A DNA stretch of 64,000 nucleotides, from the NCBI RefSeq assembly GCF_009914765.1, contig NZ_WYDS01000001.1, forward strand, positions 186,001 to 250,000. The letters run 5' to 3'. Source of the DNA: Halodesulfovibrio sp. MK-HDV (GTDB lineage Bacteria; Desulfobacterota; Desulfovibrionia; Desulfovibrionales; Desulfovibrionaceae). This document shows positions 1 to 64,000 of this stretch, piece by piece. Positions within the stretch are counted from its first letter, which is position 1, and every line of letters begins with the position of its first letter. A model generated the notes under the pieces. The model searched no databases and was not told the DNA's origin. It worked only from the letters and a program-made list of their open reading frames with translations. Made by a program: the position numbers and the translations under genes.

Positions 1-340
1 GGCCAGTAACACGTTCACCAAGGCAAAGTATGTTTGCATTGTTGTGCTGGCGGGTAAGGCGGGCATGAAATTCGTTTGTTGCAAGCGCAGCACGAATGCC
101 CGGAATGCGGTTGGCAGCCATAGACATGCCAATACCGGTGCCGCAAATAAGAATACCAAGCGCGTTTTCTTCCAGAACCTTTGTACAGACTTTCTCTGCG
201 TACATTGGATAGTCTGTGCTTTCGGTGGAATAGCAACCCAAGTCTTCAACGTCGTAGCCTTTCTTGATAAGGTCTTCTACGATAACGACTTTAAGGGCAA
301 AGCCACCATGATCTGCGCCGATAAATACTTTTTTAGACAT
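1..340 (-). CDS. rpiB: Ribose-5-phosphate isomerase B, 3' end outside window
   Basis: Interconverts ribose 5-phosphate and ribulose 5-phosphate in the cytoplasmic pentose phosphate pathway. Reading the minus strand from ATG at 340-338 gives a RpiB/LacAB-family N-terminus: GADHGG at residues 8-13, the ICGTGIGMSMAANR segment with the catalytic Cys at residue 66, and RQHNNAN near residue 97. About 113 residues are visible of a usual 145-150; the rest lies beyond base 1. AGAGGT lies about 5 bases ahead of the start. It is the last gene of a minus-strand run after the coiled-coil protein at 377-685. Family assignment is secure. Confidence 0.93.
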   Translation of the reverse strand, partial: MSKKVFIGADHGGFALKVVIVEDLIKKGYDVEDLGCYSTESTDYPMYAEKVCTKVLEENALGILICGTGIGMSMAANRIPGIRAALATNEFHARLTRQHNNANILCLGERVTG

Positions 341-376
341 TATTACCTCTATGTTACTGGCGGCGTAATCGCCGAG

Positions 377-685
377 TTATGCTTCTTGCTTATGCGCTTC
401 TTTTAGACGCGCAATTTCTTCTTTTAAAAAACTGATTTGCTTTGCAGCGCTGGTCATTTCAAAAGATGGGATAGCAGGTTTCTCTTCATTTTCTTCAAGA
501 TGGTACGAAGTCACCTTGCCGAGTGCTGCATACTCTTGCTCTAAGCGCTTTTCAAGCTGCTTTATTTCAAAAGAGTGAAGAATGTCAGAAAACATGCGTT
601 TCATGTTCTGTTTCCAGACGGAAATACCAAAGCAAAGGTTTTGGAAAACAGATTTATCTTTTTCAGGTGTGGAAGTATCAGACAT
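377..685 (-). CDS. Small coiled-coil hypothetical protein
   Basis: I do not recognise this 102-residue protein. It starts with MSDTSTPEKDK; I chose the ATG at 685 because AGGAAA precedes it, whereas the longer in-frame start at 712 has no good ribosome binding site. The sequence is charged and mostly helical. The segment IKQLEKRLEQEYAALG and the C-terminal ISFLKEEIARLKEA have heptad-like spacing typical of coiled coils. No signal peptide, membrane segment or metal-binding cluster is visible. It sits 36 bases upstream of rpiB and probably shares its transcript, but that does not reveal a function. Confidence 0.65.
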   Translation of the reverse strand: MSDTSTPEKDKSVFQNLCFGISVWKQNMKRMFSDILHSFEIKQLEKRLEQEYAALGKVTSYHLEENEEKPAIPSFEMTSAAKQISFLKEEIARLKEAHKQEA

Positions 686-788
686 GATTTCCTCGTATAG
701 TTTGCAATGCAATTGAGCATCTTACGGCGACGACTGTTTATTAAACGGGATAAATAGTCACTGCACAGTATAAAAGTAGTTCCAATGG

Positions 789-1598
789 TTATGGTCTCAT
801 TGCTTCAAGTTTGGTGTCAGGTGGCAACGTGAGCTCAAGAGCTTGTGCTTCAAAGGGGACGGCAGGATTTGAACGGTCTTTTATTAAAAAAAGTGCGCTT
901 CGTTCAGTTCCGGCTATTACTCTGATCTTATCCGGCAGGCCATGGTCATATTCCTCAAAGGAAATAGACATGGATTTTCCTTTTTGTTCCCAGACAAGGG
1001 GAACTCCCTGTTTATTTAAGACAAGAATGCCATCAGTCAACTTTGGTGACGATTTTTTGTTCTCAGGTTGTGTAGGGAATGTATACGCAATATTAGTGGT
1101 CCCTTCAACATATGCAGTGTCGTACATTTTGGGGAACAGATCTGCGTAGTTGCCTCGTAAAAGAGCGACAATGTCTTGAACTGATATGGGTACAGGTAGG
1201 CCCATACGTACCAGTAGTTCCTGGCCTGAATCTGAGTAGACTGCGCGCTTGCTATCTGGTTCGAAAATCACAGACCGTGAATCACTGATACGTAAGCTTG
1301 CTACAACAGACCCAAATGGTCCGAGGATATCTATGCGGACAGGATTATTTCCGTTTCCCCACATTCTCAGTGAAGCTCTATTGCTTGAGTCCGGTGTTTT
1401 AAATCGGAAAGAGGCACTGATGCTGAAGGGAACTTCGGTTGATCTTCTTTCTGCACTTGCACGGTATTTCGCCCATACTTGTTCTGCTTCGGTCTGAGGC
1501 GCCGGCTGGTCTATGCGTAATTGGGGTGCATGTTGTGCACAGGCACTTAACAAAAGAATGACGGAAACCACAGAAGTCAAGCGAAGCAGTCTTTTCAT
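789..1598 (-). CDS. LolB-like outer-membrane lipoprotein
   Basis: A 269-residue lipoprotein. The N-terminus MKRLLRLTSVVSVILLLSAC is a type II signal peptide with lipobox LSAC, so the mature protein should begin at Cys20 and be lipidated. The body (SFRFKTPDSSNRASLRMWGNG, then a LGPFGSVVASLRI segment) resembles the open beta-barrel of LolB/DUF4292 proteins, which accept lipoproteins from LolA and insert them into the outer membrane. The start codon abuts the stop of the TPR lipoprotein gene at 1599, so the two are surely cotranscribed and may act together. The LolB function is inferred from fold-type sequence and context. Confidence 0.6.
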   Translation of the reverse strand: MKRLLRLTSVVSVILLLSACAQHAPQLRIDQPAPQTEAEQVWAKYRASAERRSTEVPFSISASFRFKTPDSSNRASLRMWGNGNNPVRIDILGPFGSVVASLRISDSRSVIFEPDSKRAVYSDSGQELLVRMGLPVPISVQDIVALLRGNYADLFPKMYDTAYVEGTTNIAYTFPTQPENKKSSPKLTDGILVLNKQGVPLVWEQKGKSMSISFEEYDHGLPDKIRVIAGTERSALFLIKDRSNPAVPFEAQALELTLPPDTKLEAMRP

Positions 1599-3278
1599 TT
1601 ATAAGTCCTTGAGTTTTTGTCTGATCAGCTCTGGGTTACTATGCCCTTTAAGTGCTCGCTGGTAGCCTTTTCGAGCTTCGGCATCATTTTTACGCTTTTT
1701 CGCAATATCACCATAATGTTCCCAAATTGTTGGGTCATTTGTACCAAGAGTTACGGCTTGAGTGATATATGTCCATGCGTTTTTGTAGTCATCGCGTAAA
1801 TAATAAACCCACGCTAACGAATCAAGGATATAAGGCTGCCCCGGAGCAAGGTTTGCCGCGGTGCGAACCAGTACTAAAGCTCGATCTAGATCCTTGCCCT
1901 GTTCGGCAAGGGTGTAGCCGACAAAATTCAGCGCCTTGAAATATTCAGGATCGTCACTGATGACTTGTTCCATTATCTCAAGTGCACGTTTTTTATCACC
2001 AATAGTGTGGTAGATGGAGCCGTTGGTAAAGAGTAGTTCCTGATCATTAGGCCAAATGGCAAGAGCCTCTTTGATGGTTTTTAAAGCATCCTGAGGGCGT
2101 TTGGCAGCCATGAGTAATTCGGTTTCCAGTTCGAGAATAAAGCGACTTCTTGGGTCACGTTCCCGAGCTGCCTGTACCAATTCGATAGCTTCGCTCGTTT
2201 TACCTAGTTCATATAAAAGACGACTTCTAAATTCTAAACTTTTTGTCCAGCTAGGGTTGTCCTGCGGGATATTGTTAAGCAGTTCAAGCGCCTTGTTCAG
2301 ATCTTTTTCATATTCGAAAGCAATAAGAGCAAGATGGAAGAACACTTCAACAGGCTGTTTGATTTCAGCAAACGGTTGAAGCATTATTTTAGCTTCTTTG
2401 TAAAACCCTTCGCTAATGAATATTGTAGCTGCTTCCAGCATAAACTCGTTAGACGCGGGGCCAATCTCTACAAGCTCAAGAGCTTTGGCAGGGTGGTTAA
2501 GCTTAAGATTCAGATTGATGAGGCGCAGCCAGCTTATCTCGTTAGAGGTGTCTGCGGTAATAAGCTGTTCGTACGCCTGCTCTGCAAGGATGTAGTCCTG
2601 TTTAAGTTCATACAGTCGTGCAAGCTCGGACCATGCTTCCAGCAGGCGACCTTTTTGTTCTGTCGCTGCAATCAGTTCTTTTTCTGCATCATCATACTTT
2701 TTTAATTGCATGAGTGCTTTGGCAAGAAAGAGGCGAGTAGTTGGAGAACGAAATTTTTCATCACTTTCCCGGAAGGCATCAACAGCTTCAGGGAATTTTC
2801 CGCTATCGAAGTACAACAAGCCGATTGCGCGATATGCATCGTCGGACTTAGGGTGTGCTTCGAGGTAATCTCTCATAACCTCAACGGAATCTTCCAGATT
2901 ATTTTCCAGTCTGTAAGATTCTGCTTTAAGCAGAACAAGCTGAAAGTTCTCAGGATAAGCACGAGTGCCTTGAACAGCTACTTTACGACCTGTGATGGTC
3001 TTACCGTTGCGAAGGTAGAAGTTTATTGCTTCTACATACACTTCCGGTGGAGGAGAGAGGGTAAGGAGGGTAGAGAGTGCGTCTTCAGCTTTGCTGTAGT
3101 CGTTTTCTCTCGTTGCTTCCTCAAAGAGTAAGTAGTGATAGGTTGTAGCAGCTTCTGCGTTAAGAATTTCGGAAGTTGCAGACTGCGGTTCAGGCATGTT
3201 TGTGGCACATCCAGAGACGAGCAACAAAGCGCAGAAGGACATGATAACAGAACGAAAGCGCTTGTTATTTGTACGCAT
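1599..3278 (-). CDS. Tetratricopeptide-repeat lipoprotein
   Basis: A 559-residue protein with an N-terminal lipobox signal (LLLVSGC, mature Cys near residue 24) followed by repeats over most of its length. Clear TPR units include AYRAIGLLYFDSGKFPEAVDAF, AWSELARLYELKQDYILAEQAY and PYILDSLAWVYYLRDDYKNAW. It should sit at a membrane facing the periplasm as a protein-interaction scaffold. It lies between rpoH upstream (50-base gap) and the LolB-like gene downstream (no gap), which points to outer-membrane biogenesis or lipoprotein handling. No catalytic domain is visible, and the specific partner is unknown. Confidence 0.75.
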   Translation of the reverse strand: MRTNNKRFRSVIMSFCALLLVSGCATNMPEPQSATSEILNAEAATTYHYLLFEEATRENDYSKAEDALSTLLTLSPPPEVYVEAINFYLRNGKTITGRKVAVQGTRAYPENFQLVLLKAESYRLENNLEDSVEVMRDYLEAHPKSDDAYRAIGLLYFDSGKFPEAVDAFRESDEKFRSPTTRLFLAKALMQLKKYDDAEKELIAATEQKGRLLEAWSELARLYELKQDYILAEQAYEQLITADTSNEISWLRLINLNLKLNHPAKALELVEIGPASNEFMLEAATIFISEGFYKEAKIMLQPFAEIKQPVEVFFHLALIAFEYEKDLNKALELLNNIPQDNPSWTKSLEFRSRLLYELGKTSEAIELVQAARERDPRSRFILELETELLMAAKRPQDALKTIKEALAIWPNDQELLFTNGSIYHTIGDKKRALEIMEQVISDDPEYFKALNFVGYTLAEQGKDLDRALVLVRTAANLAPGQPYILDSLAWVYYLRDDYKNAWTYITQAVTLGTNDPTIWEHYGDIAKKRKNDAEARKGYQRALKGHSNPELIRQKLKDL

Positions 3279-3328
3279 AGTAAGAATCCATAATTAGGGA
3301 TAGAAGTTTGGGGTAGTTGGAAGCACCC

Positions 3329-4384
3329 CTAGCGCTGAATCCAATCTTTAGAAAAGTCTTTAATTTCTTTAAACAGATGATCCCGAATTTTTTGCAGCAA
3401 TCGTGCTTCAATTTGTCTGACACGCTCTCGGGTAATCCCGAACTGTTCTCCGATTTCACGTAACGTAACCGGATCGTCAGACAAAAGTCGTTTGTGCAGA
3501 ATCTCGAGTTCTTTTTCGTTAAAAGTATGTTCGATTTCGTTAATTTTCTGCGTAAGCATTTCTGCCATTTGTTGATCAGAAAGAATGTCTTCGATACCCG
3601 GTCCAAGAGCTGGAAGAAAATCCATTCTCGTGGCGCCGCCTGCATCATCACCAATAGGGATGTTGAGGGACATATCGGAAGCATCGAGACGCTGCTCCAT
3701 TTCAACAACTTGTTCTTCTGACACGTTGAGTTTTTTAGACAACGTTGCAGCGTCTGGGTCGAACCCTTGTGAAATAAGGCGTTGGCGTTCTTTGTTCAGG
3801 TTGTAGAAAAGTTTACGTTGGGCTTGTGTAGTGCCAACTTTAACAAGTCTCCAATTATCCATAATGAACTTGAGGATGTATGCTTTGATCCAAAAAGAAG
3901 CATAATAGGAAAATTTGATGCCTTTATCAGGGTCAAATTTATTAACAGCACGCATAAGTCCAACGTTCCCTTCCTGAATAAGGTCAAGAACGTTTTGCAT
4001 CCAGCGGCGTTGGAAGTCCATTGCGATTTTAACAACAAGACGGAGATGGGAGGAAACAAGACGAAAAGCAGCATCAGAATCGTTACTTTCCTGAACGCGT
4101 TTGGCGAGTTCAAATTCTTCATCGGGTTTCAACATAGGAAACTTGCTGATTTCACGCAAGTACATGCTCAGCGAGTCTGTAGACCGTGCGCGAGCCGTAG
4201 AGCTCTTGTCTACAAACACAGGCAGGGTGTCAGGCGTTTCTTTTTCGTCTTCTTCTGTAATATCGATAACAGGATCAATATCTAAGTTTTCCTCTTCTTC
4301 AGAGTCTTCAACATCAACAAGTTCAGCTTCGGCAGCATTATTGTCTTCAAGGGAATTCTTAGGTTTCTTTGTAGAGTTGGTCAT
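3329..4384 (-). CDS. rpoH: RNA polymerase sigma-32 (heat-shock) factor
   Basis: Sigma factor directing RNA polymerase to heat-shock promoters. The 351-residue protein has region 2 (NVLDLIQEGNVGLMRAV, then KFSYYASFWIKAYI), the RpoH-box sequence QRKLFYNLN at residues 189-197 that distinguishes sigma-32 from sigma-70, and region 4.2 (VTLREIGEQFGITRERVRQI). Compared with the usual 280-300 residue RpoH it carries an extra acidic N-terminal segment of about 65 residues (runs such as DSEEEENLDID and TEEDEKE). AGGAT lies just ahead of the ATG. The gene is divergent from metH and is followed by the TPR and LolB-like lipoprotein genes. Confidence 0.92.
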   Translation of the reverse strand: MTNSTKKPKNSLEDNNAAEAELVDVEDSEEEENLDIDPVIDITEEDEKETPDTLPVFVDKSSTARARSTDSLSMYLREISKFPMLKPDEEFELAKRVQESNDSDAAFRLVSSHLRLVVKIAMDFQRRWMQNVLDLIQEGNVGLMRAVNKFDPDKGIKFSYYASFWIKAYILKFIMDNWRLVKVGTTQAQRKLFYNLNKERQRLISQGFDPDAATLSKKLNVSEEQVVEMEQRLDASDMSLNIPIGDDAGGATRMDFLPALGPGIEDILSDQQMAEMLTQKINEIEHTFNEKELEILHKRLLSDDPVTLREIGEQFGITRERVRQIEARLLQKIRDHLFKEIKDFSKDWIQR

Positions 4385-4574
4385 AATCCTGTATTTATAT
4401 AATACCTTTATAGCTTAGCATAAACGCTGTTGTTACACAGTATCTATGTCTGGTTAACCGTGTGAATACGTGCTATTTACCAATAACAAACTATATAGTT
4501 TTTGTTTGTTCTTTTCAATGTTTTTCAGTAGAGCATTACTTTCTTCAAATGATGATCTAACGTCCAACGTGGCG

Positions 4575-4580
4575 TATAAT
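4575..4580 (+). promoter_or_regulatory. Candidate -10 element for metH
   Basis: A perfect TATAAT lies 28 bases ahead of the metH start codon in the rpoH-metH divergent region. The corresponding -35 position shows only a poor match (around 4552-4557), so this rests on the -10 hexamer and its position. I looked for a cobalamin or SAM riboswitch in 4385-4608 and saw no recognisable core. Confidence 0.4.
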
Positions 4581-4608
4581 ACCCTTATGATATGTTTAGG
4601 AGTTGTTT

Positions 4609-7023
4609 GTGGCGAATTTTCGTAGTGCCTTATCTTCTGGTAAGTTTGTATTTTTCGATGGTGCAATGGGAACAATGCTGCAAGCACGCGGGCTGACTGC
4701 CGGAGTAAGTCCGGAAGTCTGGTGTATGTCAAACCCTGATGTTTTACAGGGGATACACTGTGATTATGCTCGTGCCGGTGCTACTGTTCTTACCACCAAT
4801 ACCTTTGGCGGCACTTCTTTCAAGTTGCCAAAAGACATGGATGTTGTCGGTTTTAACCGCGAAATGGCTGCTGCTGCGAAACGTGCTGCCGTTGAATCTG
4901 GCAGAGAAGCATATGTAGCCGGTAGTGTTGGACCAACTGGACATTTTCTTCGCCCTTTGGGTGATGTAGAATTTGATAAACTGGTTGAAGGGTACAAAGA
5001 GCAAATTATCGGCCTTGTTGAAGGCGGTATTGATCTTGTTATCTGTGAAACCCACTTTGATGTAGCAGAACTTCGTGCCGCTGTTGTGGCAGTACGTGAA
5101 GTTTGCGATCTGCCCGTGGGTGCCTCTATGACATTCGAAAATGGGATGTCATTAACAGGCTCTTCACCAGAAGTTTTTGTAGAAACAATGCTTAATATGG
5201 GTGTTGATTTTGTAGCGACAAACTGTAGTGCCGGACCTGAACAGATGGTTTCAGTAGTACAGGAAATGCTTGAATATTCAACTGTGCCTGTTTTGGTTAT
5301 GCCAAACGCGGGTCTTCCTGAATTAGATGAAGATGGTAACACTGTTTTCCGTCTTGATCCTGAATCCTTTGCAACTCAGACAAAAGTGTTTGCTGAGATG
5401 GGCGCACGCTGTCTTGGCGGTTGCTGCGGTACATCTCCTGAGCATATTACTGCTTTGGTTTCAGCTGTTGAGAACCTGACAGCAAAGCCTGTTCTTCGCG
5501 AGACAGACTGTTTTTGTATGACTTCTCGTTCTCAGGTTGTGCGGTTTGGTAAAGAACATCCTGCCCGCATTATTGGTGAGCGAATCAACCCGACCGGTAA
5601 AAAACAGCTCATTGCTGAACTGCAAAACGGACAATTAACTTCTGCCCTTATGTTTGCACAGGAACAGCTCGATTGTGGAGCACCAGTGCTAGATGTAAAC
5701 GTTGGCGCACCAATGGCGGATGAAACCGTAATTTTGCCAGAGTTATTAGAGAAGTTGGTTTCTCAGTTCCCAGTTCCGCTTTCTATCGATTCCTCCAACA
5801 TGGATGCGGTAGAAGCTGGTTTAAAAGTGTATCCTGCTTCTGCACTGGTAAACTCTATCAGTGGTGAAGAAGGGCGTTTGGAACGTCTGGGGCCGTTATG
5901 CAAAAAATACGGTGCACCGTTTATTATGCTTCCGCTTACAGGGAGTAAGCTACCTGTAGCTGCGAAAGATCGCATCGCTATTATTGATGATATGTTGGCA
6001 CAAGTGGATGCTCTGGGTATCCCGCGTCGTCTCGTTATCGTTGATGTGCTTGCTCTTGCAGTATCTTCTAAGCCGGAAGCTGCGGTGGCGTGTCTTGAAA
6101 CAGTAGAGTACTGTACAAAAATTGGTTTACCGACCACTATCGGTCTTTCAAATATTTCTTTTGGATTGCCTGCGCGGCCGTTGTTGAACGGAACCTTCTT
6201 AGCTATGGCTGTGGCCAAAGGCTTGAGTTCTTGTATTGCCCATCCAGGGAATCCGCAGATTTGTGAAACTCTTGCTGCTGCTGAAGTTCTGCTTGGCCGT
6301 GATGAAAACGCAGCACGTTTTATTGCTGGTTTTACTGATTGGAAAGCTGGTTCAGGTACTGTTGTCGCCGGAGGCTCTGTCGTAAGCAGTGCCGCTACAA
6401 CTGTATTTGAAGCAGTTGTGAAAGGTAATAAAGATGTAATTATTGGTCTTATTGAAGCGGAACTTGAAAAGAAAGCAGAACCGTTTGAAATTGTGAACGG
6501 CATGCTTATTCCTGCAATTACCGAAGTCGGTATGAAGTATGAGCGTAAAGAATACTTTTTACCGCAGCTTCTTCGTTCTGCCGAAACTATGCAGCATGGT
6601 TTCTCTATTTTGCGTCCTTTGTTAGAAAAAGATGCAGCTGCAACTGTTCGCCCTAAAGTAATAATGGCTACAGTTGAAGGCGACATTCATGATATTGGCA
6701 AAAATATCGTGTGCTTAATGCTTGGCAACCATGGTTTTGATGTGGTTGACCTTGGCAAAGATATTAAAGCAGAAACAATTGTTGATGCAGCCGTTGAGCA
6801 TGGTGCTAAAATTATTGGTCTTTCTGCATTGATGACAACGACAATGGTTCGTATGGAAGATACTGTTTCACTATTGAAAGCACGTGGCATGGAAGATGTG
6901 AAAGTAATGATAGGCGGAGCAGTTGTTACCGCAGCATTTGCTGACACAATCGGTGCTCACGGCTATTCTGAAGACGCTGTATCAGCTGTACGAGTTGCTC
7001 AATCTTTCTTAGAGGAGAAATAG
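4609..7023 (+). CDS. metH: Cobalamin-dependent methionine synthase, core form
   Basis: Transfers methyl from methyltetrahydrofolate to homocysteine through methylcobalamin. Domain order: homocysteine methyltransferase barrel (residues 1-300, zinc ligands in NCSAGPEQM near 206 and GGCCGTSPEH near 272), pterin-binding barrel (RIIGERINPTGKKQ near 320), B12 cap, then the B12 Rossmann domain with DIHDIG near 693, SALMTTT and IGG. It ends there at about 804 residues, without the C-terminal AdoMet-binding reactivation domain of the 1,200-residue E. coli enzyme. I prefer GTG at 4609 over the in-frame TTG at 4603, because TAGGAG (4597-4602) would directly touch the TTG but sits 6 bases before the GTG. 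Confidence 0.95.
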   Translation: MANFRSALSSGKFVFFDGAMGTMLQARGLTAGVSPEVWCMSNPDVLQGIHCDYARAGATVLTTNTFGGTSFKLPKDMDVVGFNREMAAAAKRAAVESGREAYVAGSVGPTGHFLRPLGDVEFDKLVEGYKEQIIGLVEGGIDLVICETHFDVAELRAAVVAVREVCDLPVGASMTFENGMSLTGSSPEVFVETMLNMGVDFVATNCSAGPEQMVSVVQEMLEYSTVPVLVMPNAGLPELDEDGNTVFRLDPESFATQTKVFAEMGARCLGGCCGTSPEHITALVSAVENLTAKPVLRETDCFCMTSRSQVVRFGKEHPARIIGERINPTGKKQLIAELQNGQLTSALMFAQEQLDCGAPVLDVNVGAPMADETVILPELLEKLVSQFPVPLSIDSSNMDAVEAGLKVYPASALVNSISGEEGRLERLGPLCKKYGAPFIMLPLTGSKLPVAAKDRIAIIDDMLAQVDALGIPRRLVIVDVLALAVSSKPEAAVACLETVEYCTKIGLPTTIGLSNISFGLPARPLLNGTFLAMAVAKGLSSCIAHPGNPQICETLAAAEVLLGRDENAARFIAGFTDWKAGSGTVVAGGSVVSSAATTVFEAVVKGNKDVIIGLIEAELEKKAEPFEIVNGMLIPAITEVGMKYERKEYFLPQLLRSAETMQHGFSILRPLLEKDAAATVRPKVIMATVEGDIHDIGKNIVCLMLGNHGFDVVDLGKDIKAETIVDAAVEHGAKIIGLSALMTTTMVRMEDTVSLLKARGMEDVKVMIGGAVVTAAFADTIGAHGYSEDAVSAVRVAQSFLEEK

Positions 7024-7028
7024 TCAGC

Positions 7029-7514
7029 ATGAAATCTATTAAATCCGTAATGCGTATTGCGTTATTGTGCATGGCGTTTGCCGTTGTTTTGGGTGTTCAA
7101 TCTGCCGTGGCAGAGCCATTAAAAGTGGTAGACACACCAGAAGTAATTAAGCTTATTAATAGCGGCAAAGGCAAAGTTACTGTTGTGAACTTTTGGGCTT
7201 CATGGTGTCCTCCGTGTCGCGAAGAAATGCCGGATTTAAAAAAGACGCGTGCTGCCTACTCTGATGATGACTTACTGCTGCTCGGCGTTTCTGTAGATGA
7301 AAATGCAGATGCTGCTGAAAAAGCTGTGAAAGAATTTGAATTGAATTACCCAGTAGTTCGTGCTGAACGCGATGTTTATGAAACGTTCGCGATTCAGTCT
7401 ATTCCACGTCTTCTTGTATATAATACTAAGGGTGAGCTTATTGTTGATCACGTTGGTCCTGTAACCTTCGAAGATTTAAAAAAGCTCATTGATGAAGTGT
7501 TAAAGGAAAAATAG
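7029..7514 (+). CDS. TlpA/ResA-type periplasmic thioredoxin
   Basis: A 161-residue exported thioredoxin-fold protein. The N-terminus (MKSIKSVMRIALLCMAFAVVLGVQSAVA) is a signal peptide with an AVA cleavage site near residue 28. The active site is WASWCPPCREEMPDL, the CPPC variety typical of TlpA/ResA reductases, and IPRLLVYN supplies the cis-proline loop. It should reduce disulfides outside the cytoplasmic membrane, for example in cytochrome c apoproteins. It begins 5 bases after metH and ends 5 bases before the acetyltransferase gene, so it belongs to a metH operon. The physiological substrate is not shown by the sequence. Confidence 0.85.
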   Translation: MKSIKSVMRIALLCMAFAVVLGVQSAVAEPLKVVDTPEVIKLINSGKGKVTVVNFWASWCPPCREEMPDLKKTRAAYSDDDLLLLGVSVDENADAAEKAVKEFELNYPVVRAERDVYETFAIQSIPRLLVYNTKGELIVDHVGPVTFEDLKKLIDEVLKEK

Positions 7515-7519
7515 AAATA

Positions 7520-8011
7520 ATGTCTGAGCCGTTTATTCGCAAAGCACAAATGCGGGATGTGAAGGTAATTCATAACCTGCTGTTGACGTGCTCTACTCAG
7601 GGAGTCCTTCTTCCTCGTTCATTAACTCAGTTGTACAATAGTCTTCGAGAATTTAACGTTCTGGATCCTGGCGATGGGGGATCTATAATAGGTTGCTGTG
7701 CTCTTTCTATTGTTTGGGATGGGTTGGCAGAGGTTCGTTCACTTATTGTAGATGAAAATGCTCGTCGCGGCGGGCACGGACGTGATCTTGTTGATGCATG
7801 TTTAGACGAGGCTCGCAGATTAGGTATTTACAAAGTCTTCACACTCACCTATCAAGATGCCTTTTTTCAGAAACAAGGCTTTGTAGAAGTGTCGAAGGAA
7901 GTACTGCCTCAGAAGATCTGGGCAGACTGCGTCAATTGTCCTAAATTCCCAGAGTGTGACGAAATCGCCATGCTCTTAGAGATACAACCAGAGAATTCTG
8001 GAGAGAGTTAA
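7520..8011 (+). CDS. GNAT acetyltransferase, short ArgA-like (N-acetylglutamate synthase type)
   Basis: A 163-residue GNAT-fold enzyme. It opens with IRKAQMRDVKVIHNLL, has the core strand EVRSLIVDENARRGGHGRDLVDAC (acetyl-CoA-binding R/G-rich loop), and ends with a KIWADCVNCPKFPECDEIAML cysteine-containing tail. That tail and the length match the stand-alone short N-acetylglutamate synthases of delta-proteobacteria, which start arginine synthesis and lack the kinase-like domain of E. coli ArgA. The stop overlaps the hpt start (TAATG). The general GNAT call is firm; the glutamate substrate is inferred from family resemblance. Confidence 0.75.
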   Translation: MSEPFIRKAQMRDVKVIHNLLLTCSTQGVLLPRSLTQLYNSLREFNVLDPGDGGSIIGCCALSIVWDGLAEVRSLIVDENARRGGHGRDLVDACLDEARRLGIYKVFTLTYQDAFFQKQGFVEVSKEVLPQKIWADCVNCPKFPECDEIAMLLEIQPENSGES

Positions 8012-8541
8012 TGGAAATCAAGGAACTTACAGTAGTTTATAGCGAAGAACAAATTCAAGAACGTGTTAAAGAACTTGCAGTGCAGATCAACAAAGACTTC
8101 GAAGGTAAAGACCTTGTAGTTGTTTGTGTACTTAAAGGTGCTTTCATGTTTTTCTCTGATTTATTAAAGCATCTCACAGTTAAGCCCGAAATAGACTTTG
8201 TGCGCTGTGCCAGCTATGGCGACAGCACCAATAGTTCTAAAACAGTTTCTTTCACCAAAGACCTTGAGATCTCTATTAAAGGGAAGCATGTTCTTATCGT
8301 GGAAGACATTGTTGACACTGGTCATACTATCTCCTTCCTCATGTCTCAGCTTAAAGCTCGTGGTGCAGAATCACTTAAACTTGCTTCTGTTGTAGAAAAA
8401 GTTGAGCGCCGCGAAATTGATGTAGTTGTTGATTACCCGGGTTTTATTCTGGAAAAAGGGTTTATCGTCGGGTACGGCATGGACTACGCTGAAAAATATC
8501 GTGAGTTGGGAGCTATTTACGAAGCAACTGTAATCGAATAA
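8011..8541 (+). CDS. hpt: Hypoxanthine phosphoribosyltransferase
   Basis: Purine salvage enzyme converting hypoxanthine or guanine plus PRPP to IMP or GMP in the cytoplasm. The 176-residue length is normal. Diagnostic segments are VVCVLKGAFMFFSDL near residue 40, the PRPP loop VLIVEDIVDTGHT near residue 95, and the C-terminal GFIVGYGMDYAEKYR. The ATG overlaps the stop of the acetyltransferase gene by one base, implying translational coupling. Assignment is secure; preference for hypoxanthine over guanine cannot be read from the sequence. Confidence 0.93.
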   Translation: MEIKELTVVYSEEQIQERVKELAVQINKDFEGKDLVVVCVLKGAFMFFSDLLKHLTVKPEIDFVRCASYGDSTNSSKTVSFTKDLEISIKGKHVLIVEDIVDTGHTISFLMSQLKARGAESLKLASVVEKVERREIDVVVDYPGFILEKGFIVGYGMDYAEKYRELGAIYEATVIE

Positions 8542-8571
8542 CGGTTTTTGAAAACGTAATTGGGAAGCGTT

Positions 8572-9387
8572 ATGCACATTACCTGTCCAAATTGTTCTAC
8601 CAAGTTTAGTCTTCCAGATGAAATGTTCAAAGATGGAGCTCAGGCTCGTTGCACTGTGTGCGATGAGGTCTTTCCTCTTATCCAAACTCCAGAGCACGAT
8701 GTTGAAGTAGAACCCCAAGAAGAAATTGCCTTCTCTGAATCGCCTGAAGAAGAGACCATTGCACCTGAGGGTGACTTGGATGCTCTTATTGGTGATGAAG
8801 GTACATTTGGACTTGGCGAATCTAAGAAGAAGGAAAAGAAAAAATCCGGTAAGGGTTGTCTTATCTTTTTCTTGATTCTCCTTCTGTTGGGTGGAGCTTG
8901 CGCCGGTGTATGGTTCTTAGCACCAGACCTGGTCAAGAGTTTCCTTCCTATGCAAGAGAAAGCGCAGAATGTTCCTGCTGCGGCAGCGAACGATGTTTCC
9001 CGAATTTCACTCAAAAACATTAGTCAGTATTACATTACGAATGAGAAAATCGGTCAGATTTTTGTTATCGAAGGTGATGCAGAAAACCGTTTTGGTGTTC
9101 CTAAGGAACTTATCAAGGTTGAAGCAACACTATATGATACAACCAACGTATCTATTGCCAGCCAGCAACAGCTTGGTGGCTCCGGTGTTTCTTTATTTCA
9201 GCTTCAGGTATTAGCTAAAGAAGAGCTTGCTGATGCTTTGAATAACAAGGTTGAGATTTTAACAAACAACACCAATGTCATGCCTACTAAATCTGTCCAT
9301 TTTATGGTCGTATTTTACGATCCGCCCAAAGGTGTTGCAGAGTTTGGTGTGAAAGTTGTTGAAGCTAAAAATCCTCCAGTTCAGTAG
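8572..9387 (+). CDS. MJ0042-type zinc-ribbon membrane protein (DUF3426-like)
   Basis: A 271-residue protein with three parts. The N-terminus MHITCPNCSTKFSLPDEMF...ARCTVCDEVF is a four-cysteine zinc ribbon of the MJ0042 type. A highly acidic linker (residues 40-90) and a KKKEKKKSGKG basic patch precede one membrane helix (CLIFFLILLLLGGACAGVWFL). The C-terminal half (ISLKNISQYYITNEKIGQIFVIEGDAEN) resembles the extracytoplasmic DUF3426 domain. I take the ATG at 8572, preceded by GGGA, over the in-frame TTG at 8560. It lies between hpt and radA, 6 bases from the latter. Function is unknown; the ribbon should be cytoplasmic and the C-domain periplasmic. Confidence 0.75.
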   Translation: MHITCPNCSTKFSLPDEMFKDGAQARCTVCDEVFPLIQTPEHDVEVEPQEEIAFSESPEEETIAPEGDLDALIGDEGTFGLGESKKKEKKKSGKGCLIFFLILLLLGGACAGVWFLAPDLVKSFLPMQEKAQNVPAAAANDVSRISLKNISQYYITNEKIGQIFVIEGDAENRFGVPKELIKVEATLYDTTNVSIASQQQLGGSGVSLFQLQVLAKEELADALNNKVEILTNNTNVMPTKSVHFMVVFYDPPKGVAEFGVKVVEAKNPPVQ

Positions 9388-9393
9388 TATACA

Positions 9394-10743
9394 GTGAAGA
9401 CTCGCGAAATATATATATGTTCCGCCTGTGGAGCTTCTGTTGCACAATGGCGTGGACAATGTCCGAAATGTAAGGAGTGGAATACACTTGAGGCCCGCAC
9501 TGTTTCGAAAGAGCAGGCCAAAAGGCGTGGTTCCACTCCTTTAGTACCTTCAGGTTCTGCCATTATCCCCCTTAGAGATGTCAAAGAGGATGAGCATACC
9601 CCGTTCGGAACGGGAATGGCTGAGCTTGATCGAATTCTTGGTGCCGGTATTGTGCCGGGAGCTGCGCTGTTAATCGGTGGCGAGCCGGGTATTGGTAAAT
9701 CAACTTTGCTGCTGCAAGTGGCAGGGGGCGTTGCTGAATCCGGTAAACAGGTGTTGTATGTTTCAGGTGAGGAATCACTTGGACAACTTCGTGCTCGTGC
9801 TGCTCGACTTGATGCGTTAGATGAAAATTTAACGGCTATTTCTACTTCCAAGTTAGATGATGTTTTGCCTGTTCTGGAATCCTCGAATCCTCCTGATTTG
9901 TTGATTGTGGACTCCGTGCAGACTGTGTCGTCTCTACGTGTGGAAGGTTTGCCGGGTAGTGTGACACAGGTGCGTGCCGTCTCCATTGAGCTTATTGAAA
10001 CATGTAAGCGTGTTGGTGTTGCGCTGTTACTTGTGGGGCATGTTACCAAAGATGGACAACTTGCAGGGCCTAAGCTTCTTGAGCATATGGTTGATACTGT
10101 AATCTCCATTGAAGGTGACCGCAGACAAATGTACCGCATGTTGCGGATTATCAAAAATCGTTTTGGGCCGAATCAGGAACTGATTGTTTTTGAAATGGTG
10201 CATGACGGCATGCAGATTGTCGATGACCCTTCAACCTACTTTCTTGGCGCACGCGATCCAGAGCTTTCCGGAACAGCTGTTGTTATGGCTGTCGATGGAC
10301 AGCGTCCGTTTGCTGTTGAAGTTCAGGCACTGGTGAGTCGCAGTTATCTTTCTATTCCACGTCGTACAGGACTTGGTTTTGATGTGAACAGACTGCACTT
10401 GTTGCTTGCCGTTTTAGAAAAACGGTTGCGTTTGAATTTTGCAGAAGTCGATATCTACGCAAAAGTTGGTGGCGGGATGAAACTGCAAGACCCGGGAATG
10501 GATCTTGCGTTGATTGCGGCTGTTCTTTCTTCTTTTTATGACCTTCCACTTCCCTCTAAGTCTGTATTATGGGGAGAGGTCGATTTGAACGGACAGGTTC
10601 GTCCTGTAGCTTCGCATGACATTAGGCAGCGTCAGGCTTCTAGACTTGGCTATCGTCCTATATTATGCCCTGAGGCAGAGCCGGAAACTGGACTGCGCAC
10701 TATTGTTCAGTTGCAGGAAGCTCTTTTCAGTAAAAATGGATAG
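9394..10743 (+). CDS. radA: DNA repair protein RadA (Sms)
   Basis: Branch-migration ATPase acting with RecA in recombination repair. The 449-residue protein has the four-cysteine zinc finger (CSACGASVAQWRGQCPKC, residues 9-26), a Walker A motif GGEPGIGKST at 95-104, the RadA-specific KNRFG motif near residue 252, and a C-terminal Lon-protease-like domain (KVGGGMKLQDPGMDLALIAA). The start is GTG at 9394, six bases after the preceding stop. A strong terminator follows at 10793-10828. All family hallmarks are present. Confidence 0.95.
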   Translation: MKTREIYICSACGASVAQWRGQCPKCKEWNTLEARTVSKEQAKRRGSTPLVPSGSAIIPLRDVKEDEHTPFGTGMAELDRILGAGIVPGAALLIGGEPGIGKSTLLLQVAGGVAESGKQVLYVSGEESLGQLRARAARLDALDENLTAISTSKLDDVLPVLESSNPPDLLIVDSVQTVSSLRVEGLPGSVTQVRAVSIELIETCKRVGVALLLVGHVTKDGQLAGPKLLEHMVDTVISIEGDRRQMYRMLRIIKNRFGPNQELIVFEMVHDGMQIVDDPSTYFLGARDPELSGTAVVMAVDGQRPFAVEVQALVSRSYLSIPRRTGLGFDVNRLHLLLAVLEKRLRLNFAEVDIYAKVGGGMKLQDPGMDLALIAAVLSSFYDLPLPSKSVLWGEVDLNGQVRPVASHDIRQRQASRLGYRPILCPEAEPETGLRTIVQLQEALFSKNG

Positions 10744-10792
10744 TAGCGTGTATTTAAATTTTATTGGTTAGATGCTTTGGTATGCAGCCATG

Positions 10793-10828
10793 CACCAAAA
10801 TCTCTTTGAGAGTTTTGGTGTTTTTTTT
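10793..10828 (+). terminator. Intrinsic terminator after radA
   Basis: Stem arms CACCAAAA and TTTTGGTG, with an inner CTC/GAG pairing, are followed by eight T. It closes the metH-to-radA transcription unit. Confidence 0.88.
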
Positions 10829-10910
10829 GCCACTTTTTCTGTAATTTCTCATGGTTATGACGGATAAAAGTGTATAGTGTTACTTCCCCAAGAAAAAAAG
10901 GCAAAATGTA

Positions 10911-12869
10911 ATGTTAGATGACATACATATACAGGGTGACGGCGCAGCTAGTTACCAGAATCAATCAGAGATGGCTGTTCATGCTTCTGCTGATGGTCAA
11001 CTGTGCACAATGTATTATGTGCGACTTACGTTGCAATCTGACCTTACAAATGAAACTCCGGCTTCTATTTTTGCTGCACATGAAGAGCAGGGGACAATAT
11101 TTTATTTGCCAGAGTTGACTGCGTTACCTGCGCTTGATGAATACACAACAGGTAAGCGATATTTACAGTATCACGTCTTAATCATTACGCCTCTACAGTG
11201 CGAGGCTGAGGCGTGTAGTACCGTGTTTGACTCACTTGGCTCTGCGGAATCTGTTCAGTTAGGCGTAATAGGCATCAAGCATAGCAAAGATGCCACTTCA
11301 GTTTTTTCTCAATATTTCTTGTCAGCTGTAGGGCGCGGCAGTGCCGATTTGATTGAAGTTTCAGAGGGGCTACAGGAACTTTTGGAGCCTTTGTTGGTAG
11401 CACAGGACTCTGTACTCGGCTTGAAAGAGAATCCAGAGGGTACATGCCAGTCTGAAGAAAGTACTGTATCTCAAAGTGCTCCCCGATCTGCAATTGAGAA
11501 CGTGGTTGCAGTTGATTCTCTTATTTCTGAGGCGCAGGCTGAAGTGTCCGCTTCTTTGGTTGAAGCTTACGATTCAGATTCTGTATCACCAATGTCCGAA
11601 GTCGAGTTTTCGCTTAATCCTCCACGCGGTATTGATTCTGTCGCAGAGGCAGATCTTTCTGTTGAAGCTTCGAATGGAAGTAGCGCTCAGTATATTTCCA
11701 AAGTCTGTGATCATCTGGTTCCATTGGAAGAGAACAATTCCCATAGTATTTCTTGTTTTGAGTGGGGAAAATCTTCGGTTCTTGATTCTGAGAATTGTTT
11801 GGCAGATGATGCGCATATATCTGACTATTTTTCATGCAAAAAAACAGCAGAGACCAATGAACTAAGGTCAACGCAGCAGGAAGATAAGCTTAATAGACTT
11901 ATTTCCCGTGTGAGTGAGTTGTCCGGTATGCAGTCTAAACTGTACGATTATGCTGTCACACAGGAAGATGATCTTCTTCGTAGCATGGCAGATGAGTTTG
12001 ACAGGCTATACTGTGTGCTGCGCGATTCGGCACTAGAGTTGCGCATGGTTTCACTGGAGCCATTGTTGCATTCTGTGAAAGATTGGCTTGAAGATGCAGC
12101 TCAGTCCGTTGGGAGGCAGTTACAGCTGACCCTTCAAGGTGCTGATGTTCAAGTGGACGCTGTTGTTGCTGAGGCTGTGACTGATGCGCTAGCAACATAT
12201 TTTTCTGCGAGTGTTCTTTCTGTAATTACAGATACTGAATTCGAATCTATTTCTCTTACCGTGGAATATTCAGGTACAGATGTCCTGTTGTTCATAGATC
12301 ACTTTGGTTGTGGTGGTCAGGGTACAGAACAAAATCTTCAGATTTCTAAGGCATTACTTGGGTTGCAGGCAGAAATGTTGGCGCTGCATGGTGCTATGGC
12401 TGTTGGCTATAATGATCAGGGCAGAACGAGCATTAAAGTTAGTTTCCCTGTTACTCAGGCAATGATTGAAGGGCTTGTTGTACAATGTGGTGACGAGCAA
12501 TATATTGTTCCGATGAATCAGGTTGCAGAATGCGTTGATTGCAGTCCTCGTATGGGAGTTGAAGCCAAAGAGAACAAAGTAGTTCTTGGCGGTGAATCTG
12601 TTCCGTATGTTCGACTCCGAGAATATGTTGATTTGGATGGTAAGGCAGAGCATGAGCAATGTATTGTGATCCAATCACTATCTGGTACATTCGGCTTGAT
12701 TGTGGACGGAGTCGTGGGGGAATTACAGGCAGCAGTGAAGCCTGTTGGTGCTCTGTATAAAAATATCGAAATGATTTCAGGTGTATCTGTAAAAGCTGAT
12801 GGTGTGCCGAGCCTAGTTGTGAACCTTCAGCACTTACAAACAGTTGCAGATTGCCTGATTATTAATTAA
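10911..12869 (+). CDS. CheA-like chemotaxis protein lacking kinase motifs
   Basis: A 652-residue protein built on a CheA scaffold. Residues 1-165 resemble the regulatory domain found between HPt and kinase domains in CheA proteins (YYVRLTLQSDL, LPELTALPALDEY). An acidic linker follows to residue 325. Residues 326-430 match the CheA dimerisation helices and the start of the ATPase domain (LNRLISRVSELSGM, ALELRMVSLEPLL). Where CheA has its N-box (LLRNSVDHG-like) this protein reads DALATYFSASVL, and no G1/G2 glycine boxes follow. Residues 518-652 are a CheW-like domain (VVQCGDEQYIVPMNQVAECV). No phosphorylatable HPt histidine is visible. It probably acts as a receptor-array scaffold rather than a kinase. 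Confidence 0.7.
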   Translation: MLDDIHIQGDGAASYQNQSEMAVHASADGQLCTMYYVRLTLQSDLTNETPASIFAAHEEQGTIFYLPELTALPALDEYTTGKRYLQYHVLIITPLQCEAEACSTVFDSLGSAESVQLGVIGIKHSKDATSVFSQYFLSAVGRGSADLIEVSEGLQELLEPLLVAQDSVLGLKENPEGTCQSEESTVSQSAPRSAIENVVAVDSLISEAQAEVSASLVEAYDSDSVSPMSEVEFSLNPPRGIDSVAEADLSVEASNGSSAQYISKVCDHLVPLEENNSHSISCFEWGKSSVLDSENCLADDAHISDYFSCKKTAETNELRSTQQEDKLNRLISRVSELSGMQSKLYDYAVTQEDDLLRSMADEFDRLYCVLRDSALELRMVSLEPLLHSVKDWLEDAAQSVGRQLQLTLQGADVQVDAVVAEAVTDALATYFSASVLSVITDTEFESISLTVEYSGTDVLLFIDHFGCGGQGTEQNLQISKALLGLQAEMLALHGAMAVGYNDQGRTSIKVSFPVTQAMIEGLVVQCGDEQYIVPMNQVAECVDCSPRMGVEAKENKVVLGGESVPYVRLREYVDLDGKAEHEQCIVIQSLSGTFGLIVDGVVGELQAAVKPVGALYKNIEMISGVSVKADGVPSLVVNLQHLQTVADCLIIN

Positions 12870-12941
12870 GAAAAGACACGACTGTGTATTCAAACAGTTT
12901 TGTAAAAATTAATTTTTTTGCAAAGGAATTAAGAAAATATT

Positions 12942-12975
12942 AAAAAAACAAACAGTTGAATGTTTGTTTTTTTGT
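12942..12975 (+). terminator. Terminator after the CheA-like gene
   Basis: Arms AAAAAACAAACA and TGTTTGTTTTTTT around a short GTTGAA loop. The stem is A/T-rich and so weaker than others here, but the position 70 bases after the stop and the T run support it. Confidence 0.65.
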
Positions 12976-13062
12976 ATCAGTTGTACGGTGTTAAGAAAGG
13001 GTTAAAAAAGCAGAACTCTAACATACTAGAAAACAATTAAATTCTTTTTGCAAAAAATAAGC

Positions 13063-13076
13063 GTTAATCGCTTAAC
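13063..13076. promoter_or_regulatory. Inverted repeat upstream of sir, Rex-like core
   Basis: GTTAATCGCTTAAC is a perfect 5+4+5 inverted repeat. The core GTTAA-N4-TTAAC resembles sites of the NADH-sensing repressor Rex as I recall them for Desulfovibrionales, but the outer TTGT/ACAA flanks are not present. It lies about 140 bases ahead of sir. Confidence 0.35.
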
Positions 13077-13215
13077 CAAGTATGGTTCCTAATAAGCGTA
13101 GACACTGGCGAAGCTGTAGTGTAAAAACCGCACCACAGCAGGAAGAACGAAAAGTTCTTTTAAAGCACAGTTATAATCATATTATAATAAAAATAACTAT
13201 TAAGAAGGGCGTAAT

Positions 13216-13866
13216 ATGACTACTCCAGATGGTGCAATTTTACAGCGCGACAAAGAAACTTATGCAATCGTTCCACGTACCCCGGCAGGTATGCTTACTC
13301 CAGATGTTCTTGAGACCATCGCATACGTCTGTCGTAAGTACGAAGTGCCGATTATCAAAATTACTTCCGGTCAGCGCATGGCTCTTGTTGGCATGAAAGA
13401 AGAGCAGGTTGAACCAATTTGGGAAGAGCTTAAATGGAAAGTGGGCCGCGCTACTGAACTTTGTGTTCACTATGTACAGGCATGTCCTGGTACTGCAGTC
13501 TGTAAGCTCGGTGTGCAGGATTCTCTCGGGTTCGGTCTTGAACTTGAAGAAATCATGTACGGCAAGCCATTCCCTGCAAAAGTTAAGTTTGGTGTATCCG
13601 GCTGTCCAATGTGCTGTGGTGAAAGCCGCGTGCGCGATATCGGCCTTATTGGTACTAAAAAGGGTTGGGAAGTTATCGTTGGTGGTAACTCCGGTCCTCG
13701 TCCTCGTATTGGTGATACTCTTGCAAAAGATCTCACTCAGGATGAAGCTCAGGCTCTTATTGAAAAATTCCTCGACTACTACCGTGAAAATTCCGGTAAA
13801 CGCGTACGTATCTCTAAGTTCGTAGAAAAAGAAGGCATCGACGCGATTAAAGAAGCTCTTTTATAG
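13216..13866 (+). CDS. sir: Assimilatory-type low-molecular-mass sulfite reductase
   Basis: A 216-residue siroheme and [4Fe-4S] protein of the small sulfite reductase class described from Desulfovibrio, expected in the cytoplasm and reducing sulfite to sulfide. The cluster/siroheme cysteines are visible as C-X5-C at residues 90-96 (CPGTAVC) and C-X3-C at 130-134 (CPMCC), the arrangement shared by all siroheme sulfite and nitrite reductases. ITSGQRMALVGM near residue 49 matches the ferredoxin-like half-domain. It is a single gene between two terminators, so it is probably regulated on its own. It should not be confused with the dissimilatory DsrAB enzyme, which is absent here. Confidence 0.88.
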   Translation: MTTPDGAILQRDKETYAIVPRTPAGMLTPDVLETIAYVCRKYEVPIIKITSGQRMALVGMKEEQVEPIWEELKWKVGRATELCVHYVQACPGTAVCKLGVQDSLGFGLELEEIMYGKPFPAKVKFGVSGCPMCCGESRVRDIGLIGTKKGWEVIVGGNSGPRPRIGDTLAKDLTQDEAQALIEKFLDYYRENSGKRVRISKFVEKEGIDAIKEALL

Positions 13867-13885
13867 TTTCTGCCGAATAATAATT

Positions 13886-13934
13886 AAAAAAGCTCAAAGA
13901 TATGCATTTCTTGCAGGTCTTTGAGCTTTTTTTT
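13886..13934. terminator. Bidirectional terminator between sir and the DUF190 gene
   Basis: Arms AAAAAAGCTCAAAGA and TCTTTGAGCTTTTTTTT form a long stem with A and T tails on both sides, serving sir on the plus strand and the crcB-DUF190 unit on the minus strand. Confidence 0.88.
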
Positions 13935-13964
13935 ATTAAGAACTAGAGGTTGGTTGTACGACTG

Positions 13965-14273
13965 TTACGTCTTCCTGTAAAATAAGGCTTCTCCGGTGAA
14001 CTGCTCTAATTTGGGAATAAAGCTTTGAATGTTCTCTTTTGTGTCGATAATTTGTATAAGAAGAGGAAGATCTTCTGAAATACGCAAGATGCCCACTGAA
14101 TGTATCTTTTTGTCTCTGCCGTAGCTGTATAATCCACGGAAGACTGAAACTCCTGCAAGGTCAGCATCCTTTGCTTGTTCCATAATTACTTCGTAGAGAC
14201 TTTCTCCTTTGAACTGATCTTTTTCGCTAATGTAAATACTGAGCCGCTGTACGGTTCCTTGTAAGTGATGCAT
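13965..14273 (-). CDS. DUF190 family protein
   Basis: A 102-residue soluble protein of the DUF190/COG1993 family: it begins MHHLQGTVQRLSIYISEKDQ and contains ADLAGVSVFRGLYSYG and PLLIQIIDTKENIQSF, the usual conserved blocks. The fold is ferredoxin-like/PII-like, suggesting a small regulatory or ligand-binding protein. It lies 9 bases after crcB on the same strand, a pairing common in bacteria and taken to mean a role in fluoride resistance; the biochemical role is not established. Confidence 0.85.
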   Translation of the reverse strand: MHHLQGTVQRLSIYISEKDQFKGESLYEVIMEQAKDADLAGVSVFRGLYSYGRDKKIHSVGILRISEDLPLLIQIIDTKENIQSFIPKLEQFTGEALFYRKT

Positions 14274-14282
14274 TGAATTCTC

Positions 14283-14657
14283 CTATATAAGCCTGCCAAG
14301 AGCGAGTCCAAATTTAAGAAGGATAACTCCGGTGATAATCTGCCCTACAACATTTAAAAGAAAGTATGGCCACTGCGCAGAGTCCAGCAGAGCCGCTGAT
14401 TCAAAAATGAATGTAGAGAAGGTTGTAAAAGCGCCCATAAAGCCGGTAAGAATTATTACACGAAATTCAGGCGAAAGAGAGAGTCTGTCTTGTGCATATG
14501 CCCAGATAAGACCGAACATGAAGCAGCCGATGACGTTGACGAGGTATGTGCCTATTGGAAAGCTGATGTTTATTGCACGTTGAAATACTCCTGAAAGTAA
14601 GTAACGGCTTAAACTGCCAAACCCTCCGGCGCAAAACAATAGAATGATTTTTGTCAT
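14283..14657 (-). CDS. crcB: Fluoride exporter CrcB/Fluc
   Basis: A 124-residue, four-helix membrane protein exporting fluoride as a dual-topology dimer. Conserved features are GGFGSLSRYLLSG at the N-terminus, the pore-lining FPIGTYLVNVIGCFMFG (with the N and G residues of the family) and the helix-break region GFMGAFTTFSTFIFE. It leads a two-gene unit with DUF190. Only 44 bases separate it from the divergent CYTH gene, leaving little room for the fluoride riboswitch that often precedes crcB, and I see none. Confidence 0.93.
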   Translation of the reverse strand: MTKIILLFCAGGFGSLSRYLLSGVFQRAINISFPIGTYLVNVIGCFMFGLIWAYAQDRLSLSPEFRVIILTGFMGAFTTFSTFIFESAALLDSAQWPYFLLNVVGQIITGVILLKFGLALGRLI

Positions 14658-14701
14658 GCTGTTTCCTTGATTATGATAACAAAAAACCTGGAAGTTACTA
14701 T

Positions 14702-15301
14702 ATGGCGTTCGAAATTGAGTTGAAATTTATACATGTTGACCCTTCATTGTTGCGCGAAAAACTATCAGCACTCGGTGGTTTGTGTAAAGGAAGACATCTG
14801 GAGCGGAATGTTGTTTTCGATACACCTGAGCGTGGCATGAAAGACAAAAGCAAGTTGTTGCGACTGCGGACAAAACAATGGAAAGGTCGTCATGAGACAG
14901 TTCTTACATTGAAACTTCCGCCGAAAGGTGACATTCCTTTAGATGTAAAAATATACGACGAACGCGAAACAAAAGTTGAGAGCTTTGACGGAACGTATGG
15001 TATCCTCGAAGGGCTCGGGTATGTTGGAGCCTTCCGCTACGATAAAATGCGTGAAGAGTGGAAGCTTGATAATGTAGAAATTTGCATAGATGAGCTTTCA
15101 TTCGATACTGTTATTGAGTTGGAAGGCGAGCGCGATGATATTTTTGCATTAGCGGACAAGCTCTCCCTGTCGCTGGAGAATTCGTCTACTGCGACTTATC
15201 ACGAATTGCATAGAGCATATCGAGAACGTGAAAATCTTGCTCCGCAGGATAGTTTTTATTTTTCTGATGATGAGTGTCAGCAGCTGCTGAAAAATCTATA
15301 G
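14702..15301 (+). CDS. CYTH-domain protein (class IV adenylate cyclase / triphosphatase-like)
   Basis: A 199-residue CYTH (triphosphate tunnel metalloenzyme) protein. The signature EIELK lies at residues 4-8, followed by basic and acidic strands lining the tunnel (LLRLRTKQWKGRHETVLTLKLPP, VEICIDELSFDTVIELEG). The length and layout resemble CyaB-type class IV adenylate cyclases, but members of this superfamily also act as thiamine-triphosphatase or tripolyphosphatase, and sequence alone cannot decide. I chose ATG at 14702, with GGAAG upstream, over the longer in-frame start at 14651, which overlaps crcB on the other strand. Confidence 0.78.
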   Translation: MAFEIELKFIHVDPSLLREKLSALGGLCKGRHLERNVVFDTPERGMKDKSKLLRLRTKQWKGRHETVLTLKLPPKGDIPLDVKIYDERETKVESFDGTYGILEGLGYVGAFRYDKMREEWKLDNVEICIDELSFDTVIELEGERDDIFALADKLSLSLENSSTATYHELHRAYRERENLAPQDSFYFSDDECQQLLKNL

Positions 15302-15315
15302 AGAAGGCAGTCAGT

Positions 15316-15350
15316 GGGTAATAAACCCTATGTGTGGGTTGTCATTACCC
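15316..15350 (+). promoter_or_regulatory. Hairpin ahead of clpS
   Basis: GGGTAATAAACCC and GGGTTGTCATTACCC can pair around a short loop, with small bulges. No T run follows, so it is not a standard terminator. It covers the upstream in-frame ATG at 15330 and may be an attenuating or processing structure in the clpS leader. Confidence 0.35.
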
Positions 15351-15392
15351 GTAGCTGACATTAACAATACTATTACATGTAATGGATTCATT

Positions 15393-15704
15393 ATGGCTGA
15401 ACATCATAGACCTGATTTCGATTCTGACATTCTGCTTGAAGAAGAGCTAAAAGAGCCTCGTAAGTTTCGAGTGCTCATGCATAATGATGACTATACCACA
15501 ATGGATTTTGTCATTTTAATCCTTGTAGAAGTTTTCCGAAAGACCACTCAACAGGCAACACAGGTTATGTTGAATATTCATGAAAAAGGTGCCGGAGAAT
15601 GCGGAGTGTACACCGCAGAGGTTGCTGAAACCAAAATTGCAATTGTCCGTGCCCGCGCAAAAGAAGCTGGCTATCCTCTAAAATGTTCAATGGAGGAGGT
15701 ATAA
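15393..15704 (+). CDS. clpS: ATP-dependent Clp protease adaptor ClpS
   Basis: Adaptor that delivers N-degron substrates to ClpAP. About 103 residues from MAEHHRP. The substrate-pocket motif is clear: RVLMHNDDYTTMDFVILIL, followed by the VMLNIHEKGAGECGVYT block with the ClpA-contacting H. The start is uncertain: ATG at 15393 gives a normal length but has a weak ribosome binding site, while an in-frame ATG at 15330 would add 21 residues unlike other ClpS proteins. It ends two bases before clpA. Confidence 0.9.
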   Translation: MAEHHRPDFDSDILLEEELKEPRKFRVLMHNDDYTTMDFVILILVEVFRKTTQQATQVMLNIHEKGAGECGVYTAEVAETKIAIVRARAKEAGYPLKCSMEEV

Positions 15705-15705
15705 T

Positions 15706-17985
15706 ATGCTGAGTATACATCTGGAACAAGCTATTGCTAATGCTGTCCACGAAGTACAGGAACGAAATCACGAATTTTTAACCCTTGAACATCTTCTTTA
15801 CGGTATTGCACAGGAAGACCAAGGGTACTTTATTCTGGAACAGGCCGGTGCAGATGTGCCGTCATTGTTAAACAGAGTAGAAGTATTTTTCTCTTCGCAT
15901 CTTGAGCCATTACCGGAAGATGTACCGACAGAGATTATTCGCACAATAAGCGTACAGCGAGTTTTACAGCGCGCAGCCCTGCAGATGCAATCATCCGGAC
16001 GGGATGTTGTTGAGGTTGGTGATGTGCTGGCAGCGATCTTTGAAGAAGAAGATTCTTACGCTCTGTACTTCCTGCGTCATATGGAAGTGACCCGTTTAGA
16101 CATTCTTGAAGTTGTCTCGCATGAGATGGACGGAAGCGAATGGGCAATGATGGGTGAAGAGGGTGAAGATGAGTCACACACAGATTCTCTTAAAGAATTT
16201 TGCGTTAATCTTACCGAAAAAGCTAAACAGGGTGAGATTGACCCGCTTATAGGCAGAAAGGCAGAACTCGAACGCACAATACAAATCCTTGCCCGCCGCC
16301 GTAAGAACAATCCGCTTTTAGTTGGTGAGCCGGGTGTGGGTAAAACCGCACTTGCAGAAGGTCTTGCCGTTCGTATTGTTGACGGTAATGTTCCTGAAGG
16401 CTTCCATGATGCCCATATCTATGCTTTAGATATGGGGTCACTGCTTGCTGGTACGAAATACCGCGGGGATTTTGAATCTCGACTTAAAGGTGTCATTCAG
16501 GATCTCAAAAAGGTTGAAGGTGCTATTCTCTTCATTGATGAAATTCACACAATTGTGGGTGCAGGTGCAACTACAGGTGGCTCCATGGATGCGTCCAACA
16601 TCCTTAAGCCTGTACTTGCCAGCGGTGGAATCAAGTGCATTGGCTCTACTACCTATGAAGAGTATAAGAACCATTTTGAAAAAGATCGCGCATTGTCCCG
16701 TCGATTCCAGAAGATTGATGTTCCGGAACCGAGTAACGACGAGTGTATGTCTATTTTAAAAGGTCTTAAGCCTTATTATGAAGAGCACCATGGTGTACGT
16801 TACAGCCAGCCTGCAATTAAAGCAGCTGTTGAGCTTTCTGCACGGTATATCACAGAACGTTTCCTTCCTGATAAAGCTATCGATGTTATTGATGAAGCCG
16901 GTGCAGCATTTCGTCTGCATGGCACGCACCGTAAGAGTAACACCATTACTGCGAACGACATTGAACGTGTTATCGCAAAAATGGCACGTATTCCTGAACA
17001 GCGAGTGTCCACTGGTGATAAACACAAGCTGTCTGGTCTGGTAGATGATCTCAAAGGTGAGGTTTACGGACAGGACAAGGCTGTGGACATCGTAGGAAAG
17101 GCTATTCTACGTAGCCGTGCAGGGTTGGGTAGAGATGACCGTCCGACTGGTTCATTTCTTTTCTATGGCCCTACCGGTGTTGGTAAAACAGAGCTTGCTC
17201 GTCAGCTTGCAACACAGCTTGGTGTACAGTTCCTCAGATATGACATGAGTGAGTACATGGAGAAGCATGCGGTATCTCGTCTTATCGGGGCGCCTCCAGG
17301 CTACGTTGGTTTCGATCAGGGTGGTCAGCTTACAGATTCTGTACGCAAACACCCACATGCTGTTGTGCTGCTTGATGAGATTGAAAAAGCACATCCAGAC
17401 ATTTTTAATATCCTTTTGCAGGTTATGGACTATGCGACGCTGACCGACAACTCTGGTCGTAAAGCAGACTTCCGTAACATTATTCTGATCATGACATCCA
17501 ACGCTGGTGCTCGTGAAATGGCAGCCAAATCCATTGGGTTTGGTTCTCAGGGCAAAGTTGACGTGGCGCAGCGCGGTTTAAAAGCTGTAGAGCGTACCTT
17601 CAGTCCAGAATTCAGAAACCGTCTTGATGCAATGGTTCCTTTCCATGGTCTCGGAGAGTCCATTATGGAACGTGTTGTAGACAAGTTTGTGGCTGAGCTG
17701 GAAGAGATGCTTAAAGCTAAGCGTGTGCGGATTGAATTAACAGATGCAGCTCGCAAGCGACTTGCAACTAAAGGGTACGATACTGCCTTTGGTGCACGAC
17801 CAATGCGTCGAGTCATTCGAACTGGTCTTGAAGACGCCATTGCACATGAAGTTCTCTTTGGTGACTTACAGAAAGGCGGCATAGCGACCGTTGATGTTAA
17901 GGATGCGAAAGTACCGCAAGATGCAGATGATCTTGGTCTGAGTATGACTTTCTTACCGCTGAGTTCTAAAAAAAAGAACGCGTAA
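15706..17985 (+). CDS. clpA: ATP-dependent Clp protease ATP-binding subunit ClpA
   Basis: AAA+ unfoldase that works with ClpP and ClpS. The 759-residue protein has a Clp N-domain repeat pair (1-150), a first AAA module with GEPGVGKT near residue 207 and LFIDEIHTIVGAG, and a second with GPTGVGKT near 487 and VVLLDEIEKAHPDIFN. There is no middle coiled-coil insert, which separates it from ClpB. ClpA belongs with clpS immediately upstream; aat follows. Sequence between clpA and aat (17986-18184) contains a 9-bp hairpin CCTCTTTTA/TAAAAGAGG at 18084-18107 without a T run. Confidence 0.95.
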   Translation: MLSIHLEQAIANAVHEVQERNHEFLTLEHLLYGIAQEDQGYFILEQAGADVPSLLNRVEVFFSSHLEPLPEDVPTEIIRTISVQRVLQRAALQMQSSGRDVVEVGDVLAAIFEEEDSYALYFLRHMEVTRLDILEVVSHEMDGSEWAMMGEEGEDESHTDSLKEFCVNLTEKAKQGEIDPLIGRKAELERTIQILARRRKNNPLLVGEPGVGKTALAEGLAVRIVDGNVPEGFHDAHIYALDMGSLLAGTKYRGDFESRLKGVIQDLKKVEGAILFIDEIHTIVGAGATTGGSMDASNILKPVLASGGIKCIGSTTYEEYKNHFEKDRALSRRFQKIDVPEPSNDECMSILKGLKPYYEEHHGVRYSQPAIKAAVELSARYITERFLPDKAIDVIDEAGAAFRLHGTHRKSNTITANDIERVIAKMARIPEQRVSTGDKHKLSGLVDDLKGEVYGQDKAVDIVGKAILRSRAGLGRDDRPTGSFLFYGPTGVGKTELARQLATQLGVQFLRYDMSEYMEKHAVSRLIGAPPGYVGFDQGGQLTDSVRKHPHAVVLLDEIEKAHPDIFNILLQVMDYATLTDNSGRKADFRNIILIMTSNAGAREMAAKSIGFGSQGKVDVAQRGLKAVERTFSPEFRNRLDAMVPFHGLGESIMERVVDKFVAELEEMLKAKRVRIELTDAARKRLATKGYDTAFGARPMRRVIRTGLEDAIAHEVLFGDLQKGGIATVDVKDAKVPQDADDLGLSMTFLPLSSKKKNA

Positions 17986-18184
17986 CTAGATAGGCTGGCT
18001 GTGGTGAGGCTACAATTGAATTGAGGTTTATTGCCTTCGGTGGACAGAGGCGTTGTCTTGTATTCACAAGGAGGGGCTTTTTTCCTCTTTTAGCAAATTA
18101 AAAGAGGCATGCGTTCTAGCCTGCAGCAGTTCTGTGTTTTCGCTATGAGTTGTGCCAAAAGGTAATTTTTTCAATATAGAAATT

Positions 18185-18889
18185 ATGACAGTATACTTAC
18201 TTTCAGATGATGATGTAGCCTTCCCCAATCCTGCGTTAGCGGATGGGGAAGGCCTTCTTGCCGTTGGTGGAGATTTGCGTATGGAGCGTCTCGTTAACGC
18301 ATACGCCAATGGTATTTTTCCTTGGTATGATGACGACTCCCCCATCCTTTGGTGGTCACCAGATCCGCGTTTTGTGCTGTATCCTAAGGATTTGCACATT
18401 CCACGCAGTTTACGACGTGTTATTAACTCACGTAAGTTTACCATTAAAATCGACACGGCCTTTGAAGAGGTTATGCGGAACTGTGCGACATCGCAGCGTC
18501 CAGATGAAGAAGGCACTTGGATTGTCGAAGAGATGATTCAAGCCTACTGTGAACTGAACGAAGCTGGGCTCGCACACTCTATTGAGACGTGGCGTGATGA
18601 TGAACTTGTAGGCGGCTTGTATGGAGTTTCTCTAGGCAAGGTGTTCTATGGCGAATCAATGTTTTTCAAAGAGTCAGATGCGTCTAAAGTTGCTTTTGTA
18701 TGGTTAGCTCAACTGCTCGTTGCGGCGGGGTTTGAGATGATTGATTGCCAGCAGGTAACTGACAACCTGGAGCGTTTTGGTGCGGTCTCCATATCTCGTG
18801 AAAAGTTTTTAAACACACTTCACGATGCGTTGGATGCCTCGACCATTCAAGGACAATGGACGTTCCCTGATGAGTTTTTTCCGTTATAA
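18185..18889 (+). CDS. aat: Leucyl/phenylalanyl-tRNA-protein transferase
   Basis: Adds Leu or Phe to proteins with N-terminal Arg or Lys, creating ClpS-recognised N-degrons. The 234-residue protein has the family blocks FPNPALADGEGLLAVGGDL, YANGIFPWYDDDSPILWWSPDPR and GGLYGVSLGKVFYGESMF. I start at ATG 18185 (MTVYLLSDDD); a longer GTG start at 18152 would add 11 residues not seen in the family. Being directly downstream of clpS-clpA makes a complete Leu/N-degron pathway set. A strong terminator follows. Confidence 0.93.
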   Translation: MTVYLLSDDDVAFPNPALADGEGLLAVGGDLRMERLVNAYANGIFPWYDDDSPILWWSPDPRFVLYPKDLHIPRSLRRVINSRKFTIKIDTAFEEVMRNCATSQRPDEEGTWIVEEMIQAYCELNEAGLAHSIETWRDDELVGGLYGVSLGKVFYGESMFFKESDASKVAFVWLAQLLVAAGFEMIDCQQVTDNLERFGAVSISREKFLNTLHDALDASTIQGQWTFPDEFFPL

Positions 18890-18891
18890 AG

Positions 18892-18927
18892 AAAAAAGCC
18901 CGGCTCTATAACGAGCAGGGCTTTTTT
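18892..18927. terminator. Terminator after aat
   Basis: Arms AGCCC-g-GCTC and GAGC-a-GGGCT, flanked by A6 and T6, with a short TATAAC loop. The symmetrical tails also let it serve the unknown minus-strand gene ending at 18963. Confidence 0.87.
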
Positions 18928-18962
18928 ACTGTACGCCAATGGTTTTATTTTTTTAAAAAATT

Positions 18963-19454
18963 TTAGATAACATTAGGTTCATGCTGATCCAGATCATAGA
19001 AGGCTCTAAAGTTAAACTTAAGTGGGTATCCGGGCATGTTGTCGAATCTAATAAAGCCCATGCTTTTACCTTCTGGTACGGAAGCAAGGGGCATGGTACC
19101 TTGTGGAACAGGGAATGAGAGCGGTGCGGCAAAAATGCCTTCAAGTCTGGTGTGATACCGTTCTTCGAGGTAGCCGACAATGGCTTCCATTTCTTTTTTG
19201 GTAAAACTTTCAAGTACCATTTGTTTGGTATCTTCGAGTGAGCCATTCAGGTGTGGCTCGAGTCGATACTTCTCACAATCTGTATCAATACATTGATGTA
19301 GATTTGTGGCTTGTAGTTCAGCTTCAGGAATGTCAGAACGGAACAAGTGCGCCTGTACATTTTTGCGTCCCTTGAAGCTGCGTATAATGACGGACATAGT
19401 GTATATTCTGTCAGTGGGTTCATTACCGAGAGCAGACACAATGTCTTTCTGCAT
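18963..19454 (-). CDS. Conserved-looking hypothetical protein, 163 aa
   Basis: I do not recognise this family. The ORF is well supported: a strong GGAGGG ribosome binding site 8 bases ahead of ATG 19454 and a shared terminator at its 3' end. The protein has no signal peptide or membrane helix. It has an N-terminal mixed alpha/beta part (DRIYTMSVIIRSFKGRKNVQAHLFR), a helical segment (KKEMEAIVGYLEERYHTRL), and a proline-rich stretch before the C-terminal strand KSMGFIRFDNMPGYPLKFNF. Two cysteines (HQCIDTDCEKY) are close together but do not make a standard metal site. It is monocistronic and divergent from uvrB. Confidence 0.7.
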   Translation of the reverse strand: MQKDIVSALGNEPTDRIYTMSVIIRSFKGRKNVQAHLFRSDIPEAELQATNLHQCIDTDCEKYRLEPHLNGSLEDTKQMVLESFTKKEMEAIVGYLEERYHTRLEGIFAAPLSFPVPQGTMPLASVPEGKSMGFIRFDNMPGYPLKFNFRAFYDLDQHEPNVI

Positions 19455-19637
19455 GTGGTTCCCTCCGCGTAAAATGGAATTCTCTACATCTTTGTATGAT
19501 ATGCGATTGTGGATGGTGCCGCAACTAAGTGATTAATTTTTGCATAAAGACGTTTTGGATAGGCTTACGTAAAAACTATCTAAGAATACCCTTAGCGTTT
19601 TGTGATTTAGCAGTAGAAGATACTATACGAGGAAGTA

Positions 19638-21650
19638 ATGCAGGATACGCTGTTTACATTAGAAACTTCATTCACCCCGCAGGGCGATCAGCCGCAAGCT
19701 ATTGAAGAGCTGACAACCAACTTGGAGCAGGGCGTGCAGGATCAAATTCTGCTCGGGGTTACCGGTTCCGGCAAAACCTTTTCTGTTGCACAAACTATTG
19801 CTCGTGCCCAACGTCCAGCGCTTATTCTTGCGCCAAACAAAACGTTGGCGGCTCAGCTCTATAACGAGTTTAGAGAATTGTTCCCTCACAATGCAGTTGA
19901 ATACTTTGTGAGTTACTATGACTATTATCAGCCGGAAGCATATGTTCCGTCTTCAGATACATATATCGAAAAAGATTCATCCATCAACGACAACATTGAT
20001 AAATTGCGCCATGCTGCTACCCATGCACTGCTAACTCGGCGTGATGTAATCATTATTGCTTCAGTTTCCTGTATTTATGGTCTTGGTTCACCTGAATACT
20101 ATGCAAAGTTAGTTATTCCAGTAGAAGTTGGTCAGTCCCTTTCTATGGATGAAATAATCACACGCTTGGTCGAAGTTCAGTATGAACGTAATGACTATGA
20201 CTTTCATCGTGGCACATTCAGGGTGCGTGGAGATGTGTTGGAAATTATTCCAGCGTATCATCATGAAAAAGCTCTGCGAATAGAATTTTTTGGCGATGAC
20301 ATTGATGCTATGCATGAGATTGATCCTATTACAGGGAACATTCTCGGAAGCGTTGGAAAGACTGTTATCTATCCAGCTAGTCACTATGTTTCTGATAAGG
20401 ACAATCTAAAGCGTGCTGTTTCGGATATTCGCGATGAACTTCAAGTACGTCTTGCTGACTTCAAGGCAGGCAATAAGCTTGTAGAGGCGCAGCGTTTAGA
20501 ACAGCGTACAATGCTTGATCTCGAAATGATTGAAGAGATGGGGTACTGTACAGGTATTGAAAACTATTCACGGCACTTGGATCGCCGCAAAGAGGGTGAT
20601 CCTCCAGCATGTTTGATTGATTACTTCCCTAAAGATTTTCTGCTCTTTATTGATGAAAGCCACATCTCGGTTTCACAGGTGGGCGCAATGTATAAAGGTG
20701 ACCGTTCGCGTAAAAGTACTCTTGTGGACTTTGGCTTCCGGCTTCCTTCTGCTCTGGATAACCGTCCTCTTGAGTTCAAAGAATTTTTGGAACGCATTGG
20801 GCAGACCGTGTATGTTTCTGCAACACCTGGGAAATGGGAGCTGGAACGTACCCAGGGACTTGTAGTTGAACAGATTATTCGTCCGACCGGTCTGGTTGAT
20901 CCACAGCTTGAAGTGCGTCCTACGAAAGGCCAAATGGAAGATTTGCTAGGTGAGTGTAAAAGCCGCATTGCTAAGAATGAGCGTGTGCTTGTTACAACTC
21001 TTACAAAGCGCATGGCTGAAGATCTTACAGAGTACTTTAAGAGTATGGGCGTGAGCACCCGTTATCTCCACTCAGATATTGATACGTTAGAGCGCATGGC
21101 AATCATTCAGGCGCTACGCAGAAAAGAGTGTGATGTGCTAGTTGGAATTAACTTATTGCGAGAAGGGCTTGATATTCCCGAAGTTTCTTTGGTAGCAATA
21201 CTAGATGCGGACAAAGAAGGCTTTTTGCGCTCTGTCGGTTCACTTGTTCAAACCTTTGGCCGTGCAGCACGTAATGCTAGCGGTAGAGTTATCATGTATG
21301 CTGATAAGATAACGAAGAGTATGAAGGCTGCAATGGGTGAAACGGAACGCAGACGCGAAAAGCAAGAGGCTTATAACGTAGAGCATGGTATTGTTCCGCA
21401 AACAATTATGAAGCGTATTGATACGCCGTTCGATTCCATTTCTTCTTCTGCAGCAGCAGAGAAAGATAAGAAGAAGAAAGGCATATCAATTTCACCGGAT
21501 ATTGAACACGACCCTAAAAAATTGGCTAAAATGATAGCTAAGCTTGAACGCGCGATGCGTGAAGCAGCAAAAGAACTAGAGTTTGAAAAAGCTGCTGAAT
21601 TACGAGATCAAATTCACATCCTGCGGGAACATCTGCTCGAAACTGGTTAA
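19638..21650 (+). CDS. uvrB: UvrABC excision nuclease subunit B
   Basis: Damage-verifying helicase of nucleotide excision repair. The 670-residue protein has Walker [10 protein letters not shown] near residue 40, the beta-hairpin region [16 protein letters not shown]-like segment near 95, helicase motifs ([44 protein letters not shown]) and the C-terminal UVR motif ([17 protein letters not shown]) that contacts UvrC. GAGGAAG precedes the ATG. The K+ channel gene follows 13 bases later. Confidence 0.96.
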
Positions 21651-21663
21651 CCTGGGGAAATGC

Positions 21664-22710
21664 ATGAAGTTGTTTTCCAAGTCTTTTATTGTCCGGCTGA
21701 TTCGTCTTCGAAATCAGTTAGGAGTTTTCTGGCCCCTTATGGTCAGCCAGATATCCATACTCGGTGTCGTTGCTCTGGCTGTCTACGGCTATATGGAGCT
21801 TGAGGGATGGTCCATGTCAGACGCTGTCTACATGGTCGTTATTACGCTTTCTACAGTGGGCTTTGGTGAGGTTCAGCCTCTCTCTACTGAAGGTCGCATA
21901 CTCACTTCATTTCTTATCTTGGCTGGCGTAGGTAACTTTGCTTTTCTTCTGGGTGCGTTTTCCCAGTTGTTGGTAGAAGGTAAGTTTTTTCATTTTATCG
22001 GGAGCCGTAGAGTGCTTAAAACAATCGCCAAACTCAAAGATCATTGTGTTGTTTGTGGCTATGGTCGTATTGGTTCTGTTGTAGTGGATGAGATTATGGC
22101 GGAAGGACAGGATGTCGTTGTCATTGAGAATGATCCAGAATCAGTTAAGACTCTTCAGGAAGAAGGTATTCTGTATATTGACGGGGACGCTACTTCTGAT
22201 GACGTACTGGCCCAGTCAGGGGTGGCAAACGCTAAGAACCTGATTACAGCCTTGTCTGAGGATGCAGCGAATGTATATGTAGTACTTAGTGCTCGTGAGA
22301 TGAGTCAGGACGTAAACATTGTTTCCAGAGCCAGTTCACATCAACGTGTGAGTAAACTTAAGCAGGCGGGAGCGAACTCTGTTATTTTGCCAAACCATAT
22401 TGGCGGATTACGTCTTGCTCAGTCCGTTCTACGCCCGACTGTGACAAGCTTTATGGAGCTTGCTTACGGAAGAAGCACAATGGCTATCCAGATGGAAGAG
22501 CTTACAATAAGTGAGAAATCCTCTCTTGTAGGTAAGGATCTTATCCAGTCAGAACTTCGCCCGAAGTTTAACTTAATAGTCATTGCTATTAAGAAGGAAG
22601 GTCAGGATATGGTCTTTAACCCTGAGGGTCGCACTGTGCTGGAAGCTGGCAATACTATTATCGCTGTTGGGGCTCAAGAACAGCTTGATGAGTTCGCAAA
22701 GCTTTTATAA
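21664..22710 (+). CDS. Two-helix potassium channel with RCK (TrkA-N/TrkA-C) domains
   Basis: A 348-residue MthK-like K+ channel subunit. Two membrane helices (VFWPLMVSQISILGVVALAV and FLILAGVGNFAFLLGAF) flank a pore loop with selectivity filter TVGFGE at residues 64-69. The cytoplasmic RCK domain starts at CVVCGYGRIGSVV near residue 118, with the nucleotide-binding acidic VVVIENDPE, and ends in a TrkA-C domain (SLVGKDLIQSELRPKFNLIV). I start at ATG 21664 with GGGGA upstream; the longer ORF from 21583 overlaps uvrB. The GF in the filter rather than GY is a known K+-selective variant. Confidence 0.88.
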   Translation: MKLFSKSFIVRLIRLRNQLGVFWPLMVSQISILGVVALAVYGYMELEGWSMSDAVYMVVITLSTVGFGEVQPLSTEGRILTSFLILAGVGNFAFLLGAFSQLLVEGKFFHFIGSRRVLKTIAKLKDHCVVCGYGRIGSVVVDEIMAEGQDVVVIENDPESVKTLQEEGILYIDGDATSDDVLAQSGVANAKNLITALSEDAANVYVVLSAREMSQDVNIVSRASSHQRVSKLKQAGANSVILPNHIGGLRLAQSVLRPTVTSFMELAYGRSTMAIQMEELTISEKSSLVGKDLIQSELRPKFNLIVIAIKKEGQDMVFNPEGRTVLEAGNTIIAVGAQEQLDEFAKLL

Positions 22711-25453
<2,743 letters not shown>

Positions 25454-25546
25454 TTGCTGGCAGTCTTCCACATTCAATATATTTTGAATGGACAAGGCAC
25501 GAAAGTGTCTAAGGAAGAATAACCGTCGTACATTCGGAGGAATGAC

Positions 25547-26326
25547 ATGAGCGTATCTATAGTTGTAATGGGTGCTAATGGTCGTATGGGTACAACAATT
25601 GCGCGAATGGCGCAGGATAGCGACAAGTACGAACTTGCAGCTGTTGTTGAACGTAAAGGACACGAAGGCCGTCTTGATTTTTGGGGCTGTGAAGTTTCAA
25701 ATGATCTGGATGATGTTCTTGGCAAACTTGATAAGGCCGTTGTTATCGATTTTACTATTCCTATTTCAAGTTTGGAAAATGCTAAGATTGCGGCAAAACA
25801 TAACACTCCGATTGTAATGGGTACTACTGGCTTTACTAACGAAGAGCGTGCGCAACTTGAAGAGTTGGCTAAAACATCTCCTATGTTTTGGGCACCAAAT
25901 ACAAGTGTAGGCGTATATGCTCTTACTCAAATTTTGCCTGAACTTATCAAAATTCTCGGTGAAGACTACGATCTTGAAATGGTTGAATTACACCATAACA
26001 AGAAAAAGGACTCTCCAAGCGGCACGGCTATGCGTCTTGCAGAATGCCTTGCAGAAGCTAAAAAATGGGATCTTGATGAAGTTGCCAACTACCATCGTGA
26101 AGGTATGATTGGCGAACGTCCTAAAGAAGAAATCGGTATTCAGACAATTCGCGGCGGTGACGTTGTGGGTGTGCATACTGTGTACGCAATGGGCCCGGGA
26201 GAACGCATCGAAGTTACACATCATGCGCATTCTCGTGAAACCTTTGCGGCGGGTGCACTTCGTGCTGCTTACTGGCTTGCAGGACGTGAGGCAGGAAAAC
26301 TTTATTCTATGTCGGATATTATCTAA
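25547..26326 (+). CDS. dapB: 4-hydroxy-tetrahydrodipicolinate reductase
   Basis: Second committed step of the diaminopimelate/lysine pathway. The 259-residue protein opens with the nucleotide-binding VVMGANGRMGTTIARM, has the family signature VELHHNKKKDSPSGTA near residue 147, and ends with GALRAAYWLAGREAG. CGGAGG lies 6 bases upstream of the ATG. The stop overlaps the nadE start (TAATGA), so the two are translationally coupled. Confidence 0.96.
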   Translation: MSVSIVVMGANGRMGTTIARMAQDSDKYELAAVVERKGHEGRLDFWGCEVSNDLDDVLGKLDKAVVIDFTIPISSLENAKIAAKHNTPIVMGTTGFTNEERAQLEELAKTSPMFWAPNTSVGVYALTQILPELIKILGEDYDLEMVELHHNKKKDSPSGTAMRLAECLAEAKKWDLDEVANYHREGMIGERPKEEIGIQTIRGGDVVGVHTVYAMGPGERIEVTHHAHSRETFAAGALRAAYWLAGREAGKLYSMSDII

Positions 26327-27975
26327 TGAAAGTAGCGCTTCTTCAGCTGAACCCTGTTGTGGGTGATGTTTCTGGCAATATTAATAAGATTGCCGAAGCA
26401 GTAAAAAAAGCTGCAAAAGACGGAGCACAGCTTTGTGTGACTCCTGAATTATCTGTATGCGGGTATCCTCCACGCGATTTGTTATTGCGTCAGGATTTTA
26501 TTGACGGCTGTCAGGAATCTCTCAGCGCACTCGCTGTAGAGTTGAAAGATATGCCTCCTACCTTAGTCGGTGTGCCTATTCATAATCCGGATAGTGTAGG
26601 CAAACCTGTGTTTAACGCTGCCGCTTTGTTGGCAAATGGAACATACTCCATTGTAGCGCATAAAACATTGCTTCCTACCTATGATGTTTTTGACGAAAAC
26701 AGATATTTTGAGCAGGGAAAGCTACGCGGTCTTGTGACCATTAATGGACGTAAAGTCGGCGTAACAATCTGCGAAGATATTTGGAACGACAAGTCCTATT
26801 GGAAGAACCGCAGGCAGTATACGCAAGACCCGCTCGGGGCACTTGTTGAAGACGGCGCAGACCTCATTATTAACCTTTCTGCATCACCATTTACGCTCGG
26901 CAAGCAGTTTGTGCGTGAGCAGATGCTTTCATCTATGGTTTGTCATTACGAGATTCCGTTCTTGTATGTTAACCAGGTTGGCGGCAATGATGACCTTATC
27001 TTTGCAGGCAAAAGTCTTGCTTACGCTTCTGATGGTACACTCATTGGCAAAGGCAACTCTTTTGAAGAAGACATCATTCTTGTAGACTTCGAGGCCAAAT
27101 CGGGTCGAGTTGCGCATGAAGATGCTCGAGACGAAGCACAGGCATGGCAAGCACTGGTTCTTGGAACCCGTGACTACGTGCAGAAGTGTGGCTTTAAGAA
27201 AGTCGTGCTTGGTCTGTCCGGAGGAGTCGATTCTGCTTTAACGGCGGCCGTTGCGGCGGAGGCTCTCGGTTCTGAAAATGTTATCGGCGTGCTCATGCCG
27301 TCACCATATTCCAGTCAGGGCAGCATTGACGACTCTCTTGATCTAGCAAAGCGTCTTGGAATCCACACAGAGACAATTGAAATTGAACCAATGCTTACAG
27401 CGTTTCTTGGTTCCCTTAATCCTGTCTTTGATGGCGCAGATACAGATGTGACTGAAGAAAACCTTCAGGCTCGTATTCGCGGTAATCTACTTATGGCAAT
27501 GTCTAATAAGTTTGGTGCATTGCTTCTTACTACGGGTAACAAGTCTGAATTGGCAGTAGGTTACTGCACTATCTATGGTGACATGGCTGGTGGTTTAGCT
27601 GTTATTGCAGATGTGCCAAAGACGCTTGTGTGGAAAGTTTGCCGTTGGGCAAATGAGAACTGCGGCGAAAAAATTCCTGTTGAGATCATCGATAAAGCTC
27701 CGTCTGCTGAATTGCGTCCGGATCAGAAAGATTCTGACTCTTTGCCGGAATACGAAGAGCTTGATGCTATTCTCCGTAAGTACATTGATGAGCGTTTGGG
27801 AAAAGAAGCGATCATTTCGCAGGGACATGCTCGGGAAGATGTTGAGCGAGTTTTGTGGCTTGTAAAGATTTCTGAATTCAAGCGCAGACAGGCTGCTCCG
27901 GGTTTACGCATTACTGACCGAGCTTTTGGTACAGGTTGGAGAATGCCGGTTGCGAGCCGCGTTAACCTTCCGTAG
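26326..27975 (+). CDS. nadE: Glutamine-dependent NAD+ synthetase
   Basis: Amidates nicotinate adenine dinucleotide to NAD+ using glutamine. The 549-residue two-domain form has an N-terminal nitrilase-type glutaminase (residues 1-260) with the Glu-Lys-Cys triad in TPELSVCG, HKTLLPTYDVFDE and VTICEDIW, and a C-terminal ATP-pyrophosphatase domain with the P-loop GLSGGVDSALT near residue 292 and TTGNKSELAVGY. Location after ligA-dapB is suggestive because LigA consumes NAD+, although operon membership across the 93-base ligA-dapB gap is only likely. A strong terminator follows. Confidence 0.96.
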   Translation: MKVALLQLNPVVGDVSGNINKIAEAVKKAAKDGAQLCVTPELSVCGYPPRDLLLRQDFIDGCQESLSALAVELKDMPPTLVGVPIHNPDSVGKPVFNAAALLANGTYSIVAHKTLLPTYDVFDENRYFEQGKLRGLVTINGRKVGVTICEDIWNDKSYWKNRRQYTQDPLGALVEDGADLIINLSASPFTLGKQFVREQMLSSMVCHYEIPFLYVNQVGGNDDLIFAGKSLAYASDGTLIGKGNSFEEDIILVDFEAKSGRVAHEDARDEAQAWQALVLGTRDYVQKCGFKKVVLGLSGGVDSALTAAVAAEALGSENVIGVLMPSPYSSQGSIDDSLDLAKRLGIHTETIEIEPMLTAFLGSLNPVFDGADTDVTEENLQARIRGNLLMAMSNKFGALLLTTGNKSELAVGYCTIYGDMAGGLAVIADVPKTLVWKVCRWANENCGEKIPVEIIDKAPSAELRPDQKDSDSLPEYEELDAILRKYIDERLGKEAIISQGHAREDVERVLWLVKISEFKRRQAAPGLRITDRAFGTGWRMPVASRVNLP

Positions 27976-27994
27976 CAGACAAGAAAATACAAAT

Positions 27995-28031
27995 AAAAAA
28001 AGCGTGAGTCATATGACTCACGCTTTTTTTT
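27995..28031. terminator. Bidirectional terminator between nadE and the molybdoenzyme gene
   Basis: A perfect 22-base palindrome (28002-28023; arms GCGTGAGTCAT and ATGACTCACGC) flanked by A7 on one side and T10 on the other. The convergent gene's stop at 28032 touches the T run. Confidence 0.92.
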
Positions 28032-29954
28032 TTATTCACTAACTTCTAATCGAACTCGCTGGCTGTAATATGCGGCGTTTTCACCAATGTCGGTTACGTG
28101 GGCTTCGACAATAGTGTTGGCGCATCGGTTGAACATCATCCAACCACCACGGCGTACGATAATTGCTTCTTGGTGTACTGAAGTGTCAGCTACAGCCTGT
28201 ACTAGTAGCTTGCCGATGGAGGATACTATGTGTGCCTGTCCATCCGGCTCAATTCTATATTGCTTAAGGGTCGCAGGATGTACATACGCTTTTAACTGCT
28301 CTTGCTGTTCCTCTGCCGGAATCTGTGAATGCTCATAGTCTTTATTAATGAGGGACAGCAATGAGAGAGGAAAGTCTGTGTCTATTTCTGGCTCGTCATG
28401 TAATGCAGACTCAGGTAAACAATATTTTCCGTCTGGATGACCGAATTGCAGGTTTTTAAAGGCTACTGCCGGTCTGTCTGTTGGAAGAAATCCTTGTTGC
28501 CGGATCTTTTCAAGCGGATTTTTTGTAAGATTAGTAACTTCTTTTGTATCCAGTGCTTGTGCCAGAATATTATCTATCTCAGGAAACGGAATAGATAGGC
28601 GATTTGCCAAATCTCTGGCGATGTCATAATCCGCACGTGCTTCTCCCTTCGGTTCGAATACTTTGGCACTATATTGAATATAGTTGTGGAAGTAAGAGCC
28701 GAGAACATCTTCTCGCTCATAGATAAGTGCGCAGGGCAGGATTATGTCCGCACGTTTTGCGGTGTCGTTCATAAAAGCATCCACAACGACAACCATGTCG
28801 ATTGTACTGAACGCTTGTGTCATCTTTGTTGCTTCCGGTGTCTGGTTGATGGCGTTTGTGCCGTCACACCAGAGAAATTCTATGTCATTGGCATCTAAAA
28901 TCTCATCAGCAAGCTTTGGAGTAAGTAATTTACGCGAGGTTTTGCTGCCGGAACGCCAGCTTGAGTCAAAGTTTCTGCCTGTACTGACTCCTCCGTAACT
29001 ACCGGCACCTTTTTGCCCAACGTTACCTGAGAGCATGCAAAGGGCGTTAATATAGCGGACATTTTCTCCACCATAGATATAGCGTTGTAGACCCCATCCT
29101 ATGATACTGGAAACAGCAAAGTTCTCTTTGCCGTAAATTTCGACAAGAGTGGAAAGTTCAGTTGAACTAACCCCACATGCGTCCAGCAGGTGTCGCTCAT
29201 CGAGTGTTTTGATGAAACGAACAAACGTTGAACTGTTTGAAGTGCGATTAAGGATGTTGTCAGGGATTCCTTCGTTTGCGAGGCGCCTGATGACCGCAGC
29301 AGCAAGGTGGCGGTCAGTACCCGGTCTAATTTGAATATGTAGGTCGCTGACATGTATTCGCATACCTTCTTCAGGAGAAGCAGGGGAGATGCTGACTATT
29401 TTACAGCCTTTGTTTCGTGCATCTTTCAAGAGTGTCGCAGTGTGGATAGACGAACGCAGGACATCTCGTCCCCAGTTTACGATACAGTCGGCATTGAGAA
29501 GCTCTGTGTGACTATTCTGATCGAGAGCGCCAAAATCAAGAATACATGATTCCATAATTGCGTTGTCACATAGTGCTCCTCGGGTTCCAGAGGCACCGAG
29601 CTGCCCGAATAGATAGCGACTTGTGTCTGCGAGCACTCCATGGAATCCGTAGCCGCGCACATGAAGCATGCGATCAGGAGTGTTTCTTAGCGTAGAAATT
29701 TTATCAACAATTGTTGTGAGAGCTTTATCCCATGATACAGGAACAAAGGTTGACCCACTGCGCATAAGAGGGGTTGTGATGCGGTCTGGTGCGTTTATGC
29801 GCGCAAGGGCGTGCTTACCCTTTTTGCAGGTGTACCCCTGTGTTATTGGGTGTGCAGGGTTGCCTTTGATCGAATGATTACCATGCTCGTCGGTTGTAAC
29901 AATTGTAGAGCAACCGTCAGGACAGTCCAACGTGCATGCAGAAATACGTTCCAT
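28032..29954 (-). CDS. Molybdopterin-dependent oxidoreductase with [4Fe-4S] cluster
   Basis: A 640-residue member of the DMSO-reductase/formate-dehydrogenase superfamily. The N-terminal cluster cysteines are C7, C11, C15 and C43 (CTLDCPDGC...YTCKKGKHAL). MGD-binding blocks follow: GGENVRYINALCMLSGN, WCDGTNAINQTPEATKM, DAFMNDTAKRADIILPCA. The Mo ligand may be Cys129 in GALCDNA; it is an ordinary Cys codon. No twin-arginine signal is present, so the enzyme should be cytoplasmic. The substrate cannot be read from the sequence. The nearby flavoprotein and ferredoxin genes (30913-32513) could be redox partners. Confidence 0.82.
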   Translation of the reverse strand: MERISACTLDCPDGCSTIVTTDEHGNHSIKGNPAHPITQGYTCKKGKHALARINAPDRITTPLMRSGSTFVPVSWDKALTTIVDKISTLRNTPDRMLHVRGYGFHGVLADTSRYLFGQLGASGTRGALCDNAIMESCILDFGALDQNSHTELLNADCIVNWGRDVLRSSIHTATLLKDARNKGCKIVSISPASPEEGMRIHVSDLHIQIRPGTDRHLAAAVIRRLANEGIPDNILNRTSNSSTFVRFIKTLDERHLLDACGVSSTELSTLVEIYGKENFAVSSIIGWGLQRYIYGGENVRYINALCMLSGNVGQKGAGSYGGVSTGRNFDSSWRSGSKTSRKLLTPKLADEILDANDIEFLWCDGTNAINQTPEATKMTQAFSTIDMVVVVDAFMNDTAKRADIILPCALIYEREDVLGSYFHNYIQYSAKVFEPKGEARADYDIARDLANRLSIPFPEIDNILAQALDTKEVTNLTKNPLEKIRQQGFLPTDRPAVAFKNLQFGHPDGKYCLPESALHDEPEIDTDFPLSLLSLINKDYEHSQIPAEEQQEQLKAYVHPATLKQYRIEPDGQAHIVSSIGKLLVQAVADTSVHQEAIIVRRGGWMMFNRCANTIVEAHVTDIGENAAYYSQRVRLEVSE

Positions 29955-30049
29955 TTGTGCTCTCCTTTAGGAAATTTTTCTACATTCTAAAGTTATTTCT
30001 TTGGAGTTGTATAAATAGCGATAGTGTTAACTGGCAATGGATATTGGTC

Positions 30050-30065
30050 TAACATTGTTACGTTA
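30050..30065. promoter_or_regulatory. Inverted-repeat operator candidate upstream of the molybdoenzyme gene
   Basis: TAACATTGTTACGTTA lies about 95 bases ahead of the molybdoenzyme start. It matches 14 of 16 positions of a second site at 33313-33328 ahead of the acid phosphatase gene. Confidence 0.3.
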
Positions 30066-30141
30066 GTATCTCATTTAATTTTGTTGCAGTATTTTCAAAA
30101 AAGATTTGGCTAAGAGATTGAAGCATAGCCTATAAACGAGA

Positions 30142-30168
30142 AAAAGCCGGAAAGATCCGGCTTTTTTA
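30142..30168. terminator. Terminator downstream of the ACT-domain gene
   Basis: AAAAAGCCGG and CCGGCTTTTTT enclose a short AAAGAT loop. It lies 20 bases beyond the ACT-domain stop on the minus strand. Confidence 0.85.
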
Positions 30169-30187
30169 AATTGCTAAGATGCTAAAT

Positions 30188-30619
30188 CTATTGAGCGTGC
30201 AATTTTGTACCCGGAATGATAGGAATATTATTCTCAGATAAAATTTCAACGGCTTGATCTGTTTTGTCAAAGCGGAAAATCAAAGTTGCGTTTGTACTGC
30301 CTGGCATAACAAAAGCGTACATGTATTCAACGTTGATACCATTGTTACCAAGAGTATCAAGGATGTGGTTTAATCCGCCCGGCTTGTCTTCAACTTCCAC
30401 TGCAACAACATTGGTTTTGCCAACAGTGAAGCCTTTATCTTTTAATACGGACTTTGCCTTTTCACTATTATCTACGATAAGGCGCAAAATTCCAAAGTCC
30501 GTTGTGTCCGCGAGCGAAAGGGCTCGAATGTTGATACCATTCGTTGCCAATGTGTTAGTTACTTCTGCAAGGCGTCCGGCCTTGTTTTCCAGAAAAACGG
30601 ATATTTGTTCTACTTTCAT
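30188..30619 (-). CDS. Tandem ACT-domain protein
   Basis: A 143-residue protein made of two ACT domains: [29 protein letters not shown] (residues 3-31) and [27 protein letters not shown] (72-98). ACT pairs bind small ligands, usually amino acids, and regulate enzymes or act as sensors. Similar stand-alone proteins often neighbour phenylacetate-CoA ligase genes, but none is in this window. It is flanked by its own terminator and by a 293-base divergent region toward the flavoprotein gene. The ligand is unknown. Confidence 0.85.
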
Positions 30620-30912
30620 GAGGATTGCCCCTTATTGTCTTCAGATACATAGAGATATACTCTATTTCTAGCATTTGAAGTTGTAGTGGGCAATATTTAA
30701 TACAACTTTGTCAAAATTAGGTAGTAAATGTTCATTTTTTGAAGAACACCGCACCGAAGAAAGTCGCGGATTGTGCTGATTTTCACACAATTTCTTACTT
30801 GCCAGTACCCAATTGTGATGTATATTACAGAATTCAAAAGACAGATTGAGTATTCAATGAGCAGTGGTGGTAAATACTCATACGAATGAATTTAAGAATA
30901 GGGGGTGTATTA

Positions 30913-31986
30913 GTGTCTTCATTTTCGCACGCTGGTGTAATGAATTTTGGATTTTTGCAAACCAAGAATACATCCGCAATTGATAGAAGTGTTGGAATTA
31001 TTGGTGCAGGGCCTTCCGGACTTGCTGCTGCCGGACTTTTGGCCAGTCAGGGATACGAAGTACATGTGTATGACAAGCTCCCAAAGCCAGGCGGTCTTAT
31101 GGTGTTTGGTATTCCAAGCCATAGAATTCCTGCAGATCGTATTAATCGCGGGGTACGCGATTTAGAGCGCCGTCTCGGAGTTACTTTCAGAACAAATACA
31201 AAAATTTGTTGCAGTGCTCCCATGCATGAAGAAGAGGGTGACCATTTTGCTGCGGATATTTTAGGTCTCTCCGATTTAACAGACAATCATGATGCTGTGG
31301 TTGTTTGTTCTGGATCATGGAAATCTCGAAAGCTGACCATCGAAGGAAGTATGCTTGACGGTGTGTATTCCAGTTTGCAATTTCTTTTTCCTATTCGTGC
31401 CGTCAAATATGCACACAGCAATGTCTCTATGCCTGAAGTTAAAGGCAAAAAAGTTATTGTAATCGGCGCTGGGCATTCTGCGATTGATGTAGTGGATTCT
31501 GCTAGAACTCTTGGTGCAGAGGATATTACTCTTGTATACCGACGAAGCGTTTCCGAGGCTCCGTGTGGAAAATTTGAGATTGATCGTCTTCAGGAAATGG
31601 GCGTTTCGTGGCTCGAAAAACGTTCTCCAGAATCTATTCAAGGCGTAGGTTGTGTTGAAAAACTTATTGTGCGCAACAGTAAAACCAACGAACTGGAAGA
31701 ACTGGATGCGGATATTATTGTAAGTGCTATTGGGGAGATTCCAACTCCGCCATTTCAAAAGGAACTTGGGTTGGAAAATGTGCGTAAAGGTGATGTCCGT
31801 TGGCTGAATATGACAGCAATGGATAACGTTTTTGTTGCGGGAGATGTGCTAACTGGTCCAAGTAAGATCGGTAAAGCTGTCTACAGTGGACTTCGTGCGG
31901 CGCGTTCTCTGACAAACTGGCTTGATTTGAAAGCACAGTCTCGAGAAGCGGAATATAACTTTGATGCGGATAAAATATCGCGGTAA
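30913..31986 (+). CDS. GltD-like FAD/NAD(P)-dependent oxidoreductase
   Basis: A 357-residue flavoprotein of the glutamate-synthase small-subunit/NfnB type. It has an FAD-binding GAGPSGLAAAGLLASQGYEV, the family PKPGGLMVFGIPSHRI block, an NAD(P)-binding VIGAGHSAIDVVDSARTLGA, and a C-terminal FAD-closing NVFVAGDVLTGPSKIGKAV. The N-terminal Fe-S domain of full-length GltD is absent. I start at GTG 30913, 7 bases after GGGGG; an upstream in-frame ATG at 30886 has poorer spacing. The four-cluster ferredoxin gene follows within 14 bases, so the pair resembles a split version of AegA-type fusions (ferredoxin plus GltD-like flavoprotein). Confidence 0.83.
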   Translation: MSSFSHAGVMNFGFLQTKNTSAIDRSVGIIGAGPSGLAAAGLLASQGYEVHVYDKLPKPGGLMVFGIPSHRIPADRINRGVRDLERRLGVTFRTNTKICCSAPMHEEEGDHFAADILGLSDLTDNHDAVVVCSGSWKSRKLTIEGSMLDGVYSSLQFLFPIRAVKYAHSNVSMPEVKGKKVIVIGAGHSAIDVVDSARTLGAEDITLVYRRSVSEAPCGKFEIDRLQEMGVSWLEKRSPESIQGVGCVEKLIVRNSKTNELEELDADIIVSAIGEIPTPPFQKELGLENVRKGDVRWLNMTAMDNVFVAGDVLTGPSKIGKAVYSGLRAARSLTNWLDLKAQSREAEYNFDADKISR

Positions 31987-32000
31987 CGGCAGGAGCAAAT

Positions 32001-32513
32001 GTGAATAGTATGCAAGAACAAAAGACACTGTTTGTTGATTACTCCAAATGTATCGGTTGCGAAACATGCGAAGCCGTATGTCGCTTTCTTCACGATACTC
32101 CGCGGATAGCCATGTCTCGCACTATTGAGGGTGAAATAGTCCCTTTATATTGTCAGCACTGTGAAAACGCAGCTTGTCAGCGTGTTTGTAAGCGTGGTGC
32201 AATTTCTCGTGATTCTCGCGGTGCTGTACTGCATGATCCTATGAAGTGTCGCGGCTGTGAAACAAAAGATTGTTTGATCGCGTGCCCGTATGCAGCATTT
32301 TTTGCTACATGTAAGGGCGTTGCTGTGGCAAAGTGTGATTTATGTAAAAAGCGCAGGGCAGAGGATATGCTTCCGGCTTGTGTCGAGATGTGTCCGTGTG
32401 ATGCTATTAAATATGTTGATCGCGAAGATATTGCATCGTTGAAAACGTCTGCTTCAGAAGAAGCATTTAAGCGTGTGATGGCGCATATTCGTCCTAAAAA
32501 GTTTGTAGATTAA
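32001..32513 (+). CDS. Four-cluster 4Fe-4S ferredoxin-type electron carrier
   Basis: A 170-residue iron-sulfur protein of the HycB/HydN/DmsB type. Cysteine groups are CIGCETCEAVC (near 17), CQHCENAACQRVCKRG (near 51), CRGCETKDCLIACPYA (near 83) and CDLCKKRR with CVEMCPCD (near 112 and 127), enough for four [4Fe-4S] clusters. GTG at 32001 is preceded by AGGAG at 5 bases. No signal peptide, so cytoplasmic. It probably passes electrons between the flavoprotein encoded just upstream and an oxidoreductase, the molybdoenzyme at 28032-29954 being the nearest candidate. Confidence 0.87.
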   Translation: MNSMQEQKTLFVDYSKCIGCETCEAVCRFLHDTPRIAMSRTIEGEIVPLYCQHCENAACQRVCKRGAISRDSRGAVLHDPMKCRGCETKDCLIACPYAAFFATCKGVAVAKCDLCKKRRAEDMLPACVEMCPCDAIKYVDREDIASLKTSASEEAFKRVMAHIRPKKFVD

Positions 32514-32655
32514 TTTCTTGTTGGGCGTTTATCGTTTGCGACTCAATAATGAGAAGCACAAAGTAGTATCTGGTTACGTTAGTCTTCAAAGGTAGTTGTT
32601 TTCTAGATAGAAATAGTTGTGCAGATTAAGTTACAAATAGCATAAAAAATTTCGC

Positions 32656-32691
32656 AAAAAATGGTGGAGTGATATACTCCACCATTTTTTT
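32656..32691. terminator. Bidirectional terminator between the ferredoxin and bcp genes
   Basis: AAAAAATGGTGGAGT and ACTCCACCATTTTTT enclose a GATAT loop, with A and T runs on both sides; it overlaps the bcp stop codon. Confidence 0.9.
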
Positions 32692-33163
32692 ATGCGTTTT
32701 TTTCAATGTATTCGAGCACCGTTTTTGCGTGGTCTGCTGTTTTAAATTTATTAAAGACTTGTTCAATTTTTCCATCCTTTCCGACAAGAAAGCTTATGCG
32801 GTGAATACCGTCATACATTTTACCCATAAACTTCTTTTCACCCCATACACCAAAGCGTTCTGCTATTTCATGTTGTTCATCAGACAGTAATGAGAAGGCC
32901 AGTAGTTGTTTTTTGGAAAATTTTTCCAATTGTTTTACGGGGTCTGGACTAATGCCGAGAATAGCAATTCCCATAGAATCAAATGTGTCTAGGTTGTCAC
33001 GCAACCCTTGTGCTTGTGTGGTTCACCCCGTGGTTGATGCTTTGGGATAAAAGTAAACAAGAACACGTTCCTTGCCTTGAAAGTCTGCGAGACAGATTTC
33101 TTCTCCCGCTTGATTTGTTAAACAAAAGTTTGGGGCGGGATCTCCCGGCTTTAATGTCTTCAT
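32690..33163 (-). CDS. bcp: Selenocysteine-containing peroxiredoxin, Bcp/PrxQ family
   Basis: Thioredoxin-fold peroxidase reducing hydroperoxides in the cytoplasm. The minus strand from ATG 33163 (AAGGAG upstream) encodes MKTLKPGDPAPNFCL..., reaches an in-frame TGA at 33025-33023 (codon 47), and continues in the same frame to 32690, for 157 residues, the normal Bcp length. Around the TGA the protein reads YFYPKASTTG-U-TTQAQGLRD; family members have PGCTTEA with the peroxidatic Cys exactly there. The TGA is therefore best read as selenocysteine. The resolving Cys five residues later is Gln, leaving Cys14 and Cys24 as other thiols. A short hairpin follows the TGA. Standard callers would truncate the gene to 32690-33004. 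Confidence 0.88.
32991..33008 (-). promoter_or_regulatory. Candidate bacterial SECIS hairpin in bcp
   Basis: In the minus-strand transcript the sequence GGUUG-CGUGA-CAACC (plus a G-U closing pair) forms a 5-6 bp stem with a five-base loop containing GU. The loop begins about 24 bases after the U of the UGA, inside the distance range of bacterial SECIS elements recognised by SelB. Folding was judged by eye. Confidence 0.55.
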
Positions 33164-33312
33164 AGACGCTCCTTATTGCGTAACAGGCTTAATATGCCCC
33201 GAGATTGAAAAGGGGCTGCCTCTATTCTATAGCTTTCCAACAGGTCTTCGTATGGTATCATGAATTTGCATGTAAATCTCTATGGTAGAAATACTCTGTT
33301 TTTAGAGAGGCA

Positions 33313-33328
33313 TAACATTGTAATGTTA
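33313..33328. promoter_or_regulatory. Inverted-repeat operator candidate upstream of the acid phosphatase gene
   Basis: TAACATTGTAATGTTA has perfect 7-base arms around GT, 30 bases ahead of the ATG at 33358. See the similar site at 30050-30065. Confidence 0.35.
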
Positions 33329-33357
33329 CAAATAAAAAAGACCATACGGTGTAGAAT

Positions 33358-34614
33358 ATGAGTAAGCGAAAAGTTAAAAAAATTGTGGTGTTGATGCGTC
33401 ATGGCATTCGTGCTCCCAACCAAACAATGGAAAAATTGGCAGAATGGTCGCATAGAGAATGGCCTGTCTGGTCTGTTGCCCCCGGACATTTAACAGGCCG
33501 AGGACGAGAGTTGATAACTGCCTTTTGGCGTAAACATAAATTGGAAGAGCCATACAAGTCTTTGTTGTATGACGGGGGACGTTGCCTAACTGCTGACAAT
33601 GTTTTTGTTCACGCAGATATAGATGAGCGAACGCAGTCGAGCGCAGCTGCTTTTGCTGCTGCAATAGCACCAGAGTGTTCACTCCCGTATTTTATTACTA
33701 CAGATAAGGATAGTGATCCATTGTACCATCCTGTGCGTGGCAGCGTCTGTCAGCTCACTCGTGAGGTGGGGGAAGACGATATAATAAATTTTGTTGGGCA
33801 TTCTTTTAGTAAGCTTGGAGATAAATTTTCTGAACAACTCGACTTTGTAAATGAATTGCTTGGACCAATGCCGCAAATAACGTGTAATGCGTACGGTGTT
33901 GAGCAAAGTTGCGAACTTAAGGATCTTCCGCCGCGCGTAAATTTTGCAAATAGCGGTAGAACAATAAATTTGCGTGGTGCGCTAGGTATTAAAGCAACAC
34001 TTATTCAGAATTGGCTGCTTGAAAGTGCTGAATGGCCGGGTAAAGATCCCGGATGGGGAGAAATTACGCCGGACAAGCTTTCCAAGTTGCTTGTTGCTAG
34101 AGCTGCAATATTCAACAGCTTGAACAGAGCGAGTGGATATGCTCGAGACCGTGGCAGTGTTATTTTGAAGGTTATGACCGATGCTCTTACAGACTCACAT
34201 TATGATCAGAGAGTTAATCAGGCTCAGCTCGTTGTGTTTGTAGGGCATGATACGAATATGGCACATGTCAGCGAATTGCTTGGTATGGATTGGGATTTAG
34301 AGGGCTTTGCGTACAATGATATTCCACCGGCAAGTTTTCTTCAGTTTATTCTTTGGGAAGAACCGTCAGGTGAGGAGGTTGTGACGGCAGAGCTTGTGGC
34401 ACAACCTCTGCCCGTTATGCGAAGCAACCATCCTGAAAGAGTATTGCCTTATGAAATTGTAAAAGATCTGTCCTTCTGTCCTCGAGAAAAGGGGACACTT
34501 GAACCGCGTGTAACTAAATATTCAATCGAGAAGTTTTGTTCAGTAGTGGCAGATGTCATAAATCTGGATTGTGTCCCTAATATACCACCTCTTGTGAAAG
34601 GGGAGTTGAAATAG
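33358..34614 (+). CDS. Histidine acid phosphatase family protein without signal peptide
   Basis: A 418-residue branch-2 histidine phosphatase. The catalytic RHGIRAP lies at residues 14-20 and the proton-donor GHDTNMA near residue 300, the pair that defines phytase/glucose-1-phosphatase-type enzymes (AppA, Agp). Those are normally periplasmic, but here RHG begins only 13 residues after MSKRKVKKIVVLM, leaving no room for a signal peptide; no upstream in-frame extension is evident. The substrate is unknown. The gene is monocistronic, with a terminator at 34784-34822. Confidence 0.8.
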   Translation: MSKRKVKKIVVLMRHGIRAPNQTMEKLAEWSHREWPVWSVAPGHLTGRGRELITAFWRKHKLEEPYKSLLYDGGRCLTADNVFVHADIDERTQSSAAAFAAAIAPECSLPYFITTDKDSDPLYHPVRGSVCQLTREVGEDDIINFVGHSFSKLGDKFSEQLDFVNELLGPMPQITCNAYGVEQSCELKDLPPRVNFANSGRTINLRGALGIKATLIQNWLLESAEWPGKDPGWGEITPDKLSKLLVARAAIFNSLNRASGYARDRGSVILKVMTDALTDSHYDQRVNQAQLVVFVGHDTNMAHVSELLGMDWDLEGFAYNDIPPASFLQFILWEEPSGEEVVTAELVAQPLPVMRSNHPERVLPYEIVKDLSFCPREKGTLEPRVTKYSIEKFCSVVADVINLDCVPNIPPLVKGELK

Positions 34615-34783
34615 TCTTGTTTTTTACAAGTTAACATAATCATATAGGTTGAAAAGATGCCCCCTATGGCTGCTTATAGGAACACGACATCTTGTAATTT
34701 CCTAAAGGACAGAGCGGTCCCGAAAAGAAAAGGCATCAGGCTAGTAAGATATCTACTTGGGATTCATTGAAAAAGTTTTTGCA

Positions 34784-34822
34784 TAAAAAAAGCCCGTACG
34801 AAATAATCGTACGGGCTTTTTA
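34784..34822. terminator. Bidirectional terminator between phosphatase and M23 peptidase genes
   Basis: AAAAAAAGCCCGTACGA and TCGTACGGGCTTTTT around AATAA, with both A and T runs; the convergent M23 gene ends at 34836. Confidence 0.9.
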
Positions 34823-34835
34823 ATGATATCAGCAG

Positions 34836-36152
34836 TTAGTTAAAGTTGAGTTTGTCAGTGATGTTGTACTGAATCCAACGATGGTCGAACCATTCAATAG
34901 GAGTTACAGGAACCCCAGAGACAATAACACCAAAGTGAAGGTGGTCGCCGCCAGACATACCGGTTGAACCGGAGATGCCAATTACGTCACCTTGGTTAAC
35001 CACAGAACCTACGGTTGTTCTGATTTCAGTCATATGCGCATAAAGCGTCTGAAGGCCAAGGCCGTGGTCGATGACAACAACGTTCCCGTAAATTCCAAGG
35101 TTGCCTGCAAAAACAACGGTACCCTTGTTTGACGCCGGAATTGGAGATTGCTTACGGGAGGCAAGGTCGAGTCCCAAATGTGTCTGTTTGTCAACTACCT
35201 TGTCTTTGTACATGTAGCTTCGGCGGTCACCGAATCCAGCACGGGTAGCGGAGTTAGGGAAGCGCATGAACTTACTTTTCCATAAAATGGAAGAAGATGT
35301 TTGACGACCTATCTTAATAAGCATGTCACGATTTTCTTTACGAATTTTCTGGTTCACGACGAGAAAGCGTTCCAGATTGTTCGTTGCCTGAGGGGTATCT
35401 TTAGCAAAGGCTGGCATTTTGGTATTTAAGAACCGGTCGCTTAATCGAATCTTGTCGTGGCGGAATTTACGAGACAACGGATTGATTGAAAAAGGCTGAT
35501 CATATACGTTGCCAGCAATATCTCTTGCAAACGCCGTTGGATTGTAATCCTTTTTCTCGATGCTCTGTGGGAAAGCAAAGAAGCTGATGTAGGTTCCATC
35601 TGCTTGTTTGTAACCCGGGAAAAACATCTCGTTAACTTTCACGCCTGAAGTATCAACAGGTTCAGAAACAGTATACGCAATAACTCCGGTGCCACCTTGC
35701 CAAATGTTTGGCGGAAGTGATTTTATAGCAATACTTGGAGGAGTGTTGTCCATTCTCATGGTAACTACTTTGCGAGTAGTGTTCCCTTTACCAAATGCTG
35801 CAAGGGATGTGTCAGTAGCAGTAATGATCATTTCAAATGCGCCATCTGAAACCTTAGCGCTTGAAAGAGGAACATTAAGTGTTATCGACTTGTTGCCCGG
35901 TTCAAATGATGTTGAATACAACGGAATGTTTTTAGAATTTTTGCGAACTGCGATGGAAAGATTTTTAAGCTCAGATGTGACATCATGCAGCGAAATAGTA
36001 ACGCTGCTGCTTTTGTTTACACGAGCGTTTTCCTTATCGATAGCAACGATTGGACCCTGCTGGTCTTTAAATAAAAGCCAGCCAGCGATTGCACCGCCGC
36101 AAATGAGTGATAAGAATACAATGAAGAAGAAAGTTTTTTTAAGGCTCGCCAT
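34836..36152 (-). CDS. Membrane-anchored M23-family peptidase (LytM/murein hydrolase type)
   Basis: A 438-residue envelope protein. After MASLKK a hydrophobic helix (TFFFIVFLSLICGGAIAGWLL) anchors or exports it. The middle (about residues 35-270) has Ig-like beta segments. The C-terminus is an M23 peptidase domain with THLGLDLAS (H-X3-D zinc ligands), NVVVIDHGLGLQTLYAHM and the GDHLHFG HxH motif, all metal and catalytic residues present. It should cleave or remodel peptidoglycan peptides in the periplasm. I start at ATG 36152 with AAGGGA upstream; the longer ORF to 36248 reads through a leader. Confidence 0.86.
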   Translation of the reverse strand: MASLKKTFFFIVFLSLICGGAIAGWLLFKDQQGPIVAIDKENARVNKSSSVTISLHDVTSELKNLSIAVRKNSKNIPLYSTSFEPGNKSITLNVPLSSAKVSDGAFEMIITATDTSLAAFGKGNTTRKVVTMRMDNTPPSIAIKSLPPNIWQGGTGVIAYTVSEPVDTSGVKVNEMFFPGYKQADGTYISFFAFPQSIEKKDYNPTAFARDIAGNVYDQPFSINPLSRKFRHDKIRLSDRFLNTKMPAFAKDTPQATNNLERFLVVNQKIRKENRDMLIKIGRQTSSSILWKSKFMRFPNSATRAGFGDRRSYMYKDKVVDKQTHLGLDLASRKQSPIPASNKGTVVFAGNLGIYGNVVVIDHGLGLQTLYAHMTEIRTTVGSVVNQGDVIGISGSTGMSGGDHLHFGVIVSGVPVTPIEWFDHRWIQYNITDKLNFN

Positions 36153-36460
36153 GGGCAGTCCCTTGTACAACGTTAATGTGGTGGAATGGGGTAATATAAT
36201 TATATTACCTAAGACAGATATTTGATTGGTGCAGTTACAACTTTGCAAGTATGAAAGCGTGCGCCGACATTATGGTTATAGATAACCATAGCTCAAAAAA
36301 TCGATTATTTCATAATATTTGTGAGTATGTCGGTGGAGCTGAGTAAAAAACTCAGCGTTCCATAAAGTGAAAAAGCACAGCAGTCGATGGGGACTTTACC
36401 CAGATACACTGAATCTAACAAGTCAAAGTATCAACTGCTATGCATATTGTAGGGTTTGAC
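36153..36460. other. Intergenic region with long inverted repeats
   Basis: 308 bases between the M23 and CBS genes, both on the minus strand. An outer stem CGCCGACAT (36262-36270) with ATGTCGGTG (36329-36337) encloses a perfect 9+2+9 inverted repeat (36271-36290), and GCTGAGT/ACTCAGC forms another hairpin near 36338-36357. No gene is seen. Confidence 0.55.
36271..36290. repeat. Perfect 20-base inverted repeat upstream of the M23 gene
   Basis: TATGGTTATAGATAACCATA has 9-base arms around AG. It could be an operator or the inner hairpin of a structured leader; it lies about 120 bases ahead of the M23 start. Confidence 0.6.
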
Positions 36461-36886
36461 TTATGTGTCTAATGCATCCATTAGGTCAATTGTCAGACGC
36501 AAAAAATCTGCTTCTGTAAGAATTCCTACAAGTATATCCTTTTCTACGACTGGTAAACATCCGTATTTATGATTCAGAAGTAACTCCGCTGCATCACGTA
36601 GACTTGCTTGTGGTGCCACAGCAAAGACATCACTGCGCATTATTTCTGATACAGGGATAGAAGCTTCAATTTCGTCCTGCACATCTCTATCTATGTCCGC
36701 TAATTTGGAGAGGGTAGAGGACAATATGTCTCTATGTGTTATGATGCCGACAAAAATATTTCCTTTCTCGACAACTGGGATATGGCGAATACGTGCCAAT
36801 TCCATTAGTGACTTGGCAGCCATTAAGGAATCGGATTTTTTGAGTGTGAACAAATTTGTGGACATCAGGTCTTGTACATGCAGCAT
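36461..36886 (-). CDS. Two-CBS-domain protein
   Basis: A 141-residue protein consisting of a CBS pair (Bateman module): first unit MLHVQDLMSTNLFTLKKSDSLMAA through FVGIITHRDILSS, second unit IPVSEIMRSDVFAVAPQASLRDAAELL through LVGILTEADFLRL. Such modules bind adenine nucleotides and report energy state to partners. I start at ATG 36886, since GGAG lies 6 bases upstream, rather than the ATG at 36898. The partner is unknown; it is divergent from pcm. Confidence 0.88.
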   Translation of the reverse strand: MLHVQDLMSTNLFTLKKSDSLMAAKSLMELARIRHIPVVEKGNIFVGIITHRDILSSTLSKLADIDRDVQDEIEASIPVSEIMRSDVFAVAPQASLRDAAELLLNHKYGCLPVVEKDILVGILTEADFLRLTIDLMDALDT

Positions 36887-37066
36887 AATGGTCTCCATTG
36901 ATTTCTAATTTACACAATGTTCATTTGATGTTGCGGAGCGTCAAACCATGGATACAGTTGACTTGTGTAGAAAAATCTGATTCTCAAGCCGAACAGATAT
37001 TGTATTTAGTGTACCGCGTGGTTGTTTTTCTGACTATGACTATTTCACCGTTAAAGGAATCTTATT

Positions 37067-37711
37067 TTGCCGTACGATTTGAAGCGTAACAGAGAAAGAA
37101 TGGTTCGCGATCAGCTTGAGCAGCGCCATATCTCTGATCCGAACGTGCTACGTGCAATGCGTTCTGTCCCACGACATAAGTTTGTGCAGGATGCCATGCG
37201 GTTGAGCGCTTATGAAGATAATGCGTTGCCCATTGGTTATGGGCAAACCATTTCTCAACCTTACATTGTTGGACTTATGTCAGAAGCACTCGAAGCAGAA
37301 CCTGGGATGAGTGTGCTTGAAATTGGCACGGGTTCCGGCTATCAAGCGGCTGTACTCTATGCAATGGGCTTACAGGTTTATTCTGTAGAACGTATTCCAG
37401 AACTACATTATGCTGCGGTAAAAAATTTTGCTGACCTCGGTTACACGTCTCCACAATTCAAGTTGGATGATGGTACGCTTGGCTGGCCGGAAAAAGCTTT
37501 GTTCGACCGGATATTGGTCACGGCAGGGGGCCCTGAAATTCCTAAACCCCTAGTAGATCAATTGGCTGACCCTGGAGTTCTTGTGTTGCCAGTAGGGCGA
37601 GCAAGGCGAACGCAACAACTTGTGCGAATACGAAAAAATAACGGTGACATCACATTGGAAAAACTGGGCAGCGTTGCTTTTGTAGATCTGGTGGGTACAC
37701 ACGGATGGTAA
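37067..37711 (+). CDS. pcm: Protein-L-isoaspartate O-methyltransferase
   Basis: Methylates isoaspartyl residues to start repair of aged proteins, using S-adenosylmethionine. The 214-residue protein has [11 protein letters not shown] at the N-terminus, the family [16 protein letters not shown] near residue 61, the SAM-binding [15 protein letters not shown] near 84, and the [13 protein letters not shown] block. The start is TTG at 37067, with AAAGGA 8 bases upstream. The DedA/YqaA-like gene starts 4 bases after its stop. Confidence 0.94.
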
Positions 37712-37715
37712 CTTA

Positions 37716-38237
37716 ATGAAGTTGATGTCTAAGTTGATGGACTGGGTTTCTAGATCGGCTCTTTCTCCTAAGGCAAAGTGGATTCTTGCATTTGTTGCAT
37801 TTACAGAATCCATTATTGTTCCTCTTCCTCCAGATTTGCTTTTAATACCTATGGCGCTCACTCAGCGCAAAAAAGCATTTTATTTTGCGACAATTTGCAC
37901 TGTCGGCTCTGTTTTTGGCGGAGTGATCGGTTATTATATCGGGTACCATTTTATGGACTATCTAGGCATGCCTATTGTCCGTTTTTATAATCTATCTACC
38001 GAATATGTTGCTATTAAAGAATGGTACGACACCTATAATGCATGGGCTGTTGCCGTAGCAGGGCTTACACCAATTCCGTATAAGCTTTGCACGCTGTCAG
38101 CGGGTGCTTTTAAAGTTAATTTTGGCATTTTTCTTTTTGCATCAGTTATAAGCCGTAGTTTGCGCTTTTTTGCCATTGCCGGTCTTATTTATATGTTTGG
38201 TGAGCGGGCACGATATTTTTTTGGAAAAACGATTTGA
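37716..38237 (+). CDS. DedA/YqaA-family membrane protein, C-terminus frameshifted
   Basis: An integral membrane protein of the VTT/SNARE-associated (DedA/YqaA) superfamily. The open frame gives 173 residues with FVAFTESIIVPLPPDLLLIPMAL (re-entrant acidic/proline motif), CTVGSVFGGVIGYYIGYH and AVAVAGLTPIPYKLCTLSAGAF. It then stops in GKTI, one membrane helix short of its relatives. Skipping one T of the seven-T run at 38216-38222 restores a frame to 38301 encoding RYFLEKRFDLVLIGTLILGI and on to IALKFL, a typical closing helix. The role is unproven; relatives affect lipid flipping and envelope integrity. Cotranscribed with pcm. Confidence 0.82.
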   Translation: MKLMSKLMDWVSRSALSPKAKWILAFVAFTESIIVPLPPDLLLIPMALTQRKKAFYFATICTVGSVFGGVIGYYIGYHFMDYLGMPIVRFYNLSTEYVAIKEWYDTYNAWAVAVAGLTPIPYKLCTLSAGAFKVNFGIFLFASVISRSLRFFAIAGLIYMFGERARYFFGKTI

Positions 38238-38301
38238 TCTGGTTTTAATCGGTACCCTGATACTTGGTATTGCCGGATTTATAGCATTGAAATTTCTCTA
38301 A
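38216..38301 (+). other. Out-of-frame continuation of the DedA/YqaA gene
   Basis: Starts at the seven-T run. Read one base out of frame, it encodes about 27 residues with a hydrophobic helix and a stop TAA at 38299-38301. A sequencing error, a real disrupting insertion, or slippage on the homopolymer would each explain it. Confidence 0.7.
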
Positions 38302-38379
38302 TGGCTAATTTTGCTGCTTGATAGCTTGACTGATCGGGCAGACTGCTTATCTAGCCATTAAATATAAGGAGTTGCAAAC

Positions 38380-39282
38380 ATGTCTTCTTGCAGCGGTTGC
38401 TCCTCTTCCAAGGAAATTACTCCGGGGAAAGAGATTAAAGCGAGCCCAAAAAAGAATATTCAGGACGAAATGATTAACTGTACGTTGGATAAGATCCGTC
38501 ACAAGTTATTCATCATGAGCGGTAAAGGTGGTGTGGGCAAAAGTTCCGTTACCGTTAACACCGCAGTAGCACTTGCTGCTAAAGGTTTTAAAGTAGGCAT
38601 CTTGGATGTTGATATTCATGGTCCAAGTATTCCTGGCCTTCTCGGCATAAAAGATTCTGGACTTGAATCAGATCGTGGTGGCTTGTTGAATCCTGCAAAG
38701 GTTAACGACAATCTATATGTCGTTTCAATGGATTCTTTGCTGAAAGATAAGGACACTGCCGTGTTGTGGCGTGGTCCTAAAAAAACAGCAGCAATCCGTC
38801 AGTTTGTTTCAGATGTAAACTGGGGCGAGCTTGACTTTTTGCTTATTGATTCCCCTCCCGGAACTGGCGATGAGCATATGACTGTTCTTAAAACTATTCC
38901 GGATGCAACTTCTGTTGTAGTTACTACTCCGCAGGAAGTTTCTCTTGCAGACGTGCGAAAGGCTGTTAACTTCCTTCAGTACGCAAAAGCTAACGTGCTT
39001 GGTGTGGTTGAAAATATGAGCGGCCTTGCTTGTCCGCACTGTGGTGAGGAGATCGAGCTGTTTAAGAAGGGTGGCGGAAAAAAGCTTGCTGAAAAGTATG
39101 GTCTTGAATTCCTTGGTGCCATTCCGCTCGATCCTGCAACCGTAGTGGCTGCGGACAGAGGTGTTCCTGTTGTTATGCTTGAAGAAGAAACTGCTGCAAA
39201 AGCAGGTTTCCAAAATCTTGCAGACAACATCGTAAAAGCGCTTAACTGTAGCCTTGAGTCTGTATCTTCAGATCATTCATAG
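38380..39282 (+). CDS. mrp: Mrp/NBP35-family iron-sulfur carrier ATPase
   Basis: A 300-residue P-loop ATPase (ApbC/Mrp) that carries and delivers Fe-S clusters. It opens with a cysteine-bearing MSSCSGCSSSKE, has the deviant Walker A SGKGGVGKSSV near residue 48, the DVDIHGPSIPGLLG switch region, IDSPPGTGDEHM, and a C-terminal CPHCGEE whose CxxC bridges a cluster at the dimer interface. TAAGGAG lies upstream of the ATG. It is monocistronic, closed by a terminator at 39336-39373. The abundance of Fe-S proteins nearby (ferredoxin, molybdoenzyme, sulfite reductase) fits the role. Confidence 0.93.
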   Translation: MSSCSGCSSSKEITPGKEIKASPKKNIQDEMINCTLDKIRHKLFIMSGKGGVGKSSVTVNTAVALAAKGFKVGILDVDIHGPSIPGLLGIKDSGLESDRGGLLNPAKVNDNLYVVSMDSLLKDKDTAVLWRGPKKTAAIRQFVSDVNWGELDFLLIDSPPGTGDEHMTVLKTIPDATSVVVTTPQEVSLADVRKAVNFLQYAKANVLGVVENMSGLACPHCGEEIELFKKGGGKKLAEKYGLEFLGAIPLDPATVVAADRGVPVVMLEEETAAKAGFQNLADNIVKALNCSLESVSSDHS

Positions 39283-39335
39283 GTTAAGTTTTCGAAAGAA
39301 GCATACAGGGGGTTTCCCACTGTTATGCAGCACGA

Positions 39336-39373
39336 AATAAAAAACCATGACGGTCTCGTCATGGTTTTTTTAT
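39336..39373 (+). terminator. Terminator after mrp
   Basis: AAAAAACCATGAC and GTCATGGTTTTTTT around a GGTCTC loop. Confidence 0.88.
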
Positions 39374-39513
39374 GTAAAAATATAAAAAAATACTTCAAAT
39401 AACTCTAGATGCTATCAATATATTATTTTTTGGTGTCCTAGCAGTCTTTGCACCTTGTATGAACTGTGGTACACAGCGTTATCTTGAATAAACCAGCTAG
39501 AGGTAGAGCACAC

Positions 39514-40068
39514 ATGTTTAATTTGGCGAACAAGATTACCATGTTCAGAGTTTTGTTAGTTCCATTTGTGGTTGTACTCTTGTATTTCCCGAGTGAAACA
39601 ACTTGTTTACTTGCATTTTTTCTTTTTTCCCTTGCTTCTTTCTCAGACCTTGTGGACGGCTTTATTGCCCGTCGTGAAGGTATGGTAACAAGCTTCGGAA
39701 AATTTCTTGATCCGCTTGCAGACAAATTGCTGATTTGCTCAGTACTTGTCATGCTTGTAGAACTTGGTTGGGCGCCAGCTTGGGTTGTTATTACAATCAT
39801 TTGCCGAGAACTTATAGTAACTGGCTTACGTGCAATGGCTTCTGATGAAGGGATTGTTATTGCAGCAGATAAATACGGAAAAATGAAAACCGTATTACAA
39901 ATGTTGGCACTTTCTCCTATGATTATTCATTACCCTTTGTTCGGGTATGATGTCGCCGTTATTGGCGAAATACTTCTTTACATTGCATTGATCCTGACTG
40001 TATTTTCTGGTGGGAACTACCTTTTCGGGTTTTATAAAAACTGGTTACAGCAGGACGAACAAAAATAA
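39514..40068 (+). CDS. pgsA: CDP-diacylglycerol-glycerol-3-phosphate 3-phosphatidyltransferase
   Basis: Makes phosphatidylglycerophosphate, precursor of phosphatidylglycerol, in the cytoplasmic membrane. About 184 residues from ATG 39514, with several hydrophobic helices. The CDP-alcohol phosphotransferase signature DG-X2-AR-X8-G-X3-D-X3-D is present as DGFIARREGMVTSFGKFLDP followed by LADK. A longer in-frame start at 39466 would add an untypical polar leader; GAGGT lies upstream of the chosen start. It heads a run of small genes that includes the FtsB-like gene. Confidence 0.92.
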   Translation: MFNLANKITMFRVLLVPFVVVLLYFPSETTCLLAFFLFSLASFSDLVDGFIARREGMVTSFGKFLDPLADKLLICSVLVMLVELGWAPAWVVITIICRELIVTGLRAMASDEGIVIAADKYGKMKTVLQMLALSPMIIHYPLFGYDVAVIGEILLYIALILTVFSGGNYLFGFYKNWLQQDEQK

Positions 40069-40133
40069 AATTTCTGCTGAGAGCATATGACAGAAGGTGC
40101 ATCCCTTTTATGTTAGACTCGCAAGGAAAATAC

Positions 40134-40406
40134 ATGAGAGAACTTGAAGAATTGAAAAGCAGGTTGCGCAATTGCCTGCATACAATTCTTGAGCTGGAAC
40201 CTGATCTTGACGACATTGAATTGAGTCATGATTTGCGGGATGAATTCGGCATGTTAAAAATGCTGATTGAGCGAATCAATGAGATGGAGCTAGTTGAAGA
40301 TGATGTTGCACGTATTGAGTCTGCAACAGCTAACTTCTTGGAAGAACTGCAGTTCCCTATGTCGCATGTGAAGGTTACTGCTGAAAGGCGACGTTTTTTA
40401 CAATAG
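40134..40406 (+). CDS. Small helical hypothetical protein
   Basis: About 90 residues from ATG 40134, chosen because AAGGA lies 7 bases upstream; an in-frame ATG at 40110 is possible. The sequence (MRELEELKSRLRNCLHTILEL, then LKMLIERINEMELVEDDVARIES) is highly helical and probably coiled coil, with no membrane helix. Unknown family to me. It ends 2 bases before the FtsB-like gene, so it is surely cotranscribed with it. Confidence 0.7.
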   Translation: MRELEELKSRLRNCLHTILELEPDLDDIELSHDLRDEFGMLKMLIERINEMELVEDDVARIESATANFLEELQFPMSHVKVTAERRRFLQ

Positions 40407-40408
40407 TT

Positions 40409-40720
40409 ATGCTAATAAAACGAATTTTGCTGGCGTTATCAGTGCTGCTTAACCTTACGCTAATAGTTTATCTGTTAGTGAGTGATAATGGGTTGAGCAA
40501 TTATCAGACGCTCAAAGCTGACACGTATGCTTTTACTCAACGGCAGGACATGCTTGATGAAAAAGCGTATTTGTTGAGTCATGAAATACGACTTTTACAG
40601 AATGACTCAGAATACGTCGAAAAAATTATAAGAGCACGTCTTGGATTTGTTAAAAGCAATGAAATATTGTATATTTTTCCCGATAGCAAAATCAAGATTC
40701 CTGTTGGAGCGCGCGAATGA
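40409..40720 (+). CDS. FtsB/DivIC-like septum formation protein
   Basis: A 103-residue bitopic protein: a cytoplasmic MLIKR, one membrane helix (ILLALSVLLNLTLIVYLLV), then a coiled-coil segment (YAFTQRQDMLDEKAYLLSHEIRLLQNDSEYVEKIIRARLGFVKSNEILYIF). The ending ARxxLGFVKxNEIxYxFP is the hallmark of FtsB/DivIC proteins, which join FtsL and FtsQ in the division complex. It overlaps the next ORF by 4 bases (ATGA). Confidence 0.82.
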   Translation: MLIKRILLALSVLLNLTLIVYLLVSDNGLSNYQTLKADTYAFTQRQDMLDEKAYLLSHEIRLLQNDSEYVEKIIRARLGFVKSNEILYIFPDSKIKIPVGARE

Positions 40721-41628
40721 TTCAAGCAAAGATCAAGTGGTATAAGGAAGTTTTGGAGCTCGATCCAGGTTCTAAGGTGTTTTTTCCACTTGCGCGACTT
40801 CTCGTAAAAGAAAGGGATCTTATTGAAGCTGTCTCTGTTTTAAAGGCAGGGTTAGAAAGGCATCCGGAGCATTTTGAAGCCCGTTTGCTACTGTTAAACT
40901 GCCTTGAACGGGTAGAAGATTTTGACCAGATTCATACAGAACTTGGGGCGCTTGGAGAAATTCTAAAGCGGTATCCGAGTTTTTGGAAAATTTGGGCAGG
41001 GTTACTTGCTGCTGAACCTGGCTCTCAAGATGCTGCGCTCGCAATGACTTTTCTTGCGGCGGCATTTGAAGAAACTCCGATTACTTGGCGTGATGTTATT
41101 GATAGGGGGCTTCAGGCTTGCCTGGAAGAGAATACTGACAATTTTCTTATTTCTCATCCCATATCAAAACAAAACTCTGCACCAGTTTCAGAATCTGTAC
41201 CTGCCGACCACGATATGGAATCGGTAGAGGATGTTGCGGAAACTGTTGTGCCGGTTACATCGTCGCAAGATATTTCTCAGTTAAAAAGTTTAGCAGAACT
41301 AGAAGGTGAAATTCCGCTTATACGCAAACAGGAAACTGTTTTTAGTGGAACCATGGAAGGGGGGGAGTCCATTTCAGAACGCACTTTGTCTATGGCGCAA
41401 ATCCTTGCGGACCAAGGTGATCTGAAAGGCGCTCTCGAGCTTTGTGACGAACTCACAGAGCAAGTAACAAGCAGGGAAGAGCTTGAGAATATTACTGAGC
41501 TTCGAACAAAGATTCTGGCAGATAAGAAAAACTCTGTGCCGGATGAATCTGAAACTGTTACAAGCAAGGACAGAATTGTCCACACGCTTGAAGCACTTGC
41601 AGAGCGTTTAGAAGCTAGAGCCTCGTAA
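40717..41628 (+). CDS. TPR-containing protein of unknown function
   Basis: A 303-residue soluble protein. The N-terminal half has TPR-like helices (WYKEVLELDPGSKVFFPLARLLVKERDLIEAV, FEARLLLLNCLERVEDFDQI); the middle is acidic and disordered (residues 145-205); the last third has another TPR-like repeat (SERTLSMAQILADQGDLKGALELCDELTEQV). No signal peptide. Its ATG overlaps the FtsB-like gene stop, suggesting translational coupling and possibly a link with division or envelope assembly. I cannot assign a function. Confidence 0.75.
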   Translation: MIQAKIKWYKEVLELDPGSKVFFPLARLLVKERDLIEAVSVLKAGLERHPEHFEARLLLLNCLERVEDFDQIHTELGALGEILKRYPSFWKIWAGLLAAEPGSQDAALAMTFLAAAFEETPITWRDVIDRGLQACLEENTDNFLISHPISKQNSAPVSESVPADHDMESVEDVAETVVPVTSSQDISQLKSLAELEGEIPLIRKQETVFSGTMEGGESISERTLSMAQILADQGDLKGALELCDELTEQVTSREELENITELRTKILADKKNSVPDESETVTSKDRIVHTLEALAERLEARAS

Positions 41629-41658
41629 TTCTTTCCTTTATAGTTTCAGGAGATTGTA

Positions 41659-42435
41659 TTGCATTATTCATTGAAATGTGGTGTTGCCTTGTGCGCGCTG
41701 CTAGTCTTATTAACTGGTTGCAAGCAAAGTGTTAACAACACATGGCGTGAGACTAAAGGGTACTATAATACATATTTGAATACCCCTGCTGAGCTTAAAT
41801 TTTCTGAAGTTGATGTTGAAACAGCTGAAGAAAATTTGGCTGTTATGTATACCCCGATCGGGGAAGAGTTGGAAAAATTTGTTCGTGTTATTGACGGAAA
41901 AGATGTTTTCCCAGATCTCGCTTGGGTTGATGCAACCACGAAACGTTTTCCTTGGCTTTCCGGTGTTGCCGTTGTGAACCTTGAAGGCAAAGTGCTTATG
42001 CAGCGTCCCGCTGTAAGTATGAAGCCTTTAAATGTCGCTCCGCTTCTTGATGAAAATAAGAAGTACGGTTTCCGTAAGCTGCGTGGATATATTGACGAAA
42101 CTCCACTTGGTAACGAAGCGTATGTCGCAATGCCATTTTTTGTTAATAATGAAATGAAGGGGCTTGTCGTCGCACATTTTGATGTACGCAGCCTTGTTGA
42201 ACTTTCTCCTAAACCAGAAGAGCTTGTTATACTCGCTGGAGAGAAAGTCTTGTGGAGTGGTAAGTACCAGTTTGAAAGTACACCGTTTGCAGAAATCAAC
42301 TGGCAGCAAATGCTCGGTGATGAAAGCTACGGAGTTGTCACTGAAAGCGGTAATTCTTACACTTGGCTTGTTCGATACCTTGGAGATATTCCAATTGTTT
42401 TTGGTACAGCCACACCTCAAGAGACCGCAAGCTAA
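41659..42435 (+). CDS. Lipoprotein with Cache-like sensor domain
   Basis: A 258-residue lipoprotein: signal MHYSLKCGVALCALLVLLTGC with lipobox LTGC (mature Cys21). The body has a helix and then mixed beta strands (FPWLSGVAVVNLEGKVLMQRP, KGLVVAHFDVRSLVELSP) resembling the PDC/Cache fold of extracellular sensors, but no kinase, MCP or cyclase domain follows. It may be a free ligand-binding lipoprotein. The start is TTG at 41659 with AGGAG 6 bases upstream. The Cache assignment is tentative. Confidence 0.65.
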   Translation: MHYSLKCGVALCALLVLLTGCKQSVNNTWRETKGYYNTYLNTPAELKFSEVDVETAEENLAVMYTPIGEELEKFVRVIDGKDVFPDLAWVDATTKRFPWLSGVAVVNLEGKVLMQRPAVSMKPLNVAPLLDENKKYGFRKLRGYIDETPLGNEAYVAMPFFVNNEMKGLVVAHFDVRSLVELSPKPEELVILAGEKVLWSGKYQFESTPFAEINWQQMLGDESYGVVTESGNSYTWLVRYLGDIPIVFGTATPQETAS

Positions 42436-42533
42436 CTTGCACTCTGTATTGCTTTTAAGACTACAAACAAACTGTTTGACTCTATAAGTCATTATGCATA
42501 GAGCAAACTTTCATCCTGCATAATAACATGAAA

Positions 42534-42572
42534 GGGTACCTGTGTTGATGTTATCAATACAGGTACCCGTTT
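42534..42572 (+). terminator. Long-stem terminator ahead of fbp
   Basis: GGGTACCTGTGTTGAT pairs with ATCAATACAGGTACCC (one mismatch) around GTT. The following run is GTTTTG only, so termination may be partial, but the stem is among the longest here. Confidence 0.7.
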
Positions 42573-42641
42573 TGTGTCAGGAGAATAGTTGGTAACAGAC
42601 TCAATGCTTTAAGCTTGAGCTATATTATATTTTTCGGGTAA

Positions 42642-42669
42642 TTGACAAATCCCAGTTCCATTGTAGTAT
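42642..42669 (+). promoter_or_regulatory. Candidate sigma-70 promoter for fbp
   Basis: TTGACA (42642-42647), a 16-base spacer and TAGTAT (42664-42669). An imperfect inverted repeat at 42668-42691 overlaps its 3' end, where a repressor would block initiation. Confidence 0.55.
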
Positions 42670-42711
42670 GAATAAATTAATTTATATTCATAGATAGTTA
42701 GGAGTAAACCC

Positions 42712-43734
42712 ATGCGCCAAGTAACCGTTACTGAACATCTATTATTGCATCAAACAGAGACTCCTGATGCTTCCGGTAAATTTACTGCACTCTTTTATGA
42801 TCTCATTTTGGCTGCAAAAACCATATCTAAAACAATGAATAAAGCTGGCTTGCTCGATATTTTAGGAGCAACCGGCGAGATCAATGTTCAGGGCGAACAG
42901 GTTCAGAAACTCGACGCGTATGCAAACCGTGTGCTTATCCATCGTATGGAGCGGACTGGTGTATTGTGTGCGATTGCTTCTGAAGAAAATGCTGATTTTA
43001 TTCGTATCCCGGAGCAATACAAGCAAGGTGAGTACATTCTCATTTTTGATCCTCTTGATGGATCGTCCAATGTTGACGTTAACGTAAATGTCGGCACCAT
43101 CTTCTCCATTTTGCGTCGTAAATCTCCTTCTAATAATGACGTTACATTATGTGATGTTTTGCAAAGTGGTGTAGAGCAGGTTGCAGCGGGTTATTTCCTT
43201 TATGGTCCTTCCACGATGCTCGTGTATTCAACTGGTGACGGCGTTCACGGCTTTACCCTTGATCCGAGTGTTGGTGAATTCTTGTTGTCTCATCCAGATC
43301 TTCGTATTCCTGAACAGGGCAAAGTTTACTCTGTGAATGAAGGCTATTACAAGTACTGGGATGATGCGACCCGTGAAGCTATTGAATTTTTCAAAGGTGA
43401 GACTAACCCGTTAGGCAAACCATATTCTGCACGCTACATTGGTTCTCTGGTTGCGGACTTCCATCGAGGTCTTCTTAACGGTGGTATCTACATGTACCCA
43501 GCAGACTATCGCAATCCTGGTAAGCCAAAGGGCAAGTTGCGCTATTTATGCGAAGCTTCTCCGCTTGCATACCTTGCAGAGCAGGCAGGTGGTGCCGCAA
43601 CTGATGGTACGACTCGTATTCTTGAATTGCAGCCTGAAGAACTGCATGAACGTGTACCGCTTTTCATTGGTTCAAAGAACGATGTAAAAGCAGTGGCTGA
43701 TATTTATAAAAAAAACCGTAAAGCAGCTAAATAG
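42712..43734 (+). CDS. fbp: Fructose-1,6-bisphosphatase class I
   Basis: Gluconeogenic hydrolysis of fructose 1,6-bisphosphate to fructose 6-phosphate. The 340-residue protein has the metal-binding [20 protein letters not shown] near residue 110, [16 protein letters not shown], and the sugar-binding [24 protein letters not shown]-type block (near 235) ending in [16 protein letters not shown] precedes the ATG. Its promoter region contains a clear -35/-10 pair. tsaD follows within 31 bases and is probably cotranscribed. Confidence 0.96.
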
Positions 43735-43765
43735 CTGTTAGCGGAACGGACTGCGGAATATTTGT

Positions 43766-44851
43766 ATGCTCACTTTAGGTATTGAATCCTCGTGCGACGA
43801 GACTGCTTTTGCTCTTGTTCAAGACGGGGAGTTGGTAGATAGTGTAATTTCTACACAAATTGATATTCACGCACTGTTTGGCGGTGTTGTTCCAGAGATT
43901 GCCTCTCGTGAGCACTATCGGCTTATTGGGCACTTATACGATTCTTTACTTGCCAAAACAGGTATTGATGCAGAACAAATAGATAACGTCGCAGTCTCAC
44001 GAGGTCCGGGATTGTTGGGAAGTCTGCTTGTCGGTGTTGGATTCGCAAAAGGTCTTGTTGCCGGAACAGATAAAAAGCTTATAGGTGTTAATCACCTACA
44101 TGCACATCTTTTGGCAGCAGGTTTAGAACAGGAATTAAGACTTCCTGCCCTTGGTTTGCTTGTATCTGGCGGACATACACAGATATTCCTTATCCGCGCG
44201 GCAGATGATTTTGTTGAACTTGGTAAAACGCTGGATGATGCAGCAGGCGAAGCCTTTGATAAGGTCGCAAAAATGTTGAATATGCCATATCCTGGCGGCA
44301 AATATATTGACCAGCTCGCCAAGCTTGCTACGCCGGATAAAAAGCGATTTACCCGACCATATCTTGACAATAAGAATCTAAACTTTAGTTTCAGTGGGTT
44401 AAAGACTGGATTGAGTTTGTACATTGAAGCACACTCACATTTAAAGCTACCTAGTCTTAATGATATTGATGAGCTGTTTAATGGTACGCGAGATGTGACT
44501 GAGCTTGCTGAACTCTGTGCATCCTTTAACTTTACTGTTGCAGATACGTTGCGAGTTAAAATGCAACGTGCCATAGATCAACGTAAAGAACTGGGCGACT
44601 CCATCAATAGCATTATTGTAGCAGGGGGCGTCGCCGCTAACAGTGTAATCCGTGAAGCAATGACTGGTGTAGCTGATGGGCGAAATATTCCGCTCACACT
44701 GCCATCATTCGGGCTGTGTACTGATAATGCTTCCATGGTCGCATATATGGGTGAACAGCTTATTCTTAAAGGATACTCACACGGATTAGACTTGGATGCC
44801 ATTCCTCGTGGTAGAAAGATTCCACAGGACTATCTGCATAGTTTATGTTAG
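43766..44851 (+). CDS. tsaD: tRNA N6-adenosine threonylcarbamoyltransferase
   Basis: Transfers the threonylcarbamoyl group to A37 of ANN-decoding tRNAs (t6A), with TsaB and TsaE. The 361-residue protein has GIESSCDETAFALV at the N-terminus, the metal-binding HLHAHLLAA near residue 111, the nucleotide-binding LLVSGGHTQIF and the VAGGVAANSVIREAM block. Located 31 bases after fbp. Assignment is secure. Confidence 0.96.
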   Translation: MLTLGIESSCDETAFALVQDGELVDSVISTQIDIHALFGGVVPEIASREHYRLIGHLYDSLLAKTGIDAEQIDNVAVSRGPGLLGSLLVGVGFAKGLVAGTDKKLIGVNHLHAHLLAAGLEQELRLPALGLLVSGGHTQIFLIRAADDFVELGKTLDDAAGEAFDKVAKMLNMPYPGGKYIDQLAKLATPDKKRFTRPYLDNKNLNFSFSGLKTGLSLYIEAHSHLKLPSLNDIDELFNGTRDVTELAELCASFNFTVADTLRVKMQRAIDQRKELGDSINSIIVAGGVAANSVIREAMTGVADGRNIPLTLPSFGLCTDNASMVAYMGEQLILKGYSHGLDLDAIPRGRKIPQDYLHSLC

Positions 44852-44887
44852 AAATTAAAGTGTGAGGAACGAATAGTTACCTCACTC

Positions 44888-44916
44888 TTGACACTGTCTT
44901 ACAGGCTTACTATTTA
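44888..44916 (+). promoter_or_regulatory. Sigma-70 promoter for trxA
   Basis: TTGACA (44888-44893), exactly 17 bases, then TATTTA (44911-44916). The predicted transcription start near 44923 coincides with the first base of the hairpin at 44923-44956. Confidence 0.7.
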
Positions 44917-44922
44917 TAGTTT

Positions 44923-44956
44923 TCAGTAAATATAACCTCCTGTAGATATTTACTGA
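44923..44956 (+). promoter_or_regulatory. 5' stem-loop in the trxA leader with anti-Shine-Dalgarno loop
   Basis: Eleven perfect pairs, TCAGTAAATAT with ATATTTACTGA, hold a 12-base loop AACCTCCTGTAG. The loop bases CTCCT (44937-44941) are complementary to the AGGAG of the trxA ribosome binding site at 45005-45009. A separate palindrome TGGCCAATTGGCCA lies at 44970-44983. Confidence 0.5.
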
Positions 44957-44969
44957 GTTCTGAAAGCAA

Positions 44970-44983
44970 TGGCCAATTGGCCA
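44970..44983. repeat. Perfect 14-base palindrome in the trxA leader
   Basis: TGGCCAATTGGCCA, fully self-complementary with no loop, 32 bases ahead of the trxA start. The absence of a loop makes an RNA hairpin unlikely and a protein binding site more plausible. Confidence 0.55.
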
Positions 44984-45015
44984 ATTTTTAATGTTTAGTA
45001 AAAAAGGAGCGAACA

Positions 45016-45339
45016 ATGGCTGCTCAAGTAACAGATAGCAATTTTGAAGCTGAAATTCTCGAATCTAAAATCCCTGCATTGGTGGATTTTTGGGCTCCTT
45101 GGTGTGGTCCATGCCGTGCAATGGGACCTGTAATCGACGAGCTTGCTGCTGAGTATGAAGGCCAGGTTCGTATCGTAAAAATGAATGTTGATGAAAACCC
45201 AGGTACACCGAGCAAGTACGGTATCCGTGCAATTCCTACGATCATTCTTTTTAAAGATGGTGAAGTGCTCGAGCAGGTAACTGGTGCAGTTTCTAAAAGC
45301 AGCATTCAAGATATGATTACCAAGAAGGCTCTTGGCTAA
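45016..45339 (+). CDS. trxA: Thioredoxin
   Basis: Cytoplasmic disulfide reductase. The 107-residue protein has the standard active site WAPWCGPCRAM near residues 28-38, and the cis-proline loop RAIPTIILFKDGE. AAGGAG sits 6 bases ahead of the ATG. Its stop overlaps the trxB start (TAATGA), giving a coupled trxA-trxB pair, and bamD follows. Likely reductant for many thiol enzymes, perhaps including the selenoperoxiredoxin at 32690-33163. Confidence 0.96.
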   Translation: MAAQVTDSNFEAEILESKIPALVDFWAPWCGPCRAMGPVIDELAAEYEGQVRIVKMNVDENPGTPSKYGIRAIPTIILFKDGEVLEQVTGAVSKSSIQDMITKKALG

Positions 45340-46262
45340 TGAAAAAATTCGATTGCTTTGTAATCGGGGGCGGTCCGGCTGGAATGACGGCCGCCCTTTA
45401 TCTTCTTAGGTCGGGGGTGACAGTGGCGATGGCTGAAAAGCTAACGCCGGGCGGACAAGTTCTGCAGACCGAGGAAGTAGAGAACTACCCGGGCTTTCCG
45501 AAAGGTATTAAAGGGTACGAACTCGCAGATGTTTTTGCAGAGCATCTCGAGGGGTACGAACTGGAACGGTACACCGAGCCAGTAACCTCTCTTATACATG
45601 CGCATGGTGCTAACAAACTTAAAGTGGGCGATCAGGAAATTATTGCCCGCTCAGTTATTATTTGCACCGGTGCACGTTACAAAAAGCTTGGTCTCCCTAA
45701 CGAAGAATTTTTGACAGGCAAAGGCGTATCTTATTGCGCTTTGTGTGACGGTAATTTTTTTAGAAATCAAACAGTCGCTGTAGTCGGTGGTGGTAACTCT
45801 GCACTAGAAGAGTCCCTCTATCTGGCGAAGTTGGTAAAAAAACTGTATCTCATCCATCGTCGGGAAGGCTTCCGCGCTGCAAAGCATTATCAAGATAAGA
45901 TAAAAGCCTCTCCTGTTATTGAAGTTGTCAAAAACACCATTGTAAAAGAGCTGCATGGTGAGAACGGCTTGACCGGGGTACTCGTTAAGAACTTGAAAAC
46001 AGAAGAAGAGCAAGTGCTGCCAGTAGATGGCCTGTTTGTTTTTGTTGGCTATGAGCCAAACAAAGAACTGCTACCAGATGGTTTGCAGACAGACGAAACA
46101 GGATTCATTTTAACAGACATTGAGATGCGCACTAACTTGCCGGGCATATTTGCCTCCGGTGATTGCAGAGCAAAACAATGTCGTCAGGTTACTACTGCGG
46201 TTGGTGATGGTGCAACTGCAGCAAACTCTGCCTTCCTTTATTTGGAACAACTCAATGCGTAG
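45339..46262 (+). CDS. trxB: Thioredoxin reductase
   Basis: FAD- and NAD(P)H-dependent enzyme reducing TrxA. The 307-residue protein has the FAD-binding GGGPAGMTAALYLLRSG, the redox-active CALCDG near residue 136, the nucleotide-binding GGGNSALEESLYLA and the C-terminal GIFASGDCRAKQCRQVTTAVGDGA. The NAD(P)-site phosphate-contact segment reads IHRREGFRAAKH, close to the HRRDxFRA pattern of NADPH-dependent enzymes. The bamD start lies inside its last codons. Confidence 0.95.
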   Translation: MKKFDCFVIGGGPAGMTAALYLLRSGVTVAMAEKLTPGGQVLQTEEVENYPGFPKGIKGYELADVFAEHLEGYELERYTEPVTSLIHAHGANKLKVGDQEIIARSVIICTGARYKKLGLPNEEFLTGKGVSYCALCDGNFFRNQTVAVVGGGNSALEESLYLAKLVKKLYLIHRREGFRAAKHYQDKIKASPVIEVVKNTIVKELHGENGLTGVLVKNLKTEEEQVLPVDGLFVFVGYEPNKELLPDGLQTDETGFILTDIEMRTNLPGIFASGDCRAKQCRQVTTAVGDGATAANSAFLYLEQLNA

Positions 46263-46986
46263 AACGCTGCTTCGCTTTTTAGCTATTCTTCCACTGTTAA
46301 GTGTTTTATCCGGCTGCGGTGTTATTGACTATTTTTACTTGCCGCCTCCTGAAGATACAGCTCAGGAGATTTTTGAAGCAGGTAACGATGCTATGCGTGA
46401 TAAAAACTACGCAAAAGCAAAAGAGTACTTTAACACCCTTAAAGACAAATATCCGTTTAGCCCGTATGCTGTGGAATCCGAACTTTCCTTGGCCGATGCG
46501 TACTTCCTTGATACCGACTACTTGTTAGCGGTTGATTCATACAAGGAATTTGAGTCATTGCATCCACGGCATAAAGCTATTCCATATGTGTTGTTCCAGA
46601 TTGGTAACGCAAACTTAGAAAGTTTTGTTTCCATTGATCGTCCTCAGGATAACATTGCCGAAGGCTATGAGTACCTGACTCGTCTGCAGGAATCATATCC
46701 GGGTAACGAATATGCAGAAAAGGCTACACCTTTAATGCAGCGTGCTCGTAAGTTGATGGCAGCGCACGAAGTCTATGTTGCTGATTTTTACTGGCGACGT
46801 GAAAACTACGGCTCTGCATATGAACGATATAAGTTTGTGATGCAGCACTTTAAAGATGTTCCAGACTATCAGGAGTACGTAAAAGAACGTGCTCGACTTT
46901 CCTACCTCAAAAAGACTGAACAGGAAGCTGAGCTTCTTCGTGAAGAAGATCAAGGGTCTTGGAAAGATTATTTTGAGTGGTTGTAA
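46255..46986 (+). CDS. bamD: Outer membrane assembly lipoprotein BamD
   Basis: TPR lipoprotein of the BAM complex that folds outer-membrane proteins. From ATG 46255 the 243-residue protein has a lipobox signal (LSVLSGC, Cys21), then five TPR-like units (FEAGNDAMRDKNYAKAKEYFNTLKDKYPFS, SELSLADAYFLDTDYLLAVDSYKEFESLHP) and the conserved ADFYWRRENYGSAYERYK. The start overlaps the last 8 bases of trxB, with GGAA upstream; the longer ORF from 46120 is inside trxB. A strong terminator follows. Confidence 0.92.
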   Translation: MRRTLLRFLAILPLLSVLSGCGVIDYFYLPPPEDTAQEIFEAGNDAMRDKNYAKAKEYFNTLKDKYPFSPYAVESELSLADAYFLDTDYLLAVDSYKEFESLHPRHKAIPYVLFQIGNANLESFVSIDRPQDNIAEGYEYLTRLQESYPGNEYAEKATPLMQRARKLMAAHEVYVADFYWRRENYGSAYERYKFVMQHFKDVPDYQEYVKERARLSYLKKTEQEAELLREEDQGSWKDYFEWL

Positions 46987-47008
46987 TACTCCGCTTTAAT
47001 ATGAGTTA

Positions 47009-47047
47009 AAAACTCCCACGTAACAAACGTTACGCGGGAGTTTTTTT
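47009..47047. terminator. Terminator after bamD
   Basis: AAAACTCCCACGTAAC and GTTACGCGGGAGTTTTTTT around AAAC, with a T7 tail. Confidence 0.88.
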
Positions 47048-47208
47048 ATTAAATTCGGTATCATTGCTGTTCGTTTATGATTTGAAATGTCGATGCTAAG
47101 TTGGGAATCTCAAAGAATTCTTTAGCGATTCATCTAAAAATATTTGAAGTTTTACTGCCAGAAATATGTAAAATTTGTGGCAGATAGGGCTGATGTTTTC
47201 CCAAGTGC

Positions 47209-47898
47209 CTACAATCCTATCTCTGCACAGTGTTCAAGTTGCTTTCGATCTAAAATATGAACACTTCGTCCTTCTATTGCAATCATACCTTTTTCACTCA
47301 TCCGTTTTAATGTTCTTGAGAGTGCTTCCGGTGTTGCCCCGATAACCTTTGCCAGCTCTTTATGTGACATCGGTAATACTACCATCTGTTTTTTTTCCGG
47401 AGAATTGTTCTGGGGTTCAAGTTTTGCAATGAATGTTGCTATGCGTTGAGGCACCTCCTGCAAAGAGAGAGTTCCCGCAAGTTCCATTGCATCTCTTAAT
47501 CGTTCTGAAACTTTTTGAAGCATGGCGAATAGAAATGCTGAGTCTTTCTCTGCGGCGGCAAAAAAGCTTTGCTTTGAGATAGAGACTACTTTGCATGTAG
47601 TTAATGCGGCAGCAGTTACGGGGAACGGTTTTTTCCGAAAGGTTGAGCATAGGCAGAAAGGCTCACCGTCATGTAGGACAAAAAGTGTCTGCTCTTTTCC
47701 TTCTGGAGAACTTTTATATAATTTTGCTGTACCACTAAGCAAAATGTACAAGCCAGAAGGGGATTCACCTTCTCCGATAATAATGTCTTTTGCTTTGTAA
47801 GTCATTTCAATAGCACCATTAAGGAGCGTTGGAAAAACCTCGGCAGGCACCTGAGCAAATAGTGGAAGTTCTTGAAAAGCTTGTTCTAATGTCTTCAT
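47209..47898 (-). CDS. Crp/Fnr-family transcriptional regulator
   Basis: A 229-residue regulator: cyclic-nucleotide-like sensor domain (residues 1-140; KDIIIGEGESPSGLYILLSGTAKLYK) and a winged helix with MSHKELAKVIGATPEALSRTLKRM, where TPEALSRTLKRM is the recognition helix. Cysteines in GEPFCLCSTF and TTCKV could serve a redox or metal sensor but do not form the Fnr cluster pattern. I start at ATG 47898 (MKTLEQAF), because the longer frame has no ribosome binding site. A site TTGATGTATGTCAA lies just upstream, suggesting autoregulation. It is divergent from the octaheme cytochrome gene, a likely target. Confidence 0.85.
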   Translation of the reverse strand: MKTLEQAFQELPLFAQVPAEVFPTLLNGAIEMTYKAKDIIIGEGESPSGLYILLSGTAKLYKSSPEGKEQTLFVLHDGEPFCLCSTFRKKPFPVTAAALTTCKVVSISKQSFFAAAEKDSAFLFAMLQKVSERLRDAMELAGTLSLQEVPQRIATFIAKLEPQNNSPEKKQMVVLPMSHKELAKVIGATPEALSRTLKRMSEKGMIAIEGRSVHILDRKQLEHCAEIGL

Positions 47899-47911
47899 TT
47901 TTTGTGACCTG

Positions 47912-47925
47912 TTGATGTATGTCAA
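47912..47925. promoter_or_regulatory. Candidate Crp/Fnr-type binding site
   Basis: TTGATGTATGTCAA, i.e. TTGAT-N4-GTCAA, one base from a perfect palindrome and close to the Fnr consensus TTGAT-N4-ATCAA. It lies 14 bases upstream of the regulator's start codon. Confidence 0.5.
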
Positions 47926-48129
47926 TGCGCAATAATACAATTCATTGCATTTAATAAGTAAGTATCAAAAGTAATTCGGTGAGTTAAGGGCTCTTAGCGA
48001 AAGCAAGAGATTTACTCAGTGTGGCTTTGATTGTGTTGCAAGGAGTGCTTTGAGTGTTTGTTGCTGTGTTCTCTGTTAGTGAGCACGGTACTAATTTCTC
48101 CTCCCATTTGTGAGCTAACGGAGGTTGTT

Positions 48130-49779
48130 ATGCTAACTAGGTTGAACACGTATTGTTCGCGATTTTTCCTAGTAATGGCTGGATGTTGTTGTTTCTATAT
48201 TGTTTTTGTGGAGACATCTTTTGGTAATCAACTAACAAAGGAACCGGATAAAACGTATGGCGCGGAGCAAGCTCGAAAAGTTTCCCAACCAGCCAAGCGT
48301 TGGGTGACTACTGATCATAGCCGCCACACTGTTCTACAGCAGGAATTTGCCTCTCCGGAAGATGTAACCAAAGCATGTTTAACATGCCATAATGAGGCGT
48401 CACGTCAAATACATAAAACCATCCACTGGACTTGGACCGACCCAGCTGACAGTGAAAAGCTGATGGGAAAAAACGGGCTTACACTTAATAACTTTTGTAT
48501 TTCAATTCATTCTAATGAATCACGTTGTACCTCTTGTCATGCAGGATATGGCTGGAAGGATGGACAATTTGATCTAAGTAAAGAGGAAGCGGTTGATTGT
48601 CTTGTTTGCCACGATACCACGGGGACTTACGAAAAATTCCCGACAAAGGCAGGGTATCCTGCGATTAAACCAACAAAATTTGGCAAAAAAACATTCCAGC
48701 CTCCTAACTATACAGTGATTGCCGCTTCGGTTGGTCGTCCGACACGAACCAACTGTGGTGTCTGTCACTTTTTTGGTGGCGGGGGAGATGGAGTCAAACA
48801 CGGTGATTTAGATTCTTCATTGTTTAATCCTAGCCGTGAGCTTGATGTGCACATGAATGCTGAAGGGGCTAATTTTACCTGTCAGCGTTGTCATTCGACG
48901 GATGCACATTTCATAGCAGGTCGTACGTATAAACAACCAGCATTTACGGATCGCCGGAGCCTTATTGAAGATGACCTCGTAAAACGTATTTCGTGTGAAT
49001 CGTGTCATACTGCCACGCCACACGCATTGGGTCATAAAGCGAATGATCATACAGATAAAGTTGCGTGTCAGACTTGCCATATTCCAGCATTTGCTCGAGT
49101 GAAGCCTACCAAAATGTACTGGGACTGGTCGACTGCTGGAAAAATGAAGGATGGCAAACCGTATAAAGTAAAAGGTGCACACGGCAAAGCATCGTATATG
49201 ACGAAGAAAGGCCGTTTTGTATGGGAGAAGGACGTTCAGCCTGAGTATTTCTGGTACAACGGGAAAATGGATTACCTGCTCGTTACAGATAAAATTGACC
49301 CGAACAGTGTTGTGAAAGTGAATTCTGTTGAAGGTGACAGGAATGATCCTGATTCACGTATCACCCCGTTTAAAGTTCACCGAGGTAAGCAGCCCTACGA
49401 TAGCATGAATATGACAATGGGAATTCCACATCTTTTTGGTAAAGATAAAGCAGCATATTGGAAAGGGTTTGATTGGAATAATGCTCTTGAAGTTGGAATG
49501 GCAGCAGCGGGTGTTCCATATAGTGGAGAGTATGGTTTTGTTGAGACAGAATACCATTACCCGATAACGCATATGGTCGCCCCTAAAGAGAAAACGCTTG
49601 CGTGTGATACGTGTCATGCAAAAGACGGCAGACTGGCGACGTTGGCAGGATTTTATATGCCAGGGCGTGATCGAAGTGGCCTTTTGGACTTCATAGGTTG
49701 GTTTACAGTGATTGCAGCACTTATCGGTGTTATTATACACGGCATTATGCGCATAATTAGTAAGCCGAAAGAGCAATAG
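48130..49779 (+). CDS. Octaheme c-type cytochrome, tetrathionate-reductase (OTR) type
   Basis: A 549-residue exported multiheme cytochrome. Eight CxxCH motifs begin near residues 83, 133, 157, 209, 251, 289, 313 and 492 (CLTCH, CTSCH, CLVCH, CGVCH, CQRCH, CESCH, CQTCH, CDTCH). The wide gap before the last heme and the total of eight match the octaheme tetrathionate reductase family, whose members can reduce tetrathionate, nitrite or hydroxylamine in vitro. An N-terminal hydrophobic signal and a C-terminal helix (LLDFIGWFTVIAALIGVIIHGI) place it at the outer face of the membrane. GGAGG lies 6-7 bases ahead of ATG 48130. The cytochrome b gene follows 10 bases later. Confidence 0.85.
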   Translation: MLTRLNTYCSRFFLVMAGCCCFYIVFVETSFGNQLTKEPDKTYGAEQARKVSQPAKRWVTTDHSRHTVLQQEFASPEDVTKACLTCHNEASRQIHKTIHWTWTDPADSEKLMGKNGLTLNNFCISIHSNESRCTSCHAGYGWKDGQFDLSKEEAVDCLVCHDTTGTYEKFPTKAGYPAIKPTKFGKKTFQPPNYTVIAASVGRPTRTNCGVCHFFGGGGDGVKHGDLDSSLFNPSRELDVHMNAEGANFTCQRCHSTDAHFIAGRTYKQPAFTDRRSLIEDDLVKRISCESCHTATPHALGHKANDHTDKVACQTCHIPAFARVKPTKMYWDWSTAGKMKDGKPYKVKGAHGKASYMTKKGRFVWEKDVQPEYFWYNGKMDYLLVTDKIDPNSVVKVNSVEGDRNDPDSRITPFKVHRGKQPYDSMNMTMGIPHLFGKDKAAYWKGFDWNNALEVGMAAAGVPYSGEYGFVETEYHYPITHMVAPKEKTLACDTCHAKDGRLATLAGFYMPGRDRSGLLDFIGWFTVIAALIGVIIHGIMRIISKPKEQ

Positions 49780-49789
49780 GAGTACATAT

Positions 49790-50401
49790 ATGTCATCTAC
49801 AAAATTATATCTGTACACACGATTCGAACGCTTTTGGCACTGGGCACAAGCTGCTTTGATAATTGTTCTACTTGTTACCGGCTTTGAGGTTCATGGGTCA
49901 TTTTCCTTATTAGGATTTGGAACTGCAGTCACTGTCCATAACTTTTGCGCGTGGACTTGGCTGGTGCTTTATGCCTTTATTGTGTTCTGGATAATTACCA
50001 CAGGCGAATGGAGGCATTACGTTCCAACGTTTGTGAAGATGTTTGAAGTTATCCAATACTACATGTCGGGAATATTCAAAGGTGAAGTGCACCCAGTACC
50101 CAAGTCTGAGCGTATCAAGCATAATCCTCTTCAGCGTATTACGTATTTAGGGATTGTTTCTTTGCTGGTACCATTTCAGATTGTAACGGGCTTTTTGTAC
50201 TATGTGTATAATGATTGGTTAGCTTTTGGATGGGCACTTAATCTTTTTACGATTGCTATTTTGCATACCGCAGGTGCGTTTGCAATGCTGGCATTTTCTG
50301 TTGTGCATATTTATATGACGACAACAGGACATCATCCATTGTCGCACATTAAAGCAATGTTTACCGGCTATGAAGAGTTGGAAACGAAAGAGAAAATGTA
50401 A
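49790..50401 (+). CDS. Membrane cytochrome b561-type subunit
   Basis: A 203-residue, four-helix integral membrane cytochrome b of the thiosulfate reductase/formate dehydrogenase gamma type. Histidines suited to heme ligation are in FWHWAQAALIIVLLVTGFEVHG, TVHNFCAWTWLVLYAF, AILHTAGAFAMLAFSVVHIYM and TTTGHHPLSHI. It should move electrons between the quinone pool and the octaheme cytochrome encoded just upstream, forming a two-subunit respiratory module. A terminator follows at once. Confidence 0.87.
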   Translation: MSSTKLYLYTRFERFWHWAQAALIIVLLVTGFEVHGSFSLLGFGTAVTVHNFCAWTWLVLYAFIVFWIITTGEWRHYVPTFVKMFEVIQYYMSGIFKGEVHPVPKSERIKHNPLQRITYLGIVSLLVPFQIVTGFLYYVYNDWLAFGWALNLFTIAILHTAGAFAMLAFSVVHIYMTTTGHHPLSHIKAMFTGYEELETKEKM

Positions 50402-50410
50402 TATCTGTTT

Positions 50411-50450
50411 AGCGGTTGGAGGGCATGGTTCTTCCAACCGCTTTGTTTTT
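50411..50450 (+). terminator. Terminator after the cytochrome b gene
   Basis: AGCGGTTGGA and TCCAACCGCT around a GGGCATGGTTCT loop, followed by TTGTTTTTT. Confidence 0.85.
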
Positions 50451-50710
50451 TCGGGCTAGATGAATGTGACTGCCTTAGAAGACTTCTACAAATACTTGTT
50501 GGTAAAGGATTGGTTATTTTTTACGTCGATTGGAACTTTCTGTACTTTCATGAAGTGGAATAGCTGCAACGAGGCATGAGTGAGGGGATTGTCGCATGGA
50601 ATTGGAGGCAGGTAATGTGACAACTTGAATTGTGTCGTGTCCATAATTTTATCAACAAAAGTACTTTGCTTTGGATGGAATGACAGCGTCGAAGCGAAGT
50701 GAATTGAAAC

Positions 50711-50745
50711 AAAAAAAGCCGCCGGTATAACCGGCGGCTTTTTTG
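50711..50745 (-). terminator. Terminator downstream of tRNA-Gln
   Basis: AAAAAAAGCCGCCGG and CCGGCGGCTTTTTT around TATAA. On the minus strand it follows the tRNA end by about 30 bases; tails on both sides make it bidirectional. Confidence 0.85.
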
Positions 50746-50774
50746 TCTTGAACTAATCAAGAGAAGTTGTCGTT

Positions 50775-50850
50775 TGGCTGGGACGGCAGGATTTGAACCC
50801 GCGGATGTCGGGACCAAAACCCGATGCCTTACCAACTTGGCTACGTCCCA
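50775..50850 (-). tRNA. tRNA-Gln (anticodon TTG)
   Basis: Reading the minus strand: acceptor TGGGACG pairs with CGTCCCA, the D-arm is GCCAAGTTGGTAAGGC, the anticodon arm is TCGGG-TTTTGGT-CCCGA with anticodon TTG, and the T-arm is GCGGG-TTCAAAT-CCTGC. The discriminator is G and CCA is encoded (50777-50775). The 5' U and discriminator G are typical of tRNA-Gln. Confidence 0.96.
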
Positions 50851-50868
50851 GCACGACCAACAAGAGCG

Positions 50869-50897
50869 TGTATAGTGAGGAGTTCCGTTTCCGTCAA
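50869..50897 (-). promoter_or_regulatory. Sigma-70 promoter for tRNA-Gln
   Basis: On the minus strand TTGACG (50897-50892), a 17-base spacer and TATACA (50874-50869), with the tRNA 5' end 18 bases beyond. Confidence 0.75.
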
Positions 50898-51099
50898 GCA
50901 GAAAGTAATTTTTTTTTTATATTTGTCGTTAGTTAGCTACTGTTCAAATAATATAAGATGCAAATAGATTGTGCTTATTTTTCCTATTTGCCTAAAATAA
51001 TTATTTTTTTGGGAAAATTAAATTTTCAAATGTAGTGTATGCGAGCAAAGTAGAATTTTCACTGATAATTCTAGCTACTTGCATTGGCTACTCACTTTT

Positions 51100-51258
51100 T
51101 TAGCGTAGAGCATCAATGTGCAGTGGCTTATGACAATGCGGACAAATGATATGTGGGTTTTGTTTTGTTGCATCAAGCAATGTGTATGTCCAATTTCCAG
51201 AATGCTTCACGTAATCGACTAAAAGAACAAAACCACAAGTGCAGAATCTTTTTTGCAT
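51100..51258 (-). CDS. Small zinc-ribbon-like protein, 52 aa
   Basis: Starts MQKRFCTCGFVLLVDYV and ends with ICPHCHKPLHIDALR: CxC near the N-terminus and CPHC near the C-terminus give four likely zinc ligands. I start at ATG 51258, where GAGG lies 5 bases upstream; the frame extends to 51399, but that part is occupied by hairpins and reads as leader. Similar tiny proteins occur near phage-type genes in this bacterial group, as I recall. Function unknown; the CI-type repressor gene is upstream on the same strand. Confidence 0.6.
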   Translation of the reverse strand: MQKRFCTCGFVLLVDYVKHSGNWTYTLLDATKQNPHIICPHCHKPLHIDALR

Positions 51259-51356
51259 GACAGCCTCGTTGTTTATAAAAGTTAACATGTGGTGCGAAAT
51301 AAAAGCCAGATGGGCTGGCTTTAGGTTTGTGGCAAACCTGTATGACGTAATGTGCT

Positions 51357-51390
51357 GTAAAAGTGTGATCCCTTTTGGGCACTTTTTTGC
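51357..51390. terminator. Hairpin/terminator between the repressor and small zinc-ribbon genes
   Basis: AAAAGTG and CACTTTTTT enclose an inner CCC/GGG pairing. On the minus strand it ends in a four-T run, so termination may be partial. Confidence 0.5.
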
Positions 51391-51509
51391 GTTTAGCATT
51401 GCCTAATCCACCATACTTGATGGTTTGCAGGTGGCCTGAGGGAACGTCACACAGGTTTGTCTCAATTTGAATAACTCAAAACTAAAATATGACCGAGTTG
51501 GCGAATGTG

Positions 51510-52160
51510 TTAATAGTCTCTTGCTGACCAGACAACCCTGCCGATAACTCTGAAGGAGAGGAGCTCGTCCCCTTGAATAATTATTGGTGTGTAGTCAGGG
51601 TTGTCGCTTGTCAGTGTTATTTTGCCGTGTTCTTTCTCAACACGTTTCACCATGATAGAATCATCGGTACCAACGGCATAAATAACATTTGGCCGAAGAG
51701 TTTGCTGAGATTTATCTACAAGGACGGTGTCGCCCTGACATATGTATGGTTCCATACTATCACCGACAACATCCATGAGTACCATAGCCGACGGTGTTCC
51801 CTTTTGCGCTAACCATGACTCTTTAAAGATATGCTCTTCAATAGGAGTTGCCTCAACGTCAAAAGAGCCATCACCAGCACAGAGTCGGGCAAAAACCTTA
51901 GGGACAGTGAACGTCGCAGTATTTTCAAGTAGATTAGGATCAATTGCTGCTTCTTGTTTTCCTACGCCGAATTCAAGCCAATCAGTAGAGAGCTGAAATG
52001 AGCGGGATAAAGCTAAAACCCATTTTTGTGGAATAGAGTTTCTACGTTTTGCCTGCGTAATAGCAGAACGATTTACTCCAAGGGCTTTAGCCAAATCATG
52101 CTGTGTAGTGATAGAGGTGGCTTTTTGGATACGTATAAAAAAAGTATGGAAATCGATCAT
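51510..52160 (-). CDS. CI/LexA-type repressor with S24 peptidase domain
   Basis: A 216-residue regulator. The N-terminus is a phage-CI-type helix-turn-helix (ATSITTQHDLAKALGVNRSAITQAKRRNSIP) and the C-terminus a LexA/UmuD-like S24 domain with the nucleophile in GDSMEPYICQGDTVLV and the lysine in IMVKRVEKE, both catalytic residues present. It should undergo RecA-stimulated self-cleavage. I start at ATG 52160 (MIDFHTF) with GAGAG upstream. A near-palindrome CACCAATCGGTG (52198-52209) lies in its promoter region and may be its operator. No integrase or structural phage gene is nearby. Confidence 0.87.
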   Translation of the reverse strand: MIDFHTFFIRIQKATSITTQHDLAKALGVNRSAITQAKRRNSIPQKWVLALSRSFQLSTDWLEFGVGKQEAAIDPNLLENTATFTVPKVFARLCAGDGSFDVEATPIEEHIFKESWLAQKGTPSAMVLMDVVGDSMEPYICQGDTVLVDKSQQTLRPNVIYAVGTDDSIMVKRVEKEHGKITLTSDNPDYTPIIIQGDELLSFRVIGRVVWSARDY

Positions 52161-52278
52161 AGTTCTCTCAAAAGTCATAACGACGTATAATTAGAATCAC
52201 CAATCGGTGCGTGTTGATATATATAAACAGAGTGTGTTTTATCCGCAACTAGAAAAAGTACAACGTTAAAAAAGGTAC

Positions 52279-52323
52279 AAAAAAATGCTCCTCTGTTTTT
52301 TAGAACAGAAGAGCATTTTTTTT
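52279..52323. terminator. Bidirectional terminator between the lipoprotein and repressor genes
   Basis: AAAAAAATGCTCCTCTGTT and AACAGAAGAGCATTTTTTT around TTTTTAG (one mismatch), with A and T runs on both flanks. It ends the mutS-lipoprotein unit on the minus strand. Confidence 0.88.
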
Positions 52324-52439
52324 ACTATTTAGAATGGAACGAACAGTCGAATATTGTTTGTCGTTATTACTTGTGAAAGACTAACACTGTTCTATTCGTG
52401 CTTATTGTTTCATGAAGGTAGTACCTTTCCGTATACTTC

Positions 52440-52883
52440 TTAAGGCATTTCGACGAAGTATTCTTTACTTACTGCGTCAGGCATACCGAAGTACTTGCTC
52501 TTCGCCGTAACTTTTAGGCGGTAGAGAGTGGATATCTGAGTTGGACAAATTGTCGTGTCGAATTTGCCACCACCACTTAACAAGCCAAGCTCATTCGGTG
52601 CGAATGTAAAATCTTCTTCAGACTGGAATGGGCAACCCGGGCAGTCCGCAGTATCGCCAGCTTTTTGTAACTCAACGAGAATTTCGTCAACATTAGAGAC
52701 ATTGCCTGAAAGGTTGCCAGTAATATTAATGCATGGCCTTTGGACTGATGTTTTAATTGATTTCCATTTGAAAACATCTGCAGAGCTTGCCGGTGACGGG
52801 TCACTTTTGAATCCACAACCTGCTGCGGCAATTATGAGTACACAGGCTGCCATCATACATACAAGGCGCTTAGTTGGCGTCAT
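52440..52883 (-). CDS. Small lipoprotein of unknown function
   Basis: A 147-residue lipoprotein: signal [23 protein letters not shown] with lipobox AAGC (Cys23). The mature part contains a CPGCPF segment and two further cysteines and ends in beta-like strands ([16 protein letters not shown]). I do not recognise the family; small OM lipoproteins with this GCGFKSDP-like start are common. Its start lies inside the last 14 bases of mutS, so it is translated from the mutS message, though a functional link to mismatch repair is not implied. Confidence 0.72.
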
Positions 52884-55584
52884 TTCGTTCTCCCCACAAG
52901 AGTTTCCACTCTGTAAGTTTTTTTAATGCATCCATTGGAGTCATATTGTCAGTATCTAGGTCTTTCAATGCGGTCACAAGAGGATTGTCTATTGGTTCAG
53001 TGTTTACAGGCGGAGTCTTGGCTGTTTTTGTTTTAGCCGGAGTTTCCGGAATTCCCGGTAGTAAACTGGCCATGCTTGCAGCTTGAACCTGTTTTGAATT
53101 TTGTGAATTACTTTCAAGTGTTGAAAGGATTTCTTTAGCGCGTTTTACAACATTTGCAGGCACTCCTGCAAGGTTAGCTACTTCGATACCGTAACTTCTG
53201 TCTGAAGGTCCCGGTACAAGCCGGCGCAGGAAAACAATTTCTCCGCCCCATTCTTTAATAGCGATGTTCATATTGTGAACACCAGCAATTTTGCCTTCCA
53301 GCGCTGTGAGCTCATGATAGTGTGTGGCAAACAATGTTCGGATGCCATCAGATTTTCTACATAGTTCTTCGACAACGGCCCAAGCTAGAGATAGGCCGTC
53401 GAAGGTCGATGTACCGCGCCCGATTTCATCAAGGATAATCAGGCTGCGCTTTGTCGCCTGTCGCAAAATCCTGGCGGTTTCCATCATCTCAACCATAAAG
53501 GTTGATTGACCCTGAGCAAGGTTGTCAGAAGCACCAACACGAGAAAAAATTCTGTCTGCAACGCCAATGTTCGCTTCACGTGCCGGTACAAAAGAGCCCA
53601 TCTGAGCAAGAATACAAATGATTGCCATCTGTCTTAGCACAGTAGACTTACCAGCCATGTTTGGACCAGTAATGAGAAGAAGCTTTCGTTTGTTGTCTAC
53701 GCGTAGGTCGTTAGGAATAAAATTAGAACTTCCTTGAACTGCCTCTACAACAGGATGTCGCCCATCTTTAATGGAGATATGAGTTCCACTGTGTAGATCA
53801 GGACGAGCCCAGTTCCATTTGCGTGCTGCCTCAGCAAGGCTCTGCCAGTAATCCAGACCGGCTAGAAGGTCTGCCATAAACAGCAAACGAGAGCGTGCAC
53901 CGACAATTGTTTCGCGCATTTTCTGGAAGAGCTTGTATTCCAGGCTCTTGCGTTTGTCAGTTGCGGCAAGAAGTTTTTCCTCTAATTCTTTCAACTTTGG
54001 TGTTGAATATCGTTCAGAGTTGGCAAGTGTCTGGCGTCGTACAAAATGTTCAGGAACTTTTGAAATAGATCCTTGTGGCACATCAAAGAAGTAACCGAAC
54101 ACGCGGTTATACTTTAATTTCATCTTTTGAATGCCAGTGGCTGCCTGTTCTTCCTGAAGCAATTCTTCAAGCTTGGATTCGCCATGCTCACTTAACTCAA
54201 TAAGTTCATTCAGATCGTCGTGGAATCCATGCTTAAAGAGTCCACCTTCAGTAATGAGGGGAGGTGGATTGTCTACAAAAGCATCGTCGAGCAGGGTGTG
54301 ATAATCTGCAAGGTTATCCCAATGCTTGAGCAATTTAGTGAGCCATGGAGGAAGGGTGAGTCGTTGCTCATCGTCCATGGTGGTGTATTGCTCTGACTCT
54401 GTTTGAACTTTTTCAAGAACGCTTCGAACGGTAGGCAACGTGCTTATACTTTGACGCAAAGCAACAAAGTCTTTTGGCGCAGCACGGTTAAGTTGAATAC
54501 GTGTGCTCAGGCGTTCAAGGTCATATACAAGATCAAGAGCGGTGCGGATGTCCTTCCGAAGAGTGTCATTGGCAAAAAAGTATTCAACGGCATTCTGAGT
54601 TTCGGTAATTGGAGCAATGTCACGCCATGGGTGGCGCATACGTTCTGCAAGTAGACGACCGCCCATAGGAGTAAGAGTGTGATCCAGAACTTGCCAGAGT
54701 GTACCAAGACCTTTTCTGCCATCTAAGGTTTTAAAAAGTTCAAGGTTGCGCTCTGTAATCTCATCTAAGATGAGATGCTTTGAAAGGTTCAGTGGTTTGA
54801 ATCTGGATAGGTGGGTAAGCTCGCCTTTCTGCGTTAATTTCAGATAGGTAAGCAGAGCACCACACGACCTAACAAGGTCGTTGCTCTTTTCTAATCCCAG
54901 AGCACCGAGTTCCACGATGTTTTGAGATTCTAAAATTTTTTCAGTATTTCGCTTAAGATCAAAAAAGGCTTTTGCCGGTTTTTTGAGAATGATTGTCTCA
55001 GTCAGAGAAAAAGACGGCGGCGGGGTGAGGTCATCAGGAATGATGAGTTCTTTCGGCCCCATTTTTTGTGCCCATTGCCATAACTCAGCCTGCTTTTTCA
55101 ACTGGATGCCAGACCAATCTCCAGTGGAGTAGTCTACCCATGCAAGGCCGCCACTGTTGTTTTTTACATCCCAGCAGAGTGCACCTAGGTAGTTATGACC
55201 TTTGGCGACAAGGTTTACGTCTTCTACAACAGTACCTGGAGTTAATATTCGTTTTACTTCGCGTTTTACGAGTCCCTTTGCTTCACGTGGGTCTTCCACT
55301 TGTTCGCAAATGGCAACGTTATGACCTTTTTCTAGAAGCTTTGGCAGATAAGTTTCTACAGCATGATACGGAACTCCGCACATTGGAATGCGAAATTCTG
55401 AATTGGAGCTGCTTCTGCTGGTGAGCGTAATTTGAAGATCACGCGCGGCAACTTCAGCATCTTCAAAGAATAGTTCGTAAAAATCTCCCATACGATAGAA
55501 CAGAAGACATTGCGGGTACTGGTCTTTGATATGAAGGTACTGTTCCATCATAGGAGTCAGTTTTGTAGGGCGGTTTGCAGTCAT
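52870..55584 (-). CDS. mutS: DNA mismatch repair protein MutS
   Basis: Mismatch-recognition ATPase. The 904-residue protein has the mismatch-binding [15 protein letters not shown] (Phe-X-Glu inserted at the mismatch) near residue 30, a connector and lever region, and the ATPase with GPNMAGKST near 630, [39 protein letters not shown] and ATHYHEL. The C-terminus ends in a helical segment with a proline/lysine-rich linker. lapB lies upstream across a terminator (55661-55694). Overlaps the lipoprotein gene at its 3' end. Confidence 0.96.
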
Positions 55585-55660
55585 TATATATAATCGGGTG
55601 TCAAATGGTTTTGCGTAACAAACATGAATAATTTCGGCTTGTTCCCAGTATTGTATAAAG

Positions 55661-55694
55661 GTAAAAAATGGCGTCGCCCAGAGACAACGCCATT
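55661..55694 (-). terminator. Terminator after lapB
   Basis: On the minus strand AATGGCGT and ACGCCATT form the stem, followed by TTTTTTAC. It separates lapA-lapB from mutS. Confidence 0.8.
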
Positions 55695-55725
55695 TTCTGA
55701 AACAATGTATAAATCGGCTGGAACG

Positions 55726-56823
55726 TTAATCTTGAAGATGAATTCTAAATGCTGCTGTGTGCCAATTTCGGCATTTTGGGCAGCTATAGAATGTTTCAAG
55801 GCGCCTGATACCGCAATGGCTACATACGAAACGCTTAACATTTCCAATTTGGTTTACAAAGAAACCAAGCTGATTTTTGAAGACAGGTGAAAGAGGTTGC
55901 TCGTTCATTGCAAGCCCCAGCAACTCCATACGTGCTGCCCAAAAATTGGGATTAAGCACCATGGTCTTTGCAAGCCATGCATTTGCCTCTTCGATATTTC
56001 CATCATAAATATGGAAACGTGCGCAGTAGTACTGAACGATAATATCAGGATCTTGCGTATCGAGAACTTCCACCACAATCTTGCATAGGTTTGTGGCAAA
56101 GTCGTCGTCGCATGATTCTGCATATTCATCAAGAGACGTGTAAATATGCTCAAGCATTAGAAAACGCATGCTTGGAGTAATATTCGTCAATCCATCTTTA
56201 AGAATCGAACTACATTTGCGGATCTCACAATTTTGTGCGGCAAGTGCAAATTTCGCAATCCAAGCTTCAACAGAGCCTTTGTAGATACGCAGGGCTTTGT
56301 TGAACGATTTACTAGCTTCACCTTCACTTCCGAGAGAGAGAAGTTCCTCACCATGGAGAACCATGTAATGAGACTGACCAATTTTGTGGCCTAGCTTTCC
56401 GTACAGTCTTGAGGCATCGAGGAAGTTGCCTACCTCGGCATATAAAACTGCAAGCGACTGAAGGATTTCTTCAGTGTCTCCAGCAATTCTTCTTGCGCGT
56501 TCAAAGGCTTGTAGTGCCCTGTCCATGAAGCCGCCACGACGGTAGTCATGACCAAGCTCGAGAAAGGCTCGAACACGGAATTCCTCATTAAGGCCAGGAC
56601 GTGCAATCAAGTTGTTACGCAATTGCACGGCACGCTCAATATCACCTTGAGCACGGTAAAGGTTTCCAAGGGCTATGTAGATCTCAACAGCATCGGGATC
56701 ATTTCGAACGGCTCGGGACAGTTCTGCAATAGTTTCCTTGGTATCTCGTTCACCATGTGGTGTTTCAAACGTAGCAAGAACAGATTTTCGCTTATTAGGA
56801 ATCAATCGACTCAGCATGGACAT
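55726..56823 (-). CDS. lapB: LapB-like TPR protein with C-terminal rubredoxin-type zinc ribbon
   Basis: A 365-residue homologue of LapB/YciM, which controls LpxC turnover and so lipopolysaccharide synthesis. TPR units fill most of the protein (AVEIYIALGNLYRAQGDIERAVQLRNNLI, AFLELGHDYRRGGFMDRALQAFERARR). It ends with FVCSHCGIRRLETFYSCPKCRNWHT, the four-cysteine rubredoxin-like domain that distinguishes LapB from other TPR proteins. The N-terminal membrane helix of E. coli LapB is absent; here the membrane anchor may come from LapA, encoded 23 bases upstream. GGAGGG precedes the ATG. Confidence 0.86.
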   Translation of the reverse strand: MSMLSRLIPNKRKSVLATFETPHGERDTKETIAELSRAVRNDPDAVEIYIALGNLYRAQGDIERAVQLRNNLIARPGLNEEFRVRAFLELGHDYRRGGFMDRALQAFERARRIAGDTEEILQSLAVLYAEVGNFLDASRLYGKLGHKIGQSHYMVLHGEELLSLGSEGEASKSFNKALRIYKGSVEAWIAKFALAAQNCEIRKCSSILKDGLTNITPSMRFLMLEHIYTSLDEYAESCDDDFATNLCKIVVEVLDTQDPDIIVQYYCARFHIYDGNIEEANAWLAKTMVLNPNFWAARMELLGLAMNEQPLSPVFKNQLGFFVNQIGNVKRFVCSHCGIRRLETFYSCPKCRNWHTAAFRIHLQD

Positions 56824-56846
56824 TAGCTGCCCTCCGTAAGTTGCGC

Positions 56847-57222
56847 TTACGCCTCAGTAGCTTTTTCCGGGGTACCTTCAGATTCAGGCTCAATCTCAGG
56901 CAGATTTGCTTTTTCATCAAGAGGATTAGTGCGAAGAGCGTTTACTTCTTTTTCAAGTTTTTTAAGCTGCTTACGTGCTTTGCGTATTGCGGAGCCCAAG
57001 CGAACTCGTTCGAGTAAGAAGAAGAAAGTAACAGCAAAGGCGCCAAAAACAAAAAGCACCCAAAATGAGAAAGTAAATTGGAAGCGGAATGGTTTCCCAA
57101 GATTGGTACAACAGATCAACTTTCAGCGTAATGGCCTGAGAAAGTTCTGCTGTATTCTGTTGGAAGAAAACCATACAGAGGAAAAATACAACAACAAGCA
57201 AAAGTACCTTAATAAAACGCAT
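56847..57222 (-). pseudogene. lapA: LapA-domain (DUF1049) membrane protein gene with a one-base frameshift
   Basis: Reading from ATG 57222 (GGAG upstream) gives two membrane helices, the first MRFIKVLLLVVVFFLCMVFF and the second beginning LPIYFLILGAF, then goes out of frame. A frame one base away continues with VFGAFAVTFFFLLERVRLGS and a coiled coil (RKARKQLKKLEKEVNALR) to the stop at 56847. Removing one T from the run pair at 57045-57055 (minus strand GCTTTTTGTTTTTGG) joins them into a standard LapA protein of about 124 residues. LapA partners LapB, encoded just downstream. Whether this is a real mutation or a sequencing error cannot be told here. Confidence 0.78.
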
Positions 57223-57244
57223 AGACTACTCCTTATTACACACC

Positions 57245-57730
57245 CTACGGCAGGGCATCAAAGCTTGGTTTCAATTTAGCATAGGTACTCTGAAGATGCT
57301 CAGAGATAAGCCGGACATCGGCACACGTAGCCATGAATGAAGAATCACCATCCCATCGTGGAACAATATGATAATGAAGATGTTCGCGAATGCCGGCACC
57401 TGCGGAAGTGCCAAGATTGAGACCTATATTGATCCCAGTAGGGTTAAATGTTTCTTTCATAATTGTGGTGGATAGTTGCAGCAAGTCCATCAACTCATGG
57501 GCCACATCAGCAGCAAGCTTGGTAATACAGTTCGTATGCTCGTACGGCATTACCATAATGTGTCCCACATTATATGGATATTTATTCATGATGATGAAGT
57601 TTTTTTTGCCTCTGTAAAGAATGAGACGTTCTTCATCTTCGTCTGTGTGGTCAGGAATGCAAAATACGCATGTGTCAGGTTTGGGGCCTAGAATATAGTC
57701 AATGCGCCAAGGCGCCCACATATGTTGCAT
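57245..57730 (-). CDS. HIT-family hydrolase
   Basis: A 161-residue histidine-triad protein. The catalytic HLHYHIVPR (HxHxHxx) lies near residue 113, and the N-terminus MQHMWAPWRIDYILGPKPDTCVFC carries the cysteine pair of the zinc-binding Ap4A-phosphorylase-like HIT group. FIIMNKYPYNVGHIMVMPYEH is the conserved substrate-pocket region. It probably hydrolyses or phosphorolyses dinucleoside polyphosphates or AMP conjugates. I start at ATG 57730 with AGGA upstream; the longer ORF to 57895 adds an untypical leader. It heads the lapA-lapB unit. Confidence 0.87.
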   Translation of the reverse strand: MQHMWAPWRIDYILGPKPDTCVFCIPDHTDEDEERLILYRGKKNFIIMNKYPYNVGHIMVMPYEHTNCITKLAADVAHELMDLLQLSTTIMKETFNPTGINIGLNLGTSAGAGIREHLHYHIVPRWDGDSSFMATCADVRLISEHLQSTYAKLKPSFDALP

Positions 57731-57935
57731 GATACGTCCTAAGTTCTTTCTGAATGAATCGGGGAAAATTATTCGGTTTACTCTTGAATGTTCAAGAATG
57801 CCGTACAATCCTATCATTATTATCCCTTGCCGATTTACACGGGAAGCGCCGGAAGAGCAAGATTTAGGTTGCAAAAAGAGTGTGCATGTTGCCATGCTTA
57901 CTGTGTAAACTCATAATTTTTACAATAACTGTCTA

Positions 57936-60605
57936 TTATTGCCTAGCTTTTAACATGCGGTATGCAAAGTCAAGTTGTTCCTGTCTTGTCTTTATTTTTT
58001 CATCAAGCATGGCGAATAAAGTCTTTCGTAACACTTCTCCGAACAAAGGACCTGGTGTAAATCCAAGTAATTGTAAGTCTGCACCTGTGATGTCGAGAGT
58101 CGTGTTGCGCAGATAAGCAAGGAAATGTGAAATATGTTTTTTCACTGCTTCAGATTTTGTACGCGCCATCATGTATAGTACCCCTTCAAGCGGTATTGGT
58201 ACAAGCAGTTCGTAAAGTCGGCTGTAAGCTTCCGGAGGGATAGCGTTTATCAAGTTCGTTACAGATTTTACGGTGTCCCGCAGGGTTAAAAAGTCTGCGT
58301 ATTGTTTGGGGGCAAAGTGTAAACGTGTAAGAACTTCCTCCACTGCATCAGCTTTTGATGCAGATGTGAGTCCAAGTAAGTAAATAACCCAAGGTTCGGG
58401 AGATGGTTTGGCATAGAGCATTCTGTACCACTCCATTACCTTTTCAATCTCTTTAAGCACATCTCGTTTTTTCGGAGAGAGCTCAAGCGCAGGATGAATG
58501 GATTGTAGAACAGTAAATTCATGAAGCCTGATGAGAGACTGATAAGGACTTACTTCGTTAAAGATAGATTGAAGCTCATGGAAAACTCGGGAGCCGCTAA
58601 GTTTAGTGATAAGCTTTAATTGTAAAGCATTCTTAATAAGCTTCGTAGTTTGTGGGCCGATGATAAATTCAAAACGGGTTTCAAATCTGATCGCACGGAG
58701 TATGCGTGTCGGATCTTCTACAAAGCTTAGGGAGTGAAGAACGCGAATTACTTTGTCGCGAATATCTTTCTGAGCACCAAAGAAGTCAATGAGCTTACCG
58801 AATTTGTCGTGGCTTAGCTGGATGGCTAACGCGTTGATGGTAAAGTCTCTGCGGTATAAGTCCATCTTGATGGAAGAAAGTTCTACCGTAGGTAAAGACG
58901 CTGGCTGCTCGTAATATTCGAGGCGAGCGGTTGCCACATCAAGTCGTTCTTCTTCGCCTGCCGCGTTCGTATATATAATGATAGCTGTTTTAAATTTTGT
59001 ATGCTGGCGCACTCGTCCACCAAGACTGTGGGCAAGTTTTTTAGCAAATGCAATGCCGTCGCCTTCGACAACTAAGTCGAGATCTAGGTTTTTACGTCCA
59101 AGCAGTAAGTCACGCACAAAGCCACCAACAACATACACAGCCACGTTAAGCCTGTTTCCCAGATCTCCAGCCATAGTTAGCAATTCGAAGTGGTGTTCAG
59201 GCAAGCGTTCTTTCAGGAGCGGGAGTACATTGCGCTCTTTTTTATCTGAAAAAAGTTTGTCAGGTACTCGTGATGGTTCTTCAACCAGCGTGTTGATAAG
59301 GTCTGTACGGGTAATAACCCCCATAAGGCGTGTATCAATTACAACCGGAACAAGTCGCTGACGTTTGCCTACAATAATTTCCATGACAGGATACAAATCA
59401 TCATCAGGGTTCACTGTCTGAACTTTTTTGTTCATATACGTGCTGGCAGGGGCATTACCTAGGCCATGCGAACAAGCTCGAACAGCGGTTTGGTACTCCA
59501 GATAGCCGCTGACAACGGGATTATTAGCACTTTCAAGCAACGGAATAGCTTTTAGGCCAAACCGGTTCATAATAGATTCTGCTTTGCACATGGAGACGGT
59601 TTCGTATTCAAATATGGCGGGCGCAGTCATGTGTTCACGCACAGTCTTTTCATAATGGATGGAAGAATAGAGTAGTCCGAAAAGTTCATCCTTTACTTCA
59701 GATAGTGGCTTGCTTTTTACAGAGGCTGATGCTGCAAAGTTATGACCACCACCACCTAGAGACTGACAAATTTGGCCAACATTGACAGAATGAATTTTAC
59801 TTCTGGCAACGACTTGTACCCGGTCACTCATGCGGCACAGAGCAAAAAGAACTTTTACTTCTTGCATGTCGATCATTTTATGAGCGAGCAAAGCAAAGTC
59901 CCGCACGTAATGAGAAACTGATGTTTCTGCAATCACAACCGGGATGCCGTTAATGTCATGAGTCGTTGCAGATTCAAGCAGGCTGTTGAGGATGGAAATT
60001 TGTTCAACGGTCAGCTCACGAGTCGTGAGTTCTGAAATTGTGTTGATGTCCATACCCATTGTTTTCAGCCATCCGCCTGCTTCAAAGTCATGTTCCGTTG
60101 TGGAATTGAAGGAGAATGATCCGGTGTCTTCATAAACACCCAGTCCCAGCATGGTTGCTTCTTCTGGCGTAATGGAGAGCCCTTTTTCTTTAATCAACAG
60201 CGTGATGATTGAAGTAGCAGATCCCCAAGGTTTGACCACTGAGAGCGTTGCTGGCAGATCGTCATTTGAATCTGGATGGTGATCATACAGATGGATTTCT
60301 AAGTCCGGATTCTCTAGAGCCGGAGCAACATGGCTGATGCGTTCGCGTTGTCTAGTGTCTACAACGACAAGAGTTTTGACCGTGGAATAATCGATTTCTT
60401 TGGCATCTTTAAAATTGAAGAGATAAGTGGCACTTTCAATAAAGAAGTTTCGCAGGTTTGCTTCCTGTGATCCCGGGAAAACTAGAACGGCATCATCGTA
60501 CAGCTTGCTTGCAGCAACAATTGCCGCAAGGCAATCAAAGTCTGCATTAGCGTGACCTGTGATTAGGACAGGAGCCGGAATAAGGGGCTTCGAATTAGAA
60601 TTCAC
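57936..60605 (-). CDS. DHH-CBS-nucleotidyltransferase fusion (CCA-adding/poly(A) polymerase type)
   Basis: An 889-residue multidomain protein. Residues 1-310 are a DHH/DHHA1 phosphoesterase (GHANADFDCLAAI, VDTRQRER, LYDHHPDSNDD, SLGGGGHNFAAS). Two CBS domains follow (REHMTAPAIFEYETVSMCKAE near 325; VMEIIVGKRQRLVPVVI near 410). Residues 470-889 are a class II nucleotidyltransferase with GGFVRDLLLGRKNLDLDLVVEGDG, RRDFTINALAI and VEDPTRILRAIRFETRF. This architecture occurs in bacteria that split CCA addition between enzymes, so it may add C or A to tRNA 3' ends while the DHH part trims or degrades short RNA or dinucleotides. Ends 2 bases from xerD. Confidence 0.88.
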   Translation of the reverse strand: MNSNSKPLIPAPVLITGHANADFDCLAAIVAASKLYDDAVLVFPGSQEANLRNFFIESATYLFNFKDAKEIDYSTVKTLVVVDTRQRERISHVAPALENPDLEIHLYDHHPDSNDDLPATLSVVKPWGSATSIITLLIKEKGLSITPEEATMLGLGVYEDTGSFSFNSTTEHDFEAGGWLKTMGMDINTISELTTRELTVEQISILNSLLESATTHDINGIPVVIAETSVSHYVRDFALLAHKMIDMQEVKVLFALCRMSDRVQVVARSKIHSVNVGQICQSLGGGGHNFAASASVKSKPLSEVKDELFGLLYSSIHYEKTVREHMTAPAIFEYETVSMCKAESIMNRFGLKAIPLLESANNPVVSGYLEYQTAVRACSHGLGNAPASTYMNKKVQTVNPDDDLYPVMEIIVGKRQRLVPVVIDTRLMGVITRTDLINTLVEEPSRVPDKLFSDKKERNVLPLLKERLPEHHFELLTMAGDLGNRLNVAVYVVGGFVRDLLLGRKNLDLDLVVEGDGIAFAKKLAHSLGGRVRQHTKFKTAIIIYTNAAGEEERLDVATARLEYYEQPASLPTVELSSIKMDLYRRDFTINALAIQLSHDKFGKLIDFFGAQKDIRDKVIRVLHSLSFVEDPTRILRAIRFETRFEFIIGPQTTKLIKNALQLKLITKLSGSRVFHELQSIFNEVSPYQSLIRLHEFTVLQSIHPALELSPKKRDVLKEIEKVMEWYRMLYAKPSPEPWVIYLLGLTSASKADAVEEVLTRLHFAPKQYADFLTLRDTVKSVTNLINAIPPEAYSRLYELLVPIPLEGVLYMMARTKSEAVKKHISHFLAYLRNTTLDITGADLQLLGFTPGPLFGEVLRKTLFAMLDEKIKTRQEQLDFAYRMLKARQ

Positions 60606-60607
60606 GC

Positions 60608-61525
60608 TTACATCCTTGAACGTGGGTGGTATTGCTTATGGATTTGTTTAAGTCTGTCTGCCTGAACATGTGTGTATATTTCTGTGGCAGAAATATCTGA
60701 GTGTCCCAACAGTAATTGAACGGTACGTAAATCTGCGCCGCCGTCCAGTAAATGTGTTGCAAACGAATGTCTAAACGTATGGGGAGATACATTTTTATGA
60801 ACTTCGGCTTTTAACACGTAACGCTGTACCAGTTTCCAAATAGCTTGCCTGGTTAATCCTTTGCCGGATCGGTTAAGGAAAACAAAATTTTCAATTGGGG
60901 CAAAGTGTGGTCGCCAATCTCGCATATACAATTGCAAAATTTGCATGGCTGCATTGTGCATCGGAACTATTCGATCTTTAGAGCCTTTACCGTGTACACG
61001 CATCAATCCACTTTGGAGATCAAGGTCAATAGGCTTCAGAGTAACACACTCTGTAACGCGTAAACCAGAAGCGTAGAGTAATTCAAGAATTGCGCGGTCG
61101 CGAAATCCTAGTTTCTTTTTCATATCTGGTTGTTCAAGTATCGCTTGAACTTCTTCTACAGATAAAACGTCGGGAAGAGTTTTAGGAAGTTTTGGATTTT
61201 CTAAATATTGTACAGGGTTGGCGTTTAGATAGTTCTCGTCAAAACAGTATCGGAAAAATCCGCGAAGTGCAGACAGGTGGCGCGCAAGGCTGCGGCTATT
61301 TAATCCGCCTCGACGAAGGTGCATAATGTATAAAAAGATGGATTGATCAGTAACATCTTCAACCTTGTATTTTTTGTCTTCGAGAAAAACTAAAAAGCTG
61401 CGTAAATCAGTTTCATATGAAGTAAGCGTATTTTCAGAAAGTCCACGTGTGACAAGTAAAAACTGAAGATAGCTATCAACAAAAGGATGGCTGACTGGAA
61501 GTATTTCGTGAGGTTGCGTGTTCAT
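60608..61525 (-). CDS. xerD: Tyrosine recombinase XerD
   Basis: Site-specific recombinase resolving chromosome dimers at dif with XerC and FtsK. The 305-residue protein has an N-terminal SAM-like core-binding domain (SYLQFLLVTRGLSENTLTSYETDLRSF) and the catalytic set: Arg in YASGLRVTECV, Lys in HGKGSKDRIVP, His/Arg in HTFRHSFATHLL, and His plus the Tyr nucleophile in LLGHSDISATEIYTHV. Length and N-terminus fit Xer rather than phage integrases. It is the upstream partner of the DHH-nucleotidyltransferase gene. XerD versus XerC is a judgement by general resemblance. Confidence 0.9.
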   Translation of the reverse strand: MNTQPHEILPVSHPFVDSYLQFLLVTRGLSENTLTSYETDLRSFLVFLEDKKYKVEDVTDQSIFLYIMHLRRGGLNSRSLARHLSALRGFFRYCFDENYLNANPVQYLENPKLPKTLPDVLSVEEVQAILEQPDMKKKLGFRDRAILELLYASGLRVTECVTLKPIDLDLQSGLMRVHGKGSKDRIVPMHNAAMQILQLYMRDWRPHFAPIENFVFLNRSGKGLTRQAIWKLVQRYVLKAEVHKNVSPHTFRHSFATHLLDGGADLRTVQLLLGHSDISATEIYTHVQADRLKQIHKQYHPRSRM

Positions 61526-61540
61526 TATGCGTGCCTGTAA

Positions 61541-62434
61541 TTAAAAGAAATATTCCGAAATGTATTTACCTGCGGTGAACAGAATAAATACTGTGAGAAT
61601 GACTTTAAGTGTATTGGCAGAAACATATTTTTGGCACAGCGCGCCAAGATACATTCCTCCAATTCCGCCTAGTCCGAATAATATGCCTAAAAGGTAGTCG
61701 GGAGCAATTACTTGTGCCGGATATATATATGAAAGGGCCTGATAAATTCCGACACCGGCAATAGACGTTACAAACGTTCCCATGAGACAAGCGCCAGCAA
61801 CTGTATAAACTGGCAGCCCAAAGAATGTAATAAAAAATGGGGCAATAATTGCGCCGCCACCGATGCCGTAAATTCCACCTATGATCCCTACCACAAAGGT
61901 AAGAGAAAAAATACCGGCAGTAGGGGCAGTGTACGTTTCACCTTCAAAAGAATAAGCGATACGTTTTAAAGAAAACTCAAGAGTTTTTGTAGTGCCGATT
62001 GGAGGCGTTATGGCATCTGTTTCCAATGTTATTCTTTTTTTGAAACGGATTGTTTTAAAGAGACGAAAACCGACATAGAGCAGCACACCGCCGACAAATA
62101 ATTTAAAGTCTGCGGTGTCGGGAAGGTATGTGATTCGAATAATAGCGCCGATGACAACACCGGGGAGGGTGCCTGCTATGACAGCCCATGTGAGTGGCCA
62201 AACCATTCTTCCTTCACGTATGTAGCGCAAGACGCCACTCGGAATAGCAATAATATTAAACAGTTGGTTTGTTGCACTTACAGAAGGCGTGGTGTAGCCA
62301 AGAACTGACATTTGGAAGGGAAGCAGCAAAAAAGCTCCTGAAAGCCCACTCATGGACGTGAAAAAGGAAATAACAAAAGCAACAGCTGGGGGGAATAGAG
62401 GGTGGACTTCAATGCCGGCAACAGGAAACAGCAT
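61541..62434 (-). CDS. TauE/SafE-family permease (putative sulfite/organosulfonate exporter)
   Basis: A 297-residue membrane protein with about eight helices in two halves, each carrying a GG-rich signature: MSGLSGAFLLLPFQMSVLG in the first and GIIGGIYGIGGGAIIAPFFITFFG in the second. That repeat is diagnostic for the TauE/SafE (DUF81) family, which exports sulfite, sulfoacetate or related anions. Start at ATG 62434 with GGAG 5 bases upstream; the longer frame to 62464 lacks one. In a sulfate reducer export of sulfite or sulfonates is plausible but unproven. xerD lies 15 bases downstream. Confidence 0.87.
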   Translation of the reverse strand: MLFPVAGIEVHPLFPPAVAFVISFFTSMSGLSGAFLLLPFQMSVLGYTTPSVSATNQLFNIIAIPSGVLRYIREGRMVWPLTWAVIAGTLPGVVIGAIIRITYLPDTADFKLFVGGVLLYVGFRLFKTIRFKKRITLETDAITPPIGTTKTLEFSLKRIAYSFEGETYTAPTAGIFSLTFVVGIIGGIYGIGGGAIIAPFFITFFGLPVYTVAGACLMGTFVTSIAGVGIYQALSYIYPAQVIAPDYLLGILFGLGGIGGMYLGALCQKYVSANTLKVILTVFILFTAGKYISEYFF

Positions 62435-62625
62435 AGGCTCTCCGCTGTTAGTGTAAAAGGTCAAAAGTATGAGCTAGGTTGTAAAGATTTTACACTATTC
62501 TCCGATAAGAGTGCAACATTTAGCGCCGAAGATTGCGTCATATGCTTTTGCAGTATGTCGTTTTCGTTTTGATTGTAATGGATGTGCGAACATTATGTAT
62601 CTCAGCCGCGGCGTTATATGCAAAC

Positions 62626-62641
62626 ACTGATCTGTATCAGT
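62626..62641. promoter_or_regulatory. Inverted repeat upstream of the chemotaxis receptor gene
   Basis: ACTGATCTGTATCAGT, perfect 6-base arms around CTGT, 59 bases ahead of the receptor start. The spacing CTGAT-N4-ATCAG recalls Fnr-type sites with altered outer bases. Confidence 0.35.
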
Positions 62642-62700
62642 ACTATTTTCTAATAATAAAGTGTGCCATCGGCATTCGCCTTAAGTAAGGAAGAAATTGT

Positions 62701-64000
62701 ATGTGGAATTCTAAAAAGATTCAATGTCTCGCAATGAGTGGACTTCTGATTCAACTCGTATCCGGTATTGTTATGTATAATACAAGTGGCACGATTCCAC
62801 TTTATTTCTTTATTTCTGGCTTGCTGGTCGTCGCTGTCTTTTTCACTATGTATGTTGCTGGATCATACGTTGAGGCAGACAATGAAAAACTACAAAAATA
62901 TATTTCAGAAATCTTGAAAGACAATTTTGATGCTCCTCATCCGCAGTTTTCAGCACAGGATGCAACCTTTGGATTAGTGAAGATGTTGATCGAGGAACTC
63001 AAACGCGAAAAAGGCGTTCTTCTTGGTGTTATTAAAGGGTTACCCGTCCCATATATTCTTGTCGATGCAGATGAAAAGGCATTGTTTACGAACCAGGAAT
63101 GCTTAGACATGCTGGAAATAGACGGAGCTCCTGAAGCGCAGCATGGAAGTACTCTTGGAGAGATTTTCTATAATGACAGAACACGCGAAACCGCGGTTGG
63201 GAAGTCCATTAACAATGGAAAGGTATTTAAAAACCTCGAAGTAACAATTAATGGGCATAAAGGCGGACAGTGTCATGTGCTCGCGAACGTATATCCGCTA
63301 TATAATATAGATGGTATTTGTGTTGGCGGGCTTTGTTTGTATCTTGATATGACACAGCTGAAAAAGCATGAAGAAGATTTAATGGGGCAGCATGAACTTA
63401 TTGCGGCTTCTGCTGAAAAAATTGCAGTTATCACAGATAGACTTACTGCGTCCTGTTCCGAAATTTCCTCACAGGTTGATGAGTCTCTTAAGCTCTCGGT
63501 AACTCAGCAGCACGGTACAACAGATGTTGCAGCTGCAATGGAGCAGATGAATGCATCCGTTATGGATGTGGCTCAAAGTGCAAATGACGCATCCGGTTTA
63601 GCAGAATCAACCCGTGGTAGCGCAACACAGGGAGTTGAAGTAGTTCAACAGGCTCGAGCTGTTATTACGCGTGTGCATGAACATGCCGTTGAGTTGAAAA
63701 ATGACATGCACGAGTTGGGCGGACATGCTGAATCAATCGGAGATATTATTAGCGTAATTAATGATATCGCAGATCAGACAAACTTACTTGCGCTGAACGC
63801 CGCTATTGAGGCAGCACGTGCCGGTGATGCTGGTAGAGGCTTTGCTGTTGTTGCTGATGAAGTTCGCAAGCTGGCAGAGAAAACAATGCAGGCAACAACT
63901 GAGGTTAGTAGAGCGGTTGATGCTATTCAGATTAGTGCAGAAAAATCTATAGGGTCTACAGAATCTGCCTCTGACGCGATTGATGAAAACACAAGACTTT
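62701..64000 (+). CDS. Methyl-accepting chemotaxis protein with PAS domain, 3' end outside window
   Basis: The reading frame from ATG 62701 (AAGGAAG upstream) stays open to the window end, 433 codons. Two adjacent membrane helices ([15 protein letters not shown] and [22 protein letters not shown]) are followed by a PAS-like domain ([27 protein letters not shown]) and the cytoplasmic signalling domain with the MCP hairpin tip [20 protein letters not shown] and [18 protein letters not shown]. With little periplasmic sequence it should sense intracellular signals, such as redox or energy state, through PAS. It could signal through a CheA/CheW array in which the CheA-like protein at 10911 participates. 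Confidence 0.9.

Follow-up and report, generated by a model that had tools for sequence, protein, structure and literature searches.

The minus strand of the analysed window, a 64,000-nucleotide stretch of the genome of Halodesulfovibrio sp. MK-HDV, a marine sulfate reducer, very probably encodes a selenoprotein peroxiredoxin, 157 residues long and of Bcp/PrxQ type, in which selenocysteine (Sec) is the peroxidatic residue, number 47. We read the sequence as a selenoprotein gene and not as a pseudogene because the genome has the Sec machinery, the in-frame TGA is kept in five of five orthologues, pN/pS is low, a hairpin follows the TGA, and homologues have either Cys or TGA at position 47.

A Bcp gene containing one in-frame TGA

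The minus-strand frame from 33163 to 32690 has a single internal stop, the TGA at 33025-33023, and closes with TAA. Its translation begins with M, reads YPKASTTG, then TGA, then TTQAQGLRD, and ends in NA. If the TGA is counted as a residue, the product is 157 aa long and scores 243.3 bits against NF006960 (thioredoxin-dependent thiol peroxidase, PRK09437; cut-off 140), the match covering profile positions 1-155 of 156; against Pfam AhpC-TSA it scores 119.9 bits. Four places in the genome match NF006960, and the window gene alone exceeds the cut-off. The peroxiredoxin active site PxxxTxxC/U is present as P40, T44 and residue 47. An AlphaFold model built from 8 sequences has a mean pLDDT of 81.6, and its best PDB matches include Bcp/PrxQ entries, with the Bcp chain of 9a4d ranked first. 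A search of 32600-33300 against Rfam gave six weak matches, every one far below its gathering score.

An earlier note, made from the sequence alone, had described a Bcp frame open on both sides of one TGA, with ribosome binding site and start intact and the TGA at the catalytic Cys. These points hold: the 157 codons match nearly the full NF006960 profile, AAGGAG lies 5 nt before the ATG (Table 1), and the TGA aligns with Cys in 91 rows from the phylum and eight from other phyla. Ordinary gene calling, as the note also stated, loses the active site, the sole table 11 ORF of at least 80 aa on the gene's stretch and strand being a 104-aa fragment with a TTG start (33004-32690). Because calling with TGA as a stop yields this piece, an enzyme with which these anaerobes defend themselves against peroxide can easily escape notice.

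Table 1. Features of the predicted Sec-Bcp gene, in window coordinates.
Feature	Position	Strand	Evidence
Predicted gene for a Sec-Bcp/PrxQ peroxiredoxin: 157 codons, among them a single in-frame TGA, and a TAA stop	32690..33163	-	Translation, profile matches, orthologues in four other species of the genus
TGA, predicted Sec codon, residue 47, peroxidatic position, TxxU motif	33023..33025	-	Translation, alignments
AAGGAG ribosome binding site, 5 nt upstream of ATG 33163-33161	33169..33174	-	Direct reading
bSECIS-like hairpin GGGTTG-CGTGA-CAACCT	32991..33007	-	Folding, comparison across orthologues

A terminator-like inverted repeat of 16 pairs (32656..32690; placed on the plus strand by the scan) overlaps the last base of the gene and sits between it and a convergent ORF, 32001-32513, whose product is Cys-rich and ferredoxin-like.

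Alternation of Cys and Sec at position 47

Bcp homologues were collected by a search of 348 genomes of the class, in which all 61 matches with E <=1e-16 were read, and a search of 395 genomes of the phylum, in which 50 other matches with E <=1e-30 were read and weaker ones left out. Among the resulting 111 Bcp rows, position 47 is Cys in 91 and TGA in 20, and TAA or TAG in none; the alternation that the earlier note had proposed looking for at this codon thus extends across the phylum. The column is Cys in 91/91 Cys-form rows of the phylum and in 8/8 rows from other phyla. Two of the weaker, left-out matches (L081 and L083) also have TGA at the position-47 site, and three more (L080, L082 and L084), in which the TGA precedes PYC, are peroxiredoxins of other types.

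In a 65-row tree, which covers part of a 119-row set, the distribution of Sec needs eight changes, at least seven of them forced by the starred branches. A quick tree of all 119 rows gives seven changes, three of them forced, counted against only the 35 rows that carry a Cys at +5, the usual resolving position. The changes counted on these trees indicate that Sec has apparently been gained or lost several times in Bcp.

Resolving cysteine and proposed catalytic cycle

The only Cys residues of the window protein besides residue 47 are Cys14 and Cys24, and it therefore has no usual resolving Cys: that of the 2-Cys Bcp/PrxQ type, at +5 or in a later helix, is absent. The usual position holds Gln in four of the five Halodesulfovibrio orthologues, the window protein among them, and Val in one. 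A +5 Cys occurs in 0/20 Sec forms versus 32/91 of the phylum's Cys forms (Fisher p 0.0007, with kinship ignored); it is present in E. coli Bcp and missing from the Alteromonas Cys enzymes. The replacement of the resolving Cys by Gln was described correctly in the earlier note, but its tie to Sec does not stand, since Cys homologues from Alteromonas have Gln there too. Loss of the resolving Cys was accordingly rejected as a mark of the Sec form, close Cys homologues also being without it.

The selenolate would, by analogy with the family, reduce H2O2 or organic peroxides and become a selenenic acid, which an external thiol, for instance thioredoxin, would most likely reduce, giving a 1-Sec, GPx-like cycle. 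This cycle is our best guess, and its reductant and substrate are inferred.

A different course, which we think unlikely, is that Cys14 and Cys24 serve as a resolving dithiol within the protein, in which case the selenoprotein would not be a 1-Sec enzyme. Both residues are found in 5/5 Halodesulfovibrio Sec forms; Cys24 never occurs without Cys14 (14/14 rows: 6 Sec, 7 Cys from the phylum and 1 from other phyla), and in the AlphaFold model strands span 14-17 and 22-24, where the pair may form a cross-strand dithiol. Against an internal dithiol, 14/20 Sec forms are without the pair, and two proteins (L108 and L118) have it together with a +5 Cys. In the 119-row set, this N-terminal Cys pair comes and goes together across several lineages of Bcp, among Sec as among Cys forms.

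In glutathione peroxidases Sec is likewise said to go with the lack of a resolving Cys. For Bcp as a whole, we offer tentatively, and hold somewhat less probable than its opposite, the proposal that Sec arose repeatedly and only in lineages without the +5 Cys, letting a one-residue Bcp turn over through outside thiols; the Halodesulfovibrio gene would be one such case, in a Bcp acquired from Gammaproteobacteria. The resolving-position pattern is in any case a rule that can be tested.

Selenocysteine machinery and the proposed decoding of TGA

The MK-HDV assembly (54 contigs totalling 4.17 Mb; completeness 97.29%) contains a tRNA-Sec scoring 84.6 bits (gathering score 47), also called by ARAGORN as tRNA-SeC with anticodon TCA, together with selB (385.6 bits), selA (630.3 bits) and selD (344.4 bits), all over their cut-offs. 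The earlier note had named the absence of selABCD and tRNA-Sec as what would speak against a selenoprotein; tRNA-Sec, selA, selB and selD are all present. Because tRNA-Sec is found in 10/10 genus genomes, the presence of Sec-Bcp within the genus does not track it.

The selD gene of this genome (L013 1393-2493, minus strand) has an in-frame TGA of its own, KAAG-TGA-AAK, followed by a strong hairpin (-9.9). The same genome encodes a further Sec-type peroxiredoxin at L029 1363-2013 (contig C8, about 53320), which is of a different Prx type and has 216 aa with GGW-TGA-PYC; weak matches with one TGA are found in G003, G006, G007 and G008 as well.

Downstream of the Bcp TGA, where the earlier note had suggested a search for a bSECIS element, there is a hairpin with a 6-bp stem and a 5-nt loop, whose loop G at 33000 is 23 nt after the TGA. 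The bSECIS model, as given in an excerpt of PMC13188914, has a stem of 4-16 bp and a loop of 3-9 nt with G as its first or second base, at a distance of 16-37 nt from the UGA. The hairpins of the five orthologues, with stems of 6-8 bp and the loop G at 23 nt in each, lie within these limits in 5/5 cases. Synonymous shuffles reach the observed hairpin energy in 0.0015-0.0225 of draws, the five genes being related and not independent. Among seven Cys homologues tested, six have no hairpin and one has a hairpin at +0.3 kcal/mol. Strong hairpins (-5.1 to -11.9) are present in six of seven other Sec Bcp-like genes tested, L083 having just -0.7; ten further Sec genes (L101, L110-L112 and L120-L125) were left out of this comparison. 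Folds of 63 nt prefer other structures in the MK-HDV gene (-9.3; the hairpin has -6.5 when shorter stretches are folded) and in G006, and in G003 a rival hairpin wins at 4/4 lengths tried.

Codon conservation in the hairpin was dropped as a stand-alone test. The five orthologues have 95 columns with an invariant residue that more than one codon can encode, and the codon is identical throughout in 20 of them; within codons 53-57 it is identical at 4/5, with p 0.0068 at that place and p 0.33 anywhere in the gene.

We propose that SelB and Sec-tRNA(Sec) would decode UGA 47, aided by the hairpin just downstream, and that Sec would thereby be inserted as the peroxidatic residue, as comparison among the homologues suggests. 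Reading of the TGA in some other way, for example as Trp under an altered code or through near-cognate read-through, would also fit a frame that stays open beyond it; with tRNA-Sec and SelA/B/D present, and with Cys in 91/91 Cys-form rows of the phylum at this site and Trp never, we consider it very improbable.

Conservation and selection within the genus

The genus was sampled by 10 genomes, one per species. A Sec-Bcp gene whose one TGA falls at this codon is present in five of them (MK-HDV, G003, G006, G007 and G008), the window gene being 79-87% identical to the four others; a relative at 80% lies on NZ_JADMLB010000059.1 of Halodesulfovibrio sp. isolate N3. Three genomes (G002, G005 and G009) carry instead a Cys Bcp of 41-43% identity, and G001 and G004 have merely weak matches to other peroxiredoxins.

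Pairwise pS among the five orthologues is 0.57-0.85, with synonymous sites near saturation, and pairwise pN/pS is 0.09-0.29 upstream of the TGA and 0.10-0.21 downstream. The gene is not dead, we conclude, because the TGA has been kept at near-saturated pS with low pN/pS on both sides of it. That a chance nonsense mutation is unlikely had been argued in the earlier note, and the TGA kept in 5/5 orthologues with selection on either side bears this out. A Cys-type Bcp broken by such a mutation is a simple account of one in-frame stop, nonsense mutations being generally common; against it stand a TGA shared by five species at this divergence, purifying selection on either side, and the Sec machinery and hairpin, and we find a pseudogene scarcely credible. 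We give equally little credence to the TGA as a true stop with the TTG-start fragment as the real product: an ORF of 104-106 aa matching the fragment is open in all five species, but purifying selection acts on codons 1-46 as it does on the others, these codons have their own ribosome binding site and ATG, and the fragment is without T44 and residue 47.

Relationship to gammaproteobacterial Bcp

On the 65-row tree the five Sec genes group in a single clade, which joins the Bcp rows of Alteromonas, Pseudoalteromonas, Vibrio and E. coli with support of 100/99; on the 119-row quick tree they fall inside the gammaproteobacterial group (99), beside E. coli (90). The best matches outside the genus are in Alteromonas (58-61% identity) and in Salmonella, Klebsiella and E. 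coli (59.2-60.9%; E. coli 59.2%). The gene is, judged from these trees and identities, of the gammaproteobacterial Bcp type, and the simplest reading, with just eight tree rows from outside the phylum, is that it was probably transferred from Gammaproteobacteria and then changed from Cys to Sec. The Cys relatives at about 60% identity would be well suited to comparison with the Sec form in a study of the advantage that selenium gives.

A search of phage records gave 16 matches, none above 60.5% identity, and nothing points to a phage link. The nearest, OR845319.1 663-1130, is in a 3.5-kb record named Escherichia phage and encodes a Bcp 60.5% identical to the window protein, as in enterobacteria; it is possibly host DNA.

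Comparison with known systems

PrxU (NF040737), a name that we take to be that of the Sec peroxiredoxin of Eubacterium acidaminophilum, is also a peroxiredoxin model, but the window protein scores 38.6 bits against its cut-off of 270 (233 positions). The likeness to the NF006960/PRK09437 Bcp proteins of E. coli and Alteromonas extends over the full length of the family. E. coli Bcp differs in having Cys for Sec plus a Cys at +5, whereas the Alteromonas proteins differ in having Cys for Sec and share the Gln at +5 with the window protein.

No paper on the Halodesulfovibrio Sec-Bcp gene was found by title or abstract in our searches of open-licence papers. Sec peroxiredoxins have been counted before: in the excerpts cited, PMC5029168 gives Sec 'Prx' in 78 organisms and PMC2398784 gives 253 sequences of pfam00578 Sec peroxiredoxins with TxxU, Bcp being named in neither excerpt. 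Excerpts of two other papers do name it, one listing a COG1225 (Bcp) Sec peroxiredoxin that has the TxxU motif (PMC9312934) and one reporting 43 Sec peroxiredoxin sequences of COG1225 (Bcp) in the Sargasso Sea set (PMC1088965). The window protein is like these in being of Bcp type, with Sec as the peroxidatic residue and T three residues before it; compared by list description, no difference in kind was found, the window gene being a Bcp of gammaproteobacterial type. Sec-Bcp is already known as an enzyme type, and the window gene is, as far as the literature searches show, a new member.
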